This document shows positions 1-64,000 of a DNA stretch of 64,000 nt, piece after piece. The position numbers and the translations under genes are program-made. Under the pieces are notes generated by a model that ran no database searches, was not told where the DNA came from, and saw only the letters and a program-made list of their open reading frames with translations. Position 1 is the stretch's first letter. Each line of letters begins with the position of its first letter. Source of the DNA: a virus; IMG/VR virus record IMGVR_UViG_3300046559_000436, positions 1 through 64,000 of that record; one strand, given 5' to 3'.

Positions 1-26
1 CCCGGGCTTTTTCTTTGTCTAAATAC

Positions 27-55
27 TTGACTGTGAGGAACGTTTCTGATAAGAT
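27..55 (+). promoter_or_regulatory. Leaderless-type promoter
   Basis: TTGACT (27-32), 17-bp spacer, TAAGAT (50-55). The -10 box ends 6 nt before the ATG at 62, so the transcript should start at or next to the start codon. No Shine-Dalgarno sequence precedes that ATG. The bases before it (cccgggcttttt) look like the 3' half of a terminator cut by the window edge. Confidence 0.65.
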
Positions 56-61
56 AGACAG

Positions 62-400
62 ATGACAGAGGTAAAGCTCACCAAGCTTTCATTGGCCTCT
101 AGGCTCAAGAAGGCTGCGACAAATCTCTATGAGTTTCTGGAGAATCCGAAATCCGTCAGTCACCCTGACGCGTTTCTGTTGGCCACGGCTCATCTGATAG
201 ATGTCACCTCTGTTGAGCTGGAAGCGGAAGTAACTTCCTTGAAGCGCACGCTCGGTGGTCAGACCGCCAAGATCGCGCATCAAGGCGACGTAATCAAGAG
301 GCTGGAAACCGAGATCGCAGGGTTGAAGGCTACTCTCGACAAGGCTCGGAACGATAAGAGCCCGGCAGTAGGGATGGCATCAGGTTATGGTAGTCATTGA
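62..400 (+). CDS. Hypothetical coiled-coil protein, leaderless start
   Basis: A 112-residue protein that I do not recognise. The N-terminal two thirds is rich in Leu, Glu and Lys. Residues about 55-95 have the heptad-like pattern of a coiled coil, and the C terminus is short and Gly/Ser-rich. The ATG has no ribosome site but lies exactly 6 nt after a good -10 box. The end overlaps the start of the peptidase gene at 387, suggesting coupled translation. Function is unknown. Confidence 0.6.
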   Translation: MTEVKLTKLSLASRLKKAATNLYEFLENPKSVSHPDAFLLATAHLIDVTSVELEAEVTSLKRTLGGQTAKIAHQGDVIKRLETEIAGLKATLDKARNDKSPAVGMASGYGSH

Positions 401-899
401 GACGCCTCAGGTCGGCGACGTTGGTTTGGTCAGAGTCAAAGGACTGACCGGGTGGTTCATCGACCTCGGGCAGGAGTTGAACGGCTCCAAGGAAGTAGAC
501 GCCAAGTTCGAGCACGCTCTTATGTACACGGGCGACAGCGAGGCGCTGGAAGGTCAGCCTGGCGGTGCAGTCATCGACAGTCTCGCGGGTCGCTACGGAT
601 CTCGTGAGATTACCTGGGTCCGACCGCTGCCCGGCATTGACCAGGACCAGATGTCGGCGCTCGTGGCTGAGGCCACCAGGTTGGTGGGGACGAAATACTC
701 GTTCCTGGACTACGCGGCGTTGGCTATCAAGCGGTTCCACCTGCCCGTTCCGGGGGTTGAGAAGAGGGTCATCTCGACCAAGCACATGATCTGTTCTCAG
801 ATTATTGTCGAAGTCTACCGAAACTCGGGCGTGGCCAACCTGTTCCCGGGGAGGCCGTCTGGGTACGTCACTCCGGCTGACTACGCGGTGTTCAGATGA
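387..899 (+). CDS. Permuted papain-like (NlpC/P60, YiiX-type) peptidase or amidase
   Basis: A 170-residue protein with the order expected of circularly permuted NlpC/P60 enzymes: a catalytic His early (H43 in KFEHALMYTG) and the catalytic Cys late (C136 in HMICSQIIVEVYR). The N-terminal GDVGLVRV strand fits the same family. Such enzymes cleave peptide or amide bonds in cell-wall peptides or lipids. It opens a group of tiny membrane proteins upstream of terminase, so a role in lysis or DNA entry is possible. The main endolysin lies elsewhere (39167-40195). The family call comes from motif order only, and the substrate is unknown. Confidence 0.65.
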   Translation: MVVIETPQVGDVGLVRVKGLTGWFIDLGQELNGSKEVDAKFEHALMYTGDSEALEGQPGGAVIDSLAGRYGSREITWVRPLPGIDQDQMSALVAEATRLVGTKYSFLDYAALAIKRFHLPVPGVEKRVISTKHMICSQIIVEVYRNSGVANLFPGRPSGYVTPADYAVFR

Positions 900-1033
900 A
901 AGCCCCCAACAGTAAATGGGACAAATTAAATCGGAAGTACCACCTGTACGATTGGTGGAAGAGCGTCATATTTCTGGGCGTTCTAGGCTTGATCGAACTG
1001 TACGTCGCGTTAACCCCAGGGGCTCATAGATAG
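896..1033 (+). CDS. Small single-pass membrane protein (45 aa)
   Basis: The ATG overlaps the stop of the peptidase gene (ATGA). The protein has a basic, Trp-rich N-terminal half (KWDKLNRKYHLYDWWK), then one hydrophobic segment (SVIFLGVLGLIELYVALT) and a short tail. Its size and topology resemble small phage membrane proteins such as holin accessories, but no family is recognisable. Coupled translation with both neighbours supports it being real. Confidence 0.6.
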   Translation: MKAPNSKWDKLNRKYHLYDWWKSVIFLGVLGLIELYVALTPGAHR

Positions 1034-1194
1034 TGCTTGTTCTGGCTTGGTTTCTGATCGTCTGTTTTCTAATCTCTTGCATCTCCTCGCTGGTGATGGT
1101 TGGGATGCTGATCTTCGAGGTCTGGGTCCGGTGGGTGGGACCGGCCTTTTGGGGGGCGTGGCGGTGGGTGGTAAAGATGTTTGGATCTCGATAG
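1033..1194 (+). CDS. Small membrane protein (53 aa), possible holin-like
   Basis: Starts at a GTG that overlaps the preceding stop (TAGTG). The first 28 residues are almost wholly hydrophobic (FLIVCFLISCISSLVMVGML), followed by an amphipathic Trp-rich tail (VWVRWVGPAFWGAWRW). One transmembrane span is predicted by eye. It is the third coupled gene in the group headed by the peptidase. A holin or spanin-like role would fit, but nothing specific shows it. Confidence 0.5.
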   Translation: MLVLAWFLIVCFLISCISSLVMVGMLIFEVWVRWVGPAFWGAWRWVVKMFGSR

Positions 1195-1257
1195 CTTGTT
1201 TGGTACTAACTGGGTGCGGGGTGGGCTTGAGTGTCAGCTTCTGGAGAGAGTGGCGCA

Positions 1258-1392
1258 GTGACAAGGAATTTCGTCAATCAGTTGCTCCAATCTGGAAGTC
1301 AAATCGAGATGCTAGGCATCGGACTGCTACTGATAGCCATCGGGTTGTTTCTCGTGGTAGTGGAGATGGCGAGGTCGAACCGTGAACGGTAG
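1258..1392 (+). CDS. Small single-pass membrane protein (44 aa)
   Basis: GTG start with a purine-rich stretch (ggagagag) about 10 nt upstream. A polar N terminus is followed by a clean transmembrane helix (MLGIGLLLIAIGLFLVVVEM) and a basic tail. The stop overlaps the next gene. A competing reading frame covers the same DNA and extends left, so the assignment is tentative. The 63 nt before it (1195-1257) hold no other convincing gene. Confidence 0.4.
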   Translation: MTRNFVNQLLQSGSQIEMLGIGLLLIAIGLFLVVVEMARSNRER

Positions 1393-1744
1393 CTTGGCTG
1401 CTTCGGTCTGGCCGTGGGATGACGTTTGGGTGCTGACGATCCCAGTCAAGGCGGGAGACACCGTCTATCTTCACGGTAAGAGTCGACTCGTCTTGCAGGT
1501 TTCAGGGGACGGCCCGTACGTGGCGGCGGTGGATTACCCGCTGAGTGAGCCAGCTGTCATAGGGGCCACAGTCAGGGTCCGATGCGGCACTCATCCCATC
1601 GGTCTTCGTAAAGACGACGGTCAGTGTCTTGAATGTCTGGCCTCAGCGCCGTCGGCGATAAGATTCGTTGAAGTTCCGTGCCCAGGGACCACCTGCGTTC
1701 ACTACCTGTACGGGATGCAGCACAAGCATGAATTCGAGGTGTGA
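1382..1744 (+). CDS. Hypothetical Cys/His-rich protein
   Basis: A 120-residue protein starting at GTG, with GAGG upstream. The N-terminal half looks like a small beta domain. The C-terminal half carries C-x(n)-CLEC-x(n)-CPGTTC-VHYL and a final HKHE cluster, which could bind zinc. No known family is recognised. It sits between small membrane proteins in a tightly packed operon, overlapping the previous gene by 11 nt. Confidence 0.55.
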   Translation: MNGSLAASVWPWDDVWVLTIPVKAGDTVYLHGKSRLVLQVSGDGPYVAAVDYPLSEPAVIGATVRVRCGTHPIGLRKDDGQCLECLASAPSAIRFVEVPCPGTTCVHYLYGMQHKHEFEV

Positions 1745-1747
1745 CGA

Positions 1748-2011
1748 ATGATCAGCCAATGGTGGTCCCTGATCCCTCCGACGGTGTTTGCTGTCGGTGG
1801 CATCCTTAAGGACCGAGGCAAGAAGTGGGAGCCGCCGGGATTTACCATCCTGTCCATGTCAGGTCTCGGGTGGATGGTGTACGGTATCCTACGGAACGAA
1901 GTGACTGTTTGGGTGGTGGGGGCACTGATTGCCTCGGCGTATTGTCTCAAGCTCACTGAATTGGCCAGGGGATCGGCGACTGGTAAACTTGACGAGGAAG
2001 ATAAAGCCTAA
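1748..2011 (+). CDS. Hypothetical membrane protein (87 aa)
   Basis: Hydrophobic stretches near residues 5-20, 30-48 and 52-68 suggest two or three membrane passes, followed by an acidic Lys/Glu tail (KLDEEDKA). It starts at ATG 3 nt after the preceding stop. It belongs to the membrane-protein group at the left end, and its function is unknown. Confidence 0.55.
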   Translation: MISQWWSLIPPTVFAVGGILKDRGKKWEPPGFTILSMSGLGWMVYGILRNEVTVWVVGALIASAYCLKLTELARGSATGKLDEEDKA

Positions 2012-2025
2012 CGTCAGGAGTAGGG

Positions 2026-2310
2026 ATGAACCAGATCGTCGAAGAGATCCAGGCCGTAGTGGACCGCCTGCACTCGGAGGGTCACACCGTGGCCACCCGC
2101 CTGGAGAACGCTCTGCACGGTCTGAAGAAGCACCTGACCAAGGACAAGGCCGTGGATGTCGCTGAGGTCGAAGCTGACGTCAAGCAGATCGAAACGGACG
2201 CCGCTCCTGTCGAGGCTGAGATCAAGGCCGACACTGCGCAGATGGCCGCCAAGGTCAAGGGTCAGGTCGAGGCTGATCTGGCCGAGGCCACCGACGTCGT
2301 CAAGAAGTAG
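2026..2310 (+). CDS. Helical, probable coiled-coil protein (94 aa)
   Basis: Has a good ribosome site (aggagtaggg) before the ATG. The sequence is dominated by Ala, Val, Glu, Asp and Lys in a regular pattern (ADVKQIETDAAPVEAEIKAD), predicting one long amphipathic helix or coiled coil. There are no cysteines and no enzyme motifs. It lies just before terminase and could be a scaffold-like or small structural protein, but this is only position-based. Confidence 0.55.
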   Translation: MNQIVEEIQAVVDRLHSEGHTVATRLENALHGLKKHLTKDKAVDVAEVEADVKQIETDAAPVEAEIKADTAQMAAKVKGQVEADLAEATDVVKK

Positions 2311-2373
2311 CGCACCTCTGATGGCCCGGATGCCGTAATCGGCTCCGGGCTATCGTGTATCTAGGACGATGTC

Positions 2374-3849
2374 GTGAATTCTCCGTTTCTGTCAAACAGT
2401 CCTCTCCTGGAAGCTAAGCTACATCAGCTGGAAGAGCTTCGAAAGCTCAAGGAAGAACTAGACTTCCTTTCCACCATCCCGAACCAGATCAATCGGGAAT
2501 ACGCCCCGACCGCTCGACCAGCCCAGTACCCGCCGGACGACCCCCGCCATCTTTGTTCGACCTGCGAAGATGCGGAGGGGATTGATCCGTTGTGGAACAT
2601 CTGGCTGCTCCTGGCCGGTCGTGGGTTCGGTAAGACCTTCGTCGGGGCCAGCTGGACCGTGCATAACGCGCTGGCTATCCCGAATTCTGAGTGGCTGGTT
2701 ACGGCTCCCACATTCAGAGATGTTCAGAGAACGTGCTTCGAGGGCGACTCCGGCATCCTCAAGCGGTTCAACGAAGGGGAGATGAAGCAGTATCTCCGAA
2801 ATGAACTGCTGATCAAGCTGTCCAACGGCAGTAAGATTCACGGAGTGTCGGCCGATGAACCGGAGCGAGCCCGAGGGATGAACCTGTGGGGGGCTTGGGC
2901 CGACGAGATCGGATCGTGGAGACGACCGGAGATCTGGTACGAGGGCATCATCCCGGCCATCCGCAAGGGTGAGCACCCTCGGGTAGTGGTCACCACGACC
3001 CCACGACCTACAGCGCTGATCAAGGACCTGTACAGTCGAAGAGACGGAACTGTTCATCTGACTCGCGGTTCCACCTTCGACAACCAACAGCACCTGTCGG
3101 CGATAGCTCTTGCCGAACTTAAGCGCCGATATGATGGAACCAGGCTCGGCCAGCAGGAACTATACGGTGCTCTTCTTGAGGACATCGAAGGTGCGCTGTT
3201 CCGGCGTGACTTGATCGACAACGCTCGAATCACCAGGGACGAGGTCCCTGCGGACTTGGTTCAGTTGGTGGTAGCGGTTGACCCGGCTGTGACCAGCGAC
3301 GAGACCAGCGACCTCACCGGCATCGTGGTGGTGGGGTGCGACGAGAAGGGACACGGTTACGTCCTAGCGGATCGGTCCATGAAGGGCACCCCCGATCAGT
3401 GCATGAGGGAGGCGGCCAGAACCTACCACGAGTTCCATGCTGACACCATCGTCGCAGAGGTGAACAACGGCGGGGACTACATCGGGTCCGTTCTGAAGCA
3501 TGTTGATCCTTTTGTACCAATCAAGGTTGTTCGAGCGTCTCGCGGCAAGGAGATCCGGGCGGAGCCGACTGCGGCTCTGTACGAACAGGGTCGAATCCAC
3601 CACGTCGGAATGTTCGCCAACCTCGAAGACGAGATGTGCGACTGGATTCCCGGAGTTACCAAGAAATCGCCCGACCGCGTGGACGCGCTGGTGTGGGCCG
3701 TAAGCGGCCTGAACGGGTTGAGCGGGGGTGGGTGGGCCAGCGCGTACGGAGTGGTCTACTGCGACGCGTGCGAAAAGCCGTTCGTGTTGAAGATCAACCC
3801 AGAAACATGCCCCAAGTGTTCGGCTCCGCACAGGTACGAAGCTGCTTAG
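2374..3849 (+). CDS. terL: Terminase large subunit with C-terminal zinc ribbon
   Basis: The DNA-packaging motor, 491 aa. The ATPase domain has Walker A AGRGFGKT at residues 81-88, Walker B ending in D177-E178 (AWADEIG) and a coupling motif VTTTP at 206-210. The nuclease domain has acidic residues at D303 (AVDPAVTSD), near E362 (AEVNNGGD) and near D442 (DRVDALVWA). It ends in an extra module, CDAC-x(11)-CPKC, a likely zinc ribbon not usual for TerL. GTG start with a weak ribosome site. No small terminase subunit is obvious upstream. Confidence 0.93.
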   Translation: MNSPFLSNSPLLEAKLHQLEELRKLKEELDFLSTIPNQINREYAPTARPAQYPPDDPRHLCSTCEDAEGIDPLWNIWLLLAGRGFGKTFVGASWTVHNALAIPNSEWLVTAPTFRDVQRTCFEGDSGILKRFNEGEMKQYLRNELLIKLSNGSKIHGVSADEPERARGMNLWGAWADEIGSWRRPEIWYEGIIPAIRKGEHPRVVVTTTPRPTALIKDLYSRRDGTVHLTRGSTFDNQQHLSAIALAELKRRYDGTRLGQQELYGALLEDIEGALFRRDLIDNARITRDEVPADLVQLVVAVDPAVTSDETSDLTGIVVVGCDEKGHGYVLADRSMKGTPDQCMREAARTYHEFHADTIVAEVNNGGDYIGSVLKHVDPFVPIKVVRASRGKEIRAEPTAALYEQGRIHHVGMFANLEDEMCDWIPGVTKKSPDRVDALVWAVSGLNGLSGGGWASAYGVVYCDACEKPFVLKINPETCPKCSAPHRYEAA

Positions 3850-3851
3850 AG

Positions 3852-3881
3852 TTGTCGGATAGTCACTGTTAGTGGTAGGAT
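3852..3881 (+). promoter_or_regulatory. Leaderless-type promoter
   Basis: TTGTCG (3852-3857), 18-bp spacer, TAGGAT (3876-3881), then 6 nt to the ATG at 3888, which has no ribosome site. Confidence 0.6.
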
Positions 3882-3887
3882 TGTGCT

Positions 3888-4154
3888 ATGAACAACAAGA
3901 CTGCAGCGGTTCCTCACGGAGACAACGGCACGTTCTATGGAACCCCGAGAAACTTGCCGTTCGTCTTTCTGTGCCAGGCTGACGTCAACTTCTGCGGTAG
4001 GAAGTGGATCGTCAACACTGAGAAGCAGTACGAAGAGGCTGTCAAGGCCCGCCAGACTCACGAGGTTCTATGTTCCGCCCGGGTCGCGTCTGCCGGGATC
4101 TTCACGGCTCTTGGGGAAGCTGAACACTCTGGACTGTTGGTGGCCAAGAGATGA
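3888..4154 (+). CDS. Hypothetical protein (88 aa), leaderless start
   Basis: Contains LPFVFLCQADVNFCGRKW and two further Cys residues (EVLCSARVA), with no family recognised. The start is fixed by the promoter geometry: a -10 box ends 6 nt upstream. Its end overlaps the next start (ATGA), so it leads a small operon that runs to the fibre gene. Confidence 0.55.
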   Translation: MNNKTAAVPHGDNGTFYGTPRNLPFVFLCQADVNFCGRKWIVNTEKQYEEAVKARQTHEVLCSARVASAGIFTALGEAEHSGLLVAKR

Positions 4155-4492
4155 ACCTGAGAGATATGGCCCGAATCGGGGTCATCAATCTGGAGGAAGG
4201 AACCGGACTTCCTCTGAGAGACGTGCCGGTGGGGACCCGCGATCAGTATTGCGCCATGGTCAGGGACACCTTCAAGAGCATGGACGTCGATCTGGGTGAA
4301 AAAGAACAAGCCAATGCCGCGTTCATCGGAGCCCACGTCGCCATGAGCACGATGATGACCCAGGGACCTGCGTCTCTGATGTCGATGAGCCACCTTCTTC
4401 GGTACTTGATGGACAGAGCGGACGGTGGCGAAACCAAAGTGTCCAGATGGACTAGACTCAAGATAAGGCTGGCAAATTGGCTGACATCCTAG
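4151..4492 (+). CDS. Hypothetical protein (113 aa)
   Basis: Coupled to the preceding gene by an ATGA overlap. Mostly helical composition, Met-rich in the middle (HVAMSTMMTQGPASLMSM), with a basic C terminus (SRWTRLKIRLANWL). No domain is recognised. It lies between terminase and the tail-fibre genes. Confidence 0.55.
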   Translation: MNLRDMARIGVINLEEGTGLPLRDVPVGTRDQYCAMVRDTFKSMDVDLGEKEQANAAFIGAHVAMSTMMTQGPASLMSMSHLLRYLMDRADGGETKVSRWTRLKIRLANWLTS

Positions 4493-4719
4493 ACGGCGCG
4501 ACCCAGTGTCAGTTTTGCGCCGGTATCCACGACGTAGTGAGGGACCTGCCCAAGTGGCAGCAGCCGTGCCCTAGAATCAAGAAGATCGAGTTCTACGAGA
4601 ACGGATTCCCGAGTTCCATTGAGTTCTGGCGCAGCTCGATGAACTGGGAAGAGCACATCGTGTTCCCCAGGAGCTTGGTTGAAGACGAGGAGACCGAGGA
4701 TGCCGCTCAAGGCTCTTGA
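4477..4719 (+). CDS. Hypothetical small protein with CxxC motif
   Basis: An 80-residue protein starting at TTG inside the end of the previous gene. It has an early CQFCAGIH motif and a later Cys, suggesting a small metal site, and an acidic tail (EDEETEDAAQG). No family is recognised. The TTG start is the least certain part. Confidence 0.45.
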   Translation: MADILDGATQCQFCAGIHDVVRDLPKWQQPCPRIKKIEFYENGFPSSIEFWRSSMNWEEHIVFPRSLVEDEETEDAAQGS

Positions 4720-4948
4720 CGACTACAAGTTCAAGACGTCCAAGTTGATTAATCCGGTCACCCGGAGTGAGATCATACTGAGCCCTCCTTTCGGGTACGA
4801 CACCGACGACGAACTGAGAAAGTTCATGGATCTGGTGGGGCAATATTGCACGCTGGCGTGGCGTCTTGGTGTAATCGACGTAAAGGAGATCGCGTCCCAG
4901 TCATGGGTGAACGACTGGTACGGAACCCGGAGCTTCGAAGGTAAGTAA
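4700..4948 (+). CDS. Hypothetical protein (82 aa)
   Basis: I start it at the ATG preceded by gaggagaccgagg rather than the TTG further left. Contains LINPVTRSEIILSPPFGYD and a helical C-terminal part. It overlaps the preceding gene by 20 nt. No family is recognised. Confidence 0.5.
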   Translation: MPLKALDDYKFKTSKLINPVTRSEIILSPPFGYDTDDELRKFMDLVGQYCTLAWRLGVIDVKEIASQSWVNDWYGTRSFEGK

Positions 4949-4970
4949 TACCGATCGGGCGGCAAACTTA

Positions 4971-5348
4971 ATGGGATTTCTCCCGAACCTGGCCAGCTTG
5001 ACCGCTGCTGTTGGTTCTCAGCTGAACGTGACCTACGTTCTGCACAACGACGACGACACCCTGATGAACATAACGAACAAGACGTTCGAATTCTCCATCA
5101 GGACGGACCCAGGTCAGCTCTCCGCAACACCCCCTCTGGTAAGCGTCAATAGCACGGCAAGCACGGCCAGTGGTACGATTGCGGTAACCACCAACACCTC
5201 CACAGTCGCAGTGTCAGTCAGCGCAGCCGCTATGAACACTCTGACTCAACGTCAGTATTTCTACACGCTGTGGATGGACCAGGGACAGAACGACGCTACC
5301 GCGATGGTGTCCGGGGTGTTGTTTGTGCAGTTCACTTCAGTCCCTTAG
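4971..5348 (+). CDS. Beta-rich structural protein, probable fibre-associated
   Basis: A 125-residue Thr/Ser/Val-rich protein with alternating beta pattern. The middle (FEFSIRTDPG) and end (QYFYTLWMDQGQND) resemble the beta-sandwich modules at the N termini of baseplate and fibre proteins. It is directly upstream of the large fibre. A role as fibre adaptor or chaperone is inference from position and composition. Confidence 0.5.
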   Translation: MGFLPNLASLTAAVGSQLNVTYVLHNDDDTLMNITNKTFEFSIRTDPGQLSATPPLVSVNSTASTASGTIAVTTNTSTVAVSVSAAAMNTLTQRQYFYTLWMDQGQNDATAMVSGVLFVQFTSVP

Positions 5349-5358
5349 GGGGAACTCT

Positions 5359-8300
5359 GTGGCCAACGTGTACATCACCAGCCCAGGGACTTCCGGTCCT
5401 CGAGGGAACGGTTGGCTGACCGGCATTGGGGCACCACTAAACTCGGTCGGGTTCGACGGTGACCTTTATCTGGATACCACTAACACTGGTATCTTCTACG
5501 GTCCTAAGGCCAACGGGGCGTGGGGCTCCCCCAATCAGTTCACAATCCTGAAGTCGAATACCACAGCCACTACCAATCCGCATGTCACGGACGACAGCAG
5601 CCTTGGTTACGTAGACGGTTCTTTCTGGATTAACAATGCCTCTGTGCCGCCGACCTACTTCGTGGCTTCATCCGTTGCCGTCGGAAACGCAGTGTGGACC
5701 CCCGTTTTGCCAGTCGGGACCACTGCGGGAACCGTAGCGGCGGGTAACGATTCCAGGGTCGTCGGAGCGGCTCAGAAGGCCGCCAATCTCTCCGACCTGT
5801 TCGATGCTCCTACCGCCCGAAATAACTTGGGCTTGGGATCTGCCGCAACAGAGAATGTCGGAACTACGGCGGGGACAGTTGCGGCCGGTGATGACTCCCG
5901 GATCACGGGGGCTGCGCAGAAGTCGGCCAACCTCTCCGATCTCGCCGACGCGCCGACGTCTCGAACCAACCTAGGTCTGGGGACGTCAGCCACAGAGAAC
6001 GTCGGAACTGCGGCCGGTACCGTAGCAGCTGGGAACGACTCTCGGATCACGGGGGCCATCCAGACCGGCCAGGCTGCAGCCGGTGATCTGGCCGGAACCT
6101 ACCCGAATCCGACTGTTGTAATCACTCACCTTTCCGCGCCGCTCCCGATTGGTCAGGGGGGGACCGGTTCGTCCACACAGAACTTCGTTGACCTGACCGG
6201 TGGTCAGAATATCGGCGGCGTCAAGAACTTCACGTCGTCGCCAACAGTCCCCACGCCCTCAGGGGCCACGGACGTGGTCAACAAGTCTTACGCGGATTCC
6301 ATTGCCTCAGGTCTGTCGGTCAAGACCTCCAGCGTCGCGGCTACCGCGTCAGCGTTGCCGTCCAACACGTACAACAACGGAGCCAGTGGTGTCGGCGCGA
6401 CTCTGACAGCCACATCGACCGGAACGCTCACCGTGGACGGCCATCTAACCGTTCTTAACGATTTGATCCTCGTTAAGAACGAGGCAGCCCCGGCCAACAA
6501 CGGCACCTATAAGGTGACCACAGCGGGCGCGGTGGGCGTGGCGTACGTGCTGACTCGAACCACCGACATGGACCAGGCAGCTGAGGTCCCAGGGGCTTTT
6601 ACCTTTGTCACCAGTGGATCTACCAACACCAGCACCGGTTGGATCGTCTTTGGTGCGGGCCCGTACGTAGTCGGTACCACGGCGATAAACTGGACGCTGT
6701 TCTCTAACGCGTCGACGATCTCCGTCGGAACCGGCCTTACGCAGGTCGGAACCGTCATCAGCCTGACGGTTCCGGTGTCCGCAGGTAACCTGCCTTCGGC
6801 CACCACCAGTGCCTTCGGGATCGTGGAGATCGACGGCACTGCGAGCGATATCCAGCCGCTGGGTTCTCAGGCAGCTGGAGCAACGGGCAAGGTCGCCGAC
6901 GCCGGACACGTTCACCCCACAACCGGCGTGACGCTCCATTCCGAAGCTGCAACGACCGTAGTCACTGAGACCGGATACGGGCAGTCGAGCACTACGGGCG
7001 CAGCGCTAACCTACGCTCGTGAAGACCACACCCACGGCAGCCCGTCGTTGACAACCAACCCCCCGTCTACTGTGGAGACGATCGGGATTGGTGGGGTGCT
7101 GGGTGCGGCCACGACCCCAGCCCGAGCTGACCACGTCCACCCGATGGCAGCCGCCGGGGCTCCGCACTCGTCTGCGGTCGGTGACGCTCAGTCCACGGGG
7201 GTGTCCAGCAATCCGGCGGCCAGTGACCACATCCACGCTCGTGAGGCTTTCGGCGGCCCGACGTCCGAGACCACCTATGGCCTGACGCCCAACGGCGGAG
7301 CGGCAACGTCGGTCTCCCATTCCGATCACACACATGGCACTCCGTCCCTCACCACTTCGGCTCCGGCCACTACCGAGGCTATCGGAACTGCGGCCTCTCT
7401 AGGAGTGGCGGTCACCCCCGCGCTGGCCGATCATGTGCACCCGATGGCCTCTGCCGGTCTGCCAACAGTGTCTTCAGTAGGCGACACGGCGACCACAGGC
7501 GTGGCCATCACGTTCTCGGCGTCCAACCACGTTCACGGCCGGGAGAGTTTTGGGGCGGTCACCCCGCTGGCTTCTTTCGGGACGGCGTCTGCCAACGGCA
7601 CTGCCACCAGTACGTCCCACTCCGACCACGTGCACGGCGCTCCCGCTCTGCCCATTGCGTCAGCCGGTACGCAGGGCGTCGTACAGTTGACACACGACCT
7701 GGGCGGCACGTCCGCGTCACCCAACGTGGTTGGTATTACGGGCGTGCCGGTATCCGGAACACCGGCCTTCGGTCAAGGCATCTTCGCTTCGTCCGGGTCT
7801 GCCGCAGCCTGGCAGATCAACCCCTACCTATTCGGAGACACTGGCGTAGCTAACGGTGGCGTGATCGCGGCCAATGCCGGGCACCCAACGCAGTTCAACA
7901 TCAGTGCTGGTGTGGGATACGTCGTAGACAACGTGACCAACCCGGCAGCTCCCACGGTCACACGAGTTACTATCAACGCACAGACGATTGACCTGACCAC
8001 CTTCGTCGCTTCTCCTGCGCCGACCACGCGCACAACCAACTGGTGGATGGTCAACACCTCAGGAACAGTTATTGTTCAAGCCACGCTGCCGACCAACGTG
8101 CAGCGTCGAACGAATCTGGTTCTAGGTGTCACCGGCTCTGTTGTCAGCACCGGAGTCCTATTCAATATCCAGCCGGTTCTGACTGTCCAGTCTCAGCCCA
8201 TGAACCAGTTGTATGACCTGATGGATGCGCTCGGCCCATTTAATGAGGTCGGTAACGTGATAAGCCCCAACGGCGCTACTCTGTCGTTCAACAAGAGCGC

Positions 8301-8757
8301 GGGCACTTGCTTCGACATGTCGTTCAATTCAGGCATCAACCTGAATGATCCGCACATTACCACCAACCCGGCTGAAACTCCCACATCCTTCCGTAACTCC
8401 ACCCAGCTGGCGGGGTCTCAAGGCTCGTTGGTTACCCTGGTTGATGTGACACACTACGATGTTGGTGGTGTGGTCACTCTGGTTCCTGGTGGGGGCGCCA
8501 CAACCACCATTCAGAGGGTGTGGCTATTCGGCACACAGGTGGCCACCGCTCAGGTTGCTATTCAGTACGGACAAGCTTCCTACGGATCTTTGGCAAATGC
8601 CAAGGCGGCCCTTGGTTTGGAGACCTACGTGGTGAACCCGGACTACACCGGGATTGCCATCTTGTTGGGTTGGATTGGTGTCACCAAGTCCTGCACCAGC
8701 CTGGCTGACACCGCCAACTGCTTCCTCGTTCAGGCCCCCAAGTTTGCCGTTCCGTAA
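5359..8757 (+). CDS. Large tail-fibre protein with repeats and His-x-His motifs
   Basis: About 1132 aa. The start is GTG 5359, with aggggg upstream. The N-terminal part has two and a half copies of a roughly 48-residue repeat (AGTVAAGNDSR, then NLSDL and LGLGSAATENVGT), typical of phage fibre shafts. Residues about 516-760 carry eight His-x-His motifs (HVH, HTH, HIH) spaced about 35 residues apart. The C-terminal region is a Thr/Val-rich beta domain that may contact the host surface. It lies between terminase and portal rather than with the other adhesion genes at 30-37 kb. Fibre identity is firm, the receptor unknown. Confidence 0.8.
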   Translation: MANVYITSPGTSGPRGNGWLTGIGAPLNSVGFDGDLYLDTTNTGIFYGPKANGAWGSPNQFTILKSNTTATTNPHVTDDSSLGYVDGSFWINNASVPPTYFVASSVAVGNAVWTPVLPVGTTAGTVAAGNDSRVVGAAQKAANLSDLFDAPTARNNLGLGSAATENVGTTAGTVAAGDDSRITGAAQKSANLSDLADAPTSRTNLGLGTSATENVGTAAGTVAAGNDSRITGAIQTGQAAAGDLAGTYPNPTVVITHLSAPLPIGQGGTGSSTQNFVDLTGGQNIGGVKNFTSSPTVPTPSGATDVVNKSYADSIASGLSVKTSSVAATASALPSNTYNNGASGVGATLTATSTGTLTVDGHLTVLNDLILVKNEAAPANNGTYKVTTAGAVGVAYVLTRTTDMDQAAEVPGAFTFVTSGSTNTSTGWIVFGAGPYVVGTTAINWTLFSNASTISVGTGLTQVGTVISLTVPVSAGNLPSATTSAFGIVEIDGTASDIQPLGSQAAGATGKVADAGHVHPTTGVTLHSEAATTVVTETGYGQSSTTGAALTYAREDHTHGSPSLTTNPPSTVETIGIGGVLGAATTPARADHVHPMAAAGAPHSSAVGDAQSTGVSSNPAASDHIHAREAFGGPTSETTYGLTPNGGAATSVSHSDHTHGTPSLTTSAPATTEAIGTAASLGVAVTPALADHVHPMASAGLPTVSSVGDTATTGVAITFSASNHVHGRESFGAVTPLASFGTASANGTATSTSHSDHVHGAPALPIASAGTQGVVQLTHDLGGTSASPNVVGITGVPVSGTPAFGQGIFASSGSAAAWQINPYLFGDTGVANGGVIAANAGHPTQFNISAGVGYVVDNVTNPAAPTVTRVTINAQTIDLTTFVASPAPTTRTTNWWMVNTSGTVIVQATLPTNVQRRTNLVLGVTGSVVSTGVLFNIQPVLTVQSQPMNQLYDLMDALGPFNEVGNVISPNGATLSFNKSAGTCFDMSFNSGINLNDPHITTNPAETPTSFRNSTQLAGSQGSLVTLVDVTHYDVGGVVTLVPGGGATTTIQRVWLFGTQVATAQVAIQYGQASYGSLANAKAALGLETYVVNPDYTGIAILLGWIGVTKSCTSLADTANCFLVQAPKFAVP

Positions 8758-8772
8758 AAAGGAGAAACAGGC

Positions 8773-9117
8773 ATGACTGTTGTTACGGCTATCGCCCAGC
8801 AGGCACACACCGCCGCTCTTCAGCTGTCCAACCAGGACTTCACGAAGATCGTCGACACAGTAAACTTCACTGTTCTGTCGACGGCCACCATCTCCATCAA
8901 CATCTACGCCCTGAATCTTCAGACAGACGTCACCGAAATACAGCTGTTGGTGGACGATGTCATCTTGTACGATGGAGAGGCTCTGCCTTCTCTGACCGTC
9001 AATAAGGTGGTCGCGGCGGGCAACCACTCCATTGACGTCCAAGCGATATGTTTCAATCCCAACGCCACCGCTACCATCCGAGGCATCACAGTCCTCAACC
9101 TGACCACCGGGATCTGA
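8773..9117 (+). CDS. Beta-rich structural protein
   Basis: A 114-residue protein with ribosome site aaaaggag before the ATG. It is a Thr/Val/Ile-rich beta pattern throughout (TISINIYALNLQTDVTEIQL) and has no catalytic motif. It follows the fibre gene directly and could cap or decorate it. No family is recognised. Confidence 0.5.
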   Translation: MTVVTAIAQQAHTAALQLSNQDFTKIVDTVNFTVLSTATISINIYALNLQTDVTEIQLLVDDVILYDGEALPSLTVNKVVAAGNHSIDVQAICFNPNATATIRGITVLNLTTGI

Positions 9118-9203
9118 TCTGAACTAGATCATGGGGCTGTTTTGTAGTAAAATTAAAGCTCAACCTCTTGCGGAGCAAGGGGGTTAAGGCCGGAGGCCAA
9201 GAG

Positions 9204-12200
9204 TTGTCGAGTCGTAGATCTATCATGGCTGCCAACAAGGGAATCTCGGTTCCTGTTGGTGGGATGGGCAGTGGTGGCGGTGCCCCTTCGGCGGGTGGTA
9301 GCTGGGGGTCAGGCGCTGCAGCTATGGCCGGTGGGATGCAGTCACACGGCTGGGCCGCAGCTTACGGTCAACCCATGCCGGGTCTTCCACGGCTTCCCGA
9401 CACCTTCACCAACGGTGCGTTCGGCCCTCTTGCTCCGATCCTTCCAGTTCCTGTCGATATGCCGGAAGAGGACACCGGCTACGCTGAAGCTCGCCTTCAG
9501 GAGTACCAGGTTGGCTGGAACCTTCCGGTAGGAACCCCAGGGGCCGAGGGGATCAAACTAACCGACTTCGGCACGTTGAAGACGCTGGCCGACCTGTACT
9601 CGGTGGCCAGAGCCTGCATTCAACTCCGTAAGTCGGAGATCCGTGGTATCGAGTGGGACATCCTGCCCACTCGTGACGCCTCGAAGGCCATGCGAGGTTC
9701 GCCGTCCCTGGCCAGATCGTTCGGTGCACGTAGAGCGGAAGCCATCCGGTTCTTCAAGCGACCCGACCCGGACTTCTTCAACTGGTCCAGCTTCCTCGAC
9801 GCGCTAAGCGAAGAGGTGTTCGTCTTTGACGCCTTGTCGCTGCTGATCCGGCCCAAGTGGGCCAGAGGGAACGGTCTGGGGCTTCTGGGGTCGGATCTCG
9901 ACTCGTTGTCGCTGATCTCCGGACCCACCATCCGGCCACTGTTCGGCATGCATGGTGAGCGGCCACGGCCCCCGGCCCCAGCGTACCAGCAGTACCTGTA
10001 CGGTGTTCCCCGAACCGACTTGATGTCCCTGATCACAGAGCGTGACCTGGAGTCCGGCCAACTGACCGGGTCGGAGATGGGTCAGTTCCAGGCCGATCAG
10101 CTTCTGTACCTGCCGATGGTGGCCAGGCGATGGACCCCGTACGGATTCCCGCCGATCGAGCGTGCTCTGATTCCGGTTCTATCCGGTCTACAGAAGCAGG
10201 GCTTCCAGTACGACTACTACCGTGAAGGTTCGGTTCCGGCGGTCTACATCTCGCCGGGTGGCGCCAATGCCAACATGACCCCGAACCAGATCCGCGAACT
10301 CCAGGATGCCCTCAACGCCATCGCGGGTGACCCAGCCTGGAAGCACAAGATCATCGTGCTACCGGCCGACTCGAAGGTCATGCCGCAGAAGCAGACCGAG
10401 CTGGCGGATCAGTTCGACGAGATCGTGATGAACCAGGTGTGCATGGCGTTCGACGTCCAGCCTATGGAGCTGGGCATCATGCCTAAGGTGTCCACCACGG
10501 TCAGCCCTGGTGCGGCCAACCAGATGTCCAAGGCTAGCCAGACGATCCATGATCGGAAGGCCACCAAGCCGTTCCTGTCGTTCGTGTCGGATATCATGAA
10601 CGTGATCCTTCAGGAGGTGGCCGGTCAATCGGACATGCGGTTTATGTTCGAAGGTCTGGAGGAGGGTGATGATGAAGCGACCAAGACCAAGACGCTGATC
10701 GACCAGGTCGGCGCGGCTCTGCGTTCGATCGACGAGGCCCGAGAGGAGCTGGATCTTCAGCCCTGGGGTCTTCCCGAAACTAGCGACCCTGGTTGGGCCA
10801 CCGCCACTGGTTGGACTCCTCTAACCGAGGCTGTTGCCGCCGCACGCAGTGGAACCGAAGAAGGTTCGGTCTTCGTCGACCCGGCGGGGGCGATCACGGG
10901 CGACACGGCTCCGGATTCCGCTGGTGCCTCGGCTTCTGGTGGCGCTGGCACCCCAGTTCCGGACCAGCCCGAGGCAGCGAACGGAGAGCCCACCCCTCCG
11001 ACCGTTCCTGGCATCCAGGCCGAACCAGGGTCTCCTCAGGCTCCGTCAGACCCGACCATGGCCACTCCGGCGGGCGGGGTCCAGATCCCCGGCCACGCAG
11101 CTGCGGAAGCGGCAGCGCCGGACGTTCCGTCGGCCATGGCGAAGGGCTTCAAGGGCCCTCACAAGGATTTCCAGGAGCGTCGGGCCACCCGGGTCGAGAA
11201 GCACTCCGCAAAGGTCGAGGAACGGCTCTCGGAGCTTGTCGAAGGGGTGCGGGACGGAAAGATCGACCGCAACAAGGCAGTCGCACTCGGTGTGACCGTT
11301 CTGGCGGCCGGTTACGCGGACATCGTAGACAAGGCCATTAACGACGCTGACAGCGACCTAGGGCTGAATCTGGACTCTCGGGACCACCGGCTCGGGACTG
11401 ACGTGGCGTGGCGGGAGAGCGAGAAGCAGCGACAGTGGCTTGACGGTCTGATCCAGAAGGCAATCGACGACCCTAACAAGAAGCTCAAGGGTCGAATCAG
11501 TGCCTATGCCCGGAGTCTGCAGGCGGTGTACAACCGCATGTACGTCAACACGGCCAAGGGGACGGGTCAGGACTGGCGTATCACGTGGAGACTCGGCCCG
11601 ACCGAGCACTGTGACTCGTGCATCGAGAGAGACGGCAAGCAGTACGACCTCAACACCCTGCCAGGAATCCCGGGCGACGGTGGGTTTGATGACATCTGCG
11701 CCGGTGGCCCCAAGTGTGGATGCTCTCTCGAATTCGAGGAGGCTGACCGCAAGGACGCAGACGTAAATCCCGTCAAGAACCCGGGCAAGATCGACACCTT
11801 GGATCTCAAGGACCTGCACGAGCGAGTGGCTGAGCTGGCCAACTCCCGCATGCAGGTGGTTGGAAAGCACCCAGCCCAGCTGCTCAAGCCTGAGGACATC
11901 AGCGAGACGGACGTTCAGCAGATTTTCGCCAGCAAGACCAGGGCGATTCTGTCCGAGCTTGAGGCCATGACCCGGCATGTCAAGAAGGGTCGGTTGGTGT
12001 CCGAATGGGAGCCGCGTCACCTGTCCTCGGATGTGCTGGCCCGGGTCAACGAGTACATAGCTAAGGGCGCCGATGTGGAGACCGCATCGCAGATGGTTCG
12101 CCAGCAGCGCTTGGTGAGTACCGACGGGGTAGAGTATTGGGCTGACTTGATCGGGGACTGGCGGCCCGGTCAGATTTCGGAAGGTCGGGGCGGGGGCTAC

Positions 12201-13184
12201 GAGAAGCGTCCGCACGACGTGAACGACATTCAGGTCGCGTCCAAGGGGGCCAGCGACCTGGACGACCCGAACCCGGTGGCAGCTGAACACGTCGAAAACA
12301 TGATGATGGGGGATTTCAAGCCTTCCGGAATCAAGTGGATCAAGGACACTCAGTGGGTCGGTCCTATCAAGGTCGAGCCAGATCGAGTCGATCAGGATGA
12401 CATCGACGGGTGGGCGGCCAGCCACGAGCCCGAGAAGATCGCCAGGTTCGTCAAGATGCTGGAGAAGGGCAAGAAGATCAAGCCCGCCATCAGCATCCGA
12501 CAGACTGAGGGTGACAGTCGGATCAAGATCGTGGACGGTCACCACCGGTTCCTGGCCTACAAGCAGGTAGATGAGCCGTTCATCACTTATCTCGGGTTCG
12601 TCCCGGAGGGTGACGACCGGTGGGAGAGCACTCACTCTTACCAGCTGGCCAAGGACGGAAAGCCTTCTGAGTCCGCCCATGCCGTCAAGAGCCACGGAGA
12701 GGGTGAGAAGGTCTCGAAGGAGTCGGTGAACTACCGCCCGGCGGATGACCCAAACCAGCGATGTGGCAACTGCTCGATGTTCACATCGGAGACCAACACA
12801 TGCACCTTGGTTGACGGGGCCATTCGGGCCATCGACGTCTGTGACGAATGGGACCCGGTCGACACCAACAAGGCTCTGGCGCCCCAGGCTCTAGCTGCTC
12901 CGTCCCAAACGATCCCGGTCCAGACTCCTCAGGAGCCGCTCGACGAAGAGACGATGATGGCGGATCCGACGCTGATCGACTTCTTTGAAACAGGGGATGG
13001 AGCCAGTCAGATCAAGTGGGGGACCACTGGCGACATCTCGCGTTGCGTGACATTGGCAACGCAGTCGTTGGGGCTGGAGAACGCACAGCAGTTCTGTCAG
13101 GTTCGATACGCCAAGATGACCGGCCAGACAGCTAGCGGTCTGATTCATCAGAGCCCCGATGCTGGTGCCGGTGGTGGTAGCTAG
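9204..13184 (+). CDS. Portal protein fused to MuF-like, ParB-like and Cys4 modules
   Basis: About 1326 aa. Residues to about 520 are portal-like (EYQVGWNLP, RKSEIRGIEWDI, YGFPPIERAL, DVQPMELGIM). A Pro/Ala-rich linker follows, then a MuF-type head domain with HCDSCIERDGKQYDLN, P-x-PGDGG and CGGPKCGCS-like spacing. Next is a ParB/sulfiredoxin-like domain (KIVDGHHRFLAYKQ), then a four-Cys module CGNCSMF-x(n)-CTLVDG-x(n)-VCDEWDP. The portal forms the DNA channel of the head, and MuF proteins are carried inside or near it. The TTG at 9204 has GGAGG 7 nt upstream; an ATG at 9225 is the alternative start. Such a long fusion is unusual. Confidence 0.85.
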   Translation: MSSRRSIMAANKGISVPVGGMGSGGGAPSAGGSWGSGAAAMAGGMQSHGWAAAYGQPMPGLPRLPDTFTNGAFGPLAPILPVPVDMPEEDTGYAEARLQEYQVGWNLPVGTPGAEGIKLTDFGTLKTLADLYSVARACIQLRKSEIRGIEWDILPTRDASKAMRGSPSLARSFGARRAEAIRFFKRPDPDFFNWSSFLDALSEEVFVFDALSLLIRPKWARGNGLGLLGSDLDSLSLISGPTIRPLFGMHGERPRPPAPAYQQYLYGVPRTDLMSLITERDLESGQLTGSEMGQFQADQLLYLPMVARRWTPYGFPPIERALIPVLSGLQKQGFQYDYYREGSVPAVYISPGGANANMTPNQIRELQDALNAIAGDPAWKHKIIVLPADSKVMPQKQTELADQFDEIVMNQVCMAFDVQPMELGIMPKVSTTVSPGAANQMSKASQTIHDRKATKPFLSFVSDIMNVILQEVAGQSDMRFMFEGLEEGDDEATKTKTLIDQVGAALRSIDEAREELDLQPWGLPETSDPGWATATGWTPLTEAVAAARSGTEEGSVFVDPAGAITGDTAPDSAGASASGGAGTPVPDQPEAANGEPTPPTVPGIQAEPGSPQAPSDPTMATPAGGVQIPGHAAAEAAAPDVPSAMAKGFKGPHKDFQERRATRVEKHSAKVEERLSELVEGVRDGKIDRNKAVALGVTVLAAGYADIVDKAINDADSDLGLNLDSRDHRLGTDVAWRESEKQRQWLDGLIQKAIDDPNKKLKGRISAYARSLQAVYNRMYVNTAKGTGQDWRITWRLGPTEHCDSCIERDGKQYDLNTLPGIPGDGGFDDICAGGPKCGCSLEFEEADRKDADVNPVKNPGKIDTLDLKDLHERVAELANSRMQVVGKHPAQLLKPEDISETDVQQIFASKTRAILSELEAMTRHVKKGRLVSEWEPRHLSSDVLARVNEYIAKGADVETASQMVRQQRLVSTDGVEYWADLIGDWRPGQISEGRGGGYEKRPHDVNDIQVASKGASDLDDPNPVAAEHVENMMMGDFKPSGIKWIKDTQWVGPIKVEPDRVDQDDIDGWAASHEPEKIARFVKMLEKGKKIKPAISIRQTEGDSRIKIVDGHHRFLAYKQVDEPFITYLGFVPEGDDRWESTHSYQLAKDGKPSESAHAVKSHGEGEKVSKESVNYRPADDPNQRCGNCSMFTSETNTCTLVDGAIRAIDVCDEWDPVDTNKALAPQALAAPSQTIPVQTPQEPLDEETMMADPTLIDFFETGDGASQIKWGTTGDISRCVTLATQSLGLENAQQFCQVRYAKMTGQTASGLIHQSPDAGAGGGS

Positions 13185-13417
13185 TGGTTGACGGTAGGGA
13201 TGTAGACCGGGCCAAAGAACTCTTGGTGGAGTTGGCTGAGATATTGAACAAGCTCCACCAGACCGGCACCCCGATCGAGTTGAAGTTTGACAGCGTCTTT
13301 TCCGATGTAGGTTACTGCCTGCAGAACGAAGACGGTTCGTGGCGGGCAGCGGTTAAGACAGGAAAACCCCCCAAGTGGTGGTCCAAACATGATCGTCACA
13401 ATCCGGATGATATTTAG
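13184..13417 (+). CDS. Hypothetical small protein (77 aa)
   Basis: The GTG start overlaps the portal stop (TAGTG), so translation is probably coupled. Helical N-terminal half (RAKELLVELAEILNKLHQTG), with a Trp- and Lys-rich end. No family is recognised. It sits between portal and protease and may be a head-assembly accessory, though this is inferred from position only. Confidence 0.5.
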   Translation: MVDGRDVDRAKELLVELAEILNKLHQTGTPIELKFDSVFSDVGYCLQNEDGSWRAAVKTGKPPKWWSKHDRHNPDDI

Positions 13418-13419
13418 AG

Positions 13420-13449
13420 TTGTCCGATTAGTTTGGTTACCGTTATAAT
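13420..13449 (+). promoter_or_regulatory. Promoter for capsid-assembly genes
   Basis: TTGTCC (13420-13425), 18-bp spacer, perfect TATAAT (13444-13449). Unlike the leaderless set it is followed by a 5' leader with ribosome site taggag before the GTG at 13476. Confidence 0.7.
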
Positions 13450-13475
13450 TGGCTCAGACGGGTAATAGGAGTTAT

Positions 13476-16148
13476 GTGGCCACCTCACTCACTGAACCAG
13501 GATCGACGGAAGTAGAAAGCCTTCACTTCAGCTTCCCCATCTCCAAGATGGAGACTGACGCGGACGGCGATCTGATCGTCAAGGGCGTGGCCACTGACGG
13601 TTCTGTCGACAGCGACTACCAGATTGTCGACCCTGAGTGGTCGGCCAAGGCACTGGGCGATTGGCTTTCCACTGGCGGTAACGTCCGCATGGCTCACGAC
13701 GCTCATCGCCCGGTGGGCAAGGGTCTGTCGGTGGAGATCGACCGGGACGGTGACGGCAAGCACTGGGTCAAGTCCGTCATCGTCGACTCGGAAGCCAAGA
13801 GGCTGGTCGAAAAGGGTGTGCTTCGAGCGTACTCGGTCGGCATCAGCCACCCAGTGATCAAGCGCGACCCGACCGGCCGAGCCCGTGGCGGAATCATCTG
13901 CGGCGGTGAGCTGAGCGAACTGTCGATCGTGGACCGCCCGGCGAACAAGAACAGCTACCTCGAACTTGCCAAGGCCGCTGGTGCGAACGGCTCGATCGAG
14001 TTCACCGGTGTACTGCACGAGGGAGCCCCCGAGGACGTCGTGAAGAAGGCAGTCGGAACCTTCTCACCCGGCGATCTGGCGAAGCTCCTGGAGCACCGTC
14101 GGGTCGCCGAGAAGCGCGACATGGACCCGGATGTGGGCGGCGGCGTCGATCGAGACAAGATCCCCGCCTCGGACTTTGTGGACCCCAAGGGCCGCAGATT
14201 TCCGATCGTCACATCCGGAGACGTATCGGACGCTGTCAGCTCTTACGGCCGAGCCAAGCCGCAGATCCCGATGGACAAGTTCAAGAGTCGGCTCACATCC
14301 ATTGCCCGGCGTAAGGGCTTCGAGTCGTCGCTCCCAGAGAGCTGGGGCAACGGCGATGCAAAGAAGGGTGCCTTGATGGCCCAGCCACCGATGGGGTCGG
14401 CCCAGGCCCCCCAGCCGCAGCCCCCCCAGCACAGTGGCCCTCCGGTACCGGCGCAGGGCCACCCGGCCCCTCCGGCGGGCCCCCAGACCCATCCGGCTAC
14501 TCTGGCCCCCAGCCCTCCGCACGGCGGCCCCCAGGACGGCACGGCGCCCCACCCGCAGCCCCAGATGCAGGACCCCAATCAGCCTCCGGCTTTCAAGTGT
14601 GACTGCCCGTGCGGCTATGAGGCCGACAGCCACATGAACTTCTGCCCAGGCTGCGGGTCCCCGATCGACAAGGGCGGCATGGGCATGGGTGGCCAGCCCC
14701 AGCCTCCGGCAGGTGGTCAGCCCCCGGCCGACCCCACCGACGCCAACGGCCATATGCAGGTGACCATGCCGATGCAGCAGAAGGCCGATGCCCCCCCGTC
14801 CAAGACGGTTGGCGAGCCTCTGGAGCGTACAGACGTCCCGGAGTCGGTTGCGGACGCCAAGAAGAAGCCGAAGAAGCAGGGCAAGCCGAAGTCCCTGATG
14901 GCTGAGACCGAGGCGTACGCCAAGAAGCCGAAGAAGAACGGCAAGATCCCGACTCCGAAGGGCGTCCCGACTCCCGACGGTCTCCCTGCCACCAAGTCGT
15001 CGGTGGAGATGGACTACGCCATGCAGACGGCGATGGTCCTGAAGCAGCTCGACGTCCCGTCGGACCTCGGCGCACTTCACGACCTCCTGTGCCCCGGGTT
15101 CCACCCGATCGACGCCGAGAAGTGCCACCCCACCCATTCGCTCAAGTCGGTGGATGTCAGCTTCTGGCAGAACGAGGCGCTGAACGCGGCCACAGGCGCC
15201 CCCCTGGTGGAGGCGGCCAGGGCAACCGAACGCTGGCAGGCCGCCGAGACCATCAAGTCGGCGGCTGCTGATCGACCGGATGAGATCCTGGACATCCGCC
15301 ATGAGGCCCACAAGGCATTCAAGGACGCTCAGATCGGCCCTGGGACTGCTCCAACTCCGACTCAGATCCGGGCCGGTCAGTTCAAGCGCCCCAACCTGAC
15401 TGCCGGTCACGGTCGCCCATCGAACGGACACGACAGCCCGAACACGGCGGAGGTTCCGTCGGACGGTATCGCTGCCGCTGACTTCCGGGGCGGATACCTG
15501 GACTCCCAGCACGCCGATGAGAGCCCGTCCAACAAGAGTCAGCGCCCGATCAACTACCCCACTTCGACGGGTAACCTCCAGACCGTCGACTACGCGAACG
15601 CGTCCCGTCAGGCGGCCAAGTCCGCGATGGACGCCATCCACGACCACATCTCCCACACGTTCCCGGACCTCTGCCCGATGGGCTCCCCCGGCGGCACCGA
15701 GGACCTCGGCCACGTCCCGATGGGCGAGACCAAGGTCCCGCAGCCCGTCGGCGACCGAGCCAAGAAGTCCGAGGGAACGGGCACGGAGAAGTCCGTCACC
15801 ACCGAACCCGCAGGTTCTGACGTTCTGGAGATGCTGGGAGGGATGGCAGCGGAGCTGCGCACCCTCACCAAGTCTCTGAACAAGGAACGTAAGCGGAACG
15901 CCGAACTGCAGAAGACGGTCGATTCCATGGCAGCGATGCCGGACCCGACAGTTACCGCGTTCAAGGGCGTGTTCTTCGATCGTACCGTCAACAAGTCGGC
16001 AGTTCCGGCCAGGGCGGTCGCTGACGCTGCGGAGCAGACTCAGCAGATGATGATGCGCGAGCTGGAGTCCCAGTTCCGCACCAGCCACGACCCGGCGCAG
16101 CGGGAGGCTGCCTGGGCGTCTCTCATGAAGATGCGCGGCCTGTCCTAA
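13476..16148 (+). CDS. Prohead protease fused to zinc ribbon and scaffold-like tail
   Basis: About 890 aa from GTG 13476. Residues 1-170 match HK97-type prohead proteases: a His in NVRMAHDAHRP, a Ser in AYSVGISHPVIK, and the conserved ELSELSIVDRPANKNS. Next is a module with KIPASDFVDPKGRRFPI, seen in many phage head proteins. A Pro-rich stretch and a zinc ribbon (CDCPCGYE-x(n)-CPGCG) follow. The end is an acidic, Lys/Glu-rich coiled coil (ELRTLTKSLNKERKRNAEL), as expected of a scaffold. This suggests one polyprotein that guides capsid assembly and is then self-cleaved. The major capsid gene is directly downstream. Confidence 0.82.
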   Translation: MATSLTEPGSTEVESLHFSFPISKMETDADGDLIVKGVATDGSVDSDYQIVDPEWSAKALGDWLSTGGNVRMAHDAHRPVGKGLSVEIDRDGDGKHWVKSVIVDSEAKRLVEKGVLRAYSVGISHPVIKRDPTGRARGGIICGGELSELSIVDRPANKNSYLELAKAAGANGSIEFTGVLHEGAPEDVVKKAVGTFSPGDLAKLLEHRRVAEKRDMDPDVGGGVDRDKIPASDFVDPKGRRFPIVTSGDVSDAVSSYGRAKPQIPMDKFKSRLTSIARRKGFESSLPESWGNGDAKKGALMAQPPMGSAQAPQPQPPQHSGPPVPAQGHPAPPAGPQTHPATLAPSPPHGGPQDGTAPHPQPQMQDPNQPPAFKCDCPCGYEADSHMNFCPGCGSPIDKGGMGMGGQPQPPAGGQPPADPTDANGHMQVTMPMQQKADAPPSKTVGEPLERTDVPESVADAKKKPKKQGKPKSLMAETEAYAKKPKKNGKIPTPKGVPTPDGLPATKSSVEMDYAMQTAMVLKQLDVPSDLGALHDLLCPGFHPIDAEKCHPTHSLKSVDVSFWQNEALNAATGAPLVEAARATERWQAAETIKSAAADRPDEILDIRHEAHKAFKDAQIGPGTAPTPTQIRAGQFKRPNLTAGHGRPSNGHDSPNTAEVPSDGIAAADFRGGYLDSQHADESPSNKSQRPINYPTSTGNLQTVDYANASRQAAKSAMDAIHDHISHTFPDLCPMGSPGGTEDLGHVPMGETKVPQPVGDRAKKSEGTGTEKSVTTEPAGSDVLEMLGGMAAELRTLTKSLNKERKRNAELQKTVDSMAAMPDPTVTAFKGVFFDRTVNKSAVPARAVADAAEQTQQMMMRELESQFRTSHDPAQREAAWASLMKMRGLS

Positions 16149-16193
16149 CCGACAGATCGCAACTAGCCTCCCTAACGAAGGGTTAAAAGCACC

Positions 16194-18041
16194 ATGGCAA
16201 TGGAACTCCTCGACGCCGAGAAGATCGGCCCGGCCGGTATCACCGGCTCGGTCATCAACGAGGCCGCTCGCGAGGCCGGTAACTACGGCAACACTCACGA
16301 GATGCTCAAGCACCGTGTCACCGGCCTGGTCAAGGGCGCTGGCTTCGCGGCTCCGGGTGGCAACACCCCACTGACCGACAACGGCCAGATCCTGACCAAG
16401 GCCCACCAGGCCGCCCTCGACATCCGGACCTCGACCTACCAGGGCTACTCGGACCGCCAGTCGGTGGTCAAGAGCCTGAACGGTGGGTTCCTGAACCAGT
16501 TCGGCTACCTCAAGTCCGCTCTGAGTGCTCCGTCCATCGGGGAGCAGGTGCAGCAGCTCGTTGGCGGCATGCCGGGCGGCGCTGACGCTCTGAAGTCGTT
16601 CACGGCGGGCAACCTGGGCATCGGCTCGATCTACGGCCTGGTCCCGTTCGACCTGCTCGCGCCATCGCGCCTGATCTACCCGATGTACACCGTCTTCCGG
16701 AACAAGTTCCCACGGCCGCAGGGCCAGGGCACCAGCCGGATCGAGAAGGTGTTCACCGGCATCTCCGGTTCGCAGACCGGCGGCCAGGGCGTCGTCGACA
16801 TCTCGATCCCGGAGCTGGTCCAGGCCGGTGCTTCGATGTCGAGCACGCAGTGGCCGCTGAACCTGCCGAGCCAGGGCTCGCAGACGCAAGTGACTCTGAA
16901 CGTCCCCTACAAGTTCTTCGGCCTCACCGAGTCCCTGTCGTGGCTGTCGCAGTTCAGCGGTCAGGGCTTCGAGGACATCTCGGCCCTCGCGAACCTCATC
17001 CTCCTCCAGGAGATGATGCTCGGCGAGGAGTACCAGATGATCGCTGGCTCCAGCACCACGCTGAGCGCTCCGACCGTGGTCTCTCTCACCGCCCGCACCG
17101 CTGGTTCCGGTGAGACCACCGTTGGCACCAACGCCAACTTCACGGTCTTCGTCACCGCGACCAACTACTACGGTGAGACCACCGCCGCGCAGTCCTCCAC
17201 CATCGCCACCACCACCGGCCAGGTCGTCGACCTCACCGCCACTCTCCCGCCCGGCGGCCAGCAGCTCAACATCTACGTCTCCGTCAACGCCTCTCCGACT
17301 CGCGCCAACGCGTTCCTGGTCAAGTCCGGCGTCGGCGGCTCCAAGTTCACCGTTCAGGGTACCATCCCTGGCTCGGGCGCCAACCCTCCCGCCGCCGACA
17401 CCGGGACCGGTTCTCAGAACCGCATGGAGGGTCTGATCCCGACCCTGACCGGCAAGTCCAACACCTCGGGCATCTACCCGGCCAACTGGCAGGGCGGCTA
17501 CGTCAACCAGAACGTCGGCACCCACCTCGGCTTCAACGCCATCTACACCGCGCTGCAGGCCCTGTGGGACGGCGCGCAGGGCTCCGGCAACAACCCGGGT
17601 GCGTTCCGTGCCGACCCGGCGGAGATCGTCGGCGAGGGTGGCGACATCATGCGCCTCTCGAACGACGTGATCTCCCAGGGCGCGGCCACCAACTACCGCC
17701 TGTTCCTCGACCAGCCTGACGTGGGCGGCGTTCGGGTCGGTGCGGCGGTCTCCGAGTTCCAGAACCCGATCACCCGCTCTGTGCTCAAGCTGGTCGTCCA
17801 CCCGTGGCTGACCCAGGGCACCGCGATGCTGATGTCCTACCAGCTCCCGCAGACCTGGTCGAACGTCTCCAACGCGTGGGAGATGACGGTCGTCCAGGAC
17901 TACATGTCCATCGCCTGGCCGGTCATCGACGCGACCTTCCGCTACTCGATCTTCCTCTACGGCGCGATGGTCGCCCACGCCCCGCAGTACTCGGGCATCC
18001 TCCAGGGTCTCCAGATCTCGGACACCACTCCGTTCAGCTAA
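16194..18041 (+). CDS. Major capsid protein with inserted Ig/FN3-like domain
   Basis: A 615-residue shell protein, inferred from its place after the protease-scaffold, its large size and HK97-like features: a helical N-arm, a loop-rich middle and a C-terminal strand region (QNPITRSVLKLVVHPWL, FRYSIFLYGAMVAHAP). Residues about 288-405 are a Thr/Val/Gly-rich beta insertion resembling an Ig or FN3 fold (GETTVGTNANFTVFVTATNY). Codons end almost only in C or G, more strictly than in neighbouring genes, consistent with very high expression. A hairpin follows the stop. Confidence 0.85.
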   Translation: MAMELLDAEKIGPAGITGSVINEAAREAGNYGNTHEMLKHRVTGLVKGAGFAAPGGNTPLTDNGQILTKAHQAALDIRTSTYQGYSDRQSVVKSLNGGFLNQFGYLKSALSAPSIGEQVQQLVGGMPGGADALKSFTAGNLGIGSIYGLVPFDLLAPSRLIYPMYTVFRNKFPRPQGQGTSRIEKVFTGISGSQTGGQGVVDISIPELVQAGASMSSTQWPLNLPSQGSQTQVTLNVPYKFFGLTESLSWLSQFSGQGFEDISALANLILLQEMMLGEEYQMIAGSSTTLSAPTVVSLTARTAGSGETTVGTNANFTVFVTATNYYGETTAAQSSTIATTTGQVVDLTATLPPGGQQLNIYVSVNASPTRANAFLVKSGVGGSKFTVQGTIPGSGANPPAADTGTGSQNRMEGLIPTLTGKSNTSGIYPANWQGGYVNQNVGTHLGFNAIYTALQALWDGAQGSGNNPGAFRADPAEIVGEGGDIMRLSNDVISQGAATNYRLFLDQPDVGGVRVGAAVSEFQNPITRSVLKLVVHPWLTQGTAMLMSYQLPQTWSNVSNAWEMTVVQDYMSIAWPVIDATFRYSIFLYGAMVAHAPQYSGILQGLQISDTTPFS

Positions 18042-18053
18042 GACCCCCGGACC

Positions 18054-18087
18054 GCTAGGGGCGGGTGTCGCACCCACCCGCCCCTAG
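18054..18087 (+). terminator. Hairpin after the major capsid gene, no U-tract
   Basis: Perfect 13-bp stem CTAGGGGCGGGTG / CACCCGCCCCTAG with an 8-nt loop. No T-run follows, so it may stabilise the capsid mRNA or partly terminate transcription. Confidence 0.55.
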
Positions 18088-18114
18088 CTTCGATCAAAAC
18101 AAGGAGATCCTCGG

Positions 18115-18441
18115 ATGCCGATCTTCGGCTCGAACGTCCAGACCACCTCGGTTGGCAACTCTGCCACCCAGGTGTTCAACCCGAACGCTGCGCCGTACTC
18201 CACGCTCGCCGGTCCGCTCAAGGACCCGGTCATCGAGAACACCAGCGCCACTGTGACCGTCTACCTGGGTCAGTCGGCCGTCACCGCCGTCACTGGCCTT
18301 CCGCTCGCACCGGGCCAGCAGATCACCTACAACGGCTTCTCGACGGCGGCCGGTTCCGGCGGTACTGCGCTGTACGCCATCACGTCGTCCGGTACCGCCG
18401 TCGTCGTGGCCGGTCTCGCCACCATCAACATCAACGAGTAA
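18115..18441 (+). CDS. Small virion protein, possible head decoration (108 aa)
   Basis: Strong ribosome site (aaggagatcc). A beta-rich protein with Thr/Val/Gly composition and VTVYLGQSAVTAV and LPLAPGQQITYNG motifs. It lies directly behind the capsid gene between two hairpins and shares its strict C/G-ending codon use, which suggests a high-copy virion protein such as a decoration protein. No family is confirmed. Confidence 0.55.
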   Translation: MPIFGSNVQTTSVGNSATQVFNPNAAPYSTLAGPLKDPVIENTSATVTVYLGQSAVTAVTGLPLAPGQQITYNGFSTAAGSGGTALYAITSSGTAVVVAGLATININE

Positions 18442-18455
18442 CAACACCCCCGGTC

Positions 18456-18483
18456 GGCTGCAGCCGTGAAAGCGGCTGCAGCC
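18456..18483 (+). terminator. Intercistronic hairpin, no U-tract
   Basis: GGCTGCAGCCG and CGGCTGCAGCC form an 11-bp stem with a 6-nt loop (tgaaag). No T-run follows. Probably an mRNA-stability or attenuation element between two virion genes. Confidence 0.45.
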
Positions 18484-18506
18484 CCCCTCACGATTGGGTA
18501 TGCAAC

Positions 18507-18977
18507 GTGTCTCTCAACGGAACACTCCAGCAGCCGGGTGTGATGCTGATCGAGAGCCAGACGGTTTTCGACAACACGGTCACCTTCTCCCCCGGCACTC
18601 CTCTGGTGTCTCAGGGCCCCGTCACCCTCAACACCATCAACGGCGGCGGCACTGTCCCAACCATCGCCACTGTCACCGCTGGTGCTGGCGTCGGTTCGAC
18701 CGCCACCCTCAAGGTCGGCCACGACGTCGGTGGCTCGTTCGTACTGACCGCTGCTGGCACCCCGGCGGCCGGTCCGATCGCCACCGTGACCTTCGGAACC
18801 CCATTGACAGCCGCTCCGGTGTCTGTCGTGGTCTCCGCCGTGGACACCACCGGCTCTCCGCTCCTGGTGGTCAACGTGGGCGCGGGAGCCTTCGCAACGA
18901 CGGGATTCAGCATCGTCGGTCCGGCTCTCACCGCTGCTCACACCTACCTGATCTCGTACCAGGTGGTCGCGTCGTAA
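18507..18977 (+). CDS. Beta-rich virion protein (156 aa)
   Basis: Starts at GTG; the nearby ATG is out of frame. Thr, Val, Gly and Ala dominate, with repeated short strands (VTAGAGVGSTATLKVG, VVVSAVDTTGSPLLVV). It lies among head genes and ends in a TAATG overlap with the next gene. Probably a decoration or minor capsid protein, though no family is recognised. Confidence 0.55.
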   Translation: MSLNGTLQQPGVMLIESQTVFDNTVTFSPGTPLVSQGPVTLNTINGGGTVPTIATVTAGAGVGSTATLKVGHDVGGSFVLTAAGTPAAGPIATVTFGTPLTAAPVSVVVSAVDTTGSPLLVVNVGAGAFATTGFSIVGPALTAAHTYLISYQVVAS

Positions 18978-19261
18978 TGCTTCACCTCGACCAGACTTTC
19001 ATCGCCGCTTCCCCCGCAATCACCAAGTTCGTGGACGTCCCACCGGGCCCGTGTTCGGTGGTTATCAGCGTGCTTCAGTCTGGTGCTGCGGTAAGCGTTG
19101 GCTCGTCCAGCACGGCCACCACGTCCACCAACGGATTCGTGGCCAACGCAGGTCAGAGCGTCACCATCAACCAGCCGGTTGGCGCATCTGGAGTGACCCT
19201 GTATGGTGTCGGCATCGGCGGAACTGCTATCATTAGCACAGCGATAGCGATCCAGGGTTAA
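18977..19261 (+). CDS. Beta-rich virion protein (94 aa)
   Basis: The ATG overlaps the preceding stop (TAATG). Has SVVISVLQSGAAVSVGSS and a C-terminal strand region (TLYGVGIGGTAIISTAIAI). Composition matches the two preceding small virion proteins, so it may be a distant paralogue or partner. Function is unknown. Confidence 0.5.
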   Translation: MLHLDQTFIAASPAITKFVDVPPGPCSVVISVLQSGAAVSVGSSSTATTSTNGFVANAGQSVTINQPVGASGVTLYGVGIGGTAIISTAIAIQG

Positions 19262-19275
19262 CGTAGGAGTTGCGG

Positions 19276-19614
19276 ATGGGTGTCAAGGTTCAGCTACCCC
19301 CCGGGTGCAAGGGCTTCGATTGCGCCGACGGTACGAAGTACACCGCCAAGAAGTCGGGCGGTACCGTCGAGGTGTCCGAACGCCATGCTGCCGCCATCAA
19401 CGGCGGTCAATACGGGCAGACCGACTTCATCAGCGCGAAGGGGGCGCTGAATCTCGGCACCAGGGACGGCCGATGGTGTCAGAAGTGCAACCGCATCTGG
19501 AACGCCTGGAACAAGGTTTGCTCCAAGTGCGGAGACCCCACGGTAACTGAGGCAGAGCTAGCGGAGGCTGGCGGAATTCAGACGACTCCGCCGTCCCCGT
19601 ACAACGCTGCCTGA
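19276..19614 (+). CDS. Zinc-ribbon head-module protein (112 aa)
   Basis: The ATG at 19276 is preceded by taggag. The N-terminal half includes VQLPPGCKGFDCADG and KYTAKKSGGTVEVSERHAAA, which resembles small head-module proteins. The C-terminal half has CQKC-x(11)-CSKCGD, a clear zinc ribbon. It is one of several zinc-binding proteins packed between capsid and connector genes. Confidence 0.6.
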   Translation: MGVKVQLPPGCKGFDCADGTKYTAKKSGGTVEVSERHAAAINGGQYGQTDFISAKGALNLGTRDGRWCQKCNRIWNAWNKVCSKCGDPTVTEAELAEAGGIQTTPPSPYNAA

Positions 19615-19639
19615 CCAACAAAAGACAGGAGAAACGAGT

Positions 19640-20254
19640 ATGACTATTCACGCGCGGTCCGACGTGGCTGCGGTTACCATTTCCCCGGACAGCGGAGGTT
19701 GTGGCCAGTTCCACAGCCGACCCGTGCACCAGGGAGCCCCCGTGAAGCTGTGGAGCCTGACGTGCACTCCATGTGAGAGCGTTCTGAAGAACGATTCTCA
19801 CTGGTCCGGGACCATCAGCGGCATTCCCGAGACTCCGGACGAGAAGGAGTACCGGGAGGATCAGGAGACCAAGGGTCGTCTCGACCAGCAGAACCAGACT
19901 GCTGAGGCTCTGTCCAAGCTTGGGTCTCTGGGAGACCTTCCGGCGGCCATTGCGCAGCTGGCCAACATGTTCTCCAACCCCGACCACCGCCCGCGTACTG
20001 ACGATCGTTCCTGCACTTCGTGTGGGTCCAAGATGGTCATGGGCGCCAAGTTCTGCGGTGAGTGTGGCGCCAAGGACGCTGATGACGTCGTACTAGACTC
20101 CAGCATCGAGGAGAGTGAGCTGATGGTGGGGGCTCACATCGACGTCGAGTCTCTCAGCCACCAGCAGCTGAAGGACCTGGCCAAGGAGAAGGGCATCCCG
20201 AGCCCGCATATCATCAAGAAGGCGGAGCTGGTCCGGATTCTGTCCGGTAAGTAA
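19640..20254 (+). CDS. Zinc-ribbon protein with SAP/HeH-like C terminus
   Basis: A 204-residue protein with a good ribosome site (aggagaaac). The N-terminal third has two Cys pairs (GGCGQFH, TCTPCES). A helical linker follows, then a zinc ribbon CTSC-x(10)-CGECGAK. The last 35 residues (LKDLAKEKGIPSPHIIKKAE) resemble the helix-extended-helix fold of SAP or Rho-N domains, which often bind nucleic acid. It may contact packaged DNA or the portal ring, by inference. Confidence 0.55.
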   Translation: MTIHARSDVAAVTISPDSGGCGQFHSRPVHQGAPVKLWSLTCTPCESVLKNDSHWSGTISGIPETPDEKEYREDQETKGRLDQQNQTAEALSKLGSLGDLPAAIAQLANMFSNPDHRPRTDDRSCTSCGSKMVMGAKFCGECGAKDADDVVLDSSIEESELMVGAHIDVESLSHQQLKDLAKEKGIPSPHIIKKAELVRILSGK

Positions 20255-20262
20255 GGAGCGGG

Positions 20263-20445
20263 ATGGCGCGGGGACGACACACCTGCCGTATTTGTCCCCG
20301 CAGGGGGCGGCCACCGGTCGGTCAATGCCGCGATTGCGGATCTCAGTTTTGCGATCGGCATGGCACCTGGACTTCCGACCGGTGGCTTTGCTCTAAGTGC
20401 GACAGGATCTACGCCAAGGAAGCGATTAACCAGCAATGGCTCTGA
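20263..20445 (+). CDS. Small zinc-finger protein (60 aa)
   Basis: Ribosome site aaggagcgg precedes the ATG. It is packed with metal ligands: CRIC, CRDC, CDRH and CSKC in order, enough for two zinc sites. Its end overlaps the connector gene start by 10 nt. No specific family is recognised; RNA- or protein-binding is possible. Confidence 0.55.
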   Translation: MARGRHTCRICPRRGRPPVGQCRDCGSQFCDRHGTWTSDRWLCSKCDRIYAKEAINQQWL

Positions 20446-21377
20446 CCCCGTATGTGACGCCTAGTATGCTGACCAACGCTCCTACCGGCGTGTCCTGGCA
20501 GATCATCCCGTTCCCCAAGTCCAGCAGTCAGCAGCAGCTCGACGAGCAGACCAACATTTGCAACCGGGCTACTGCCATTGTCGATGGATACTGTAACCAG
20601 ATCCTGCGCTCCACCGTCGACAATGAGTTCATCAACGGGCCCGGCAACTACCGGACCAACTTCCGCAGTGCGACGGGCGAAACCAGGATCGTCTTGTCCC
20701 GGTGGCCGATCACCAACATTCTGGCCGTTCAGTGGACCTCAACCGCTTCTTACCCTCGGGTGTACCAGACCGTCCCAACCGGCATGTACGAGATTGAGCG
20801 TCCCGTTCTCGGTCTCTACCAGTCGTCCGCCCCTACCGGATCTGGTGATGGTGGTCAGTCCATCACCATCGCCCCTGGTTTCGGTGGGTGGGCCAACGGC
20901 CGACAGGGCTACCGGTATCTGATCAGCTACACCAACGGGTGGCCCCACACCAGCCTTACCGCTGCTGTCTTGGCCGGAGCCACCACCCTCTCGGTTGACG
21001 ACGTAACCGGGTGGGCTGGCGCCTCTGGGATCATCTACGACTCCACTGTCCAGGAGAGTGTGGTAGTCACTTCAGTAACCGCCAACACCCCTCTCCAACT
21101 TCCCAATGGAGTGGGCACGGCCTTGTCCGGTCCGGGAACTCTGACTTTGTCTGCCCCGCTGACCAACGCCCACGCAGCTGGAACCGTGGTGTCAACCCTT
21201 CCCGGTTCCATTCTGTGGGCCACGATGCTCCAGGCCACCGCCCAGGCTCTAGAGGCCGGTATCACGTCGGTTTCTATTCAGAACATGCCCGGGTCGATAA
21301 CCACCGGCGGCAAGGGAGTTCACGACCTCTTGATGGAATCCGACCTGCTCTTGGCTCCCTACCGCCGTCTGATTTAG
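20436..21377 (+). CDS. Head-tail connector protein with inserted beta repeat
   Basis: A 313-residue protein. The N-terminal helices (QQQLDEQTNICNRATAIVDG) and C-terminal helix (AQALEAGITSVSIQN) fit gp6-like connector proteins that dock below the portal. Residues about 174-256 are a beta insert (GATTLSVDDVTGW ... NAHAAGTVVST) that closely resembles the three repeats in the tail tube protein at 22917. Its place after the head genes and before the neck genes supports the call. Confidence 0.65.
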   Translation: MALTPYVTPSMLTNAPTGVSWQIIPFPKSSSQQQLDEQTNICNRATAIVDGYCNQILRSTVDNEFINGPGNYRTNFRSATGETRIVLSRWPITNILAVQWTSTASYPRVYQTVPTGMYEIERPVLGLYQSSAPTGSGDGGQSITIAPGFGGWANGRQGYRYLISYTNGWPHTSLTAAVLAGATTLSVDDVTGWAGASGIIYDSTVQESVVVTSVTANTPLQLPNGVGTALSGPGTLTLSAPLTNAHAAGTVVSTLPGSILWATMLQATAQALEAGITSVSIQNMPGSITTGGKGVHDLLMESDLLLAPYRRLI

Positions 21378-21411
21378 TACGGTAAAATTTAGCTTGTAGG
21401 AGGAGGGTGGC

Positions 21412-21711
21412 GTGGCAAAGTCGTCCAGAAGATCCACTAGCCGCAGAACTCCGACAGCCAAAAACGGAGTGGCCGGTCGTAGAGTAGCGGCAGCCGGAAT
21501 CTTGATATCCCCTACTCTTATGCGTCGCAAGGCCACCACCGTCAGGACCATCAACGCCGCCAACATCTTGTCTTTCAGCAGGAAGCAGGGAACCACCCGC
21601 GTCGGAGAGATCCACGGGTTCAGAACGGTCAACGCTCCTGGTTCTGGGCGGAAGTCCATCAGAGTGTCGCCCGCCTTGCACGGGGTCAACGCTCCGAAGG
21701 GCAGGTATTAA
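21412..21711 (+). CDS. Basic neck/connector-region protein (99 aa)
   Basis: GTG start behind an excellent ribosome site (aggaggagg). Very Arg/Lys/Ser-rich N terminus (SSRRSTSRRTPTAKNG), so probably nucleic-acid contacting or disordered. Lies between the connector and the tail-completion genes. No family is recognised. Confidence 0.5.
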   Translation: MAKSSRRSTSRRTPTAKNGVAGRRVAAAGILISPTLMRRKATTVRTINAANILSFSRKQGTTRVGEIHGFRTVNAPGSGRKSIRVSPALHGVNAPKGRY

Positions 21712-22221
21712 ATGCCCTTGAACAGCGTTCAAATCTACGTCGCGAACCTTTTGAATGACCTTGAAGTTCCGATGGGTGGTATTCCTCCGGTCGAAGCGTA
21801 TATTACCCCTCCAGTCTACGAGGATATCGACCGACCAAAGGCGTACGTGTGGGGTGGGAGGGCGCGCGGTCATCGACACACCATGCCTCGCAACACGACC
21901 GGTCAGATAGTCGACGGTCATTCAGGCTTCAAGCGAATCGACTGGCATGTTGACATCTACCTGGTCTACGAGACCACCCCGGATTCAGCTAGCATTGACC
22001 AAGAATTCCCGGTCATTGTCGACGCTGTCAAAACCAAGCTCTGGACCACTCCCCTCAACGCCTTCATCACGGACCCTACCACAAACGTAACATCTCAGAT
22101 TACTTCCATCGGCGAGGAATGGGATTATGAGATGCTGCCGGAGCGCACACCCAACACACTTCGGATGATTTACTACTCGGCTCGAATCACCATGATGGTG
22201 ACAGAGATAGTGCAGGGCTGA
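21712..22221 (+). CDS. Head-tail joining protein (169 aa)
   Basis: The ATG follows the preceding stop with no gap. Mixed alpha/beta protein containing VEAYITPPVYEDIDRPKAYV and FKRIDWHVDIYLVYET, typical of tail-terminator or joining proteins in this genome position. The next gene is HK97 gp10-like, which supports a neck role. The call rests mainly on gene order. Confidence 0.55.
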   Translation: MPLNSVQIYVANLLNDLEVPMGGIPPVEAYITPPVYEDIDRPKAYVWGGRARGHRHTMPRNTTGQIVDGHSGFKRIDWHVDIYLVYETTPDSASIDQEFPVIVDAVKTKLWTTPLNAFITDPTTNVTSQITSIGEEWDYEMLPERTPNTLRMIYYSARITMMVTEIVQG

Positions 22222-22664
22222 TGTTCAGTACCTCCATCAAGATCACCGGCAAGTACGGGATGTCCGATCTTTCCATCCTGCGGGCCATTACCGTGTGGGA
22301 AGCTGAAATAGCTCCCGCGCTACTGGCCGAAGTGAAGAGACGAGCCCCGGTCTACCCTCAGGGTGGCGGCAGGCTTCGGGATTCCATGTACCTCAGTCGC
22401 AGATCCTCTGGTCAGGGGCTGGAAGCTCGAATCATGAGTTCTGCCCCGTACGCCGAATTTGTCGTGAGAGGCACATCCCCTCACATCATTGAGCCAAAAA
22501 GCTCACTTGCGCTACACTGGTCTGGTAAGGGTTCTGACGTTTACGCGGCCAGAGTCAACCACCCAGGCAATAAGGCCAACCCGTTCGTTCAGCAAGCCAT
22601 CTCGGCCTTGATGCCGATGATGACTGCAAAGCTCAGAACACGCGTTCAGGAAGAGTTCGAGTGA
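22221..22664 (+). CDS. HK97 gp10-like tail-completion protein
   Basis: A 147-residue protein with the recognisable gp10 pattern: RLRDSMYLSRR, SSAPYAEFVVRGTSPH, then HPGNKANPFVQQA near the end. Members of this family sit at the neck and complete the head-tail joint. Its stop overlaps the next start by 4 nt. Good match in length and position. Confidence 0.75.
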   Translation: MFSTSIKITGKYGMSDLSILRAITVWEAEIAPALLAEVKRRAPVYPQGGGRLRDSMYLSRRSSGQGLEARIMSSAPYAEFVVRGTSPHIIEPKSSLALHWSGKGSDVYAARVNHPGNKANPFVQQAISALMPMMTAKLRTRVQEEFE

Positions 22665-22903
22665 CGACCACGAAGCTAGTGTATAATGGTTCTGTGACAA
22701 CCTCGTTCTCAGCCATCAACGCTGAACTGAAGCCGGGCGAGGAGTTTTACGTGCCGGACGGCCTGGCGGAGTCCTTTCTACAGCGGCCCGACGTCGAGCT
22801 TGCCACCGACCACGGGATGGCTGAATCGGACGATCCCAAGCCAATCCGGACAAAGTCCACCACTCAGCTGAAGCCAGCGGCCGAAGCGCCCGAGGCCAAG
22901 TAA
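22661..22903 (+). CDS. Hypothetical protein (80 aa), possible second leaderless start
   Basis: The GTG start at 22661 overlaps the previous stop (GTGA). A second in-frame GTG at 22694 lies exactly 6 nt after a perfect TATAAT, the same geometry as the leaderless genes here, so a 69-residue form may also be made. Acidic, Pro-rich protein (KPGEEFYVPDGLAESFLQRP). No family is recognised; it precedes the tail tube gene. Confidence 0.55.
   Translation: MTTTKLVYNGSVTTSFSAINAELKPGEEFYVPDGLAESFLQRPDVELATDHGMAESDDPKPIRTKSTTQLKPAAEAPEAK
22682..22687 (+). promoter_or_regulatory. Internal -10 box (TATAAT) before a GTG
   Basis: Perfect TATAAT followed by 6 nt and an in-frame GTG at 22694. No clear -35 at 17-18 bp, so activity is less certain. 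It could start transcription of the tail genes. Confidence 0.4.
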
Positions 22904-22916
22904 CCACTAGGGGTAT

Positions 22917-24575
22917 ATGGCATTCCCGAACATTACGGAGCGCTCTGGCGCTCAGTCTGCCACGGGCTTCACCCGAGAGACCACTTTCGGCGCCCCGCTG
23001 GCGGCTTCCAGCTACCTGCCGATGATGAGCAACACCCTGGAACTCGATCCCGGGTGGTTCACTCCTCACGTCATGCAGGCCAACCGCGCGCTGCAGGTAT
23101 ACAACCTGTATGGTGAGCAGAAGTTCACCGGCGCTATCGAGGGTCCGCTGTTCCCGACGAACGGCGTGGCGTTCCTCCTCGGCTCCATCGGCTTCGACGC
23201 CCAGATCGGGTATGGCGTCACCGGCACCCCCAGCATGGTCGCGTCCGTCACTACGACCACGACGGCGTCCATCGCGTTCGGTACCAGCGTCGTGGCTGTC
23301 ACCTCGGCCACTGGATTCGCGGTCGGCCAGACTATCAATGTCGACACAGGTCTGCTGGCCGAGACCCGTCGCATTGCGTCTATCTCCGGCTCGAACATCA
23401 CCGTCGACGTGGCGTTCTCTCAGAATCACGCCATCGGCGTCAACGTCACCACCTTCGGTCTGACCTCGACCACTGTCAACGGTTCCACCATCGCGGGTGC
23501 TACTACAGTCACCCTGACTTCGGCTACTGGGTTCGCCGTCGGTCAGTTCATCACGGTCGATACCGGACTGAACGCCGAGACCCGACGCATCACCGTCGTG
23601 GCTGTCAACGTCATCACGGTAGACGCAGCGTTCAACCTGGCCCACAACACGTTGGTCCCGGCTGTCACTGCCTCTACCACTACGATGTCGGCCCCTTCGA
23701 TCGCCACCGCCACCTCGATCACAGTGACTTCGGCCACCGGCATCGTTCAGGGTACGATCATCCAGATCGACACCAACAGCCCGACCGGCGGTTTCACCTC
23801 CGAGGTCCGTAAGGTCACCAACGTGGTCTCCACCACGCTGACCCTGGATGTGGCGCTGACCTACGCTCACGCGTCGGGTGCGGTGGTAACGGTCGTGGTG
23901 ACTCCGTTCGCCCACACGGTGCTGGATGCCCCATCGATCCCGTCGTTCACGATCGAAAAGAACGTCGGTAACTTCCAGTCGCTCCAGTTCGCCGGTTCTC
24001 GCATCGGCAAGATGGACGTCAAGGTTCCGACTGGGAACAACGCAGCCACCATCACGGCCGACATGACCGGTCGGTCGGTAGCCATCCTGCCCACTCCGTC
24101 CGCTGTGTCGGTACTGAACGAGCAGCCGTACGTGTTCGCCGAGGCCGCGCTGGTCTACAACGGCAACCTTCGCGCCGACGTCCGAAACGTGAACATCACG
24201 ATCGACAACGGCCTCAAGCCGGTGTACACCTACTCCGGCAACCGTGGCCCGTCGTTCATCACCCCGGTCACTCTGCACGTCTCCGGTTCGTTCGAGGCGG
24301 TCTGGTCGAGCTTCAACGACCCAACCTACGGCGACTTCACCCAGATGCAGCAGGGCAACCTGGCTGCTCTGAGCGTCTCTCTGGTCCACGCGACTACCAA
24401 CAACACAGTGACCATCACCATCAACCAGATCGCTCTGGCCAAGTTCGCCAACGACATCAAGATGGAGGACGTCATCCTGTCGTCCCTCAACTTCGAGGCG
24501 ACTAAGCCGGTGTCTGGACCGTTCCTGAACACCATCACCGCCGTGGTGCAGGACACCCAGTACCTCCCGTTCTAA
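22917..24575 (+). CDS. Major tail tube protein with three inserted beta repeats
   Basis: A 552-residue protein. The outer parts (TRETTFGAPLAASSYLPM, EDVILSSLNFEATKPVSG) fit tail tube proteins of long-tailed phages, and its position before the chaperones and tape measure is the usual one. Residues about 115-330 hold three copies of a roughly 70-residue domain with core TSATGFAVGQ-x-I-x-VDTG and ETRRI. These would project from the tube surface as decorations. The same module occurs once in the connector at 20436. Confidence 0.78.
   Translation: MAFPNITERSGAQSATGFTRETTFGAPLAASSYLPMMSNTLELDPGWFTPHVMQANRALQVYNLYGEQKFTGAIEGPLFPTNGVAFLLGSIGFDAQIGYGVTGTPSMVASVTTTTTASIAFGTSVVAVTSATGFAVGQTINVDTGLLAETRRIASISGSNITVDVAFSQNHAIGVNVTTFGLTSTTVNGSTIAGATTVTLTSATGFAVGQFITVDTGLNAETRRITVVAVNVITVDAAFNLAHNTLVPAVTASTTTMSAPSIATATSITVTSATGIVQGTIIQIDTNSPTGGFTSEVRKVTNVVSTTLTLDVALTYAHASGAVVTVVVTPFAHTVLDAPSIPSFTIEKNVGNFQSLQFAGSRIGKMDVKVPTGNNAATITADMTGRSVAILPTPSAVSVLNEQPYVFAEAALVYNGNLRADVRNVNITIDNGLKPVYTYSGNRGPSFITPVTLHVSGSFEAVWSSFNDPTYGDFTQMQQGNLAALSVSLVHATTNNTVTITINQIALAKFANDIKMEDVILSSLNFEATKPVSGPFLNTITAVVQDTQYLPF
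23260..23903 (+). repeat. Three tandem coding repeats in the tail tube gene
   Basis: Three copies of a module of about 210 bases. Shared protein cores: TSATGFAVGQTINVDTG, TSATGFAVGQFITVDTG, TSATGIVQGTIIQIDT, each followed by an ETRRI or SEVRK motif and a VDVAF-like strand. Confidence 0.75.
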
Positions 24576-24601
24576 TCCGATCAAAGGTGCGATAGAGAAC
24601 C

Positions 24602-24979
24602 ATGAGCTTCCTTTCCGCGTACAACGGGGTAACCCGAGTCGTCATTTCGAAGGACGGCGACAAGGAATACTGGGTTGACCTCAAGAAGTACCTGACACAG
24701 GGGGGTCAGGAGACTGCTGAGGCCGCCATGAACCGTGTCGAGGTGGTCAACGGCAAACCCGTGGTCCGTCCCGACGTGGCCAAGTACCGGAAGCTCATGG
24801 TTTTCGCCGCCATCGACGACTGGAACATGGACGACGACAACGGCCAGACCTGGCCGATCAACCTGCAGAACGTCGGCCGACTCCCACTTCCAATATTCAA
24901 CCAGCTGTGGGTGCAGATCCAGACCAACAACAGCGAGTCGGAGAGGAGCAAGGACGAGCAGCTTGACTTTCGTGAGTAA
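24602..24979 (+). CDS. Tail assembly chaperone (upstream frame)
   Basis: A 125-residue protein between the tail tube and tape measure, the normal place for the G-type chaperone. Contains RVVISKDGDKEYWVDLKKYL, close to the pattern of these proteins in actinophages, and ends in an acidic tail. It overlaps a second frame that continues to the tape-measure gene, so a frameshifted longer product is expected. Confidence 0.7.
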   Translation: MSFLSAYNGVTRVVISKDGDKEYWVDLKKYLTQGGQETAEAAMNRVEVVNGKPVVRPDVAKYRKLMVFAAIDDWNMDDDNGQTWPINLQNVGRLPLPIFNQLWVQIQTNNSESERSKDEQLDFRE

Positions 24980-25214
24980 AGTCTCGGCTGCCATCCGATT
25001 CGGTACCCCCGCTGATGACGTCCCGTCGCTAAGCTCTTTCCTCCTTGAGGCAGAGATGTTCAAGCGATTGGGTCTCAGACGCGAGGAGCTGCTCCAACGA
25101 CCCGCCCAGGAAATCAAGGATTACTGCTTCTTCATCTCGATGATTCAACGAGAGGAGCAGGCGCAGCAGGCTAAGTCCAACCATCGGGGCGCCGGACCTT
25201 CAACGCGAGGATAG
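24972..25214 (+). CDS. Tail assembly chaperone extension, reached by frameshift or own GTG
   Basis: An open frame, +1 relative to the first chaperone gene, runs from before its stop to the base before the tape-measure ATG. It encodes VPSLSSFLLEAEMFKRLGL and KDYCFFISMIQREEQAQ, typical of chaperone T-type extensions. The join could be a +1 slip near TTT-C (about 24968-24971). A GTG at 24972 could also start it separately, but its ribosome site is poor. Confidence 0.65.
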   Translation: MSKVSAAIRFGTPADDVPSLSSFLLEAEMFKRLGLRREELLQRPAQEIKDYCFFISMIQREEQAQQAKSNHRGAGPSTRG

Positions 25215-28200
25215 ATGGCTAACGTCGAAGAGATTTCAGTCCTCGCCGTTGTTGAGGCCCAGGACAAGGCCACCGGCATCCTCAGCAGTATCTTTGGTTC
25301 GATCACGGGCCTGGTTGACGCGTACAAGAGATTTGGTGAGGCGTCCGCCCTCTCCGGCCAGGTGTTCTCTGACTCGATGATGGGTCTGATGACAACCGAG
25401 GAGAGGGCGGCCACCGCCGCTATTCGGCTCCAGGACGCCGAGACCATGGCCTCTGAAGCTTCTATGGCTATGCGCGAGGCTCAGATCGAGCTGGGAATGG
25501 CCGTAGAGGCGGAGGGCTTCAAGTCTGACGCCGCCGCTGCCGCTCAGAACCGCCTCCGTGAAGCCACTCTGGCCAATACCATCGCCTCTAACGGTCTCAA
25601 GGACGCTCAGCGCGACAACGCCGCAGCTCAGGAAGAGCTGACCGCCAAGCAGGCCCTAGGTAAGGAGAGCCTGGCAGCTACCTCCAGTGCCATGATCGGT
25701 GTGGGTGCGGTGACGGCCGTCGCCGCTGGCGCCTCTGTGGACCTCGCTGCCAAGTTTCAGACCCAGACCCAGACTCTGGTTGCCGGTGCTGGCGTTCAAT
25801 CTGACCAGATCCAGAAGGTCCGGTCGGACATTCTCCAGTACGCAGTAGACACCGGCACCTCGACCAAGGACCTGAGCGACGCATTCTTCCAGGTCAACTC
25901 TCGTCTGGGTGACGTCGGCCGATCAACGGTTGTAGTCAAGGACGCCGCAGAGCTGGCCAAGGTCCACATGGCGGACATGGCTACCGTCGGCAAGGCCCTA
26001 GCTGACGCCATGAACTCTTACGCAGCGTCAGGGCTCTCGGCCAGCCAGGCGTCCAACATCCTTGGCACGGCGGTCGAGGAAGGCGGTATGTCCTTCCAGG
26101 AACTTTCCACCTCTCTCGCCCAGGTTGCCCCGCAGGCGGCTTCTCTGAAGATCCCGCTGGCCGATGTCACTGGCGCTCTGGCCACCATGACCACCCAGGG
26201 CATGTCCACCCAGCAATCAGCCCAGGACCTTCGTCACGCGATCGAGAAGCTGAACAGTCCGACCGCTGGCATGATCACGACCTGGAACCAGTTCGGTCTG
26301 ACCGCCAGCCAGGTGCAGAACTCCCTGGCCGGTCCGGGTGGCCTTCAGAAGGCCATGACCATGATCGACGACGCCATCCGGTCTAAGATGGGCCCTTCTG
26401 GTCAAATTGTGATCGACACTTTTAAGCAGTCCACTGACGCAGCTAACGCCATGAACATGATGCTGCAGAAGATGGACCCGTCGGCCAAGCAGTTGGCTAC
26501 TGAACTTCAGAATGGCGGCATCTCCGCCAAGGACTACACCAAGTCAGCCAAGGAACTGACCGGTGCTTCTGCGGACCAGGCTCTTCAGTTCAAGTCGCTG
26601 TTCGACAAGGCCAATGGTTTTAACGACGCCCTGAAGTCCGGGAAGCCCGGTTTTTCTGATTATAACGACGCTCTCAAGGCAGCGTACGGAGACCAGACCT
26701 CACTGTCTGCTGCTCTGATGCTGACCGGTGACCACGCTGACAAGTGGACCAAGATCACCAAGGACGCTACAGCGGCGGCCGGGAACGCCAACGGTCAGAT
26801 CAAGGGTTGGTCTGATGTTCAGGGTACTCTGTCGCAAAAGATGGCCGAGTCCAAGCAGGCCCTCGAAACTGCGGCCATCACCCTTGGTACCGCGCTTATC
26901 CCGGCCGTAACTCAGATCGTTCAGGACATCACCCCCTGGATCGAGAAGCTAGGGAAGCTGCTCGAACACCACCAGACTTTCGTCAAGGTCCTGGTAGCCG
27001 TCGGCTTGGCTCTCGGTGTCTTGGGTATGGCCATCAAGGCTATCACCATAGCAACCGAGGCGTGGGAAGCCATTCAGGTCGTTCTTGACGCTGAATTGTG
27101 GGCCAACCCTATCGGCGTAATTATCCTCGCGATCATTGCCGCCATCGCCGCCATCACAGCCATCGTGGTTGCAGTGATTTACGCCTACAACCACTTCAAG
27201 TGGTTTCACGATCTGGTCAACACGGTCTGGGGTGGGATCAAGGCGGGCGCCATCGGCTTGTGGCACATTCTTGAGACTGTGTTCAAGGGTATCGCTGCCG
27301 CCGCGATGTGGGTCTACTCCAACGGCATCCTTCCGCTGTGGCACGCTCTTGAAGCTGCTTGGAACGGTATTGTTACCGGCGCTAAGGCTGCGTTCAACGG
27401 TATCGTTGATGCTGGTAAGTGGCTGTGGGACATGCTGACCGGCATCTGGAACTCCATCGTCAACGTGACCACCTCGGTGTGGGACGGAATAACGGCGTTC
27501 TTCAACAAGTGGTGGCCGCTGCTCTTGATCATCTTTGCCGCCCCGATCGCCGTCCTGATGGCGATCTGGAACCACTTCCACACTCAGATAACCGAAGTAG
27601 CTAGCTCGGTTTGGAACGGCATCAAGGAATTCTTCGTCGGGACCTGGAACTTCCTCAAGACCGCAGCCCAATATGCCTGGATGTACATTCACGACGTGAT
27701 CATCGAACCGATCGTGGATGTGTGGCATATGCTCGAAAGCGTTATGGGGTACCTCGGTGGCGCGATCTCCAAGACGTGGAACTACCTCGGCGGTCTTACC
27801 AGCGCGGCGTGGCAGCAGATCAAGCGGTACGTCATTCAGCCGATCGATGAACTCTTGAACTGGATCGGCGGCAACATCAGCCGGGCCTGGGACTCCTTCT
27901 CTAACACTTTCAATGGAATCATGAACTGGCTCGGTGGTATTGGGAGCTGGTTCGAGAGCGTTGGTGAGGACATCGTCAACGGCATCATCAGCGGTCTTGA
28001 CCACGCCGGTTCCTGGCTGATGAACAAGATCAAGGGTCTGGCCAACGACGCTCTGGGTGCGGCCAAGTCGTTCCTAGGCATCGGGTCTCCTTCCAAGCTG
28101 TTTGCCCAGGAAGTTGGACAGTGGATCCCGCATGGCATTGCTCAAGGTATCGCGAATCACGCCCAGGTGGCTGTTGACGCTGTTCAGAACATGGCCGGGT

Positions 28201-28469
28201 CCCTTCCTCAGGCCATTGGCGTCCAGGGTGCCGTTAACATCGGCGTGAACGGCATCAACGCTGCTGGAACTGTCACAGCCACAGGGCTGGGTCTTACAGC
28301 CGGTGGTGGCGGTGGGCGGGGTGGGTCTGGTGACATCCACGTTCACATGGACATGAGAGACGCTATTGTGGCGGGCGACAGGGGGATGACCGACTTGGCC
28401 AACCGGCTCGGTAGCGCTCTGGCCACCCAGATCCTGCCTCAGGCGGGGGTTAGGCTGCACACCTTCTAA
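25215..28469 (+). CDS. Tail tape measure protein
   Basis: 1084 aa, the second longest tail gene. The N-terminal half matches the TP901-type core (TQTLVAGAGVQSDQI, AVDTGTSTKDLSDAF, GTAVEEGGMSFQELS, TMTTQGMSTQQSAQDLRH). The middle has strongly hydrophobic segments (VGLALGVLGMAIKAITIA, IILAIIAAIAAITAIVVAV). A run of Trp-rich amphipathic repeats follows. It sets tail length; by the usual rule of about 0.15 nm per residue the tail would be about 160 nm. Starts at the ATG directly after the chaperone stop. Confidence 0.92.
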   Translation: MANVEEISVLAVVEAQDKATGILSSIFGSITGLVDAYKRFGEASALSGQVFSDSMMGLMTTEERAATAAIRLQDAETMASEASMAMREAQIELGMAVEAEGFKSDAAAAAQNRLREATLANTIASNGLKDAQRDNAAAQEELTAKQALGKESLAATSSAMIGVGAVTAVAAGASVDLAAKFQTQTQTLVAGAGVQSDQIQKVRSDILQYAVDTGTSTKDLSDAFFQVNSRLGDVGRSTVVVKDAAELAKVHMADMATVGKALADAMNSYAASGLSASQASNILGTAVEEGGMSFQELSTSLAQVAPQAASLKIPLADVTGALATMTTQGMSTQQSAQDLRHAIEKLNSPTAGMITTWNQFGLTASQVQNSLAGPGGLQKAMTMIDDAIRSKMGPSGQIVIDTFKQSTDAANAMNMMLQKMDPSAKQLATELQNGGISAKDYTKSAKELTGASADQALQFKSLFDKANGFNDALKSGKPGFSDYNDALKAAYGDQTSLSAALMLTGDHADKWTKITKDATAAAGNANGQIKGWSDVQGTLSQKMAESKQALETAAITLGTALIPAVTQIVQDITPWIEKLGKLLEHHQTFVKVLVAVGLALGVLGMAIKAITIATEAWEAIQVVLDAELWANPIGVIILAIIAAIAAITAIVVAVIYAYNHFKWFHDLVNTVWGGIKAGAIGLWHILETVFKGIAAAAMWVYSNGILPLWHALEAAWNGIVTGAKAAFNGIVDAGKWLWDMLTGIWNSIVNVTTSVWDGITAFFNKWWPLLLIIFAAPIAVLMAIWNHFHTQITEVASSVWNGIKEFFVGTWNFLKTAAQYAWMYIHDVIIEPIVDVWHMLESVMGYLGGAISKTWNYLGGLTSAAWQQIKRYVIQPIDELLNWIGGNISRAWDSFSNTFNGIMNWLGGIGSWFESVGEDIVNGIISGLDHAGSWLMNKIKGLANDALGAAKSFLGIGSPSKLFAQEVGQWIPHGIAQGIANHAQVAVDAVQNMAGSLPQAIGVQGAVNIGVNGINAAGTVTATGLGLTAGGGGGRGGSGDIHVHMDMRDAIVAGDRGMTDLANRLGSALATQILPQAGVRLHTF

Positions 28470-29899
28470 TGTCTATGATCCCCCTCCCGAATCTTACCTT
28501 TACGATCACGCCACCGGGCGGGACCGCGATCAACTACACCAACAACCTGGCGTGGTCAGGCGTTAGCGCTCCCTCCCTTACCCAGAATTTTGGCAGACAG
28601 GGCGACACCGCCCAGTTCTCGATCGTGGACGACTACACCGGCCAGGCCCAGCCGAACTTCATAATCAAGGCGCTGTCTCAGGTCTCGTTCTTCGACAACA
28701 CCGCCAACGTCTTCCTGTTTACGGGAGTGATCACAGACGTTCAGTTGGATGTTCTGGTCAACCGTAACGTCTGGACCTTGGCTTGCACAGACTACACGTT
28801 CTACGCTGACAACGCCATCGTGCAAGGCACGTTTATCGGTCAGACTATCGACCAGATCGTCGTATCGCTGACTCAACAGGCAAATTGCGGCATCGTGGCC
28901 GTCCAGACAGGCCAGACCACAGGCTCCGTTACTGGATACGTGTCCCCCGCTCCGTTGATTCAGTCATTCGTGCTGAATTATTCGACCCTGTCCGAGGCGT
29001 GGAGGAAGTTGTCGAAGCTGGCCAGCCAGACCACCCCGTTTGGCTGGTACGTCGATCAGAATCGCAACCTGCATTTCTACGATCAGACCACCGCCCAGCC
29101 GTCCGGGGTCAACTTCACCACTACCTTGAGTTACGTGGGGTCTTCCACTCCGAACTTGACTGAGGGCCACCTTCAGTTCTCCAACTCGTTCAATTACGAG
29201 TGGGACGGCGCGTCGGTTCGAAATCGAATCCTAGTTCAGGGCGCCACCCAGATCGTCAAGTACGGCAATTACCGAACAGCCAATCCCGTCGATCAGTGGC
29301 AGACTAACGGCGTCCAGCAGTCGTGGCCGCTCCGCTACACGGTCACTGGCAGTCCGGTTCTGTCCGTCAATGGAACCAATCAACCCGCCACCCTAGTTCA
29401 GGCCGGAGCTTCTTTCACCGGCACCGGGTGGACCGTAGCTCAGAACTCGATCGGAACGTGGTTCCTCAACAGTCCATCTGGTGGTGCCCAGGCCGGTGGT
29501 CAGACGATCAAGCTCTGGTACGACTATCAGATCCCGATCATCGCTCAGGCTAACGACATCTCCAGTCAGCAGACGTACACCGGCCCCAACGGCGGGATCT
29601 TCGAAGAGTACATCTCGGACACTTCCCTGACTTCGGTTCCGATGGCCCAGGCCCGAGCTTTCCGTCAGCGACAGGAGTACGCTTTTGTGGCTGAACGGTT
29701 GACTCTGTCTACCTCTCCCGAATTCATGGGCTGGGTTCGGGCCGGTCAGACGTTCACGATGACCAACTCGTTCATTCCGGATTCTCGCAACAGCTACGCT
29801 TGGGGCTTGGTCGGAGCCACCTTCATCGTCGTTTCGAATTCTGTTCAATTCGGAGAGGGCGGATACCGAGTTCTTCAGATGAAGTGCGTCCGAATCTAG
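28469..29899 (+). CDS. Minor tail protein, probable tail hub
   Basis: A 476-residue protein whose ATG overlaps the tape-measure stop (TAATG). Features such as RQGDTAQFSIVDDYTGQA, WTLACTDYTFYADN and GWYVDQNRNLHFYDQ match tail-hub proteins of long-tailed phages, which close the tube tip and hold the tape measure. The position immediately after the tape measure supports this. Confidence 0.7.
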   Translation: MSMIPLPNLTFTITPPGGTAINYTNNLAWSGVSAPSLTQNFGRQGDTAQFSIVDDYTGQAQPNFIIKALSQVSFFDNTANVFLFTGVITDVQLDVLVNRNVWTLACTDYTFYADNAIVQGTFIGQTIDQIVVSLTQQANCGIVAVQTGQTTGSVTGYVSPAPLIQSFVLNYSTLSEAWRKLSKLASQTTPFGWYVDQNRNLHFYDQTTAQPSGVNFTTTLSYVGSSTPNLTEGHLQFSNSFNYEWDGASVRNRILVQGATQIVKYGNYRTANPVDQWQTNGVQQSWPLRYTVTGSPVLSVNGTNQPATLVQAGASFTGTGWTVAQNSIGTWFLNSPSGGAQAGGQTIKLWYDYQIPIIAQANDISSQQTYTGPNGGIFEEYISDTSLTSVPMAQARAFRQRQEYAFVAERLTLSTSPEFMGWVRAGQTFTMTNSFIPDSRNSYAWGLVGATFIVVSNSVQFGEGGYRVLQMKCVRI

Positions 29900-29909
29900 G
29901 AGGTGTTGG

Positions 29910-30119
29910 ATGCCCGGAACTGTCCGTCCTTACACGTTGTCTGATATTATTGGACAGTTGAACACTCAGAGCGCCGGTGATCAGGGCTCGATCGTCCCAC
30001 TTCAAGGGTTCTTCTCCCCAACAAACGAGACAGCCACATTTTCTGGGACGTTCACCACTAGCGTGCAAGCCAATCCGGGATGGGATGCTGGTAGATGGGG
30101 ACTGGTAACGTGGGGATAA
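29910..30119 (+). CDS. Small tail-tip protein (69 aa)
   Basis: Excellent ribosome site (aggaggtg). A short protein with SDIIGQLNTQSAGDQGSIVP and a glycine/tryptophan-rich end. It overlaps the next gene by 25 nt. Position among the tail-tip genes suggests a minor tail role. No family is recognised. Confidence 0.5.
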   Translation: MPGTVRPYTLSDIIGQLNTQSAGDQGSIVPLQGFFSPTNETATFSGTFTTSVQANPGWDAGRWGLVTWG

Positions 30120-30658
30120 AGGCCGAAGGTGAAGGTTCATTCACCATCAAGGGGCGGTTGTCTTTGACGGTAGTGGATCCCGATGGGAACGTTGTCGACA
30201 GGCGTGAGGGCGACAACGTGATGTGCACGGCTGGTTTGACCGCCATTGCCAACTCGCTGGTCTGGTCCGGTGTTCAGGACCAGTCAGCCAACCTCGGTCT
30301 TACGATCCCCACTTATCTGACTCCATTGTGGGGCGCCGTCGGGTCTTCTACCACCCCAGCAACAGCCGCTGACACTCTTCTCGGCGCCGAGCTGGCCCGG
30401 GTCATCGTGGGGGCGGGTTCCAGCACTCCGGCCACCCCAGCAATCTCCGCTCAGACCATCTGGACTTTCTACTTCCCGACCCCCGCTACCAGCTATACGG
30501 TCGGTGAAGCCGGAGTGTTCGCCAATGGCTCCAGCCTTGCGGTTAACCCCTCCACTGCTGGCACTCTTCTCGATCACTGGGTGTTCTCCCCCACCGTTTC
30601 GGTGACCAACCCCAACACGTTGATTCTCCAGGCAACCTTCAACATCGCTGGGACGTAG
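30095..30658 (+). CDS. Minor tail protein (187 aa)
   Basis: Contains RLSLTVVDPDGNVVDRREG and CTAGLTAIANSLVW, a pattern common in tail-tip beta proteins, then a Thr/Pro-rich stretch and a strand-rich end (SPTVSVTNPNTLILQATF). Part of the tail-tip operon. Function beyond structure is unknown. Confidence 0.55.
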   Translation: MGTGNVGIKAEGEGSFTIKGRLSLTVVDPDGNVVDRREGDNVMCTAGLTAIANSLVWSGVQDQSANLGLTIPTYLTPLWGAVGSSTTPATAADTLLGAELARVIVGAGSSTPATPAISAQTIWTFYFPTPATSYTVGEAGVFANGSSLAVNPSTAGTLLDHWVFSPTVSVTNPNTLILQATFNIAGT

Positions 30659-30661
30659 CCG

Positions 30662-31423
30662 ATGGTCAGCTTCACGCCCACCTGGCAGGCGGCCTCCGCT
30701 ACTTTCGGGGCTAACGCTGGCCACGTCAACCAGTTCTTGGCTTCCCATCCGTCTCAGTTCATCTACACCGGCGGGGCGATCAAGTCGTCCAAGGCCACTG
30801 GTATCGCGGTCTATTCGGACACCTACACCCAGATGCTGTCCACCTCGTTCGTGACCGTGGCGAATCAGGTCACCGTCGGCACCATCAACATTCAGTTGAG
30901 TGCTGTCGGAGGCTCCCCCACTCTGGCTCTGACTCCTCCGATCACTGTCAGCGTCTACGCCGACCAGGGAGGGCTTCCGACGGGGTCTCCGCTGGTCTCA
31001 AACACCATCTCGGGTAACTACGTCTACTCAGCTCCTTTCTGGGTTCCCGTACCCCTCCCGGTGGCCGGACTGACCCCTCTTACGACCTATCACGTGTCGG
31101 TGTCGATGGTCGGCACCTCGTCTCATTACTACGTATGGCAAAGGTCCAACCAGGGGACCGGCGCGGCTATTTCGCTCGATAACGGATCGACGTGGACCGC
31201 ACAGACTTACGGGTTGATGTACCAGATCCTGGACCAGGGCTCGACTGGTCTGATTCAGTACATCTACGAAGATAACGGTGCCCGTTGGATTCAGCTGAGT
31301 TATAATAGTCAAAACATGTTGACTCAGATCACCGAGTTCACCACAGCCCAATCCGCAACCGGTTATCTGCAGGGCACTCGCACCATCGCGTACACCAACG
31401 GCGTAGTAACAGGAGTGAGTTAA
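30662..31423 (+). CDS. Minor tail/adhesion protein, family A copy 1
   Basis: 253 aa. The N-terminal NAGHVNQFLASHPSQFIYTG module recurs in the proteins at 33223 and 34959. The middle is a beta-sandwich (VSVYADQGGLPTGSPLV) with a Fn3-like GLTPLTTYHVSVSM strand, and the end contains GLMYQILDQGSTGLI. The three paralogues flank a beta-helix spike, suggesting interchangeable receptor-binding or adaptor units. Confidence 0.6.
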   Translation: MVSFTPTWQAASATFGANAGHVNQFLASHPSQFIYTGGAIKSSKATGIAVYSDTYTQMLSTSFVTVANQVTVGTINIQLSAVGGSPTLALTPPITVSVYADQGGLPTGSPLVSNTISGNYVYSAPFWVPVPLPVAGLTPLTTYHVSVSMVGTSSHYYVWQRSNQGTGAAISLDNGSTWTAQTYGLMYQILDQGSTGLIQYIYEDNGARWIQLSYNSQNMLTQITEFTTAQSATGYLQGTRTIAYTNGVVTGVS

Positions 31424-33223
31424 ATGCCGTTTCTTGCTGGCTACATCACCCCTCAGGATTACGGAGCCGTTGGTAACGGAACCGCCGACGACACTACGGC
31501 CATCCAGAGCGCCCTGACCGCTGCTGCCGGTAAGAGCCTTTACTTCCCGGCTGCTACCTACAAGACCACCGCAGCTCTCACCGTGCCTATCGGTAGTCAC
31601 ATCAACATCCTCGGCGATGGCCCGTCCAACTCCGTCATCAATCAGACCTCGACCACGCTCAATGCTCTTACCATCACGGACGCTATCGGCGTCACGATTC
31701 AGGGGATCGGCTTCACTGGCCCTTCCAGTGGTTCTGGTATCGGCATCAGCTTTGTTCTAGGGTCCAACGCCAACACCTTTCAATGCGATCTCCGAGACAT
31801 TAGCGTGTCGGGTTTCGGAAGCCACGGCGTGTCGATCGCCACCCCCACCCTGTGCAACCTGGTCAGAGTGGTCTCGCAGAACAACGGCGGCAGCGGTTTT
31901 AACACCACATCTTCCGCTGCCAGCACCACCTTCCAGGACTGCGCGGCCAACAGCAACACCAGCAACGGTTTCAGCATCAACAACCTGAGTTATGGCAACT
32001 TCACTGGCTGCGCCGCCACTTCTTGTGGTGGTATTGGCTACGCCTTGACCAACTGTAACAGCGTCTCGCTGATCAGCAGCGGCGCTCAGGCGTGCACCGG
32101 CAATGGATTCGACATCTCTGGTGGCGACACCGTCAGCTTGTTGTCATGCTACACCCTCACCAACAACGCCGTCGGCGTGCACTTCGGGTCGTCTCACCTT
32201 CAGGGCTACATCCAGGGCTATTACGACAACTCCCCCGGCGGTGGCGCGACCAACTCTATCAAGGTTGACTCGGGTTGCAAGGTCACCGTCGGAAGCAACA
32301 CCACCACCACCGCGACGAGCCTGGACGCCAACGCCACAAGCCACCTCGATGGTAATACCATCAGCGCCTCTGGTAACCAGGGGAACTCAAGCCTTCTGGC
32401 CAACCGCGCGGCTGTCACCAACTCTGCCTCAGTCACTCTGGCGACCAACGGAACCAACCAGTGGCTCGCCGCTGGCCTTGTCAACGACTCGACCAACGAC
32501 TTGCATATTCAGGACTCGGTCAACAGTGTGAACTCGATGATCTTCGAGCAGCATGCAACCACCAGCAACATCCAGATCGGTCCCACCAAGTCGTTCGGCT
32601 CAGGTGTCGGAGTCCTTGGCCTGACCAACGCCACCACAGCTCCGTCCACCAACCCGTCCGGTGGCTTGATCGTTTATGGCACCAGCGGTCTGGTGACCAC
32701 TCGCAACCCTCAGGGTTTGGTCCAGACACATTCGGGCTTGGTTCAAGCTCAGACTTCGACTGTAACAGTTGCCAACACCGCAGCTGCCACGGCTTTGACC
32801 AGCTTCACCGTACCAGCCAACGACCCCATTGCCGGTGCGGTTTACTTCCTCGAAGGCTATGGGGTCTATTCCACCACCGGCACCCCAACCATCCAATTCA
32901 TCCTGTACTGGGGTGGTACCGGTGGCACCGTTTTGGCCACTATCCCTGCGATCACGACAACCAACAACAGCGCCAACGCTCCCTTCCGCTACAACGCTCA
33001 GTTGACGTTCAGGTCCACCACCACCGTTGTTGGCGAACTGGTGCTCCGTCTGGTCACAGCTACCGCCAGCGATATCACGTCTTCGTACCTGAACGTCCCT
33101 ACCGCAGCCACCACAGTAACCACCAGCGGCACCAGCGCTCTCGTGGTCGGTGTCACCTGGGGTACAGCCAATGCGTCCAATACGATCTCCCTGCTGGGTG
33201 GTCAGGTTTCGAGGTTGGCCTAA
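31424..33223 (+). CDS. Pectate-lyase-like beta-helix tail spike
   Basis: 599 aa. Begins with the classic spike signature ITPQDYGAVGNGTADDTTAI and SLYFPAATYKTTAALTV. Long stretches of short repeated strands with Asn/Ser/Gly turns (VVSQNNGGSGFNTTSSAA) then form a right-handed beta-helix. Such spikes often cut host polysaccharides. The C-terminal 200 residues look like a separate beta-sandwich. Catalytic residues cannot be named from sequence alone. Confidence 0.75.
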   Translation: MPFLAGYITPQDYGAVGNGTADDTTAIQSALTAAAGKSLYFPAATYKTTAALTVPIGSHINILGDGPSNSVINQTSTTLNALTITDAIGVTIQGIGFTGPSSGSGIGISFVLGSNANTFQCDLRDISVSGFGSHGVSIATPTLCNLVRVVSQNNGGSGFNTTSSAASTTFQDCAANSNTSNGFSINNLSYGNFTGCAATSCGGIGYALTNCNSVSLISSGAQACTGNGFDISGGDTVSLLSCYTLTNNAVGVHFGSSHLQGYIQGYYDNSPGGGATNSIKVDSGCKVTVGSNTTTTATSLDANATSHLDGNTISASGNQGNSSLLANRAAVTNSASVTLATNGTNQWLAAGLVNDSTNDLHIQDSVNSVNSMIFEQHATTSNIQIGPTKSFGSGVGVLGLTNATTAPSTNPSGGLIVYGTSGLVTTRNPQGLVQTHSGLVQAQTSTVTVANTAAATALTSFTVPANDPIAGAVYFLEGYGVYSTTGTPTIQFILYWGGTGGTVLATIPAITTTNNSANAPFRYNAQLTFRSTTTVVGELVLRLVTATASDITSSYLNVPTAATTVTTSGTSALVVGVTWGTANASNTISLLGGQVSRLA

Positions 33224-33969
33224 TGCCCACAACGACTTGGCTGGCGGCCACTACAGGTCAGCCCCCGCTGGCCCAACAGATCAACCAGCTTCTGGCAACG
33301 CACACGTTCCAGAATATCTACGCGGGCACCCAGAAGTCGTCCGCCACAGGTGGGTCAGGAAGCTCCAGCACCAACGGTCTATGGCTGGCCCAGTCGTTCA
33401 CCACAGCCGTTGGTCAAACGACCATCGGGTACGGTCTCATCCAGGTGTTCCCGAGTCCGTCCACCAGCTCCAGCACCGTTCTCGGCCCCACCACGATCTC
33501 GATCTACACCAACGTGGCCGGAGCGCCCGGCGTGCCTTTGGTTACCACCGCAGTCACGGTTGAGTATTCCAACTTTTCCCCGTTGGACACTATATTCCCC
33601 CTGCCAGTTACCGGCTTGTCGGCTTCTACTCAGTACTGGATCGTAATCGCGGCAGCCGGGAACTCGTCGTTCTCGTACTCCTGGAACAAGTCCAGCGCGG
33701 TAAGTGGGGCTTCGACTTCCCCCAACGGCAGCACCTGGACCACCCAGGCGTACGGCTTCCGGTACCAGATCTTCGACCAGTCCATCGTTCAGCCTGTCGT
33801 TGCCACCTGGGAGGACGGTGGCCAACGGTGGACCGCCAGCTATTGGAGTAACAACAACAGCGTTATTGGGTCCTACGGCGAATACACCGCTGGTCAGACT
33901 GTTGCGGGATACACTCAGTCGTATCGAACTTTCCTTCATAGCTCCAATCTATTCTCGGGGACAGTCTAG
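33223..33969 (+). CDS. Minor tail/adhesion protein, family A copy 2
   Basis: 248 aa from the ATG overlapping the spike stop (TAATG). Shares the N-terminal QQINQLLATHTFQNIYAG module, a central SIYTNVAGAPGVPLVTT strand pair and a GFRYQIFDQSIVQPV ending with the protein at 30662. It is probably a paralogue with diverged surface loops. Confidence 0.6.
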   Translation: MPTTTWLAATTGQPPLAQQINQLLATHTFQNIYAGTQKSSATGGSGSSSTNGLWLAQSFTTAVGQTTIGYGLIQVFPSPSTSSSTVLGPTTISIYTNVAGAPGVPLVTTAVTVEYSNFSPLDTIFPLPVTGLSASTQYWIVIAAAGNSSFSYSWNKSSAVSGASTSPNGSTWTTQAYGFRYQIFDQSIVQPVVATWEDGGQRWTASYWSNNNSVIGSYGEYTAGQTVAGYTQSYRTFLHSSNLFSGTV

Positions 33970-34458
33970 ATGGCCAACACCCTCGAAATTCTTAACTTCG
34001 TCAACACGTCGTTCGCTATGAACCCCCCTTCCTTCGTCGGATACCAATCCACCACCCAGACGCTGACTAACGCCGCTTGGACGTCTTTGAGCCTGGATTC
34101 CTCTTCATACGACAACTACGTTGGTCATTCCAACAGCACCAACAACTCCAGGTACACGGCCCAGATCGCCGGTTGGTATACGTGTTGCGGGGTGTACGCC
34201 CCGCAGGCTGGTAACAGTTCCGGGTTCCGTGCTGTTCGTCTCGCCACCAACGGGACGTCCACGGTATTGGGTGGGGCCAGCTACTCGGGTCAGCCGACCA
34301 CCGCTGAAGACAGCCCGGTCACCCCCACCAAGGACGTTTTTCTCAACGTTGGTGACTACGTTGAAGTCCAGGGATGGCAGAACACAGGCGGTAATTACAA
34401 CACCGCCATCAACTCGGACCTTCGAAGCGGCCTCTGGGTTCGTTTCTCGCATTTCTAG
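33970..34458 (+). CDS. Jelly-roll (C1q/TNF-like) tail protein, tandem copy 1
   Basis: 162 aa starting right after the preceding stop. Pattern SLDSSSYDNYVGHSNSTNN, AGWYTCCGVYAPQAGNSSG, VGDYVEVQGWQNTGG and a final WVRFSHF fit a trimeric C1q-like jelly-roll. The next gene is a clear tandem duplicate with the same ending. Probably a receptor-binding tip. Confidence 0.6.
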   Translation: MANTLEILNFVNTSFAMNPPSFVGYQSTTQTLTNAAWTSLSLDSSSYDNYVGHSNSTNNSRYTAQIAGWYTCCGVYAPQAGNSSGFRAVRLATNGTSTVLGGASYSGQPTTAEDSPVTPTKDVFLNVGDYVEVQGWQNTGGNYNTAINSDLRSGLWVRFSHF

Positions 34459-34467
34459 GAGAGTCCG

Positions 34468-34950
34468 GTGGCCAACACCCTCGAGCTGTCCAATTTCACC
34501 AACATCGGATTCGTTCTGAATCCACCGGCGTTTATTGGGTACCAGGCGACTACCCAGTCTCTAAACAACACCAACTGGACGTCCCTTAGCCTCGACGCTG
34601 AGAGTTACGACAACTACACCGGTCACTCCAATATCACCAACAACAGTCGGTACACCTCTCAGGTATCTGGTTGGTACACTGTCAGTGGGGTCTACGCCGC
34701 AGTTGGTAACGCCACCGGGTTTCGAGCGGTACGTATCGTCAAGAACGGCAACCAGCTCCTAGGATTCGCCAGCTACAGCGGGGCCACCACCTCCTCCGGC
34801 ACCAGCATCATCACCCCAACGAATGACCTCCTGCTTGCCGCTGGGGACTACGTTGAAGTCCAGGGATGGCAGAGCACGGGTGGCAACTTGAATACTGACA
34901 TCGGCGTCGACACGCGATCTGGCCTGTTCGTTCGTTTCTCACATTTTTAA
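34468..34950 (+). CDS. Jelly-roll (C1q/TNF-like) tail protein, tandem copy 2
   Basis: 160 aa from GTG with ribosome site aggag. Aligns along its whole length with the preceding gene (MANTLELSNF, SRYTSQVSGWYTVSGVYA, AGDYVEVQGWQSTGG, FVRFSHF). Differences concentrate in the middle loops (residues about 85-115). A recent duplication with diverging surface is likely. Confidence 0.6.
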   Translation: MANTLELSNFTNIGFVLNPPAFIGYQATTQSLNNTNWTSLSLDAESYDNYTGHSNITNNSRYTSQVSGWYTVSGVYAAVGNATGFRAVRIVKNGNQLLGFASYSGATTSSGTSIITPTNDLLLAAGDYVEVQGWQSTGGNLNTDIGVDTRSGLFVRFSHF

Positions 34951-34958
34951 GGACTGAG

Positions 34959-37310
34959 ATGCCCGCAACACCTCCTTGGGAGTCCGCCAGGAACGGCGTC
35001 TCGAATGACTTGAATGCGGTCAACCACGCCAATCAGGTAAACCAGCTTCTCGGCACCCATGGCATTAACCCGGTCTACGAGGGTAACAGGGTAGTCGTCC
35101 CGGCCGACGGAACCGGATTCTTCCAGGAATTCACCGGAAACGGCATCGATCTTGCTCAGACGTTCACTATGTCGGGCACCACCACCGGGCGGGTGTCTCT
35201 CCCGGTCTTCTCTACCAGCACTGGCTCTGATTTCACCGTCACTCTGTGTCCAGACTCCGGGGGTAACCCGGTCACCACCAACGTGCTGGCCCAGACCATG
35301 GTTCCGGCCTCCTGGGTGAACAACCTCACCAATCAGTTTGGAACCGTAGGCGCCGGTCCTCTGGTTATCGCTCAGAACCAGACCATGACCGGTACCCAAA
35401 ACATCACCACCGGCCAGGCGTGGGGTGCCATTACGGTCGATGGCACTGGCACCCCGCTTTTCAACAACTCCGTCTGTACCAACGGGAACTACTTCATCTC
35501 GGCTGGCGGCATCACCACGGCCTTGTCGGGCGCTGTCTTCACATCCCAGTTCGTCGGAACTGGTCAGCTAGCCACTCCGATCCTTCAGCCCTCCATTCCG
35601 GTTCCGACCTACTTCGGCATGCTGGCGGCCAACAGCAACTCGTTGTTCTTCATCGGCGGCAATATCGCTAGCGGCGGAACCACCCTTACTGCCAACACCT
35701 ACACCGCCTCGTGGAATCCACTGACCGGAATAGTCGGAACGTGGAGCCTTCAGGCCGCCATTCCTCTTGCCGTCCAGCACGGATCTGCCGCCACTTCTGG
35801 CAACACCGTCTACGTTGTTGGTGGGGCCGACCAATCCGATGTTGTTCGGGCCGAGGTGTATTACGCTACAGTAAGCAATGGCCAGATCACCACCTGGAAC
35901 AGGGCTCAGAACCTGCCGACTCCCCTGCAGCAAAGTGCTGTCGCGGTGGTTAACGGTTGGCTTGTGGTGGCGGGTGGCTCCACAACATCAGGTTCCAACA
36001 CCTCGACCAGCCTGGTGTATTATGCCCAGATCCTCCCGGATGGCTCCCTAGGTCTATGGCGGAGCGGTCCCAGCCTCGCCTCCGCTATGTACACCTGGGC
36101 GCCCGGCTGGAATTTCGCTACCACGGACAGCGGCATGCATATTGTCGGTGGAACTGTCACCGGTGGCGGCGCGATCTTCCTTGTCCAGAGTTTGTCTGTC
36201 ACGGCCAACGCCGTAGGGGACTACTGGAAATCTCAAGGATTCGGCAGTATCGGTGGGGCACAGATGGTCACGGCCTTCCCCATGGGCAACGGCAAATGGA
36301 ATCTGATCACCCCGCACATCGGGAACCCGTCCTCGTACGCGTGGTCCGTGCTAACGCCGATGCCGTTCATGTCGGTCCCTCTGGTGGCCACCGGCTTGAC
36401 CAACGGCGCCACCTACCACATCATGTACCAGGAACATCAGTACCGAACCTCATCCGACTTTCTCAGCATCGGGATGAGTAACGGAGCTTACCCGGTAAGT
36501 GCGCAATCCAGGACCCGAGGCGGTTCCGTTTGGTCCACATTCAGTTCGGGTAACTCGATCCCTATGGTGATCTACGACAACTCGGTTTCAGCCAACGGGT
36601 TGATCCTGCACACCTGGGAGGACCCCACCTCGACCGGCAGTACAGCTTTCAGCAACATGGCCAGTCGGACCACCTCCATGCTGTACAATTCGTACAATCT
36701 TCCCATCGGGTATTGCGAATCGACGGTTCTGCCCAACGAACCGTTGAACATGAACCCCACCTTCACCACGGGCGTCACTAACTGGACTGCCCATAACTGC
36801 ACTTTCGTCCAATCGAGCGCTCAGGTCCACGGTGGATTCGCGTTCTCTGGTCTGATGACTCCGAACGGCGTTGCGTCGGCGCCCAACGTTACTTCCGAGC
36901 TGGTCCCGATCCAGCAGGCTCTTGTGTCGTTCCGACCGGTTCAGATCTATCAGATCAACGGTTGGTTCTATTCCCCAACCGGTTGGGGAAACGTCTCTCT
37001 GTCTGTTGACTGGTATGACGCCAACCAGACTTACATCACCACCACAAATTCCACCACCACCCTTGCCGCCGCGACGTGGACCAACCTGGTGATGAGTTAT
37101 AACCCTCCGTCAAATGCCTTCTACGCTTCGATCAACTTCATCGAAGCCACGACTCCGGCCGCTGGCAACACCGTCTTCTTCTCGAACGTGTTCATCGTAG
37201 CGTCCCCCGAACGTACACTTGCAGTTGCGCCTGTGGTTCAAATAAACTATGGATCAAGCGGCTCAAACGGCGTTCCCTGGCCGCCACTCGGCGTCACGGC
37301 TTTCAACTAG
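34959..37310 (+). CDS. Adhesion protein: family A module, Kelch-like propeller and CBM-like end
   Basis: 783 aa. The N-terminal NHANQVNQLLGTHGINPVYE module is shared with the two family A proteins. Residues about 210-420 contain repeated FIGG/VVGG/VVAGG strands followed by Trp-containing turns (TWSLQAAIPL, TWNRAQNLPTPL, LWRSGPSL), a Kelch-type beta-propeller. The last 200 residues (NPTFTTGVTNWTAHN ... FFSNVFIV) look like a carbohydrate-binding beta-sandwich. This is probably the main glycan-binding protein of the tail tip. Confidence 0.65.
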   Translation: MPATPPWESARNGVSNDLNAVNHANQVNQLLGTHGINPVYEGNRVVVPADGTGFFQEFTGNGIDLAQTFTMSGTTTGRVSLPVFSTSTGSDFTVTLCPDSGGNPVTTNVLAQTMVPASWVNNLTNQFGTVGAGPLVIAQNQTMTGTQNITTGQAWGAITVDGTGTPLFNNSVCTNGNYFISAGGITTALSGAVFTSQFVGTGQLATPILQPSIPVPTYFGMLAANSNSLFFIGGNIASGGTTLTANTYTASWNPLTGIVGTWSLQAAIPLAVQHGSAATSGNTVYVVGGADQSDVVRAEVYYATVSNGQITTWNRAQNLPTPLQQSAVAVVNGWLVVAGGSTTSGSNTSTSLVYYAQILPDGSLGLWRSGPSLASAMYTWAPGWNFATTDSGMHIVGGTVTGGGAIFLVQSLSVTANAVGDYWKSQGFGSIGGAQMVTAFPMGNGKWNLITPHIGNPSSYAWSVLTPMPFMSVPLVATGLTNGATYHIMYQEHQYRTSSDFLSIGMSNGAYPVSAQSRTRGGSVWSTFSSGNSIPMVIYDNSVSANGLILHTWEDPTSTGSTAFSNMASRTTSMLYNSYNLPIGYCESTVLPNEPLNMNPTFTTGVTNWTAHNCTFVQSSAQVHGGFAFSGLMTPNGVASAPNVTSELVPIQQALVSFRPVQIYQINGWFYSPTGWGNVSLSVDWYDANQTYITTTNSTTTLAAATWTNLVMSYNPPSNAFYASINFIEATTPAAGNTVFFSNVFIVASPERTLAVAPVVQINYGSSGSNGVPWPPLGVTAFN

Positions 37311-37316
37311 GGGTGT

Positions 37317-37712
37317 ATGAGTTCCCACCAGGCGGTCAAGCATCCGTTTCGGATGATCAAGAAATCCTCTGACCAGTTCATGACACTGGTGGCTGACAGA
37401 GTTCTGCCATCCTCTGCCATGTTCTACACAGCCATGATCGCCCCGTTGGTGGTCATTCCGATGTCGAGCAGCGTCAAGACTCTGTTGATGATTGTGGCCA
37501 GCAACTGGATTCAGTGGTGGGCTCTTCCCGCCCTTCAGAGCAGGCAGAACGAGATCAGCAACAAGCAAGACGCCAAGGCCGACGCGGACCACGAGGTGAT
37601 GACCTACCTGGCCAACGCCTCCGACAGTCAGGACGCCAGGCTGACCAGCCTCGAAAGCCACCTGGCTGACATCAAGGAACTACTGTCCCCAGTCATTCGG
37701 AAAAGGGATTGA
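37317..37712 (+). CDS. Membrane protein with C-terminal coiled coil, possible holin
   Basis: 131 aa. Two hydrophobic segments (SAMFYTAMIAPLVVIPM, TLLMIVASNWIQWWALP) are followed by a charged helix (QSRQNEISNKQDAKADAD). The layout resembles DUF1003-type membrane proteins. It opens the lysis region between the adhesion genes and the endolysin, so a holin role is possible but unproven. Confidence 0.5.
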   Translation: MSSHQAVKHPFRMIKKSSDQFMTLVADRVLPSSAMFYTAMIAPLVVIPMSSSVKTLLMIVASNWIQWWALPALQSRQNEISNKQDAKADADHEVMTYLANASDSQDARLTSLESHLADIKELLSPVIRKRD

Positions 37713-37714
37713 TT

Positions 37715-38167
37715 TTGATCAGCAACGACTCCGGTCATGTCACTCCCGCTCACGTCCAGCCTCACGCCTCTCATTACAACGTGCACTTCCCTGAGCACGG
37801 CACCCGTGAGGGCGACCCGTACTACAAGGAGTTCGAAGCCTTCCGCAAGCGCGCGAAGAAGGACCCCTCTCTGTACACCTGTGAGGTCGGCAAGCGTCGC
37901 GGAGACACGTCGGACTGCACCACGGACAAGCCTCTCGAACTGCATCACGCCCACATCGAGTGGGCCCTGCAGAACGAAGTGGACATGGACATGGTCCGCC
38001 GTCAGTTCCCGGAGATCACGGACGAGAACGAGCTGGGGCACTGGATCGAGTCCGACAGGAACCTGATCTTCCTGTGCCAGTTCCATCACCGAGGCCACGG
38101 GGGCGCTCACGTCGCCTCCGCCTCGGACTTCGAAGGGCAGCACTTCGTCAAGCACATGATCGACTAG
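37715..38167 (+). CDS. HNH endonuclease
   Basis: About 150 aa. I start it at the second TTG, which lies 6 nt after aaaggga. The HNH core is visible: CEVGKRRG, LELHHAHIEW, then NLIFLCQFHHRGHGGAH. HNH nucleases near phage structural genes can aid packaging or act as homing enzymes. This one sits before the lysis genes, far from terminase, and is not inserted in a gene. Confidence 0.75.
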   Translation: MISNDSGHVTPAHVQPHASHYNVHFPEHGTREGDPYYKEFEAFRKRAKKDPSLYTCEVGKRRGDTSDCTTDKPLELHHAHIEWALQNEVDMDMVRRQFPEITDENELGHWIESDRNLIFLCQFHHRGHGGAHVASASDFEGQHFVKHMID

Positions 38168-38177
38168 GGAGCCGCCG

Positions 38178-38381
38178 ATGCCCGAAGAGGAAGAAAGCTA
38201 CCGGAATCTTGAACATCGACTGGATCAGCTAGACTCCTGGCATCAGTCCGAGGACGCTGTCAAGCAAGCTAAGACTGAAATCAAGTCAGAAAGGCGCTCC
38301 AGAGAGCAGCTGATATTCTCTCTGATCAGTGCCGTCTCGATGTTGGTCAACGTCTACCTTTCCGTATTTCACAGGAAGTGA
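38178..38381 (+). CDS. XhlA-like small membrane protein (67 aa)
   Basis: Acidic N terminus, a charged helical stretch likely to form a coiled coil (EDAVKQAKTEIKSERRSRE), and one C-terminal transmembrane segment (LIFSLISAVSMLVNVYLSVF). This topology is that of XhlA-type lysis accessory proteins. Lies in the lysis region, ahead of the endolysin. Confidence 0.55.
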   Translation: MPEEEESYRNLEHRLDQLDSWHQSEDAVKQAKTEIKSERRSREQLIFSLISAVSMLVNVYLSVFHRK

Positions 38382-38384
38382 TTT

Positions 38385-38741
38385 ATGAGTACAGAGGTGC
38401 GCTGGCTCACCGAGCCCGAGGACCACGACTATCCCGCCGCGCTCGACTATCTCGAACTACTGATCGATTTGAGCCTGGCCGAGCAGGTGGTGTCCATGCT
38501 CGAAGAGGCTCCTGTCGTCTCGAAGAAGGCCAAGGACATTCTACGCGCGTCCACTTTGCCACTTCTGTCGGAGAATGACCCTCACGTGGCTAAGGACCTA
38601 CACAAGATCAAGCAGGGTCATGCGCTGTCTCCGGTCCTTCTTGCCCGTGGGGACAACCTGATCATCGCTGACGGCTACCACCGCGTCTGCGCCTGTTATC
38701 ACGTGGATCCCAACACCGAGATCTCCTGCAAGCTAGTTTAA
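38385..38741 (+). CDS. ParB/sulfiredoxin-fold protein (118 aa)
   Basis: Ribosome site caggaag. Helical N-terminal half, then GHALSPVLLARGDNLIIADG followed by YHRVCACYHV, the signature loop (DGxHR) of the ParB/Srx fold. Known members are ParB-type nucleases or ATP-binding domains. A related DGHHR domain is fused to the portal protein (9204-13184). The role of either in this phage is unknown. Confidence 0.6.
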   Translation: MSTEVRWLTEPEDHDYPAALDYLELLIDLSLAEQVVSMLEEAPVVSKKAKDILRASTLPLLSENDPHVAKDLHKIKQGHALSPVLLARGDNLIIADGYHRVCACYHVDPNTEISCKLV

Positions 38742-38826
38742 GGTTCAACGACTAGCTGGTGTTTGCTTTGCTCAGCTGGTATCCTTGTATCAAAGGTTCA
38801 CGTCAACCAACTCATCGGAGTTAACC

Positions 38827-39144
38827 GTGACTGCTGTACTCTCTGGCCAGGTGTCTAGCCTGGTCCGTACCACCACTGGCGGCAACTCGACCGTGGTCGT
38901 CCTTCCGGTGTCCGTCACCGCCGCACTGCCCGCCGCTCTGAAGCTCGGTTCCGACTTCGGCACCGCCAACATCCGGGTGGCCGTCTACAACGACGTCAAC
39001 GGCTGGCGCGTCTACGACCCGTACGTGATCGTCGACGGCGCCACCGTGACGGAGCTGGACCTGTCGGCTGGCGACAGCAAGCTGTCCATCGGCCGCGACT
39101 CGGGCACCGGCCTCGTCGGCTGGACCGTCGTCGCTGCCGTCTGA
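38827..39144 (+). CDS. Beta-rich small protein (105 aa)
   Basis: GTG start with ggag 6 nt upstream; the frame extends left but without a ribosome site. Val/Thr-rich (VSSLVRTTTGGNSTVVVLPV) with an acidic loop (VTELDLSAGDSKLSIGR). Codon use is strongly C/G-ending, suggesting high expression. Next to the endolysin. No family is recognised. Confidence 0.5.
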   Translation: MTAVLSGQVSSLVRTTTGGNSTVVVLPVSVTAALPAALKLGSDFGTANIRVAVYNDVNGWRVYDPYVIVDGATVTELDLSAGDSKLSIGRDSGTGLVGWTVVAAV

Positions 39145-39166
39145 TCAACCAGCAAGGAGGGGCCTA

Positions 39167-40195
39167 GTGGCTCGTTTTTCCGGTGCCGAGTGGATCGGCC
39201 CTACGCCCAACGAGACTGCAGGTGGACAGGTCGACGTCCACGGTCTCGTGCTTCACATCCAGGAGGGGACCGAGGCCGGTTCCGAGTCCTGGTTCAAGAA
39301 CCCTGACGCACAGGCTTCTGCCCACTTCCTCAACCCCAAGTCCGGCGGCCTGCGTCAGCTGGTCGACACCGCCGACCGGGCTTGGGCGGAGATGGCCGGA
39401 AACCGCCACTGGATCTCCGTCGAGAACGAGGGCATGTCAGGCGAGAGCCTGACGGACAGCCAGGTGGAGAACGTCGCCCAGCTCTTCGCCTGGATTCACA
39501 ACACCTACGGAACTCCGGTTCAGTCCACCGACGACCCGAATGGGCAGGGCGTGGGCTGGCACGGCATGGGCGGCGACGCCTGGGGCGGCCACTTCGACTG
39601 TCCGGGTGACCCGATCAAGGCGCAGCGGCCACGAATCCTGGCCAGGGTCGCGGAGATCCTCGGCGGTACTCCCCCCACTGGCGGTGGCGGTGGTTCGACC
39701 GGGGGCGGCTCCGGTGAGCCTCGACAGCAGGTGACCCTCGACGGCCTGACCTACGGGTACGGCACTTCTGGCCAACAGGTCAGGCAGGTCCAGCGGCTCC
39801 TAGTCGGTCAGGGCTGCGACCCGCAGGGCATCGACGGCATCTGGGGCGACCACACCACCGGAGCCTACGCCGAGTGGCAGAAGAAGTGCGGTTTCTCGGG
39901 TTCCGACGCCGACGGCGTCCCGGGGTCTACCACGATGCGTCGCCTTCTCTGGACCGGCGGAGTACCCGCCTTCCAGCACGACCTGCAGTGGACCGGGTCC
40001 TACCACGGGGTCGACGAGGCTGCCAAGACCTGGCAGCAGAAGATGACCGACCGCACCTGGGCTGTCAACGGTGTGGACGGATACTACGGCCCTCACTGCC
40101 AGGAACTCTGTCGAGAGTTCCAGCAGCGTCACGGGCTTCAGGTGGACGGGATCGTCGGTCCGATCACCTGGCTCATGACCTGGATGGCGCCGTAG
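39167..40195 (+). CDS. lysA: Endolysin: N-acetylmuramoyl-L-alanine amidase with two binding domains
   Basis: 342 aa from GTG with ideal ribosome site aaggagg. Residues 1-165 are an Amidase_2 (T7 lysozyme-like) domain: H30 (VLHIQEG), and H142 with C145 or D148 (GGHFDCPGD) as probable zinc ligands. A Gly-rich linker (about 167-185) leads to two peptidoglycan-binding type 1 domains: LTYGYGTSGQQVRQVQRLL with GIDGIWGDHTTGA, and a second with NGVDGYYGPHCQELCREFQ and VDGIVGPITW. It cuts the amide bond between sugar and peptide of the host wall. Confidence 0.9.
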   Translation: MARFSGAEWIGPTPNETAGGQVDVHGLVLHIQEGTEAGSESWFKNPDAQASAHFLNPKSGGLRQLVDTADRAWAEMAGNRHWISVENEGMSGESLTDSQVENVAQLFAWIHNTYGTPVQSTDDPNGQGVGWHGMGGDAWGGHFDCPGDPIKAQRPRILARVAEILGGTPPTGGGGGSTGGGSGEPRQQVTLDGLTYGYGTSGQQVRQVQRLLVGQGCDPQGIDGIWGDHTTGAYAEWQKKCGFSGSDADGVPGSTTMRRLLWTGGVPAFQHDLQWTGSYHGVDEAAKTWQQKMTDRTWAVNGVDGYYGPHCQELCREFQQRHGLQVDGIVGPITWLMTWMAP

Positions 40196-40245
40196 AATAG
40201 GGTGAGCGCCTAGGCGACCGCCTGATCACCCAGGAGACCCGTTCT

Positions 40246-40551
40246 ATGACCCAGCCCACCGACCCTGTTCAGTCGTTCGTCAAGATCAGCATCGAACAGG
40301 TATATTCAGAGGTGCGAACAATTCACGATGCGTTGCAGCGGATCGAGTCGACACTTGCGTCGATGCGCGATCTTGAGCCACGGATTCGTGATCTGGAAAA
40401 GCTCCGCCTGCAAGAGCAGGTGCCGGACCACGAATCCCGACTTCGGGCGCTAGAGGACCGCCGCATCCCCCATTCCGTGATGACAGTCTTCGCGGGAGTT
40501 GTGGGGACAGCGGCGCTCGTCTGGCAGGGCATCCTGATGCTGATGAAGTAG
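40246..40551 (+). CDS. Holin-like protein with coiled coil and C-terminal TM helix
   Basis: 101 aa. Residues 20-75 are a charged coiled coil (VRTIHDALQRIESTLASMRD), then a single transmembrane segment near the end (VMTVFAGVVGTAALVWQGIL). It is immediately downstream of the endolysin, the usual holin position in actinophages. Upstream, 40201-40230 can pair (GGTGA ... TCACC) before the ribosome site. Confidence 0.55.
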   Translation: MTQPTDPVQSFVKISIEQVYSEVRTIHDALQRIESTLASMRDLEPRIRDLEKLRLQEQVPDHESRLRALEDRRIPHSVMTVFAGVVGTAALVWQGILMLMK

Positions 40552-40570
40552 GTTCCGATGGGCCTGAACT

Positions 40571-40625
40571 GGGGGTTCAGGTAAGTTCCGATTACTTCCA
40601 AGTAGTCTGAACCACCTGAACCCCC
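40571..40625. terminator. Long inverted repeat ending the late region
   Basis: GGGGGTTCAGGT and ACCTGAACCCCC form a perfect 12-bp stem with a 31-nt loop. It lies in a 165-bp stretch without genes (40552-40716) between the lysis genes and the regulatory genes. No T-run follows. Transcription stop or protein-binding site. Confidence 0.5.
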
Positions 40626-40704
40626 TATTCGTACCCGGGTGAACCCACACAGAGTCACGGATCATATAAACAAATCCCTCTAGACTTGGGGGCAATTGAT
40701 CTGG

Positions 40705-40710
40705 TATAAT
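40705..40710 (+). promoter_or_regulatory. Extended -10 promoter (TGG-TATAAT), leaderless
   Basis: Perfect TATAAT with TG two bases before it; the -35 is weak (TAGACT, 40681-40686, 18-bp spacer). The ATG of the regulator at 40717 is 6 nt downstream. Confidence 0.6.
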
Positions 40711-40716
40711 TGCTAT

Positions 40717-41019
40717 ATGAACGAGAATATCAACAACACCGAAGAGCGAGTTGCTCTCAACAAGTTCTCAAAGGTGACGGAGTGCCACTTCACCACGGCC
40801 AGCCGCCTCCGTTCCGGTGACCGGATGCCGGGCCCCGAACTCCTGCTGAAGATCGTCAAGAAGTACAACCTCGATCCGATGAAGACGCTGGAGGCGTTCG
40901 GGACCAAGAACCCCGCAGTCTTCGGCCGATTCCTGAGAGAGAACGTCTTCCACATCACGGAGGAGGACCTCGCCAACGACAAGAACGGGTCTGGTTCCCA
41001 CTCGTCCCGAGCGGCCTAA
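40717..41019 (+). CDS. Helix-turn-helix (Cro/CI-like) DNA-binding protein, leaderless
   Basis: 100 aa. Residues about 15-60 read as an HTH_3-type fold (CHFTTASRLRSGDRMPGPEL, then LLKIVKKYNLDPMKTLEAF). The ATG has no ribosome site and begins 6 nt after the -10. It is the first gene after the late region and is followed by a strong terminator, so it is a single-gene transcript. A candidate regulator of the shared phage promoters. Confidence 0.65.
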   Translation: MNENINNTEERVALNKFSKVTECHFTTASRLRSGDRMPGPELLLKIVKKYNLDPMKTLEAFGTKNPAVFGRFLRENVFHITEEDLANDKNGSGSHSSRAA

Positions 41020-41072
41020 CAACACAATACGGAGCCAGCCGATGGCGACACTACCCCTTCGCCGAATCGATT

Positions 41073-41105
41073 AAGCCCCCGACGCCGCTGTGCTGAGGGG
41101 GCTTT
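41073..41105 (+). terminator. Rho-independent terminator
   Basis: AAGCCCCC ... GGGGGCTT stem with a 16-nt loop, followed by TTCTCGT. It ends the transcript of the HTH gene. A 10-codon ATG-to-TAA frame (41041-41073) directly precedes it. Confidence 0.75.
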
Positions 41106-41120
41106 CTCGTATCTGTGGAC

Positions 41121-41150
41121 TTGCTTCTAGAGCAAAATGTCTGCTACAAT
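41121..41150 (+). promoter_or_regulatory. Leaderless-type promoter
   Basis: TTGCTT (41121-41126), 18-bp spacer, TACAAT (41145-41150), 6 nt to the ATG at 41157. Confidence 0.65.
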
Positions 41151-41156
41151 AATCCT

Positions 41157-41351
41157 ATGAGGGGCAAGACACCGTGGTCCAAGGCACTGAAGGAAGCTCT
41201 TGACCGGGGCGAGGTCGTACGAGAGACCGAGACCGATCAGGAGGTTACTTATGAGGCCCGGTTCAGATTCGATCCCACACCCTGGGTTACCGGGGACGGC
41301 CGTCGATTCGATGGCAGTCAATGTTTCGCTTTCCCGAAAGGAATACTCTAA
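41157..41351 (+). CDS. Hypothetical protein (64 aa), leaderless
   Basis: Basic N terminus (RGKTPWSKALKEALDRGE) then a strand-rich part (VTYEARFRFDPTPWVTGDG). The start is set by promoter geometry. It leads an operon with the DUF6011-like, HAD-like and 42401 genes. No family is recognised. Confidence 0.55.
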   Translation: MRGKTPWSKALKEALDRGEVVRETETDQEVTYEARFRFDPTPWVTGDGRRFDGSQCFAFPKGIL

Positions 41352-41890
41352 TGCCTCGTCTCCCCCACGACCACCCCGCGAACGACCTTCCGGCCACCCC
41401 GGACCAGAAGAACTTCATTCTCAAGTACAAGATGGCTCCGGTCTCTGTGGTTCTGCGGCTCACCTACCGAGAAGCCCAGCGGATCATGTCTGGCGGCGGG
41501 GTTCCGGTGGAACCCCCGGTTCCGAACCAGCCCAAGAAGCCGGTTCCGGCGGTTCAGCTGGAGAAGGGTGGGTTGCACTTGATCGGAACCCGGGTGTTCC
41601 GGCTTCACATGGGTGGTTCCGGTCTCCTGTACGCGAAGGTTCTGACGGAACTCGAAATTCCGCGCGTCGCCAGCAACGGAGTTCGGCGATTCCGATGGGA
41701 GTTCGCCAAGGGCGTCATGCGATCGATTCGGCCGGAGAACAGGCTCACCAAGGAACAGGCCGAAGCATTTGGCCGTCGGTTCTCATGCTGCGTCCGCTGC
41801 GGGATCGAGCTGGACCCCAACATCACTGACCGAGACGGCAACCGCCGTTACATCGGTCCCATCTGCGAGAAGAAGATGGGATGGTCATGA
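41351..41890 (+). CDS. DUF6011-like zinc protein (179 aa)
   Basis: The ATG at 41351 follows aaagga. The N-terminal part (TPDQKNFILKYKMAP) and Pro-rich linker are followed by a domain ending in CCVRCGIELDP-x(n)-YIGPICEKKMGW, the C-x2-C ... IGPxC pattern of DUF6011 small zinc domains found in many actinophages. The precise role is unknown. Overlaps the HAD gene by 4 nt. Confidence 0.6.
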   Translation: MPRLPHDHPANDLPATPDQKNFILKYKMAPVSVVLRLTYREAQRIMSGGGVPVEPPVPNQPKKPVPAVQLEKGGLHLIGTRVFRLHMGGSGLLYAKVLTELEIPRVASNGVRRFRWEFAKGVMRSIRPENRLTKEQAEAFGRRFSCCVRCGIELDPNITDRDGNRRYIGPICEKKMGWS

Positions 41891-42411
41891 CAAAGCCTCT
41901 CCTACTGCTTGATGTGGACGGGCCGCTGAACCCGTACGCGGCCAAGCCGTCCCGCCGACCCGAGGGTTACGAGACACACCGGCTGGTGCCGACCGGCCAC
42001 AACCCTCGAAAGCCGTTCCGGGTCTGGCTCAATCCGAGCCATGGCCCGTCTCTGCTGGCACTGCCTTTTGACCTGGTCTGGTGCACCACCTGGGAACACG
42101 ACGCCAACCGACTGATCGGACCCAACATCGGGCTACCTGAACTGCCGGTGCTGGAGTTTCCTCCAGCTCTCAAGTTCCGGAACTTCGAGCGGGACGAGGA
42201 TGGCACCTACTGGAAGACGCACACTGTCGTCGAATGGGCGGCCGGGCGACCATTCGCCTGGGTGGACGACGAGATCCGGGCAGCTGATCACGAGTACATC
42301 GCCAACCACCACCGGGGGGCGGCCATGGCGCACCAGATCAACCCAGCCAAGGGGCTTCTGCCCGAAAACTTCGATATCCTGAAAGTGTGGGCCAAGCGCA
42401 ATGGCAATTAA
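41887..42411 (+). CDS. HAD-superfamily hydrolase-like protein
   Basis: 174 aa; the ATG overlaps the previous stop (ATGA). HAD motif I LLLLDVDGPLNP (D9, D11), a central motif DLVWCTTWEHDAN, and an acidic motif near the end (FAWVDDEIRAAD). This set is common in phage secondary phosphatase-like proteins. The substrate cannot be told; a nucleotide or nucleic-acid end phosphatase is possible. Confidence 0.7.
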   Translation: MTKPLLLLDVDGPLNPYAAKPSRRPEGYETHRLVPTGHNPRKPFRVWLNPSHGPSLLALPFDLVWCTTWEHDANRLIGPNIGLPELPVLEFPPALKFRNFERDEDGTYWKTHTVVEWAAGRPFAWVDDEIRAADHEYIANHHRGAAMAHQINPAKGLLPENFDILKVWAKRNGN

Positions 42412-42865
42412 CATCGACAGATACACGTACACCCCGACCAGGGAACACGGGATCGTCGGAATTAGCCCAACTCTTGGTGCTCAGTTCGAGGCCGAATGTA
42501 GGTGCGGCAGCAAGATCAAGCCGGGCCCCAATCCCTCAGCTGCCTTCGCCAACGGACGGGTGCACGTGCTGAAGGCCACGGAGGCCCCTCCCGCCGATTC
42601 CGAGGAGCCTTCCGGTACCGAGCGGCCCGCCCCTGCCCCCAGGCCGCAGAGAACCCCGCCCCAGGCCGGGACGAAGCCTCCATGCGCCTGCCTGTGCGGC
42701 GGTACCACCGGCGGGGGCCGCTATCTGCCCGGCCATGACTCCCGCCACCTCAAGAACCTCACGGAGCGCATCAACAAGGGAGAGATGACCTTGTCAGACG
42801 CCATGCTCGTGCTGGAAGCGTCACCCAAGCTGGCCGCCAAGCTGGCCAAGAGGCTGTCTCACTAG
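42401..42865 (+). CDS. Hypothetical protein with Cys-rich C-terminal motif
   Basis: 154 aa. The N-terminal half has a CRCGSKIK motif, the middle is a Pro/Ala-rich linker, and the C-terminal half contains CACLCGGTTGGGRYLPGHDS followed by a helix. This CGC-x-GGRFLPGHD-like motif is frequent in actinobacterial and actinophage proteins of unknown function. It overlaps the HAD gene end. Confidence 0.55.
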   Translation: MAINIDRYTYTPTREHGIVGISPTLGAQFEAECRCGSKIKPGPNPSAAFANGRVHVLKATEAPPADSEEPSGTERPAPAPRPQRTPPQAGTKPPCACLCGGTTGGGRYLPGHDSRHLKNLTERINKGEMTLSDAMLVLEASPKLAAKLAKRLSH

Positions 42866-42886
42866 CAAGCTGTCATAGGGCGCTGG

Positions 42887-42892
42887 TATACT
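42887..42892 (+). promoter_or_regulatory. Extended -10 promoter (TGG-TATACT)
   Basis: TATACT with a TG extension, but the -35 is poor. It lies 68 nt before the Cas4-like nuclease start, with ribosome site gaggga close to that GTG. Confidence 0.45.
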
Positions 42893-42959
42893 GCTCGTAG
42901 AAATAGCGGGCTGGCCAGCGCCCTAGCTGTGTTCGTGCCCAACGGAGAATTGAGGGAAC

Positions 42960-43931
42960 GTGGCTGCACCGATTACTGTCTCGTGGTCCGAAATCAACAA
43001 CTACCGATCGTGCCCTCACAAGCACGAGCTGGAGTACACCCAGCGCTGGCAGCGGCCCAACAACCCCCACTCGGCCCTCGGTCGGGGAACCTTCGTCCAC
43101 AAGGTGCTTGAGGTCTACTACACCTCGCTCCTGACCGGCAAGGACATCGAGACCGCCTACCGGGACGCCCGTCGCGAGATCGGCGACTACCGTGGGCTGG
43201 GCTTCGACCGTGAGACCTGCGACCTGGTCGAGTGGATTCTTGAGGGGTACCACGAGAAGTGGTCGACCGAGGACTCCCTGAAGTGGAAGGTCGTCGCGGT
43301 CGAACACCGGTTCCAGGTTCCGCTACTGACTGCGGGCGGACGTAAGTCTCGGTTCATCCTCAAGGGCGGCATCGACCTGATCGTCCGGGACCAGCGCGGC
43401 CGATTGATCATCATCGACCACAAGACCTGTGCCGTCCTGCCGGACGATCAGAGCTACGAGATGTCCGACCAGTTCGGCCTGTATCTGTGGGCCATGCGGC
43501 AGCTCGGTCACAAGATCTTCGCGGGCATCCACAACGCGCTCAAGACCAAGCGCAACAAGGGTGACTTCCCTGAGAACGTCGAGATGTGGGAAACTGTGAA
43601 GGCCGAGGGCGGCAAGCCCGGCGCCAGGCCGGTTCCCCAAGAGCTGGATGCACGGTTCGCCCGGACCTGGCTGGCCCGGACCGACCGTGAGCTGACCACC
43701 ATCGCCCTCGAAGCGATGCAGACCGCGCAGAAGATGCACAACGCCAGCCTCCCCAAGGAGCGCAACCCCGACGACATGAAGTGCAAGCGGATGTGCTCCT
43801 TCCGCGACGCGTGTATCATCGGTCGTCGACAGGGGCCGGAGAAGGAACTTCACTTCCTAAAGGAGGTCGGGTTCGTTCAGAACTTCGCTCGCCACCTCGG
43901 AGAGCCCAGCAACCCGAACAGCCTCCTCTAG
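42960..43931 (+). CDS. Cas4/RecB-like PD-(D/E)XK exonuclease
   Basis: 323 aa from GTG. Nuclease core: H47 (GTFVHKVLE), D139 (GGIDLIV) and D153-x-K155 (IIDHKT). C18 with C275, C279 and C285 (KCKRMCSFRDAC) forms the four-Cys pattern of Cas4/AddB iron-sulfur domains. Such enzymes chew DNA ends in phage recombination. It is not next to CRISPR genes. Its expected partners, a Sak4-like ATPase (50160) and ssDNA-binding protein (51240), are further right. Confidence 0.8.
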   Translation: MAAPITVSWSEINNYRSCPHKHELEYTQRWQRPNNPHSALGRGTFVHKVLEVYYTSLLTGKDIETAYRDARREIGDYRGLGFDRETCDLVEWILEGYHEKWSTEDSLKWKVVAVEHRFQVPLLTAGGRKSRFILKGGIDLIVRDQRGRLIIIDHKTCAVLPDDQSYEMSDQFGLYLWAMRQLGHKIFAGIHNALKTKRNKGDFPENVEMWETVKAEGGKPGARPVPQELDARFARTWLARTDRELTTIALEAMQTAQKMHNASLPKERNPDDMKCKRMCSFRDACIIGRRQGPEKELHFLKEVGFVQNFARHLGEPSNPNSLL

Positions 43932-43940
43932 GAGTTCAAT

Positions 43941-44108
43941 ATGGACGACCAGAACCTGAACGCCGACTTCGACAAGCTCTCCGAGAGAGTCAGTCTCAAG
44001 CAGCTGGCCGATCAGGGGGTCGAGGCTCTACTGGCCGGACTCGGCAATCGGGTTCTTCCCGACGCCGTCGGCCAGGTCGGAGTGGCGGCCTTCAACTCCT
44101 CGATCTAG
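43941..44108 (+). CDS. Hypothetical small protein (55 aa)
   Basis: ATG with ribosome site aggag, 9 nt after the nuclease stop. Acidic helical N-terminal part (DDQNLNADFDKLSERVSLKQ), then a Leu/Gly/Val-rich end. Clean stop just before the tRNA promoter. No family is recognised. Confidence 0.5.
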   Translation: MDDQNLNADFDKLSERVSLKQLADQGVEALLAGLGNRVLPDAVGQVGVAAFNSSI

Positions 44109-44113
44109 GGGAC

Positions 44114-44143
44114 TTGACTCTAGCACAAGACATGTGCTAGAAT
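44114..44143 (+). promoter_or_regulatory. tRNA-locus promoter with perfect dyad in the spacer
   Basis: TTGACT (44114-44119), 18-bp spacer, TAGAAT (44138-44143). CTAGCACA and TGTGCTAG (44120-44127 and 44133-44140) form an 8-bp inverted repeat around a 5-nt centre, overlapping the -10. A likely operator. Confidence 0.7.
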
Positions 44144-44314
44144 GGGATTACTCCGGAGACGGGGCGGGTTCCTTCCCCCCGACTCGTCCCGTCTCACGGA
44201 CAAAAGCTTCCACCTGCACTAAGTACCCAGCTCTTGCGGACGACCTTTCACGGGGAAGGTCGGGGCTACCTGGGAGACGTGGTCAGCGGAAGGGCGGCGG
44301 CCGTAAAACGTGGT

Positions 44315-44386
44315 GTGCTGGAAGTCGTCGGCGGGACGACGCCCCCTAAACCGGGGAGACGGTGGGTTCGAGCCCCACTCAGCATA
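44315..44386 (+). tRNA. tRNA-like element, anticodon uncertain
   Basis: Good T-arm (GTGGG-TTCGAGC-CCCAC), 7-bp acceptor stem with G-U pairs at both ends (GTGCTGG/TCAGCAT) and D stem GTCG/CGAC. The anticodon stem is only 4 bp (CCCC/GGGG) with loop CTAAACC, which would give AAA. Not a regular tRNA; may be degraded or specialised. Confidence 0.45.
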
Positions 44387-44649
44387 CGAATGGTCACACC
44401 AAGTGCACTTGGCGCATTCGAACACCCCGACATACAGTGACCTCTGGTCGGATCGCGTACTAAACCCGTCCATGCTTACCCTTACGGGTCGGCGGCGTTC
44501 AGGGAGACGGGGTACCGGGATAGAGTGAACGTACTCCCGGGAAGGTGGGCCGGACGTCTGTATGCCGCAGTTTACGGGCACACGGGTAACAGTCAGAATT
44601 GCGAGACTAGAATCCGGGAGCGGGAGGGGTACCCCGCACAACTTAACAA

Positions 44650-44758
44650 GGGCCTGTAGTTTACTTGTCCGAACGAGGGGCGCCCCTCAAGTAGGTCGCA
44701 CTACCGGAAGAACGGCGGCAGAAATCCGCTGGTGCGGGTTCGAATCCCGTCAGGTCCA
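44650..44758 (+). tRNA. tRNA-like element with an enlarged body (109 nt)
   Basis: Acceptor GGGCCTG/CAGGTCC and T-arm GCGGG-TTCGAAT-CCCGT are intact. The interior is about 35 nt too long and holds an inverted repeat (TACTTG ... CAAGTA) around GAGGGGCGCCCCTC. No standard anticodon arm fits. Either a tRNA with an insertion or a tRNA-derived RNA. Confidence 0.4.
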
Positions 44759-44943
44759 CGTTGTCCAGGTCACCACGGTCGAGGAAACAACCCCTCGGAC
44801 GGATCGAGACGGACAAGCACAGACGATCGTGACCGAGTCTGTGCTCAGCAGAGAAGCGGCGCAGACAAGGGCAGGGCCGCCACGCGGGGAGCGCCTCCGG
44901 AAACGGAGGACACGAGGGATGAGACCCGCATCCAACTTAATAA

Positions 44944-45024
44944 GCCCCTTTGGCGGAATGGCAGACGCGCTGGTCTTAGGAACCAGTGTCTTCGGACGTG
45001 AGAGTTCAAATCTCTCAGGGGGCA
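44944..45024 (+). tRNA. tRNA-Leu (anticodon TAG)
   Basis: 81 nt. Acceptor GCCCCTT/AGGGGGC, anticodon stem CTGGT/ACCAG with loop CTTAGGA (anticodon at 44977-44979), long variable arm typical of Leu, T-arm GAGAG-TTCAAAT-CTCTC. Reads CUA, rare in high-GC actinomycetes. CCA is not encoded. Confidence 0.92.
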
Positions 45025-45159
45025 CGGGACGTACAGAATGTCGGAAGTAACCGGAGTGGAACACGTCGGAGTGCGCACGATGACGTGGAAAGCAAAGGCG
45101 AGGTAAGACAATAGCGCAGAACGCCGGACGGTGTTTGTCTGCCACGTCCACCGATCACT

Positions 45160-45233
45160 GCCCCTTTAGCTCAGTTGGCCAGAGCGGCTGCCTTGTAAGC
45201 AGCGGGTCGCCGGTTCGAATCCGGCAGGGGGCT
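45160..45233 (+). tRNA. tRNA-Thr (anticodon TGT)
   Basis: 74 nt. Acceptor GCCCCTT/AGGGGGC, D stem GCTC/GAGC, anticodon stem GCTGC/GCAGC with loop CTTGTAA (anticodon at 45194-45196), T-arm GCCGG-TTCGAAT-CCGGC. Reads ACA. CCA is not encoded. Confidence 0.93.
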
Positions 45234-45400
45234 CTAGCCTGGGACCGACGGGTTCCGGGTGAGGTCGCGGGAAGGCCACCCGACGACCATCGGCTGTGCG
45301 TAGGCGCTACTGGGATGCTGCAGACCCAGGGTCGGTCCGAGTCCGGCGGTCGAGCTGAGCTAGGTGAAAGTGACCCCACCCACTTCCTCCGGTGCTCCGA

Positions 45401-45440
45401 GAAAACCCCTCTGTTGCCTGGAAAGCAGAGGGGTTTTCTT
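45401..45440 (+). terminator. Strong Rho-independent terminator of the tRNA locus
   Basis: GAAAACCCCTCTG / CAGAGGGGTTTTC, a 13-bp stem with 12-nt loop, U-rich 3' arm and following TT. Confidence 0.9.
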
Positions 45441-45453
45441 GTGCTTACGTGTA

Positions 45454-45483
45454 TTCCGCCAGAGAAATAGAGCATGGTACAAT
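45454..45483 (+). promoter_or_regulatory. Promoter of HTH and primase operon
   Basis: TTCCGC (weak -35, 45454-45459), 18-bp spacer, TACAAT (45478-45483). A short leader with ribosome site gagaggagg follows. Confidence 0.55.
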
Positions 45484-45506
45484 TATATATAGAGAGGAGG
45501 ACGCGT

Positions 45507-45716
45507 ATGCTGAACAGACCGGCAATTCGACAGCGCATGTCAGAAATGGGCATCAACCAGGCCACTCTGGCTAAGAAGATGCACGTCAAGGACATGCACG
45601 TGTCACTGTGGCTAAACAACCACAGAGCCCCAGACTTGCCCAACGTCATCAAGATCGCGGATGCGCTTAACTGTAGTCTTGATGACATCGTGATCAGAGT
45701 CAGGAGCGCGGCGTGA
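45507..45716 (+). CDS. Cro/CI-like helix-turn-helix regulator (69 aa)
   Basis: Strong ribosome site before the ATG. A whole-length HTH_3 domain: IRQRMSEMGINQATLAKKM, then HVSLWLNNHRAPDLPNVIKI and ADALNCSLDDIV. It is the first gene of the replication operon, ahead of the primase-helicase. It may bind the dyad promoters found across this arm. No dimerisation domain is present. Confidence 0.75.
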   Translation: MLNRPAIRQRMSEMGINQATLAKKMHVKDMHVSLWLNNHRAPDLPNVIKIADALNCSLDDIVIRVRSAA

Positions 45717-45736
45717 CCAACACCCCCGACATGGAT

Positions 45737-45767
45737 GAGGGCTCTGACCGCCCAAGTCAGAGCCCTC
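45737..45767 (+). terminator. Hairpin between HTH gene and primase gene
   Basis: GAGGGCTCTGAC / GTCAGAGCCCTC, a 12-bp stem with 7-nt loop but no T-run. Probably an attenuator or mRNA-stability element. Confidence 0.55.
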
Positions 45768-45789
45768 GGATGATCACCCAGGAGATGAG

Positions 45790-48705
45790 ATGACCACTAC
45801 CCCCTCAATTACACCACAGACAATGTCGAGCACGCAATGCGAGCTGCGACAGGGTTGCCCCATGGCCCGCGTCCACGGCCCGTTCGCTGACGGTTACCTG
45901 GAGTACCAGCGGTCCGGTTGGCAGGGAACTCTGCCGCTGCCGAAGCTGGAGAAGAACGACCCTCCGCGCGGGTTCACCGGTCAGAAGTTTATCGAGGTCT
46001 GGCCGACCGAGTCCGACCTGCACATGTGGTCCCACGAGTCCAGCTCCAACCTGGGTCTCAGGCTGCCGAACGACATCATCGGCATCGACGTGGACCAGTA
46101 CATCAAGAAGGGCCGCCCGAAGACCGGCCACGACCGATTGGTCGTGCTTGAGAAGACGCTAGGGGAGCTTCCGCCCACCTGGCGTTCGACTCGACGCGGC
46201 TACAGCAACCCTTCGGGTATCCGGTTCTTCCGGGTTCCGGCCGACAAGATGTGGCCGGGCGTGGTGGATATCGACGTCGAGGTCATCCAGCATCGTCACC
46301 GGTACGCCGTGGTCTGGCCGTCGGTGGTGCCGGACACCGAGACCGGCGAGGTCATGCAGTACCAGTGGTTCACCCCCGAGGGCGAGGTGGCGATCCGTCC
46401 GCCGTCCCCGAGCGAACTGCCGGAACTGCCGGAGGCGTGGGTGCGCCACCTGTGGCAGCAGGCCAGGGTGTCGGGGTCGGTAACGGTTCGGTCGGGTGAC
46501 TATCCGATCATGCCGGACATCCCGGACGAGGTGGACACATCGGCCCCGTGGTATCTGAAGGCACTGGCCAGGCCGGACGCCAGCGGTCGGGGCAACCAGA
46601 CCATGGTGTCGGTAGTCGGCGGCATCGCCAAGATGTTCGTCGAGAGTGGCCTGCCGTACGAGGCCGCCGTTGCCACCGCGTTGGGTTACGAGCGCAGCTC
46701 GATCGACCCGCAGCCGGACGAGACCGTGCTGGATCGCCTGCAGTATTTCTGGGCCGTGGAGATGGCCAAGAAGCGCGAGCGGGACGAGGCTACGCCCTTC
46801 AGCACCCTACGGCCCCAGAAGATCGCGGGAGACCCCACCGGAGCCCCCGGAGACGTCACGACGGGCGTAGTCTCGGAGGCCATGTACGACGACGAGGACA
46901 GGGGGTACCTGGCGGAACGGATCGACGGCAAGGTCGGATACTCGACCATCACCATCGAGATGTCCAAGAACGGACCGAAGCCTGTCGAGGTGATCTACTC
47001 CGATTTCGAGATCGAGGCGGTCGGAGTGAGCGCCAACCAGGCCGGTGACGGGACCACCTGGGTGGTCAACATCACCAAGCGGGACGGAACGGTGCTGGAG
47101 GACGTCGAGCTGCCCAGCAAGACTCTCAGCTCGACCAACACGGCCCGGGGGTGGTTCGCGGATCGTGGCTGCATTCTGTCGGCCAGCGACGACAAGAAGT
47201 ACGGACCGATGGGCCTGCGGCTTCTCCGGAACCTGCAGTGGCAGAATCCGGCCAGCTTCCGGGTAACGGACCACCTCGGATGGGACGACCGCTCGGGAAC
47301 CTTCGTCACGTATGAGGGGGCCATCACGGCGAACGGGATCAACCAGCGCGCCGAGGCCAGGCCGAGCCGTGGACTGAAGAGCCGCAAGCTCGTCAACCAC
47401 CACTACGGCTTCGGAGACGAGGAGCGCACGAAGGAGCTGCTGCGGGAGATCCTGACCTTCCACGACAGCACTTTCACCTCGGTGCACGCGGCGTGGATGT
47501 GCGCGGCTGTACTGAAGGGTCACCTGATGCGCAAGTCGTCGCTGTTCCCGATCTTCCTGGTCGAGGCGGCGTCGGAGTCCGGCAAGACCACCGGCTACGC
47601 GCAGCTGATCCGTCAGTTGTTCGGGGATCTGTCCAAGGAGGAGGGCGTCGGCACCCGGGCCAGCATCCGTAACGCCTTGACGGCGCACCGAGGAGCACCG
47701 GTCCGGATCGACGACGCGGACGAGCTGGACTCCATCAAGGAGATCCTGCGCCAGGTTCCGAACGAAGGCGCGGTTGACAAGTCGGGTGAGGACAACCAGT
47801 CCACCGTCCGGGCCAAGCTGGTCGCACCGGTCTGGATCTCCTGTGAGGGGTCCGGAATCCGGGGTGAGAAGGCGATGATGGACCGCGTGGTGACCTGCGA
47901 CCTGCCCAACCCGAAGGGTCGCATGTCGCTGAAGGACCCGAGTCGGACCCAGTGGGACGACATCGTGGACTTCATGGGGGACCACTGCCAGAGCGAATTC
48001 GGTCTGACCGAGTACTCGGGCACGCTGGTGCAGATGATTCTCAGGGAGTCCCGGCTGATCGAGGAGTTCGGCCGCCTGAGGAAGGCCAGCGGACGGTACA
48101 ACGACAAACTGGCGGTGCTGAAGGTGGGGGCCAGGGTGCTGGCGTCCGTCACGGGCGACGAGTCCCACATCGTTCGGGTCGACGAATGGTGCGATACCCA
48201 GATCGACACGGGCGATGAGAACGCGCTGACCATGACGGTGATTCCGGCGGCCATCACTGCGCTGGGCATTCACGAGACTCCGATGCGTGAAATGAAGCCC
48301 CCGTACTACAACATCCCGGCTCCGGTCGTGTTCCTGACGGAGAAGGACGGCAGCCAGTCCATGTGGGTGCACATCAAAAATCTGGCCAGCTGGTGGGAGA
48401 AGCACCGGAACGGCCGGATCGAGGAGCGGACCGAAACGGCCACGGCTCTCCAGGAGCAGTCGGCCAGGATCGGAATGCGCGGTGGCAAGGCTGGCGTAAG
48501 AAACCGGGACTGGAAGCAGGTGTGCATCACTGACACGCTCGGCGGCAAATACCCTAATGAACGCATCTACATCGTTCGGATCCCCGACAAGTACCGGGAC
48601 GTCATTCTCGAACGACTCGGACTGGAGACCAGCGAGGAGCGCGTGCAGGGCACTTCGAAGCTCACGCCCGGCCAAGTGATCGCCATCGGGCGGTCCGCCC
48701 ACTAA
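45790..48705 (+). CDS. Primase-polymerase/helicase fusion
   Basis: 971 aa with ribosome site caggagatg. The N-terminal region is a prim-pol type primase: IIGIDVDQYIKKG holds the paired acids, followed by STRRGYSNPSGIRFFRVP and HRHRYAVVWPSV. A linker leads to an ATPase domain with Walker A AASESGKT (about residues 593-600), an acidic motif VRIDDADELDS and an Arg-containing RVVTCDLP region. Such fusions prime and unwind DNA at phage origins. A candidate origin lies directly downstream. Confidence 0.75.
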   Translation: MTTTPSITPQTMSSTQCELRQGCPMARVHGPFADGYLEYQRSGWQGTLPLPKLEKNDPPRGFTGQKFIEVWPTESDLHMWSHESSSNLGLRLPNDIIGIDVDQYIKKGRPKTGHDRLVVLEKTLGELPPTWRSTRRGYSNPSGIRFFRVPADKMWPGVVDIDVEVIQHRHRYAVVWPSVVPDTETGEVMQYQWFTPEGEVAIRPPSPSELPELPEAWVRHLWQQARVSGSVTVRSGDYPIMPDIPDEVDTSAPWYLKALARPDASGRGNQTMVSVVGGIAKMFVESGLPYEAAVATALGYERSSIDPQPDETVLDRLQYFWAVEMAKKRERDEATPFSTLRPQKIAGDPTGAPGDVTTGVVSEAMYDDEDRGYLAERIDGKVGYSTITIEMSKNGPKPVEVIYSDFEIEAVGVSANQAGDGTTWVVNITKRDGTVLEDVELPSKTLSSTNTARGWFADRGCILSASDDKKYGPMGLRLLRNLQWQNPASFRVTDHLGWDDRSGTFVTYEGAITANGINQRAEARPSRGLKSRKLVNHHYGFGDEERTKELLREILTFHDSTFTSVHAAWMCAAVLKGHLMRKSSLFPIFLVEAASESGKTTGYAQLIRQLFGDLSKEEGVGTRASIRNALTAHRGAPVRIDDADELDSIKEILRQVPNEGAVDKSGEDNQSTVRAKLVAPVWISCEGSGIRGEKAMMDRVVTCDLPNPKGRMSLKDPSRTQWDDIVDFMGDHCQSEFGLTEYSGTLVQMILRESRLIEEFGRLRKASGRYNDKLAVLKVGARVLASVTGDESHIVRVDEWCDTQIDTGDENALTMTVIPAAITALGIHETPMREMKPPYYNIPAPVVFLTEKDGSQSMWVHIKNLASWWEKHRNGRIEERTETATALQEQSARIGMRGGKAGVRNRDWKQVCITDTLGGKYPNERIYIVRIPDKYRDVILERLGLETSEERVQGTSKLTPGQVIAIGRSAH

Positions 48706-48717
48706 CTTAATACCGTC

Positions 48718-48755
48718 GCTGAGCCCCCCAGGAGGAAGACTCTGGGGGGCTCAGC
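48718..48755 (+). terminator. Terminator hairpin after primase-helicase
   Basis: GCTGAGCCCCCCAG / CTGGGGGGCTCAGC, a perfect 14-bp stem with a 10-nt loop, then TGTATCT. Confidence 0.8.
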
Positions 48756-48772
48756 TGTATCTCGGGCCTGCA

Positions 48773-49048
48773 GAAGACTAGGTCTTCCGGAGGACCCCCA
48801 GGGTCTTCCAACTACAAGGAGTCACGAGAAACAACGGGGAGTAGATGACGATTGCTCCCGGAAGAACCCAGGAAGACCCCTATATATATATAAGAAGACC
48901 TATAAGAAGACCTAATATCTTCCAAAAAAGTACGAAGTCAGAGGGGGTGGAAGACCTGAAGACCATAGAAGAAGTAGTTTCTTACGTACGCGCGCCTCTC
49001 ACAGACGTGTGCGTGCAAGGACCCCCCGCTCTCCCCGGAGGGTCTTCC
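48773..49048. other. Candidate replication origin with GAAGACC iterons
   Basis: Noncoding. The 7-mer GAAGACC, or its complement GGTCTTC, occurs eight times: about 48781, 48802, 48872, 48894, 48906, 48950, 48958 and 49041. Partial copies lie at 48734, 48773 and 48918. The centre (48880-48930) is the most AT-rich stretch nearby (tatatatatata, aaaaaag). Iterons beside an AT-rich block and directly after a primase-helicase gene are typical of origins. A short frame starting at 48845 is probably chance. Confidence 0.6.
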
Positions 49049-49076
49049 CGCCCCCTGGGGCTCTCCGGGGAGCTGC

Positions 49077-49171
49077 GGCTCTCTGTGGGGTCTCTGGCGG
49101 CCTAGGAGCCCCTAGCCGGTCCTCTAGGGCCATCCGCCCCCGTACTGTTGCGGGAGACCCCACAGAGAGCC
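49077..49171. repeat. Perfect 18-bp inverted repeat with structured 59-nt loop
   Basis: GGCTCTCTGTGGGGTCTC (49077-49094) pairs with its exact complement (49154-49171). The loop contains further palindromes (CTAGG ... CCTAG), and the DNA just before has CTCCCCGGAG / CTCCGGGGAG. It forms the right part of the 535-bp gene-free stretch 48756-49289. Could be part of the origin or an RNA. Confidence 0.65.
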
Positions 49172-49253
49172 GGGACGAGCCCAGCCAGCGGCCTGGGTAG
49201 CCTGCCCCTGTGGGCGCTGCGCGGCTCCGGCGCGGTGGCCCTAGTGCCAGGGC

Positions 49254-49283
49254 TTGCGTCTATGGAAAGGTAGGTAGTTAGAT
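49254..49283 (+). promoter_or_regulatory. Leaderless-type promoter
   Basis: TTGCGT (49254-49259), 18-bp spacer, TTAGAT (49278-49283), 6 nt to the ATG at 49290. Confidence 0.6.
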
Positions 49284-49289
49284 GGGGAT

Positions 49290-49523
49290 ATGACGATGAG
49301 CACTGACCGACTGAACGAGCTTCGCACCTTCGATGCCGACGCCTCGACCCCCCAGCAGCGACAGGACGCCGTCCTGGAACTGACCGCCGAGGTCCAGCGC
49401 TGCTGGGCCCGCATTGCCGAACTTGAGAAGGACTCGGACTTCCTCAACCGCCTCCATGCGGCCGGGGTCGACAACTGGGACGGCTACCACTTCGGATTCG
49501 GCAACGAGGACGACGACGAGTAG
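49290..49523 (+). CDS. Hypothetical acidic protein (77 aa), leaderless
   Basis: Helical protein (TPQQRQDAVLELTAEVQRCW, ARIAELEKDSDFLNRLHAAG) with a Gly/Phe and acidic tail (YHFGFGNEDDDE). A second ATG two codons on is possible, but the first fits the 6-nt promoter rule. No family is recognised. Confidence 0.55.
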   Translation: MTMSTDRLNELRTFDADASTPQQRQDAVLELTAEVQRCWARIAELEKDSDFLNRLHAAGVDNWDGYHFGFGNEDDDE

Positions 49524-49524
49524 C

Positions 49525-49554
49525 TTGCGCTTGTAGCAAGCACAGTGCTGTAAT
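49525..49554 (+). promoter_or_regulatory. Promoter
   Basis: TTGCGC (49525-49530), 18-bp spacer, TGTAAT (49549-49554). The spacer includes TAGCAAGCACAGTGCT, related to the dyad at 44120-44140. Confidence 0.55.
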
Positions 49555-49601
49555 AAGGATATTCCGCCCCGGGCTTCCGGGGCCCACCCCAGGAGGCACC
49601 G

Positions 49602-49823
49602 ATGGCGCTGAGTTACGAGGTACACGCTCGGAGCGAGTGGTTCCCGATCGACCTGTACGACAACCCCGAGGGCAAGGACGCCGACGACAGCACCAAGGCG
49701 GTGATGGTGCAGATGGGCGTCCTCAAGTTCAAGACTCGTAAGATCTCCGAGGATGTCGCTCGGAAGCTCAACGAGGCTCTCATCAAGGGCCACGTCGAGG
49801 CCACCGAACGGCTCGGCCTGTGA
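49602..49823 (+). CDS. Hypothetical protein (73 aa)
   Basis: Ribosome site aggagg. Has YEVHARSEWFPIDLYDNPEG and a helical C-terminal half (ISEDVARKLNEALIKGHVEA). No family is recognised. Transcribed from its own promoter. Confidence 0.5.
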   Translation: MALSYEVHARSEWFPIDLYDNPEGKDADDSTKAVMVQMGVLKFKTRKISEDVARKLNEALIKGHVEATERLGL

Positions 49824-49859
49824 ACGTCCCGCAGGATTCGGTCCCGGCGACTCCGTAAC

Positions 49860-49889
49860 TTGACACAACGGCAACTGCTGTGATAAGAT
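49860..49889 (+). promoter_or_regulatory. Promoter before tRNA-Arg and Sak4-like gene
   Basis: Consensus TTGACA (49860-49865), 18-bp spacer, TAAGAT (49884-49889); the -10 is preceded by GCTGTGA, the shared spacer end. Confidence 0.75.
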
Positions 49890-49918
49890 GGAGTCATCCA
49901 ATCAGGAGGGAAAGCACC

Positions 49919-50008
49919 GTGATCGTTTACGGCGACAGCGACAACGGTGGACTGGGTGACTCGGACGAGAACGGTCGTCCGCAGTCCCCTCGTCCACTCT
50001 GGTGGTAA
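49919..50008 (+). CDS. Possible mini-protein (29 aa)
   Basis: GTG with a strong ribosome site (aggaggg). Encodes an Asp/Gly/Asn-rich peptide ending in PRPLWW. Too short to classify. The good ribosome site and its place between promoter and tRNA suggest translation. Confidence 0.35.
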   Translation: MIVYGDSDNGGLGDSDENGRPQSPRPLWW

Positions 50009-50036
50009 CTGCTCAACCCGGGCGCAAGCCCGGCCA

Positions 50037-50109
50037 GCCTCTGTAGCTCAGCGGATAGAGCGAGACCCTTCTAAGGTCGAGGTCGCAGGTTCGAATCCTG
50101 CCAGAGGCG
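50037..50109 (+). tRNA. tRNA-Arg (anticodon TCT)
   Basis: 73 nt. Acceptor GCCTCTG/CAGAGGC, D stem GCTC/GAGC, anticodon loop CTTCTAA (anticodon at 50070-50072), T-arm GCAGG-TTCGAAT-CCTGC. One mismatch at the base of the anticodon stem. Reads AGA. It lies alone, 4.8 kb from the tRNA locus. Confidence 0.9.
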
Positions 50110-50159
50110 CGCCATCGGACCCGCAAGGGGATCGAAGGGCAGACAGACAGGAGAATCAC

Positions 50160-51011
50160 GTGGGACTTCTCATTCCATTCGAAGAAGAAGAGCAGAGCAA
50201 GTACAAGATCGTCGTCCTGTACGGCGAGGTCGGTTCGGGCAAGACCAGCTCGTCGATGATGCTCGCCAATCGCGGCCGGATCATCGTCGTTCGTGCGGAC
50301 CCCGGCATGCACAAGGGTGCTCTGAAGGCCATCGGCGTCAACACCAAGAACATCCTCGTCCACCAGTTCGAGCACTTCGGCGACATCAAGGACCTCTACT
50401 GGGCCCTGAAGGAGAAGTTCGACGAGGACCCCGACTTCGCTGTTGCGATGGTGTGGGATTCGATGTCGGCCATCAACAAGAAGCTCGTCGACAACGAGGT
50501 CGCCCGTCGTCTGGAGAAGAAGACGAAGGTGATGTCCGGCGTCGACGAGTTCGAAGTTGACCGGGAGGTATACGGCAAGGTCACGGAACAGCTGCGGTGG
50601 ATCAACCGCTACTTCTTCGAGCTGCCGTGTCACCAAGTCGTCATCTCCCAGGAGAAGCAGGACAAGGACAAGAACGAGGGCACGATCTACTACCGCCCCT
50701 ACCTGTCCCCCGCGTACTCCTCCGACCTTCTCGGCGTAGCCGACGTGGTGATCAGCCAGGTTGCCGAGGTGGACGCTGACGGCGAGGTTCAGCGGTTCGG
50801 CTACACGGTGCCGTTCGAGCGCCGAGTGGCCAAGGACCAGCTGCACCTGCTCCCTGCCCGTCTGGCGAACGTGAACATGGCGGACGTGGCCGCCTACATC
50901 GAGGGCGAGATCGAGCCCGCCTCCGAGGAGGAACGCATCCTCAACCCCGAGAGGTGGCGCGAGGGCGGCGCGAAGCGACTGTCGAAGGACCAGTCGCGCA
51001 TGTCGATCTAG
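50160..51011 (+). CDS. Sak4-like RecA-fold ATPase
   Basis: 283 aa from GTG with ribosome site caggag. Walker A GEVGSGKT (residues 22-29), Walker B AMVWDSMS ending at D100, and a RecA-like FELPCHQVVISQEKQDKD strand. Sak4 proteins (AAA_24 type) act with a phage ssDNA-binding protein in strand annealing. That partner is the next gene. The frame is open further left through the tRNA, but there is no start signal there. Confidence 0.75.
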   Translation: MGLLIPFEEEEQSKYKIVVLYGEVGSGKTSSSMMLANRGRIIVVRADPGMHKGALKAIGVNTKNILVHQFEHFGDIKDLYWALKEKFDEDPDFAVAMVWDSMSAINKKLVDNEVARRLEKKTKVMSGVDEFEVDREVYGKVTEQLRWINRYFFELPCHQVVISQEKQDKDKNEGTIYYRPYLSPAYSSDLLGVADVVISQVAEVDADGEVQRFGYTVPFERRVAKDQLHLLPARLANVNMADVAAYIEGEIEPASEEERILNPERWREGGAKRLSKDQSRMSI

Positions 51012-51015
51012 GGGA

Positions 51016-51045
51016 TTGCTCCTCTGGAAAGACGAGTGGTACCAT
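51016..51045 (+). promoter_or_regulatory. Promoter
   Basis: TTGCTC (51016-51021), 18-bp spacer, TACCAT (51040-51045). It faces a hairpin (51055-51100) and a second promoter, with no gene between. Confidence 0.5.
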
Positions 51046-51054
51046 GGAATTACC

Positions 51055-51100
51055 GGCCGCCCCGCAGTGGTGACGACGACCTGAACCCATCGGGGCGGCC
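51055..51100 (+). terminator. Hairpin between two promoters, possible small RNA
   Basis: GGCCGCCCCG / CGGGGCGGCC, a perfect 10-bp GC stem with 26-nt loop, starting about where the upstream promoter's transcript would begin. No T-run follows. Confidence 0.5.
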
Positions 51101-51117
51101 GACCAAGCTCCCTGGTC

Positions 51118-51146
51118 TTGACCAGCTGGAAACGGCATGATAGACT
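51118..51146 (+). promoter_or_regulatory. Promoter of ssDNA-binding gene
   Basis: TTGACC (51118-51123), 17-bp spacer, TAGACT (51141-51146). The leader contains GCTCCCA/TGGGAGC and a ribosome site gaggagaaac. Confidence 0.65.
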
Positions 51147-51239
51147 GGGATCGCTCCCAAGTCCGCTGGGAGCAAGCGCGCCCGGCTTAGCAGGGCAGTC
51201 AATCAAACCGGCCGCAGGGCCAAACAGAGGAGAAACAAA

Positions 51240-51743
51240 ATGGCGAAGCTCGCTGACGACCTGGCGAACGATGTCACCAACTACGTTCCGGAGACCTTCG
51301 AGCCCATCGAGGACGGCGTCTACCTCGCCCGGCTCGAGGAGGACGTGGAGGTCAAGGTCGGCCCGAGGGGTCCGTACTGGAGCTGGAAGTTCGTCGTCCG
51401 TGAGGAGGACAACCCCGGCCTGACCCGCAAGAAGGTCACGCTCTACCACCGCACCTCGCTCTCGGCGGCGGCGGCGTTCAAGCTGCACGAGACCTTCGCC
51501 GCGTTCGGCGTCTCGGCCAACACCGACACCGAGGACCTGGTGAACACGGCCGAGCCCGCCGTCAAGGTCCACGTCGTCCAGAAGGTGGCCGAGCAGGGCA
51601 AGTACGCCGGTGAGATCGTGAACGACCTCGCCGACGGCCAGTGCCTCTACCCGATCAACAGCGATGCCAAGGTCAGCGCCGCGCAGAACGCCGCTCCGGC
51701 GCAGCCGGGTCCGGGCAAGAAGAGCAACAAGCCGCTGCTCTAA
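51240..51743 (+). CDS. ssDNA-binding protein (DUF669-like)
   Basis: 167 aa. Pattern FEPIEDGVYLARLEEDVEV, then GPYWSWKFVVREED, LYHRTSLSAAAAFKL and TFAAFGVSANTDTEDLV matches phage ssDNA-binding proteins related to DUF669. The Pro/Ala/Lys tail (QPGPGKKSNKPLL) is like the C-terminal tails of SSBs. Strict C/G codon use suggests high expression. It works with the preceding Sak4-like ATPase. Confidence 0.7.
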   Translation: MAKLADDLANDVTNYVPETFEPIEDGVYLARLEEDVEVKVGPRGPYWSWKFVVREEDNPGLTRKKVTLYHRTSLSAAAAFKLHETFAAFGVSANTDTEDLVNTAEPAVKVHVVQKVAEQGKYAGEIVNDLADGQCLYPINSDAKVSAAQNAAPAQPGPGKKSNKPLL

Positions 51744-51782
51744 CCCTACCTCCTAGGCGCTAAGGGTTAGAACACTCCGCTA

Positions 51783-51820
51783 CTGAGCCCCCCTCCCAAG
51801 CTCCAGGGAGGGGGGCTCAG
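51783..51820 (+). terminator. Strong Rho-independent terminator
   Basis: CTGAGCCCCCCTCCC / GGGAGGGGGGCTCAG, a 15-bp stem with 8-nt loop, followed by TTGTGTTTG. A second small hairpin (CTAACCCT/AGGGTTAG) lies just before it. Confidence 0.88.
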
Positions 51821-51850
51821 TTGTGTTTGTGGCAAATCTCGTGATATAAT
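51821..51850 (+). promoter_or_regulatory. Promoter overlapping a terminator tail
   Basis: TTGTGT (51821-51826) lies in the terminator's T-rich tail; 18-bp spacer ending CTCGTGA; perfect TATAAT (51845-51850). Confidence 0.7.
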
Positions 51851-51899
51851 AGGGGAGCAAGAGACGCAACCATAACTTTAACCGAAAGGAAAAGACAAA

Positions 51900-52130
51900 A
51901 TGGACAACATGATCGATCTGGAGAAGCTCTCTCAGGTGATGAGAGAGAAGGAGGTGAACGTGACCACCCTGTCCCGCAGAATCGGCCGTGACCGGGTGGT
52001 GGTCAGCGGCTGGAAGAACGGTCGTCGTATCCCGAACCTGGAGTCGGCCCTGTGCCTGGCCAAGGGCCTGGGTGTACCGGTCGAGGACATCTGCTACGAG
52101 GTCGCTCTGCCGGGTGATGAGGCGGCCTAG
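51900..52130 (+). CDS. Cro/CI-like helix-turn-helix regulator (76 aa)
   Basis: Ribosome site aaagga. HTH_3 domain across the length: VMREKEVNVTTLSRRIGRDR, then VVVSGWKNGRRIPNLESALC and LAKGLGVPVEDICYEV. Single-gene unit between two promoters. With the proteins at 40717 and 45507 it makes three small regulators that could share the promoter dyads. Confidence 0.75.
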   Translation: MDNMIDLEKLSQVMREKEVNVTTLSRRIGRDRVVVSGWKNGRRIPNLESALCLAKGLGVPVEDICYEVALPGDEAA

Positions 52131-52136
52131 CACTAA

Positions 52137-52166
52137 TTGTCACGCAGGAAAATCGCGTGATAGACT
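52137..52166 (+). promoter_or_regulatory. Promoter of DinG-like helicase
   Basis: TTGTCA (52137-52142), 18-bp spacer CGCAGGAAAATCGCGTGA, TAGACT (52161-52166). The spacer has the CGC-n-GCG dyad. Confidence 0.7.
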
Positions 52167-52229
52167 AGTCTCAGAAAGACACCAGGGGGACATCGGCCCC
52201 CTCCGACACCGAGTGAACGGAGTTCCGCA

Positions 52230-54002
52230 ATGAACATGTTCGAGTCCATGATGGAGTCCCTGGGGCTGCAGGCGCGCAAGGAACAGACCGCCCTGGTCGA
52301 GTTCATCCGCACCAACCTCGCCAACGAGGAGCAGGCCATGATTCAGGCGGGCACCGGTGTCGGTAAGTCCTTCGCCGCTCTCGCCACCGCGTTCGAGGCC
52401 AACGAGAAGTACGGAATCCCGTCGCTCATCGTCTGCCCCACGAACGCCCTGATCGACCAGTACGTCAAGAAGGACGCCCCTCGGGTGGTCGAGGCCCTGA
52501 ACGAGGAGGGCAAGGAGCCCAAGAGGATCGCGCACATCAAGGGCCGCAACAACTACCTGTGTTCCGCCAGCCACGGCGCGATGCTCGACAAGAACGCCCC
52601 CAAGCTCATCAAGGAGTTCATCGAGAAGGGCGTCTTCGAATGGGCCGAGGCCGGTCTCGAAGGGTGGGGCTGCTCGGGTGACTGCGACCAGCGGATGGGC
52701 GACATCTGCGCCATCCAGGCGGCTCGCGAGTTGGCTTCCCGGGCTCACGTAGTGATCACCAACGGCCACGTGCTGGTGTGGGACCTGAAGGTCGAGCAGA
52801 TGACCGACGGGGTGGTGAACCTGCTGCCGCGAGTCGGGGCGGTGTTCATTGACGAGTGCCACGCTGTGGACGAGGTGGCCAAGAGCTGCAACTCGGACCA
52901 GATCGGCCCGAACGCGGCGGTGTACGACATGGTCCCGGGTCTGCAGAGGTGGGTGGCCCGAACCACGATGCTGATGAACCAGATGAAGCTCAACGAAGCA
53001 CCGGTCGACATCGACGCCGAACTGACGCGAATGCTCCAGGAGGCCGACCGTACGGCCGGTCGTCTGGAGTCTCAGCTCGCCGGGATGCGGGACCCTTCGT
53101 ACGCGGCGGAGGCCAAAGAGATCCGCAAGGATCTGAAGGCCGTTCAGCGGTTCATCGACTTCGCCACCGACAGCGACGACCGGTTCATCAGCACGATCAC
53201 CATCGAGCCGGGTAAGGACGGCGTGGACGTCACGCAGCTGAACCGCAAGTGCATCGACAGTTCCAGCTGGATGAAGAGGATTCTGCTGCGCCAGCCGTCC
53301 GCGCTGATCAGCGGCACCATCCCGAAGTCGCTCGGTCGCCGGATCGGAATCCCGGACGCGACCTTCGAGGACGTCGGTACTCCGTTCGACTACAGCAAGT
53401 CGGTGCTGGCCATCGGGTACGACTCGGCCAAGGACCGGAACGCGGAGGTCCGGCGCATCAAGAGCGTGGTCGACGCGGTTCTGGAGTACGCCCGGAAGCC
53501 GCACGAGGAGGGTGGCGGCGGATCTCTGGTGCTGTTCACTTCCTGGCGGGACCTGGAGGTTGTGATGCCCCAGGTGTACAAGGCCCTCAAGAAGGAGGGT
53601 CTCGACAAGAAGTGTCCGGTATGGATGCAGACCCGGGGTGACTCCGCCGAGACTCAGCGCGACCTGGTGGAGTTCAAGGAGCACGGCCACGGCGTGATGG
53701 GCGGAGTGGCCAGCCTCTGGACCGGCGTGGACGTCCCCGGCGCGGCCCTGCGCCAGGTGATCATCTACAAGCTCCCGTGGGGGGTTCCGACCCTGGAGGT
53801 CAAGGCCATCGAGAAGATCCACGGCCGTGACCCCTACGTGGACGACATGATGACCAAGTTGGTACAAGGTGCCGGGCGCCTCGTCCGTAGCACCGACGAC
53901 TTCGGTCGGGTGCTCATCACCGACAGCCGAGCCCGCCAGCTGCGGTGGCGCACCAACCCGATGAGCCGCCACATGGCGGAGTTCGCTCCGGCCAACCACT
54001 AA
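52230..54002 (+). CDS. DinG/XPD-like superfamily 2 helicase
   Basis: 590 aa. Walker A GTGVGKS (residues 41-47), DECH box at 208-211 (VFIDECHAVDE), and late motifs GSLVLFTSWRDLEVVMPQ and LVQGAGRLVRSTDDFGRV. C111, C148, C152 and C160 match the four-Cys iron-sulfur site of DinG/XPD helicases, which unwind 5'-3'. It has its own promoter and a strong terminator. Confidence 0.85.
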   Translation: MNMFESMMESLGLQARKEQTALVEFIRTNLANEEQAMIQAGTGVGKSFAALATAFEANEKYGIPSLIVCPTNALIDQYVKKDAPRVVEALNEEGKEPKRIAHIKGRNNYLCSASHGAMLDKNAPKLIKEFIEKGVFEWAEAGLEGWGCSGDCDQRMGDICAIQAARELASRAHVVITNGHVLVWDLKVEQMTDGVVNLLPRVGAVFIDECHAVDEVAKSCNSDQIGPNAAVYDMVPGLQRWVARTTMLMNQMKLNEAPVDIDAELTRMLQEADRTAGRLESQLAGMRDPSYAAEAKEIRKDLKAVQRFIDFATDSDDRFISTITIEPGKDGVDVTQLNRKCIDSSSWMKRILLRQPSALISGTIPKSLGRRIGIPDATFEDVGTPFDYSKSVLAIGYDSAKDRNAEVRRIKSVVDAVLEYARKPHEEGGGGSLVLFTSWRDLEVVMPQVYKALKKEGLDKKCPVWMQTRGDSAETQRDLVEFKEHGHGVMGGVASLWTGVDVPGAALRQVIIYKLPWGVPTLEVKAIEKIHGRDPYVDDMMTKLVQGAGRLVRSTDDFGRVLITDSRARQLRWRTNPMSRHMAEFAPANH

Positions 54003-54009
54003 CCCAATC

Positions 54010-54037
54010 GGCCCCCGCCCAGTAGAGGGCGGGGGCC
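54010..54037 (+). terminator. Terminator hairpin
   Basis: GGCCCCCGCCC / GGGCGGGGGCC, 11-bp stem with 6-nt loop, then CCACTATT. Confidence 0.8.
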
Positions 54038-54054
54038 CCACTATTAGGAGAGAT

Positions 54055-54258
54055 ATGAGTTACGTCAACGTCACCACTCTGAGTGAGGACTCGGTGGAGC
54101 AGCTCGGGCTGAAGAGGGACTTCGACATCGAGAAGACCCACGGCCACCAGTCGTTCGAGACCGATAGCGAGTCGCTGATGGCGGCAGCTGAGCTGATCAG
54201 TCGACTCGACAACCTCCAGAGCGGCGAGATGCTCATCGTCACGGCGGTGGGCTTCTGA
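54055..54258 (+). CDS. Hypothetical protein (67 aa)
   Basis: Ribosome site aggagag. Has FDIEKTHGHQSFETDSESLM and a helical end (AAAELISRLDNLQSGEMLIV). Overlaps the next start by one base (TGATG). No family is recognised. Confidence 0.5.
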   Translation: MSYVNVTTLSEDSVEQLGLKRDFDIEKTHGHQSFETDSESLMAAAELISRLDNLQSGEMLIVTAVGF

Positions 54259-54557
54259 TGAGCACCACTCGGTACTTCGATCTGGGCGTGGTCCTGAGTC
54301 TGACCACGGGCAAGATGGTCACCAAGGAGGGGAGGGCTTCGGTCAAGGACCTCGTGGACTTCTTGACGAAGGACGCCGGACCCGAGGTGGTCACTCTGGC
54401 GGACCTGGTCACAGCTGCCCGCGAGAAGGTTCTGGGGCAGTATCCCGACCTGGCCTCGGCGGTCGTGCCGTCGTTCAGGACCGAGGAAGACATCTGGGAG
54501 TGGGTCGACTCCTTGAGATTCGATTATGGGGGGAAGGTGTATCTCACCGGTGTGTGA
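54258..54557 (+). CDS. Hypothetical protein (99 aa), small phage domain
   Basis: N-terminal FDLGVVLSLTTGKMVTKEG followed by LVDFLTKDAG and a helix resembles a small domain found in many phage accessory genes (LGxVLSxTTGxLV). The C-terminal half carries EEDIWEWVDSLRFDYGGK. Function is unknown. Coupled to the gene before it. Confidence 0.5.
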   Translation: MSTTRYFDLGVVLSLTTGKMVTKEGRASVKDLVDFLTKDAGPEVVTLADLVTAAREKVLGQYPDLASAVVPSFRTEEDIWEWVDSLRFDYGGKVYLTGV

Positions 54558-54621
54558 CAACTGTGACGAAGAGAGTGACGAGAGTCGCGAGCAGCGGCGC
54601 AAAGACGACTACGAGCTGTAA
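54550..54621 (+). CDS. Possible mini-protein with CxxC (23 aa)
   Basis: GTG overlapping the end of the preceding gene. Encodes CDNCDEESDESREQRRKDD. Too short to be sure; the CxxC and the fit between two genes make it plausible. Confidence 0.3.
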   Translation: MCDNCDEESDESREQRRKDDYEL

Positions 54622-54630
54622 GGGGCCGAT

Positions 54631-55044
54631 ATGAGCGCAACCATCCGGGATACTGGGGTCCGAGGTGTGACCGTTTCGTCGCCAGAGGGGTGGTCAGTTC
54701 CGGATGTAGCTGAGCGACTGGCCGCGCTGGCACGCCGTAGCGGCTGGGACGTGATCGATCAGAGGTGGTGGCACGACCGCCGGAAGGGGCTCCAGACGTT
54801 CTTTCTGGCCGTGGGGCGCCCTCTACGGCCCGGGGAGGTCCCCAGCTGCCCCGCTGGCCCCGGAGTGGGCTGGCAGTACCACCTCGTGTGGGAGGAGATC
54901 CCGGAGAAGGACCGCACTACGAACCACCGGTCCAGGATGACCATCCGGGTGAGCCGTGCGTACACTCCGAGCACCGGCAAGTGGCAGAACGGCCCCGCGA
55001 TAAAGGTGATCAGCGACACCATCACTCGCAACCCGGCTCGCTAG
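54631..55044 (+). CDS. Hypothetical protein (137 aa)
   Basis: Trp- and Arg-rich alpha/beta protein (GWDVIDQRWWHDRRKGL, GVGWQYHLVWEEIPEKDR) with a basic C terminus. The N-terminal part (VPDVAERLAALARRSGW) is helical. No family is recognised. Ends 2 nt before the next promoter. Confidence 0.5.
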   Translation: MSATIRDTGVRGVTVSSPEGWSVPDVAERLAALARRSGWDVIDQRWWHDRRKGLQTFFLAVGRPLRPGEVPSCPAGPGVGWQYHLVWEEIPEKDRTTNHRSRMTIRVSRAYTPSTGKWQNGPAIKVISDTITRNPAR

Positions 55045-55046
55045 AA

Positions 55047-55076
55047 TTGTCGCAGCCGAAAACGCTGTGATAAGAT
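55047..55076 (+). promoter_or_regulatory. Promoter with dyad spacer
   Basis: TTGTCG (55047-55052), spacer CAGCCGAAAACGCTGTGA, TAAGAT (55071-55076). CAGC/GCTG arms in the spacer. Confidence 0.75.
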
Positions 55077-55114
55077 AGCCTCATAAGACGCTCCACTACC
55101 CCAGGAGAACAAGA

Positions 55115-55417
55115 ATGACCGACGTTACCAACGCCTACGGGCATAGGATCGGATCGCGCGGCATCACCACCCGCTCCTCTCTGCTGGATGCACTTCGGGG
55201 TCTGCTCAACCTGTACCCGGCCCACAACCTCCAGGTCAAGAACGTCACGGACATCGTCGGATGTTCTCCGGCGGTCTTCTGGACCTACTTCGCCCACCTG
55301 GATGACGCGTACCGGGCCCTGGCCGACACCGTCGGGGACGGGGATGCCCAGACGCTCTGGGCGCGACAGGTCAAGCACATCGTCAAGGTGCTGGACGAGG
55401 TCGCCGAAACCAGCTGA
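55115..55417 (+). CDS. Solo TetR-type helix-turn-helix protein (100 aa)
   Basis: Ribosome site caggag. Reads as the N-terminal domain of a TetR regulator: RSSLLDALRGLLNLYPAHNL, then VKNVTDIVGCSPAVFWTYFA and HLDDAYRALADTV. The ligand-binding domain of normal TetR proteins (another 100 aa) is missing. It lies directly before the DNA polymerase and may regulate it or interfere with host TetR proteins. Confidence 0.65.
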   Translation: MTDVTNAYGHRIGSRGITTRSSLLDALRGLLNLYPAHNLQVKNVTDIVGCSPAVFWTYFAHLDDAYRALADTVGDGDAQTLWARQVKHIVKVLDEVAETS

Positions 55418-55428
55418 CGCAAGTCAAC

Positions 55429-55453
55429 GGGGCCGACCCAATGGGTCGGCCCC
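55429..55453 (+). terminator. Terminator hairpin
   Basis: GGGGCCGACCC / GGGTCGGCCCC, a perfect 11-bp stem with a 3-nt loop, followed by ACCACTGT. Ends the TetR-like transcript or attenuates the polymerase. Confidence 0.75.
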
Positions 55454-55478
55454 ACCACTGTATCCGAAAGGGAGAAAC

Positions 55479-57656
55479 ATGACCGCCACCTTCCTCGGAC
55501 GGACCCGAGTCGGAAGCACGTTCCTGCCCGAGCTGCCGCCGGACTGGCCGGTAGCGTTCGACTATGAGACCGCTGGGCTGTACCCGGACGGAGACTCCGG
55601 TACCAAGACTCAGCCCGCATCCCCGGAGGGCAGGGCGTCGGCCCTGGCCATCGCGTGGTTCGACCCCGAGACCGGCGAGCTGGTCTCACACGCCTTCCCG
55701 TTCGACCAGGGCAAGATTGCCGGGAAGCCGGGTAGGGCGATCCGGGACCCCGAGACCGGTCGACAGAGCTTCTCTCCGATCCAGGCCACCCTGGACTTCG
55801 ACAACCCCAACCTGGAACCGCAGTGGTACGTTGAGCTGATGGCCTGGCTCAGCCGTCGACGGTATCTGGTGGCCCACAACGCCAAGTTCGACATGGCGGT
55901 CGCTCGGATCGGTCTGCGTGCGGACGCAGGGGGGTTCGGCGGAGAGGAGGGCCTCGGCGGGACCGAGCTGGATCAGGAAGGGACCTACATCTATGACACG
56001 ATGCTGTCCCAGATGCTGTTGGCCCCTCTGGACATGCCGTCGCTGAAGCCTACGGCCAAGAAGCTGTGGGGTGACGACGAGACCGAGGAGCTGGAAGCCC
56101 TCAAGAAGGGGCTGAAGGCCAACGGCGTGGGGCTCGGTAAGCGATACGACCTGGTGGACTGGCCGATCCTGGCCAAGTACGCGGCCAAGGACGCCGAACT
56201 TACCATTCGCTTGCACCAGGTTCAGATGAACGCGGTCGACGACGAGATTGCGCCCCCGCTGTACGAGAGCCTGCTCGAAGACGACCTGCAGACCATGCGG
56301 GTACTGTACCGGATGGAGAAGCGCGGGCTGCCCTTCCTGAAGGAAGACGGTTTGGAGGTTGCCGAGGAGCTGCGTAAGCACGCCAAGATGGTGGCCAGCA
56401 CGATGCCATTCGATCCCAGCAAGCTCGCTCAGGCCATCCGGTTCTTCTACGGGTGGAAGTGCAGCAACTCCGAAATCAGGTCCCAGAAGTTCCTGACCGG
56501 GGACGAGCGGGACTGGTCGAAATTCCTGTGCGACAAGAGTTGCGAGGAGTGCCAGGGGAAGAACGGGCTCGGACTGGAGCCGACCAGCCGGACCGAGAAG
56601 CGCGGCGACCCCCAGCTCAATCAGGCCGAGATCGACAAGCTGGCCAAGCAGGGTCAGCCCTGGATCAAGGAGTTCCAAGAGTACGTCAGCTGCATGTCGG
56701 CCATCGCCAAATGGTACGACGGCTGGTCCCTTCGAGTGGGCAAAGACGGTCGTCTTCGGCCGGTTTTCAAGCAAGGCAAGCAGGAGACCGACAAGTCGGG
56801 CGGAGCCAAGAGCAAGGAGGGCGGCACCAAGACGGGTCGGCTGGCGGTGGAGCGGGTGCAGATCCAGGCGGTTCCCCGTAAGACGCACCTGCCCATCCCG
56901 GCCCCCCACCCCAAGAAGCTGATCCGGCCGACCAGCGGCAAGGTCGTGTGGGAATCGGACCTGCCCAACGGTGAGATGAGAATCGTCACTGTGATGTCCA
57001 ACTGCAACGCGATGTGGGACATCATCGACAAGCTGGACCGAGAAAAGGACGCCAGCGGCATTCACGGTCTGGTGTGCACCCAGATGTTCGGGTTGACACC
57101 TGAGGACGAGGATTTCCCCACCTTCAAGCAGGTGTCGAAGTGCATCGGTTTCGGGACGGTGTTCCAGTCCGGACCGCAGACCCTGGCTGACCAGGTCTAC
57201 CAGCAGTGCGGCGTGAAGTTCAAGGTTCAGGAGATGAAGGACTTCATCGCGGACTTCCGGGGTAAGTTCCCGGAGATCCAGCAACTGTCCGACCTGGCGG
57301 TGAAGAAGGCCGATCAGTGGCGCGGGCTGGGTTACGTCACACTGATCAACGGTCGCAACCGTTGGTTCGAGCCACACGAGCGGGTGGCCACCTGCGCGAT
57401 GTCGTCGGTTATTCAGGGTTCGCTCGCTGAGACCATGAAGACGTCCATGCGACAGGTGGAGGCTACTTACCCGGGCATCCTGATCAACCAGGTACACGAC
57501 TCGGTATGGGTGGAGGTGGACGACAGCCCGGAAGGCGAGGCGCTGGCTTGGGACGTGGCGCGGATGGTTCAGAACACCTTCGAGGAGACGTTCGACGTAC
57601 GCGAGCGACCCCGGATGAAGTTCCCGGTGACTCCGGAACGGCTTGACCTGAAGTGA
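55479..57656 (+). CDS. Family A (PolA-type) DNA polymerase with 3'-5' exonuclease domain
   Basis: 725 aa from ATG with ribosome site gggaga. Exonuclease residues: D28/E30 (FDYETAG), D138 (AHNAKFD), D238 (YAAKDAELT). Polymerase motif A is D494-LPNG-E499-MR instead of the usual DYSQIELR; motif B is K-x(n)-IGFGTVFQSG; motif C is QVHDSVWVEV with D674. A Cys-rich insert (LCDKSCEECQGKNG) lies between the domains. No 5'-3' exonuclease domain. It replicates phage DNA. Given the PurZ-like gene downstream, it may have to accept dZTP. Confidence 0.88.
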   Translation: MTATFLGRTRVGSTFLPELPPDWPVAFDYETAGLYPDGDSGTKTQPASPEGRASALAIAWFDPETGELVSHAFPFDQGKIAGKPGRAIRDPETGRQSFSPIQATLDFDNPNLEPQWYVELMAWLSRRRYLVAHNAKFDMAVARIGLRADAGGFGGEEGLGGTELDQEGTYIYDTMLSQMLLAPLDMPSLKPTAKKLWGDDETEELEALKKGLKANGVGLGKRYDLVDWPILAKYAAKDAELTIRLHQVQMNAVDDEIAPPLYESLLEDDLQTMRVLYRMEKRGLPFLKEDGLEVAEELRKHAKMVASTMPFDPSKLAQAIRFFYGWKCSNSEIRSQKFLTGDERDWSKFLCDKSCEECQGKNGLGLEPTSRTEKRGDPQLNQAEIDKLAKQGQPWIKEFQEYVSCMSAIAKWYDGWSLRVGKDGRLRPVFKQGKQETDKSGGAKSKEGGTKTGRLAVERVQIQAVPRKTHLPIPAPHPKKLIRPTSGKVVWESDLPNGEMRIVTVMSNCNAMWDIIDKLDREKDASGIHGLVCTQMFGLTPEDEDFPTFKQVSKCIGFGTVFQSGPQTLADQVYQQCGVKFKVQEMKDFIADFRGKFPEIQQLSDLAVKKADQWRGLGYVTLINGRNRWFEPHERVATCAMSSVIQGSLAETMKTSMRQVEATYPGILINQVHDSVWVEVDDSPEGEALAWDVARMVQNTFEETFDVRERPRMKFPVTPERLDLK

Positions 57657-57714
57657 CCAGCCCCTAGCGGGCCAGATCACCCCGCTGACCCCCGGAGGGC
57701 CTACAGTATGGGCA

Positions 57715-57744
57715 TTGCTCCGGGGGAAAGCATGGTAGTACAAT
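57715..57744 (+). promoter_or_regulatory. Promoter of SsgA-like operon
   Basis: TTGCTC (57715-57720), 18-bp spacer, TACAAT (57739-57744). Confidence 0.65.
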
Positions 57745-57797
57745 GGTGGTACACGGTGGGGCACGCGGCCCCACCCCGAACCCGAGAGGGAGTGATT

Positions 57798-57974
57798 ATG
57801 GACAGCAGATGGACCACGAAGGATGACCTGGACGCGGCTTTCTACGGGATCGTGGGGCCGCAGGTCAACCGCATCGTTAGCATCAAGATCAGCGGTCTCA
57901 TGAAGATCAGCGCGGCGGGCGGCCCCAGGCCGGACACCCGAGTGCCGGTGATGGTGGGTCAGCTGTGGAGATGA
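57798..57974 (+). CDS. Hypothetical basic protein (58 aa)
   Basis: The ATG at 57798 follows gagaggga; a frame open further left crosses the promoter and is not used. Contains KDDLDAAFYGIVGPQVNRIV and ends in VPVMVGQLWR. First gene of the SsgA-like operon. No family is recognised. Confidence 0.5.
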   Translation: MDSRWTTKDDLDAAFYGIVGPQVNRIVSIKISGLMKISAAGGPRPDTRVPVMVGQLWR

Positions 57975-58465
57975 CCAGCAAGGACGTCAAGGGAAAGACC
58001 ACGGGCGTGCAGACCGAAGTGACCCTTCCGGTCAATCTGACCTTCAGCTATGATCCTGAGGACCCCTTCGCGTTCTACATGAAGTTCAACCCCAGCCGTT
58101 TCAATGAAGAGGTCCAGTGGGTGGGTTCCCTGGACCTCCTGCGCCAGGGTGTTCACGCTCCGGCCGGTCTTGCCGACATCCAGGTCTACCCAATCGACAA
58201 GGGTCAGATCGCGATTCGGCTCGAAGCCGAGGTAGGCCATTCGACCACCCGAGTGGCGGCCAAGGACATCAAGGCGTTCATCAGCGCCATCGACGAGGAG
58301 GAATCAGTGTCCAGTGTGACGATCGGTGAGGCGGTCGAGATTACTCTGGAGCAGTTTCTGGAGGATCTCGGCCTCTACCCCTATGACAACGGCCCGTCTC
58401 TCCCGCCGGGGTGGTGCCCGAACTGTATGCGAGTCCACTCCGGCAACGGATGCGGTGACGCCTGA
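57971..58465 (+). CDS. SsgA-like (SALP) protein with zinc-like tail
   Basis: About 164 aa; the ATG overlaps the previous stop (ATGA). Residues 10-115 match the SsgA family: VTLPVNLTFSYDPEDPFAFY, EEVQWVGSLDLLRQG, ADIQVYPIDKGQIAIRL and TTRVAAKDIKAFI. Host SsgA-like proteins direct septum placement and sporulation division in Streptomyces. Here the domain is followed by an extra part with ITLEQFLEDLGLYP and a Cys-rich end, WCPNCMRVHSGNGCG. It may redirect host division machinery. The family match is good; the phage role is inference. Confidence 0.75.
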   Translation: MTSKDVKGKTTGVQTEVTLPVNLTFSYDPEDPFAFYMKFNPSRFNEEVQWVGSLDLLRQGVHAPAGLADIQVYPIDKGQIAIRLEAEVGHSTTRVAAKDIKAFISAIDEEESVSSVTIGEAVEITLEQFLEDLGLYPYDNGPSLPPGWCPNCMRVHSGNGCGDA

Positions 58466-58692
58466 TGGGCTGGGGCAGCGCGGGGGCGACGATCTTCGAC
58501 CCTACGATCGAGGCTCTGGTCAAATCCGGGACCACTGACGAGGTGCTGTTCGACACGGCGGTGAACCTCATCAACAACCTCCAGAGCGAGGACTGGGACA
58601 CCGAGGGAGAGTCCCTGGATCACTTCAAGGACAATCCGGTGATCGTCCGGGCGTTCGCCAGCCTCGGAATCCGGTTGCACCACAGCACCTAG
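58465..58692 (+). CDS. Hypothetical protein (75 aa)
   Basis: The ATG overlaps the preceding stop (TGATG). Helical, acidic (TAVNLINNLQSEDWDTEGES) with a hydrophobic end. Last gene of the SsgA-like operon. No family is recognised. Confidence 0.5.
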   Translation: MGWGSAGATIFDPTIEALVKSGTTDEVLFDTAVNLINNLQSEDWDTEGESLDHFKDNPVIVRAFASLGIRLHHST

Positions 58693-58694
58693 TA

Positions 58695-58724
58695 TTGATC
58701 CGCAGCAAAACGCTGTGATACAAT
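58695..58724 (+). promoter_or_regulatory. Leaderless-type promoter with perfect spacer dyad
   Basis: TTGATC (58695-58700), spacer CGCAGCAAAACGCTGTGA with CAGC-AAAAC-GCTG, TACAAT (58719-58724), 6 nt to ATG 58731. Confidence 0.75.
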
Positions 58725-58730
58725 TGTCCT

Positions 58731-59228
58731 ATGGTCAGGACAGTGAACGTAGGTAGAGCGGCGAATGACAAAGTCGGGGTCCCCGAGGGGCAATGGGTCT
58801 CGGTGGACCCCGGCGACATTCACGTCGGGGTATGCTTCTGGAACGGCCCCGAGCCGCAGTGGGCCAGGGAATTCCGGCCAGACCAGTTCGTAGACTGGCT
58901 CGTGGATCAGATGCAGGCCGGTGAGATCGAGCTGGTCGTGTACGAGATCTTCATGCTTTATGGTCAGAAAGCACACCAGCAGACAGGGTCCACCTTTGGG
59001 ACCGCTGAATTGATAGGCGTCATGCGTCACTTGTGCCGAAGGGCGGAGGTGCCGTTTGTGGGCTATCAAGCCAGCGCCCACAAAGGTCTGTACAAGTGGG
59101 AGAAGTTCAAGCCACCGCACAAATCTTTGAGAGACTGGGTCAGCTACGGGCACGGTTCGCACACGAAAGACGCAGAATGCTGCGGCTTTTACCACCTGAT
59201 CAAGAATGGAGTGATTAAGAATGGCTGA
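58731..59228 (+). CDS. RuvC-like (RNase H fold) nuclease
   Basis: 165 aa with leaderless start. Acidic residues in the order of RuvC-like resolvases: D26 (VSVDPGDIHVGV), E72 (LVVYEIFM), and D147/E149 (SHTKDAEC), with the RuvC-typical GTAELIGVMRHLC helix and a VPFVGYQASAHK strand between. Such enzymes resolve branched DNA during phage recombination and packaging. Starts a six-gene operon that includes the GGDEF gene. Confidence 0.7.
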   Translation: MVRTVNVGRAANDKVGVPEGQWVSVDPGDIHVGVCFWNGPEPQWAREFRPDQFVDWLVDQMQAGEIELVVYEIFMLYGQKAHQQTGSTFGTAELIGVMRHLCRRAEVPFVGYQASAHKGLYKWEKFKPPHKSLRDWVSYGHGSHTKDAECCGFYHLIKNGVIKNG

Positions 59229-59571
59229 GAAGGCGCCTTTCAAGAAGAGCGGCGGGCTGTGGCACTCCCCCCCGAAGGAGAAGGACCTGAACAACCCGGA
59301 TGTCCCTGTCCACAAGCGGCCCACGCTTGAGTGGCGCGAGGTCAAGGAGTGGCGTGAGACCATGCTGGTGATCGGCCAGCAGCGCGGTCGGTCGGCGGCC
59401 TTCTTCCTGCTGTGCGGGGGCGGCGGGGCTGGCACGGACAGCTACCCGATGTTCATGTCGGACGCCACCGAGATGATGAAGACGGCGACCATCGTTCAGG
59501 GGACCGTCACTGGTCGTTGGACCATCGTCAAGAAGGGTCAGAACTACGGGCTGAAGTACCTGGGAGAGTGA
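59221..59571 (+). CDS. Hypothetical protein (116 aa)
   Basis: Overlaps the RuvC-like gene by 8 nt. Pro/Lys-rich start (PFKKSGGLWHSPPKEKDL), then a Gly-rich centre (LLCGGGGAGTDSY) and a strand-rich end. No family is recognised. Confidence 0.5.
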   Translation: MAEKAPFKKSGGLWHSPPKEKDLNNPDVPVHKRPTLEWREVKEWRETMLVIGQQRGRSAAFFLLCGGGGAGTDSYPMFMSDATEMMKTATIVQGTVTGRWTIVKKGQNYGLKYLGE

Positions 59572-59574
59572 AAG

Positions 59575-60054
59575 ATGGGTGGGAATCAGTACGTGAGGTT
59601 CCTGATCAAGGACGCAGCGGCGAAGCTCGACGAGGTGGTCCACGCTCTAGGGACCATCCAGTCGGACTTCGCTCAGGCAGGTGAGGTATCTGCCTCGCAT
59701 CGGGCCACGAAGCTGGCAAACGACGTCATAGCGTACAAGGAGTCATTGATGAGCAAGATCGGCGATGAGCTTGGCGGCGAGGTGGTGGAGAAGATGCGCC
59801 AGGCCACTGGGGCCAAGCCCAGACCGCAGCGGCCCTGCATGTTCTACCTGATGCGCAAGCACGACCACTCCGGTGTGAGTGGCACGGGGGTGGTGGCCGA
59901 GGGTATCGAGTTCTCGGACGGCCGGGTGGCCATGCGATGGGTGACCCGGATGGCAGGATCGACCTGCACCTACGACTCGATTGACGATGTGATCGAGATC
60001 CATGGTCACGGCGGAAGCACGGAGGTGATCTATGGCCGACCTGGCCGGGATTAA
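59575..60054 (+). CDS. Hypothetical two-part protein (159 aa)
   Basis: N-terminal half helical (AAKLDEVVHALGTIQSDFA). C-terminal half contains FYLMRKHDHSGVSGTGVVAE, FSDGRVAMRWVT and VIEIHGHGGSTEVIY. This domain of unknown function occurs in many actinophage and actinobacterial proteins, usually alone. An internal ATG at 59749 could yield the domain by itself. Confidence 0.55.
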   Translation: MGGNQYVRFLIKDAAAKLDEVVHALGTIQSDFAQAGEVSASHRATKLANDVIAYKESLMSKIGDELGGEVVEKMRQATGAKPRPQRPCMFYLMRKHDHSGVSGTGVVAEGIEFSDGRVAMRWVTRMAGSTCTYDSIDDVIEIHGHGGSTEVIYGRPGRD

Positions 60055-60178
60055 GGAGCTGGTCGTGACGGTGTGCGACGCGTTCGGGATCACTCGGGAC
60101 GAGTTTCTGAAAATCGTCAAAGAAGAGGCCGAAGATATGGGCCTCACGATTCTGGAAGAGGTGCTGGCGCAATGTTGA
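60032..60178 (+). CDS. Hypothetical small helical protein (48 aa)
   Basis: Near-perfect ribosome site (ggaggtgatct) before the ATG. Helical and acidic (GITRDEFLKIVKEEAEDMGL). It lies between and overlaps two genes of the GGDEF operon, ending inside the GGDEF start. No family is recognised. Confidence 0.55.
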   Translation: MADLAGIKELVVTVCDAFGITRDEFLKIVKEEAEDMGLTILEEVLAQC

Positions 60179-60744
60179 ACTCTGATGTGATGGCGTGGGG
60201 GTCCCTGGTCACCTGCGTCACAACGTACGTCGGGTACCAGGCAGGGTCGTTGAAGGCCCGGGTCGTGGCGGACCGGGAGTACCGGGACCCCGAGACCGGG
60301 ATGCTGACTCGGAAGGGCTTCGAACATCGCGCCCTGAAGATGCTGGCCAAGAGCTGCAACTACATCGTGGTGATGGTCGACCTCAACGACCTGAAAAAGG
60401 TCAACGACGAGTTCGGCCACGCGGCGGGCGACATGTTCATCCGCGAGCAGGCTGGTCGAATCAGTGACTGGGCCCGTAGGAAGAACGGGGTGGCGGCCAG
60501 GCTCGGCGGGGACGAGTTCGTGGTGATCGTCACCGGCTCTGCCGACACCACGGCGCTCAAGGAAGATCTGAACCGACCGATCTGCTGGGAGGGCGAGACC
60601 AGGTACTGGACCGCCAGCGTCGGATTCTCCTGGATCTCGATCGGGGTGCTCAAGAGCGACCGGAAGAACTGCCTGTCCAAGGCTCTCGGCAAGGCTGACC
60701 AGGACATGTACAAGAACAAGGGCGAGGGGCGCAGCCGCCGCTAG
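60172..60744 (+). CDS. GGDEF protein, predicted diguanylate cyclase
   Basis: 190 aa. An N-terminal hydrophobic segment (AWGSLVTCVTTYVGYQAG) could be a membrane anchor. The GGDEF domain follows: DPETGMLTRKGF, VVMVDLNDLKKVND (metal-binding D70), FGHAAGDMF, and the intact active-site loop ARLGGDEFVVIV with GGDEF at 112-116. The product-inhibition motif RxxD that normally precedes it is RKNG here, so feedback control should be weak. These enzymes make cyclic di-GMP, which in Streptomyces keeps cells in vegetative growth through BldD. Starts at the ATG overlapping the previous gene. Confidence 0.85.
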   Translation: MLNSDVMAWGSLVTCVTTYVGYQAGSLKARVVADREYRDPETGMLTRKGFEHRALKMLAKSCNYIVVMVDLNDLKKVNDEFGHAAGDMFIREQAGRISDWARRKNGVAARLGGDEFVVIVTGSADTTALKEDLNRPICWEGETRYWTASVGFSWISIGVLKSDRKNCLSKALGKADQDMYKNKGEGRSRR

Positions 60745-60774
60745 TTGCGCCAGCGCAAAACGCCGTGATAAAAT
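60745..60774 (+). promoter_or_regulatory. Promoter with dyad spacer
   Basis: TTGCGC (60745-60750), spacer CAGCGCAAAACGCCGTGA, TAAAAT (60769-60774). Confidence 0.75.
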
Positions 60775-60817
60775 AGTCTCAGACGCCGGAGGGTCCGGCG
60801 GTCGGAAGGAGCACGGG

Positions 60818-61120
60818 ATGGCGCGGTTCAAGGTCGAGGTCGAGGTGTCCAGCCGAGGTCTGGCGGTGGACGTCGAGCACGGCATCCGGGAGATCCTGTC
60901 GGATCACAACTACAACCCGCAGAACCTGCAGGTGAAGACGATGCCGGAACCGACGCGGCTGGCGGACTTCCCGTCGCAGAACGTCCGGCGACGGATCGGG
61001 GACGAGACCTACCGGGTGGTGATTCCCGGCCTCTTCAAGGAGGGCAGGGAGGTCACGGTCCCCATCTGGGAGACGGACGTCGACCTGGAGCTGCTGGACC
61101 ACTACCTCAACGGCGGCTGA
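60818..61120 (+). CDS. Hypothetical protein (100 aa)
   Basis: Ribosome site aaggag. N-terminal KVEVEVSSRGLAVDVEHGIR, then an Arg-rich middle (QNVRRRIGDETYRVV) and an acidic end. It is the gene before the PurZ-like gene on the same transcript, separated by a hairpin. No family is recognised. Confidence 0.5.
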   Translation: MARFKVEVEVSSRGLAVDVEHGIREILSDHNYNPQNLQVKTMPEPTRLADFPSQNVRRRIGDETYRVVIPGLFKEGREVTVPIWETDVDLELLDHYLNGG

Positions 61121-61135
61121 CGAAAGCCGGATGCG

Positions 61136-61171
61136 GGGGGTCGATCTCTCAAATGTGAGGGGTCGACCCCC
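61136..61171 (+). terminator. Hairpin upstream of the PurZ-like gene
   Basis: GGGGGTCGA / TCGACCCCC, 9-bp stem with an 18-nt loop, 41 nt before the ATG. No T-run follows; attenuator or stability element. Confidence 0.55.
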
Positions 61172-61211
61172 TGGGTCTTACTTTCCGAACAGACCTAAGA
61201 GGAGACAGAAG

Positions 61212-62408
61212 ATGACCGGGAAGTTGATCGTCGTAGCGGACGGGTTCTACGGAAGCTGCGGCAAGGGCCACGTCACCGAGATGCTGTTGAACTCGGACGA
61301 CAGCCTGGTTCAGGCGAACGTTCGAGTGGGCGGCCCGAACGCAGGGCACATCGTGTACGGGCCGCAGTGCCCGAGCTGGTGCGGGATCGGCGACGAGGGC
61401 CCGAGCGATGTCCCGTGGGGGGCGGAGCCCGAGGAGGACCACCTCGTGGTGGGCGGAATCCGTCTGCACCCCTGGAAGCTGCGTCAGGTGCCGGTCGGGG
61501 CGGTAGTGAACCACTACTGCAAGTTGGTGATCGCGGCCGGGTCGGAGATCCACCTGCCGACGCTGCACGAGGAGATCAAGGCGCTGGAGGACGCTGGCCA
61601 CCGCGTCATCAACCGGCTCTACATCGACTCGGCGGCTACGGTTCTGACTGAGCGTCACAAGGAGCAGGAGAAGCACCGCGACCTGACCGGCAAGCTCGGT
61701 TCGACGGCCAAGGGGATCGGCGCCGCTCGGGCGGACCGGATCTGGCGGACGGCGGAGACCTGGGGCGAGCACGTCAAGGACCACAACGATTCCCAGTGGA
61801 CGACGGACAACACGGCGGACTACCTGTACCAGCTGATGAGCCGGGCCGGTGGCACGGTGATCATCGAGGGCACCCAGGGGTTCGGGCTGGGTCTGCACAC
61901 CGAGAACTACCCGCAGGTGACCAGCACGGATTGCCGGGCGGTGGACTTCCTGGCACAGGCCGGACTGTCGCCCTGGCACAAGGCGGTCGAGAAGTTCGAA
62001 CCGTGGGTGGTGCTGCGGACCAGGCCGATCCGGGTGGCCGGGAACAGCGGCCCGATGAAGGGTGAGACCACCTGGGAGGAGATCGGGCTTCGGCCCGAGA
62101 AGACCACGGTCACGCGGAAGGTGCGCAGGGTCGGCGAGTTCGACGCCGGGCTGGCGAACCGGGCGATCGACGCCAACGGCGGTCACAACGTGGCCAGGGT
62201 GGCGCTCACGATGGTGGATCACGTGATCCCGGAGCTGGCGGGGGCGGACTTCATCGAGGACCTGACGCCCGAGGTGGTGACGAGGCTGAAGGGGTTCATC
62301 GAGGACATCGAGATCAAGCTCAGCGGCCAGGTGATCAGCTGGGTGGGGACGGGGCCGGACACCGGACTGTGGCTGGTGGACGAAAAGGGCGACCGACTGC
62401 CCTGGTGA
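61212..62408 (+). CDS. purZ: PurZ-like 2-aminoadenylosuccinate (or adenylosuccinate) synthetase
   Basis: 398 aa; ATG with ribosome site aggagac. A whole-length PurA homologue. The phosphate loop is ADGFYGSCGKGH: the catalytic Asp of PurA (GDEGKGK) is Ser, S15. The second catalytic His is kept (H46 in PNAGHIV). GSTAKGIGAARAD and EGTQGFGLGLH match the PurA base-binding parts, and TTVTRKVRRVGEFDAG keeps the aspartate-binding loop. PurZ enzymes join Asp to dGMP on the path to 2-aminoadenine (Z). The Asp-to-Ser change is the reported PurZ hallmark. It is followed by a MazG-like gene, as in known Z-genome phages. Confidence 0.82.
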   Translation: MTGKLIVVADGFYGSCGKGHVTEMLLNSDDSLVQANVRVGGPNAGHIVYGPQCPSWCGIGDEGPSDVPWGAEPEEDHLVVGGIRLHPWKLRQVPVGAVVNHYCKLVIAAGSEIHLPTLHEEIKALEDAGHRVINRLYIDSAATVLTERHKEQEKHRDLTGKLGSTAKGIGAARADRIWRTAETWGEHVKDHNDSQWTTDNTADYLYQLMSRAGGTVIIEGTQGFGLGLHTENYPQVTSTDCRAVDFLAQAGLSPWHKAVEKFEPWVVLRTRPIRVAGNSGPMKGETTWEEIGLRPEKTTVTRKVRRVGEFDAGLANRAIDANGGHNVARVALTMVDHVIPELAGADFIEDLTPEVVTRLKGFIEDIEIKLSGQVISWVGTGPDTGLWLVDEKGDRLPW

Positions 62409-62418
62409 GGTAAGACCT

Positions 62419-62446
62419 GGGGCGGCTCCGGACGAGGAGCCGCCCC
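62419..62446 (+). terminator. Terminator-like hairpin
   Basis: GGGGCGGCTCC / GGAGCCGCCCC, 11-bp stem with 6-nt loop, then GTTCAG. Lies between the PurZ-like and MazG-like genes. Confidence 0.65.
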
Positions 62447-62468
62447 GTTCAGTAGAAGGAGCAGGGAA

Positions 62469-63050
62469 ATGACGCAGTTCGAAGAGATGGCGGGTCCGAT
62501 CGAGGTGGACGGCGTGCAGATCGCCGACCCCAAGGTTTCGGACTTCTTCAAGAGCGGGTTGAGGTTCGTCCGGACGGAAGGTCAGCCGGACGGTAGCGTG
62601 AAGTACTTCAGCGAGAAGACGCCGGACCCGCTGACGGCGTTCTCGGGGGCCACGCACATGATCAGCAAGGAGGAAGCCGTGGATCAGCTGGGGTTGACCA
62701 AGGAGAGCGACGAGACGACGGAGAGGATCGCCGACCTGAAGGAGTGGTGGGTGGAGATGGCGTCCATGGACGTCGGGATGGTCGCCGAGAAGGCGGTGAC
62801 GTACGGCAGCAACTCGCTGGAGCAGCTCGGTCGCAAGATGGCTCAGCTGGGCGGCCGGAAGGTGGTCAGCAGCGAGGAGGCGCAGGAGCTGGGCTGCTGG
62901 GTCTACCTGACCGGCAAGGTAGAGCGCTGGACCGACGCGGTGATGCGGGGGGAGCGCCCGAAGGACGACACTCTGACGGACATCATCGCGTACGCCACGA
63001 TGGCCACGCGCATCCGTCAGGCCGGGGGGTGGCCGGACAGCCGGGGGTAA
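62469..63050 (+). CDS. MazG-like nucleotide pyrophosphohydrolase
   Basis: 193 aa with ribosome site aaggagcag. The second half has the helical pattern of phage MazG-like proteins: KEWWVEMASMDVGMVAEKAV, WVYLTGKVERWTDAV and the acidic helix KDDTLTDIIAYATMATRI ending in GGWPD. MazG enzymes split nucleoside triphosphates to monophosphates; in Z-genome phages MazZ supplies dGMP to PurZ. The N-terminal 100 residues are extra. Placement right after the PurZ-like gene supports a role in that pathway. Confidence 0.7.
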   Translation: MTQFEEMAGPIEVDGVQIADPKVSDFFKSGLRFVRTEGQPDGSVKYFSEKTPDPLTAFSGATHMISKEEAVDQLGLTKESDETTERIADLKEWWVEMASMDVGMVAEKAVTYGSNSLEQLGRKMAQLGGRKVVSSEEAQELGCWVYLTGKVERWTDAVMRGERPKDDTLTDIIAYATMATRIRQAGGWPDSRG

Positions 63051-63080
63051 TTGCGCCGGAGTAAGACCCGGGTGTAGGAT
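63051..63080 (+). promoter_or_regulatory. Promoter
   Basis: TTGCGC (63051-63056), 18-bp spacer, TAGGAT (63075-63080). Confidence 0.65.
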
Positions 63081-63130
63081 AGGGATATCGCCGGGGGGAC
63101 AACCTCCCGGCTCTCCCGAAAGAAGAGGCG

Positions 63131-63316
63131 ATGGCTGACACTACGGTGCAGATGAGCATCTCCCTTACGATCGCGTCAGGGGCGGTCGGAGGTGATGGGA
63201 CGCCGATCACCCCCGACAACGTCGGGGCGTACCTAGTAGGTGCGTCCTACTACATCACGCAGTACCAGGGCGTGGAGATCACGCAGGCGACGGTAACCGC
63301 CGTCAACCCCAGCTGA
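63131..63316 (+). CDS. Hypothetical protein (61 aa)
   Basis: Purine-rich ribosome site (agaagaggcg). Strand-rich (VQMSISLTIASGAVGGDGTP, then ASYYITQYQGVEITQATVTA). No family is recognised. Confidence 0.5.
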   Translation: MADTTVQMSISLTIASGAVGGDGTPITPDNVGAYLVGASYYITQYQGVEITQATVTAVNPS

Positions 63317-63346
63317 ACCTGTAGACAACCCGAAAGGAAACCTGAG

Positions 63347-63565
63347 ATGGCGAACGTGCGAGTTCCGGTCCTCGTGATCTTCGAGTACGACGACGAGGCC
63401 ACCACGGGGCCGAACTACGGCGATGAGCCGATGACCCCGGAGTTCATCCGGGAGTACATCAAGGGTGCGGGCGAGCACCTGATCGTGCCGAGCGTGACCG
63501 TGTGCGAGGCGGAGATCGGCAAGGTTCGCAAGACGGACGAGGACGGCAAGTTCTCGTCCATGTGA
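63347..63565 (+). CDS. Hypothetical acidic protein (72 aa)
   Basis: Ribosome site aaagga. Contains VRVPVLVIFEYDDEATTGPN and a helical middle (PEFIREYIKGAGEHL). A terminator follows closely. No family is recognised. Confidence 0.5.
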   Translation: MANVRVPVLVIFEYDDEATTGPNYGDEPMTPEFIREYIKGAGEHLIVPSVTVCEAEIGKVRKTDEDGKFSSM

Positions 63566-63575
63566 CGCAAACCGG

Positions 63576-63607
63576 GGCCCCCTGTGACACAAGACACAGG
63601 GGGCCCT
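63576..63607 (+). terminator. Strong terminator
   Basis: GGGCCCCCTGTG / CACAGGGGGCCC, a 12-bp stem with 8-nt loop, then TGTTGTGT. Confidence 0.85.
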
Positions 63608-63609
63608 GT

Positions 63610-63639
63610 TGTGTGGGAACAAAAGAGTGATATACAATT
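63610..63639 (+). promoter_or_regulatory. Promoter overlapping a terminator tail
   Basis: TTGTGT (63610-63615), 18-bp spacer, TACAAT (63634-63639), the same arrangement as at 51821-51850. Confidence 0.65.
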
Positions 63640-63668
63640 GTCATAGAGACAACAAGAAGGAGGCAGTG

Positions 63669-63923
63669 ATGACCAAGGACGAGGCCAGTGGGCTGGTGGG
63701 CAAGTTCCGGGAGAACTTTCCGGAGGCGCTTCGGAGCGTGGAGGCGGCACAGGCGGCCACTCCGCTCGTGAAGGAGCTGCAGCACCGGTTCCCAAACGAG
63801 GTGATCACCGAGCAGATGGCGGACGCCGCCCGGAAGATCGGTGACGCGAACGGGCTGCACCCCGGCCTGGTCATGACCGTCCTCCTGGCGGCCGAGAAGG
63901 AGGGCTGGGAGTATGTTGGCTGA
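63669..63923 (+). CDS. Hypothetical helical protein (84 aa)
   Basis: Strong ribosome site (aaggagg). Mostly helical (DEASGLVGKFRENFPEALRS, AATPLVKELQHRFPNEVITE), ending in VLLAAEKEGWEYVG. No family is recognised. The next gene starts inside its end. Confidence 0.55.
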   Translation: MTKDEASGLVGKFRENFPEALRSVEAAQAATPLVKELQHRFPNEVITEQMADAARKIGDANGLHPGLVMTVLLAAEKEGWEYVG

Positions 63924-64000
63924 CGCGTGCTGTAGCAGATGCGGAAAGCCCTTCGTGAAGGGGGACCGGATCGTCCACGATCCGTGTTGTCTGGCTCCTG
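63913..64000 (+). CDS. Partial zinc-binding protein, cut by the window end
   Basis: The ATG overlaps the preceding gene. The visible 29 residues hold CCSRCGKPFVKGDRIVHDPC, a compact Cys/His metal site. It continues beyond the window. Confidence 0.5.
   Translation, partial: MLADACCSRCGKPFVKGDRIVHDPCCLAP

Follow-up and report, generated by a model that had tools for sequence, protein, structure and literature searches.

Portal-MuF fusions have been recorded in Microbacterium phages (PMC7302621), one is present in Arthrobacter phage Sonali, and portal-NUDIX fusions are on record as well; fusions of MuF or portal proteins to Nudix and 2H domains are interpreted as effectors that are packaged in the head and injected (PMC9503650). 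The MuF protein gp7 of phage SPP1 binds the portal, enters the procapsid and supports the initiation of infection (PMC6316719), and is found in one to two copies per particle (PMC5576092). For the DdrB-like ParB domains of phage heads, an NTP-regulated DNase activity has been predicted (PMC5512222). A large survey of the ParB fold describes binding of CTP, ATP or GTP and a requirement for the box-II arginine (PMC12704722). Sulfiredoxin (Srx), from the same superfamily as the ParB fold, is a metal-dependent phosphotransferase (PMC3482391). The motif DGHHR marks toxin domains of the ParB type for which a possible nuclease activity is predicted, and the same paper contends that erroneous assumptions underlie the description of ParB as a nuclease (PMC3482391).

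Here, we report a portal protein fused to a ParB/Srx-fold domain, encoded in the first 64,000 nucleotides (hereafter the window) of an IMG/VR virus record of 97,260 bases from an uncultured phage. As in the actinophage portal-MuF proteins (Microbacterium EA/EB, Arthrobacter Sonali and Mufasa8), a homologous portal and a MuF domain share a single chain; Sonali and Mufasa8 also carry a NUDIX domain between portal and MuF. They differ in having none of the ParB/Srx, four-Cys or C-terminal modules, in being about 1000 aa long, and in portals only ~26-28% identical to that of the window. Polyvalent, head-delivered proteins are likewise multidomain, mosaic and tied to head genes, with MuF or portal fused to PBECR, 2H, Nudix and ART domains and with ParB types among them; in the sections of these papers covered here the ParB type is DdrB-like and a portal-ParB fusion goes unmentioned (PMC5512222, PMC9503650), whereas the ParB-like module of the window is near-fixed to one portal lineage. 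Fusions of the ParB-CTPase fold, together with SerK and SbnI, resemble the window's module in having a ParB/Srx fold without an HTH, and SerK shares the DGHHR motif, but the catalytic Glu30 of SerK is not conserved here, and fusions to portal, MuF or capsid proteins do not appear in the main text of the survey (PMC12704722). The MuF polymorphic toxins of temperate phages likewise use a head protein as N-terminal carrier of variable C-terminal domains; there the MuF gene is a separate one after the portal (PMC5576092), whereas in the window the carrier is the portal, and a query with the ParB module found no prophage relatives.

A preliminary description of this locus regarded portal, MuF and small nuclease-like proteins as usually separate genes, which is only partly right in view of the portal-MuF (PMC7302621, Sonali) and portal-NUDIX (PMC9503650) fusions. 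Such fusions and polyvalent head proteins (PMC5512222) are already known; what is new, within the evidence searched, is the near-fixed pairing of a portal with a ParB/Srx module and the rapid swapping of modules that accompanies it. A search of the main texts of openly accessible papers returned no description of a portal-ParB/Srx fusion.

Architecture of the fusion gene

No stop codon interrupts the reading frame of the fusion gene (Table 1). Translation most likely begins with TTG at 9204, given the GGAGG that precedes it 7 nt upstream and given that the closest relative, L001, has GTG as the aligned codon, again following GGCCGGAGGCCA. L001, from a separate metagenome, carries the complete chain, 67% identical to that of the window, and dN/dS between the two is ~0.07-0.34 per structured module where calculable, values that are rough with dS near saturation. 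The chain runs from portal through linker, MuF, helical segment, ParB/Srx domain with DGHHR and four-Cys module to a small C-terminal domain. Portal, MuF and ParB/Srx-fold modules share one chain under purifying selection, and the preliminary description was correct both in its list of modules and in their covalent fusion within one 1326-residue protein. It did not include the flexible linker, the conserved helical segment 911-1008 or the C-terminal domain matching PHROG 6439.

Table 1. Features of the portal fusion gene and the next large gene, in window coordinates
Feature	Residues	Position	Strand	Remarks
Whole portal fusion gene		9204..13184	+	TTG start to stop, 1326 aa, ~143 kDa
N-terminal segment	1-60	9204..9383	+	Gly/Ala/Ser-rich
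Portal core	61-549	9384..10850	+	PHROG 2662, Pfam Phage_portal, fold matches
Flexible linker	550-652	10851..11159	+	Pro/Gly/Ala/Ser/Thr 68% of residues; pLDDT <50
MuF domain	653-846	11160..11741	+	minor capsid / SPP1 gp7-like; CxxC and CxC
Helical connector	847-1008	11742..12227	+	911-1008 ('REG907') kept in nearly all relatives
ParB/sulfiredoxin-fold domain	1025-1160	12276..12683	+	
ParB/Srx motifs	DGHHR 1111-1115; WAASH 1070-1074; THxxQ 1143-1147			
Four-Cys module	1161-1220	12684..12863	+	CxxC-x(n)-C-x(n)-C
Small helical C-terminal domain	1246-1326	12939..13181	+	PHROG 6439
Next large gene	899 aa	13449..16148	+	prohead-protease-like N-terminus; PHROG 9427 1.2e-6, PHROG 80 9.5e-4

Sequence profiles and fold both place the N-terminal part among phage portals (Phage_portal / HK97-like). 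The portal core matches PHROG 2662 at 4.9e-42, and Pfam Phage_portal scores 7.2e-9 on the window (35.7 bits, just under the cut-off of 39.1) and is matched in 33/33 aligned proteins (E <= 0.01). When the portal model was compared with solved structures in Foldseek, each of the 50 listed matches was a portal, connector or neck entry (best 2.3e-8), despite the low confidence of the model (mean pLDDT 51). The core is followed by a disordered linker of 103 residues.

The MuF domain was modelled with confidence (pLDDT mostly 85-96), and its viral structure matches are minor capsid or head-morphogenesis proteins (best 1.3e-6). We assign it to the MuF / SPP1 gp7-like class on its fold and on a cysteine signature, CxxCxxRDG...LPGxPG...CxC, conserved in 14/14 relatives of the same MuF subtype; Pfam Phage_Mu_F (PF04233) gives no match above threshold on the window and finds two of nine proteins of this subtype (best E 0.022). 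Structure prediction, which the preliminary description had proposed as a check on each module, gave confident models of MuF and ParB/Srx, a low-confidence portal model with portal-type fold matches, and a poor model of the four-Cys module (pLDDT about 45). The cysteines of the latter are conserved in 35/35 relatives, among which the module shuffles independently, and it may possibly bind metal. A HIPIP identity, at an E of only 0.19, was not adopted. A short linker separates the four-Cys module from the C-terminal domain.

The ParB/sulfiredoxin-fold domain

This domain has the NTP-binding ParB/Srx fold, modelled with pLDDT mostly 90-97. The 24 best fold matches in the PDB comprise sulfiredoxin, PadC, Noc, KorB, SbnI and a SerK homologue (probability 0.93-1.00, E 0.09-0.4); the E-values are weak despite probabilities near 1 because the query was a 727-residue multidomain chain. 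Searched against solved structures, the profile of the domain retrieved SerK first (2.8e-5) and SbnI next (3e-3), ahead of any partition protein, and an identical DGHHR pentapeptide stands at SerK 69-73. The NCBI SerK model NF053625 matches 25/25 aligned ParB modules (best 4.3e-7), with a score on the window of 12.3 bits that lies far below the curated cut-off of 380. The column of the SerK catalytic Glu30 holds an invariant Ala (A51 of A2), at an alignment confidence of only ~0.8. Given this replacement and the score under the cut-off, we do not accept direct membership in the SerK serine kinases, and serine-kinase chemistry specifically appears unlikely.

Neither a GERR box II nor an HTH nor a dimerisation domain was found in the window's ParB-like domain, which in this chain and its relatives is followed by the four-Cys module, by NUDIX or by the chain end. 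A ParB partition role is rejected, as box II reads DGHHR rather than GERR and the HTH is missing. Similarities to ParBc_2, DndB and GmrSD are weak. With no HTH or GERR box, and with free-serine kinases as its closest solved relatives by sequence, the module would fit NTP binding or phosphotransfer better than an action on DNA.

The module was sought in isolate phages and in GTDB genomes: tblastn against 50,697 isolate phage records gave nothing convincing (best 0.06 with a consensus query, a short part-match), and 213 pattern matches in GTDB genomes included no relatives and no prophage relatives.

Relatives and module swapping

Relatives were collected in two independent samples, one drawn by the ParB motif and the other by portal motifs. 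The portal-seeded sample holds 63 distinct complete portal ORFs (831-2505 aa, median 1381), in 58 of which the ParB-like module lies in the same chain; the search for the same fusion in other phages, suggested in the preliminary description, was thereby answered positively. Although its seeding made no assumption of a portal, the sample drawn by the ParB motif likewise had the module mostly within portal ORFs. Among the five chains that lack it, one is followed by an overlapping gene that encodes it (L148), and two have it ~8-15 kb downstream on the same contig (L153 and L157; module in L045/L046 and L084). The portal cores of relatives are 53-88% identical to that of the window.

The other modules vary. 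NUDIX occurs in 42 of the 63 ORFs, the four-Cys module in 21, the C-terminal domain in four and MuF in at least 12, a minimum because the MuF profile misses subtypes that Pfam detects (L013, L020, L021, L025, L173). They appear in 15 combinations or orders, and a 61-row portal tree requires at least 24 architecture changes, a count that missed module detections may inflate; one pair of near-identical portals carries different cargo (L118/L119). Active-site motifs are preserved, with DGxHR retained in 97/98 and the Nudix box in 73/75. Further cargo includes a zeta-toxin-like kinase domain in L025 (8.5e-23), 2H phosphoesterases in L011, L173 and L043 (scores of 4.3e-7 and 1e-10) and an ADP-ribosyltransferase in L043 (4.5e-19). 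Several effector-type domains are chained with a virion gene, as in polyvalent, head-delivered effectors. The ParB-like module is near-fixed to the portal lineage, while MuF, NUDIX, four-Cys and other modules are gained, lost and reordered. A portal query of GTDB bacterial genomes retrieved six distant portals (~27% identical, most in Chloroflexota); these distant prophage portals are plain, 447-567 aa long and carry none of the added modules.

Some relatives divide the chain between genes. In L043 and L044 the break falls precisely at the junction of MuF and the conserved helical segment, where a GTGA stop/start overlap and a Shine-Dalgarno sequence are present; L065 and L070 are split at other points, also with a GTGA overlap. 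These natural splits indicate that the modules behave as gene-sized units and that tethering is not obligatory in every relative. In the window, the small ORF directly after the fusion gene (13184-13417) has no informative match in Pfam or PHROG, and the product of the next large gene (Table 1) is a possible processing enzyme. We found no cleavage motif or site in the fusion chain.

Discussion

These observations suggest that the portal doubles as a carrier of proteins used when infection starts. In portals of known structure, the C-terminal crown points into the head. Because of this orientation, up to twelve flexible arms per portal ring would lie within the head, incorporated at assembly with no need for a separate targeting step; the placement is taken from portals in general, as the window's own portal model is poor. 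The twelve copies per ring expected in the preliminary description would likewise follow from what is known of portals. By analogy with SPP1 gp7, the MuF module would probably touch DNA and portal. The ParB/Srx module would most likely bind NTP through DGHHR, as a phosphotransferase or NTP-consuming enzyme. The modules might be freed by the prohead protease or still be tethered at the portal, and once infection starts would act on nucleotides of the host or on targets linked to nucleotides, in takeover or in blunting nucleotide-signal defences. We judge the balance to be even for this picture as a whole, in which swappable modules on the portal C-terminus are held in the head, the ParB/Srx domain uses NTP, and release by a protease precedes early action. 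Delivery is its weakest step because the portal ring itself stays uninjected: a portal subunit cannot be injected, and delivery would require cleavage. The divided chains of L043 and L044 speak against it, as they show that some relatives can do without tethering. That the portal ring is an equimolar effector-loading platform, with the ParB/Srx module obligate, the other slots exchanged against nucleotide-based defences, and the cargo cut and delivered with the DNA, we hold to be rather unlikely.

A serious contender, if not a probable one, is that the chain is a polyprotein cut by the downstream protease into a portal and free head proteins, the fusion existing at gene level only and the 12:1 ratio being irrelevant in the virion. 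The prohead-protease-like gene next downstream and the disordered linker behind the portal core speak for it, as do relatives in which the gene boundary falls precisely between MuF and the segment after it, with GTGA overlap and Shine-Dalgarno sequence; yet the chain shows no cleavage motif, and the retention of the fusion in 58/63 relatives hints that equimolar incorporation matters. Both this reading and the carrier reading involve cleavage, needed in the latter for delivery.

It is less probable, though far from negligible, that the modules remain tethered and serve the particle in portal assembly, in organising DNA around the portal, or in packaging or release, with no injected effector. 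The portal ring does remain in the head, gp7 of SPP1 both binds the portal and supports the initiation of infection (PMC6316719), and nearly every member of the portal lineage has segment 911-1008 and the ParB-like module, as would be expected of a structural part. The rapid turnover and reordering of cargo, the intact Nudix boxes and the zeta and ADP-ribosyltransferase domains suit effectors better, however, and the distant prophage portals do without all of the added modules.

That the ParB-like module works on DNA, as a nicking nuclease or clamp in packaging or entry, was proposed in the preliminary description and now appears improbable. DGHHR is a motif of ParB-type toxin domains that are predicted to be possible nucleases, DdrB-like ParB domains in heads are predicted NTP-regulated DNases (PMC5512222), and the ParBc_2/DndB/GmrSD similarities point the same way; but PMC3482391 itself disputes the nuclease label, and the absence of HTH, dimerisation domain and GERR box, with SerK and SbnI as nearest relatives, leaves the proposal without support from the sequence. 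An artefact of sequencing or assembly that joined separate genes, which would have undone the fusion, is excluded for practical purposes by the full chain of L001 from another metagenome and by dozens more fused relatives.

Because a few relatives encode the cargo in a separate downstream gene, tethering is not strictly required. The domain itself indicates an uncharacterised ParB/Srx subfamily that is nearest to small-molecule kinases, not to DNA-partition proteins. Should virions contain the modules, the number of effectors delivered by each particle would be set by portal stoichiometry, with a maximum of twelve as against one to two copies of SPP1 gp7 (PMC5576092). The fusion would then offer a simple route for loading phage heads with proteins, and its lineage would allow the exchange of head cargo to be traced on a nearly constant portal.

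Other genes of the window

Between the large terminase gene (window 2374-3849) and the portal gene lies a tail-fibre-like gene (5323-8757; PHROG 16641 match, 2.6e-68), an unusual position for such a gene. Downstream of the portal, a prohead-protease-like gene (13449-16148) encodes an extended product of 899 aa that includes long Pro/Gln-rich regions and a Cys-rich stretch resembling a zinc ribbon. The major-capsid position is occupied by a 615-aa protein (16194-18041) matching PHROG 13692 (unknown; 9.7e-53); it seems to contain an Ig-like insert at about residues 290-400. Further along, a tRNA-Phe is predicted at 44315-44387 with anticodon AAA, uncommon for Phe.

Inserts in portal cores of relatives

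In several relatives, in-frame inserts of roughly 270-420 residues break the portal core, at sites that are not the same among relatives; L078 seems to carry two. Those inserts that were read show intein features, namely a Cys start with TEIxT and, in some, a terminal HNC or GN.

Relatives with in-frame inserts in the portal core
Locus	Coordinates
L036	3140-6382
L041	2159-7507
L050	949-6114
L062	2628-7655
L096	3384-8717
L079	3249-8414
L078	1872-8423
L169	2567-7840

The ParB-like module in other proteins

L045 and L046 (7677-14162 in both) encode a 2162-aa protein with the ParB-like module at residues 113-243 and no PHROG or Pfam match outside it. Adjoining the split portal of L043, a 1635-aa gene (6681-11585) combines this module with an ADP-ribosyltransferase and a 2H phosphoesterase bearing weak similarity to Acb1.
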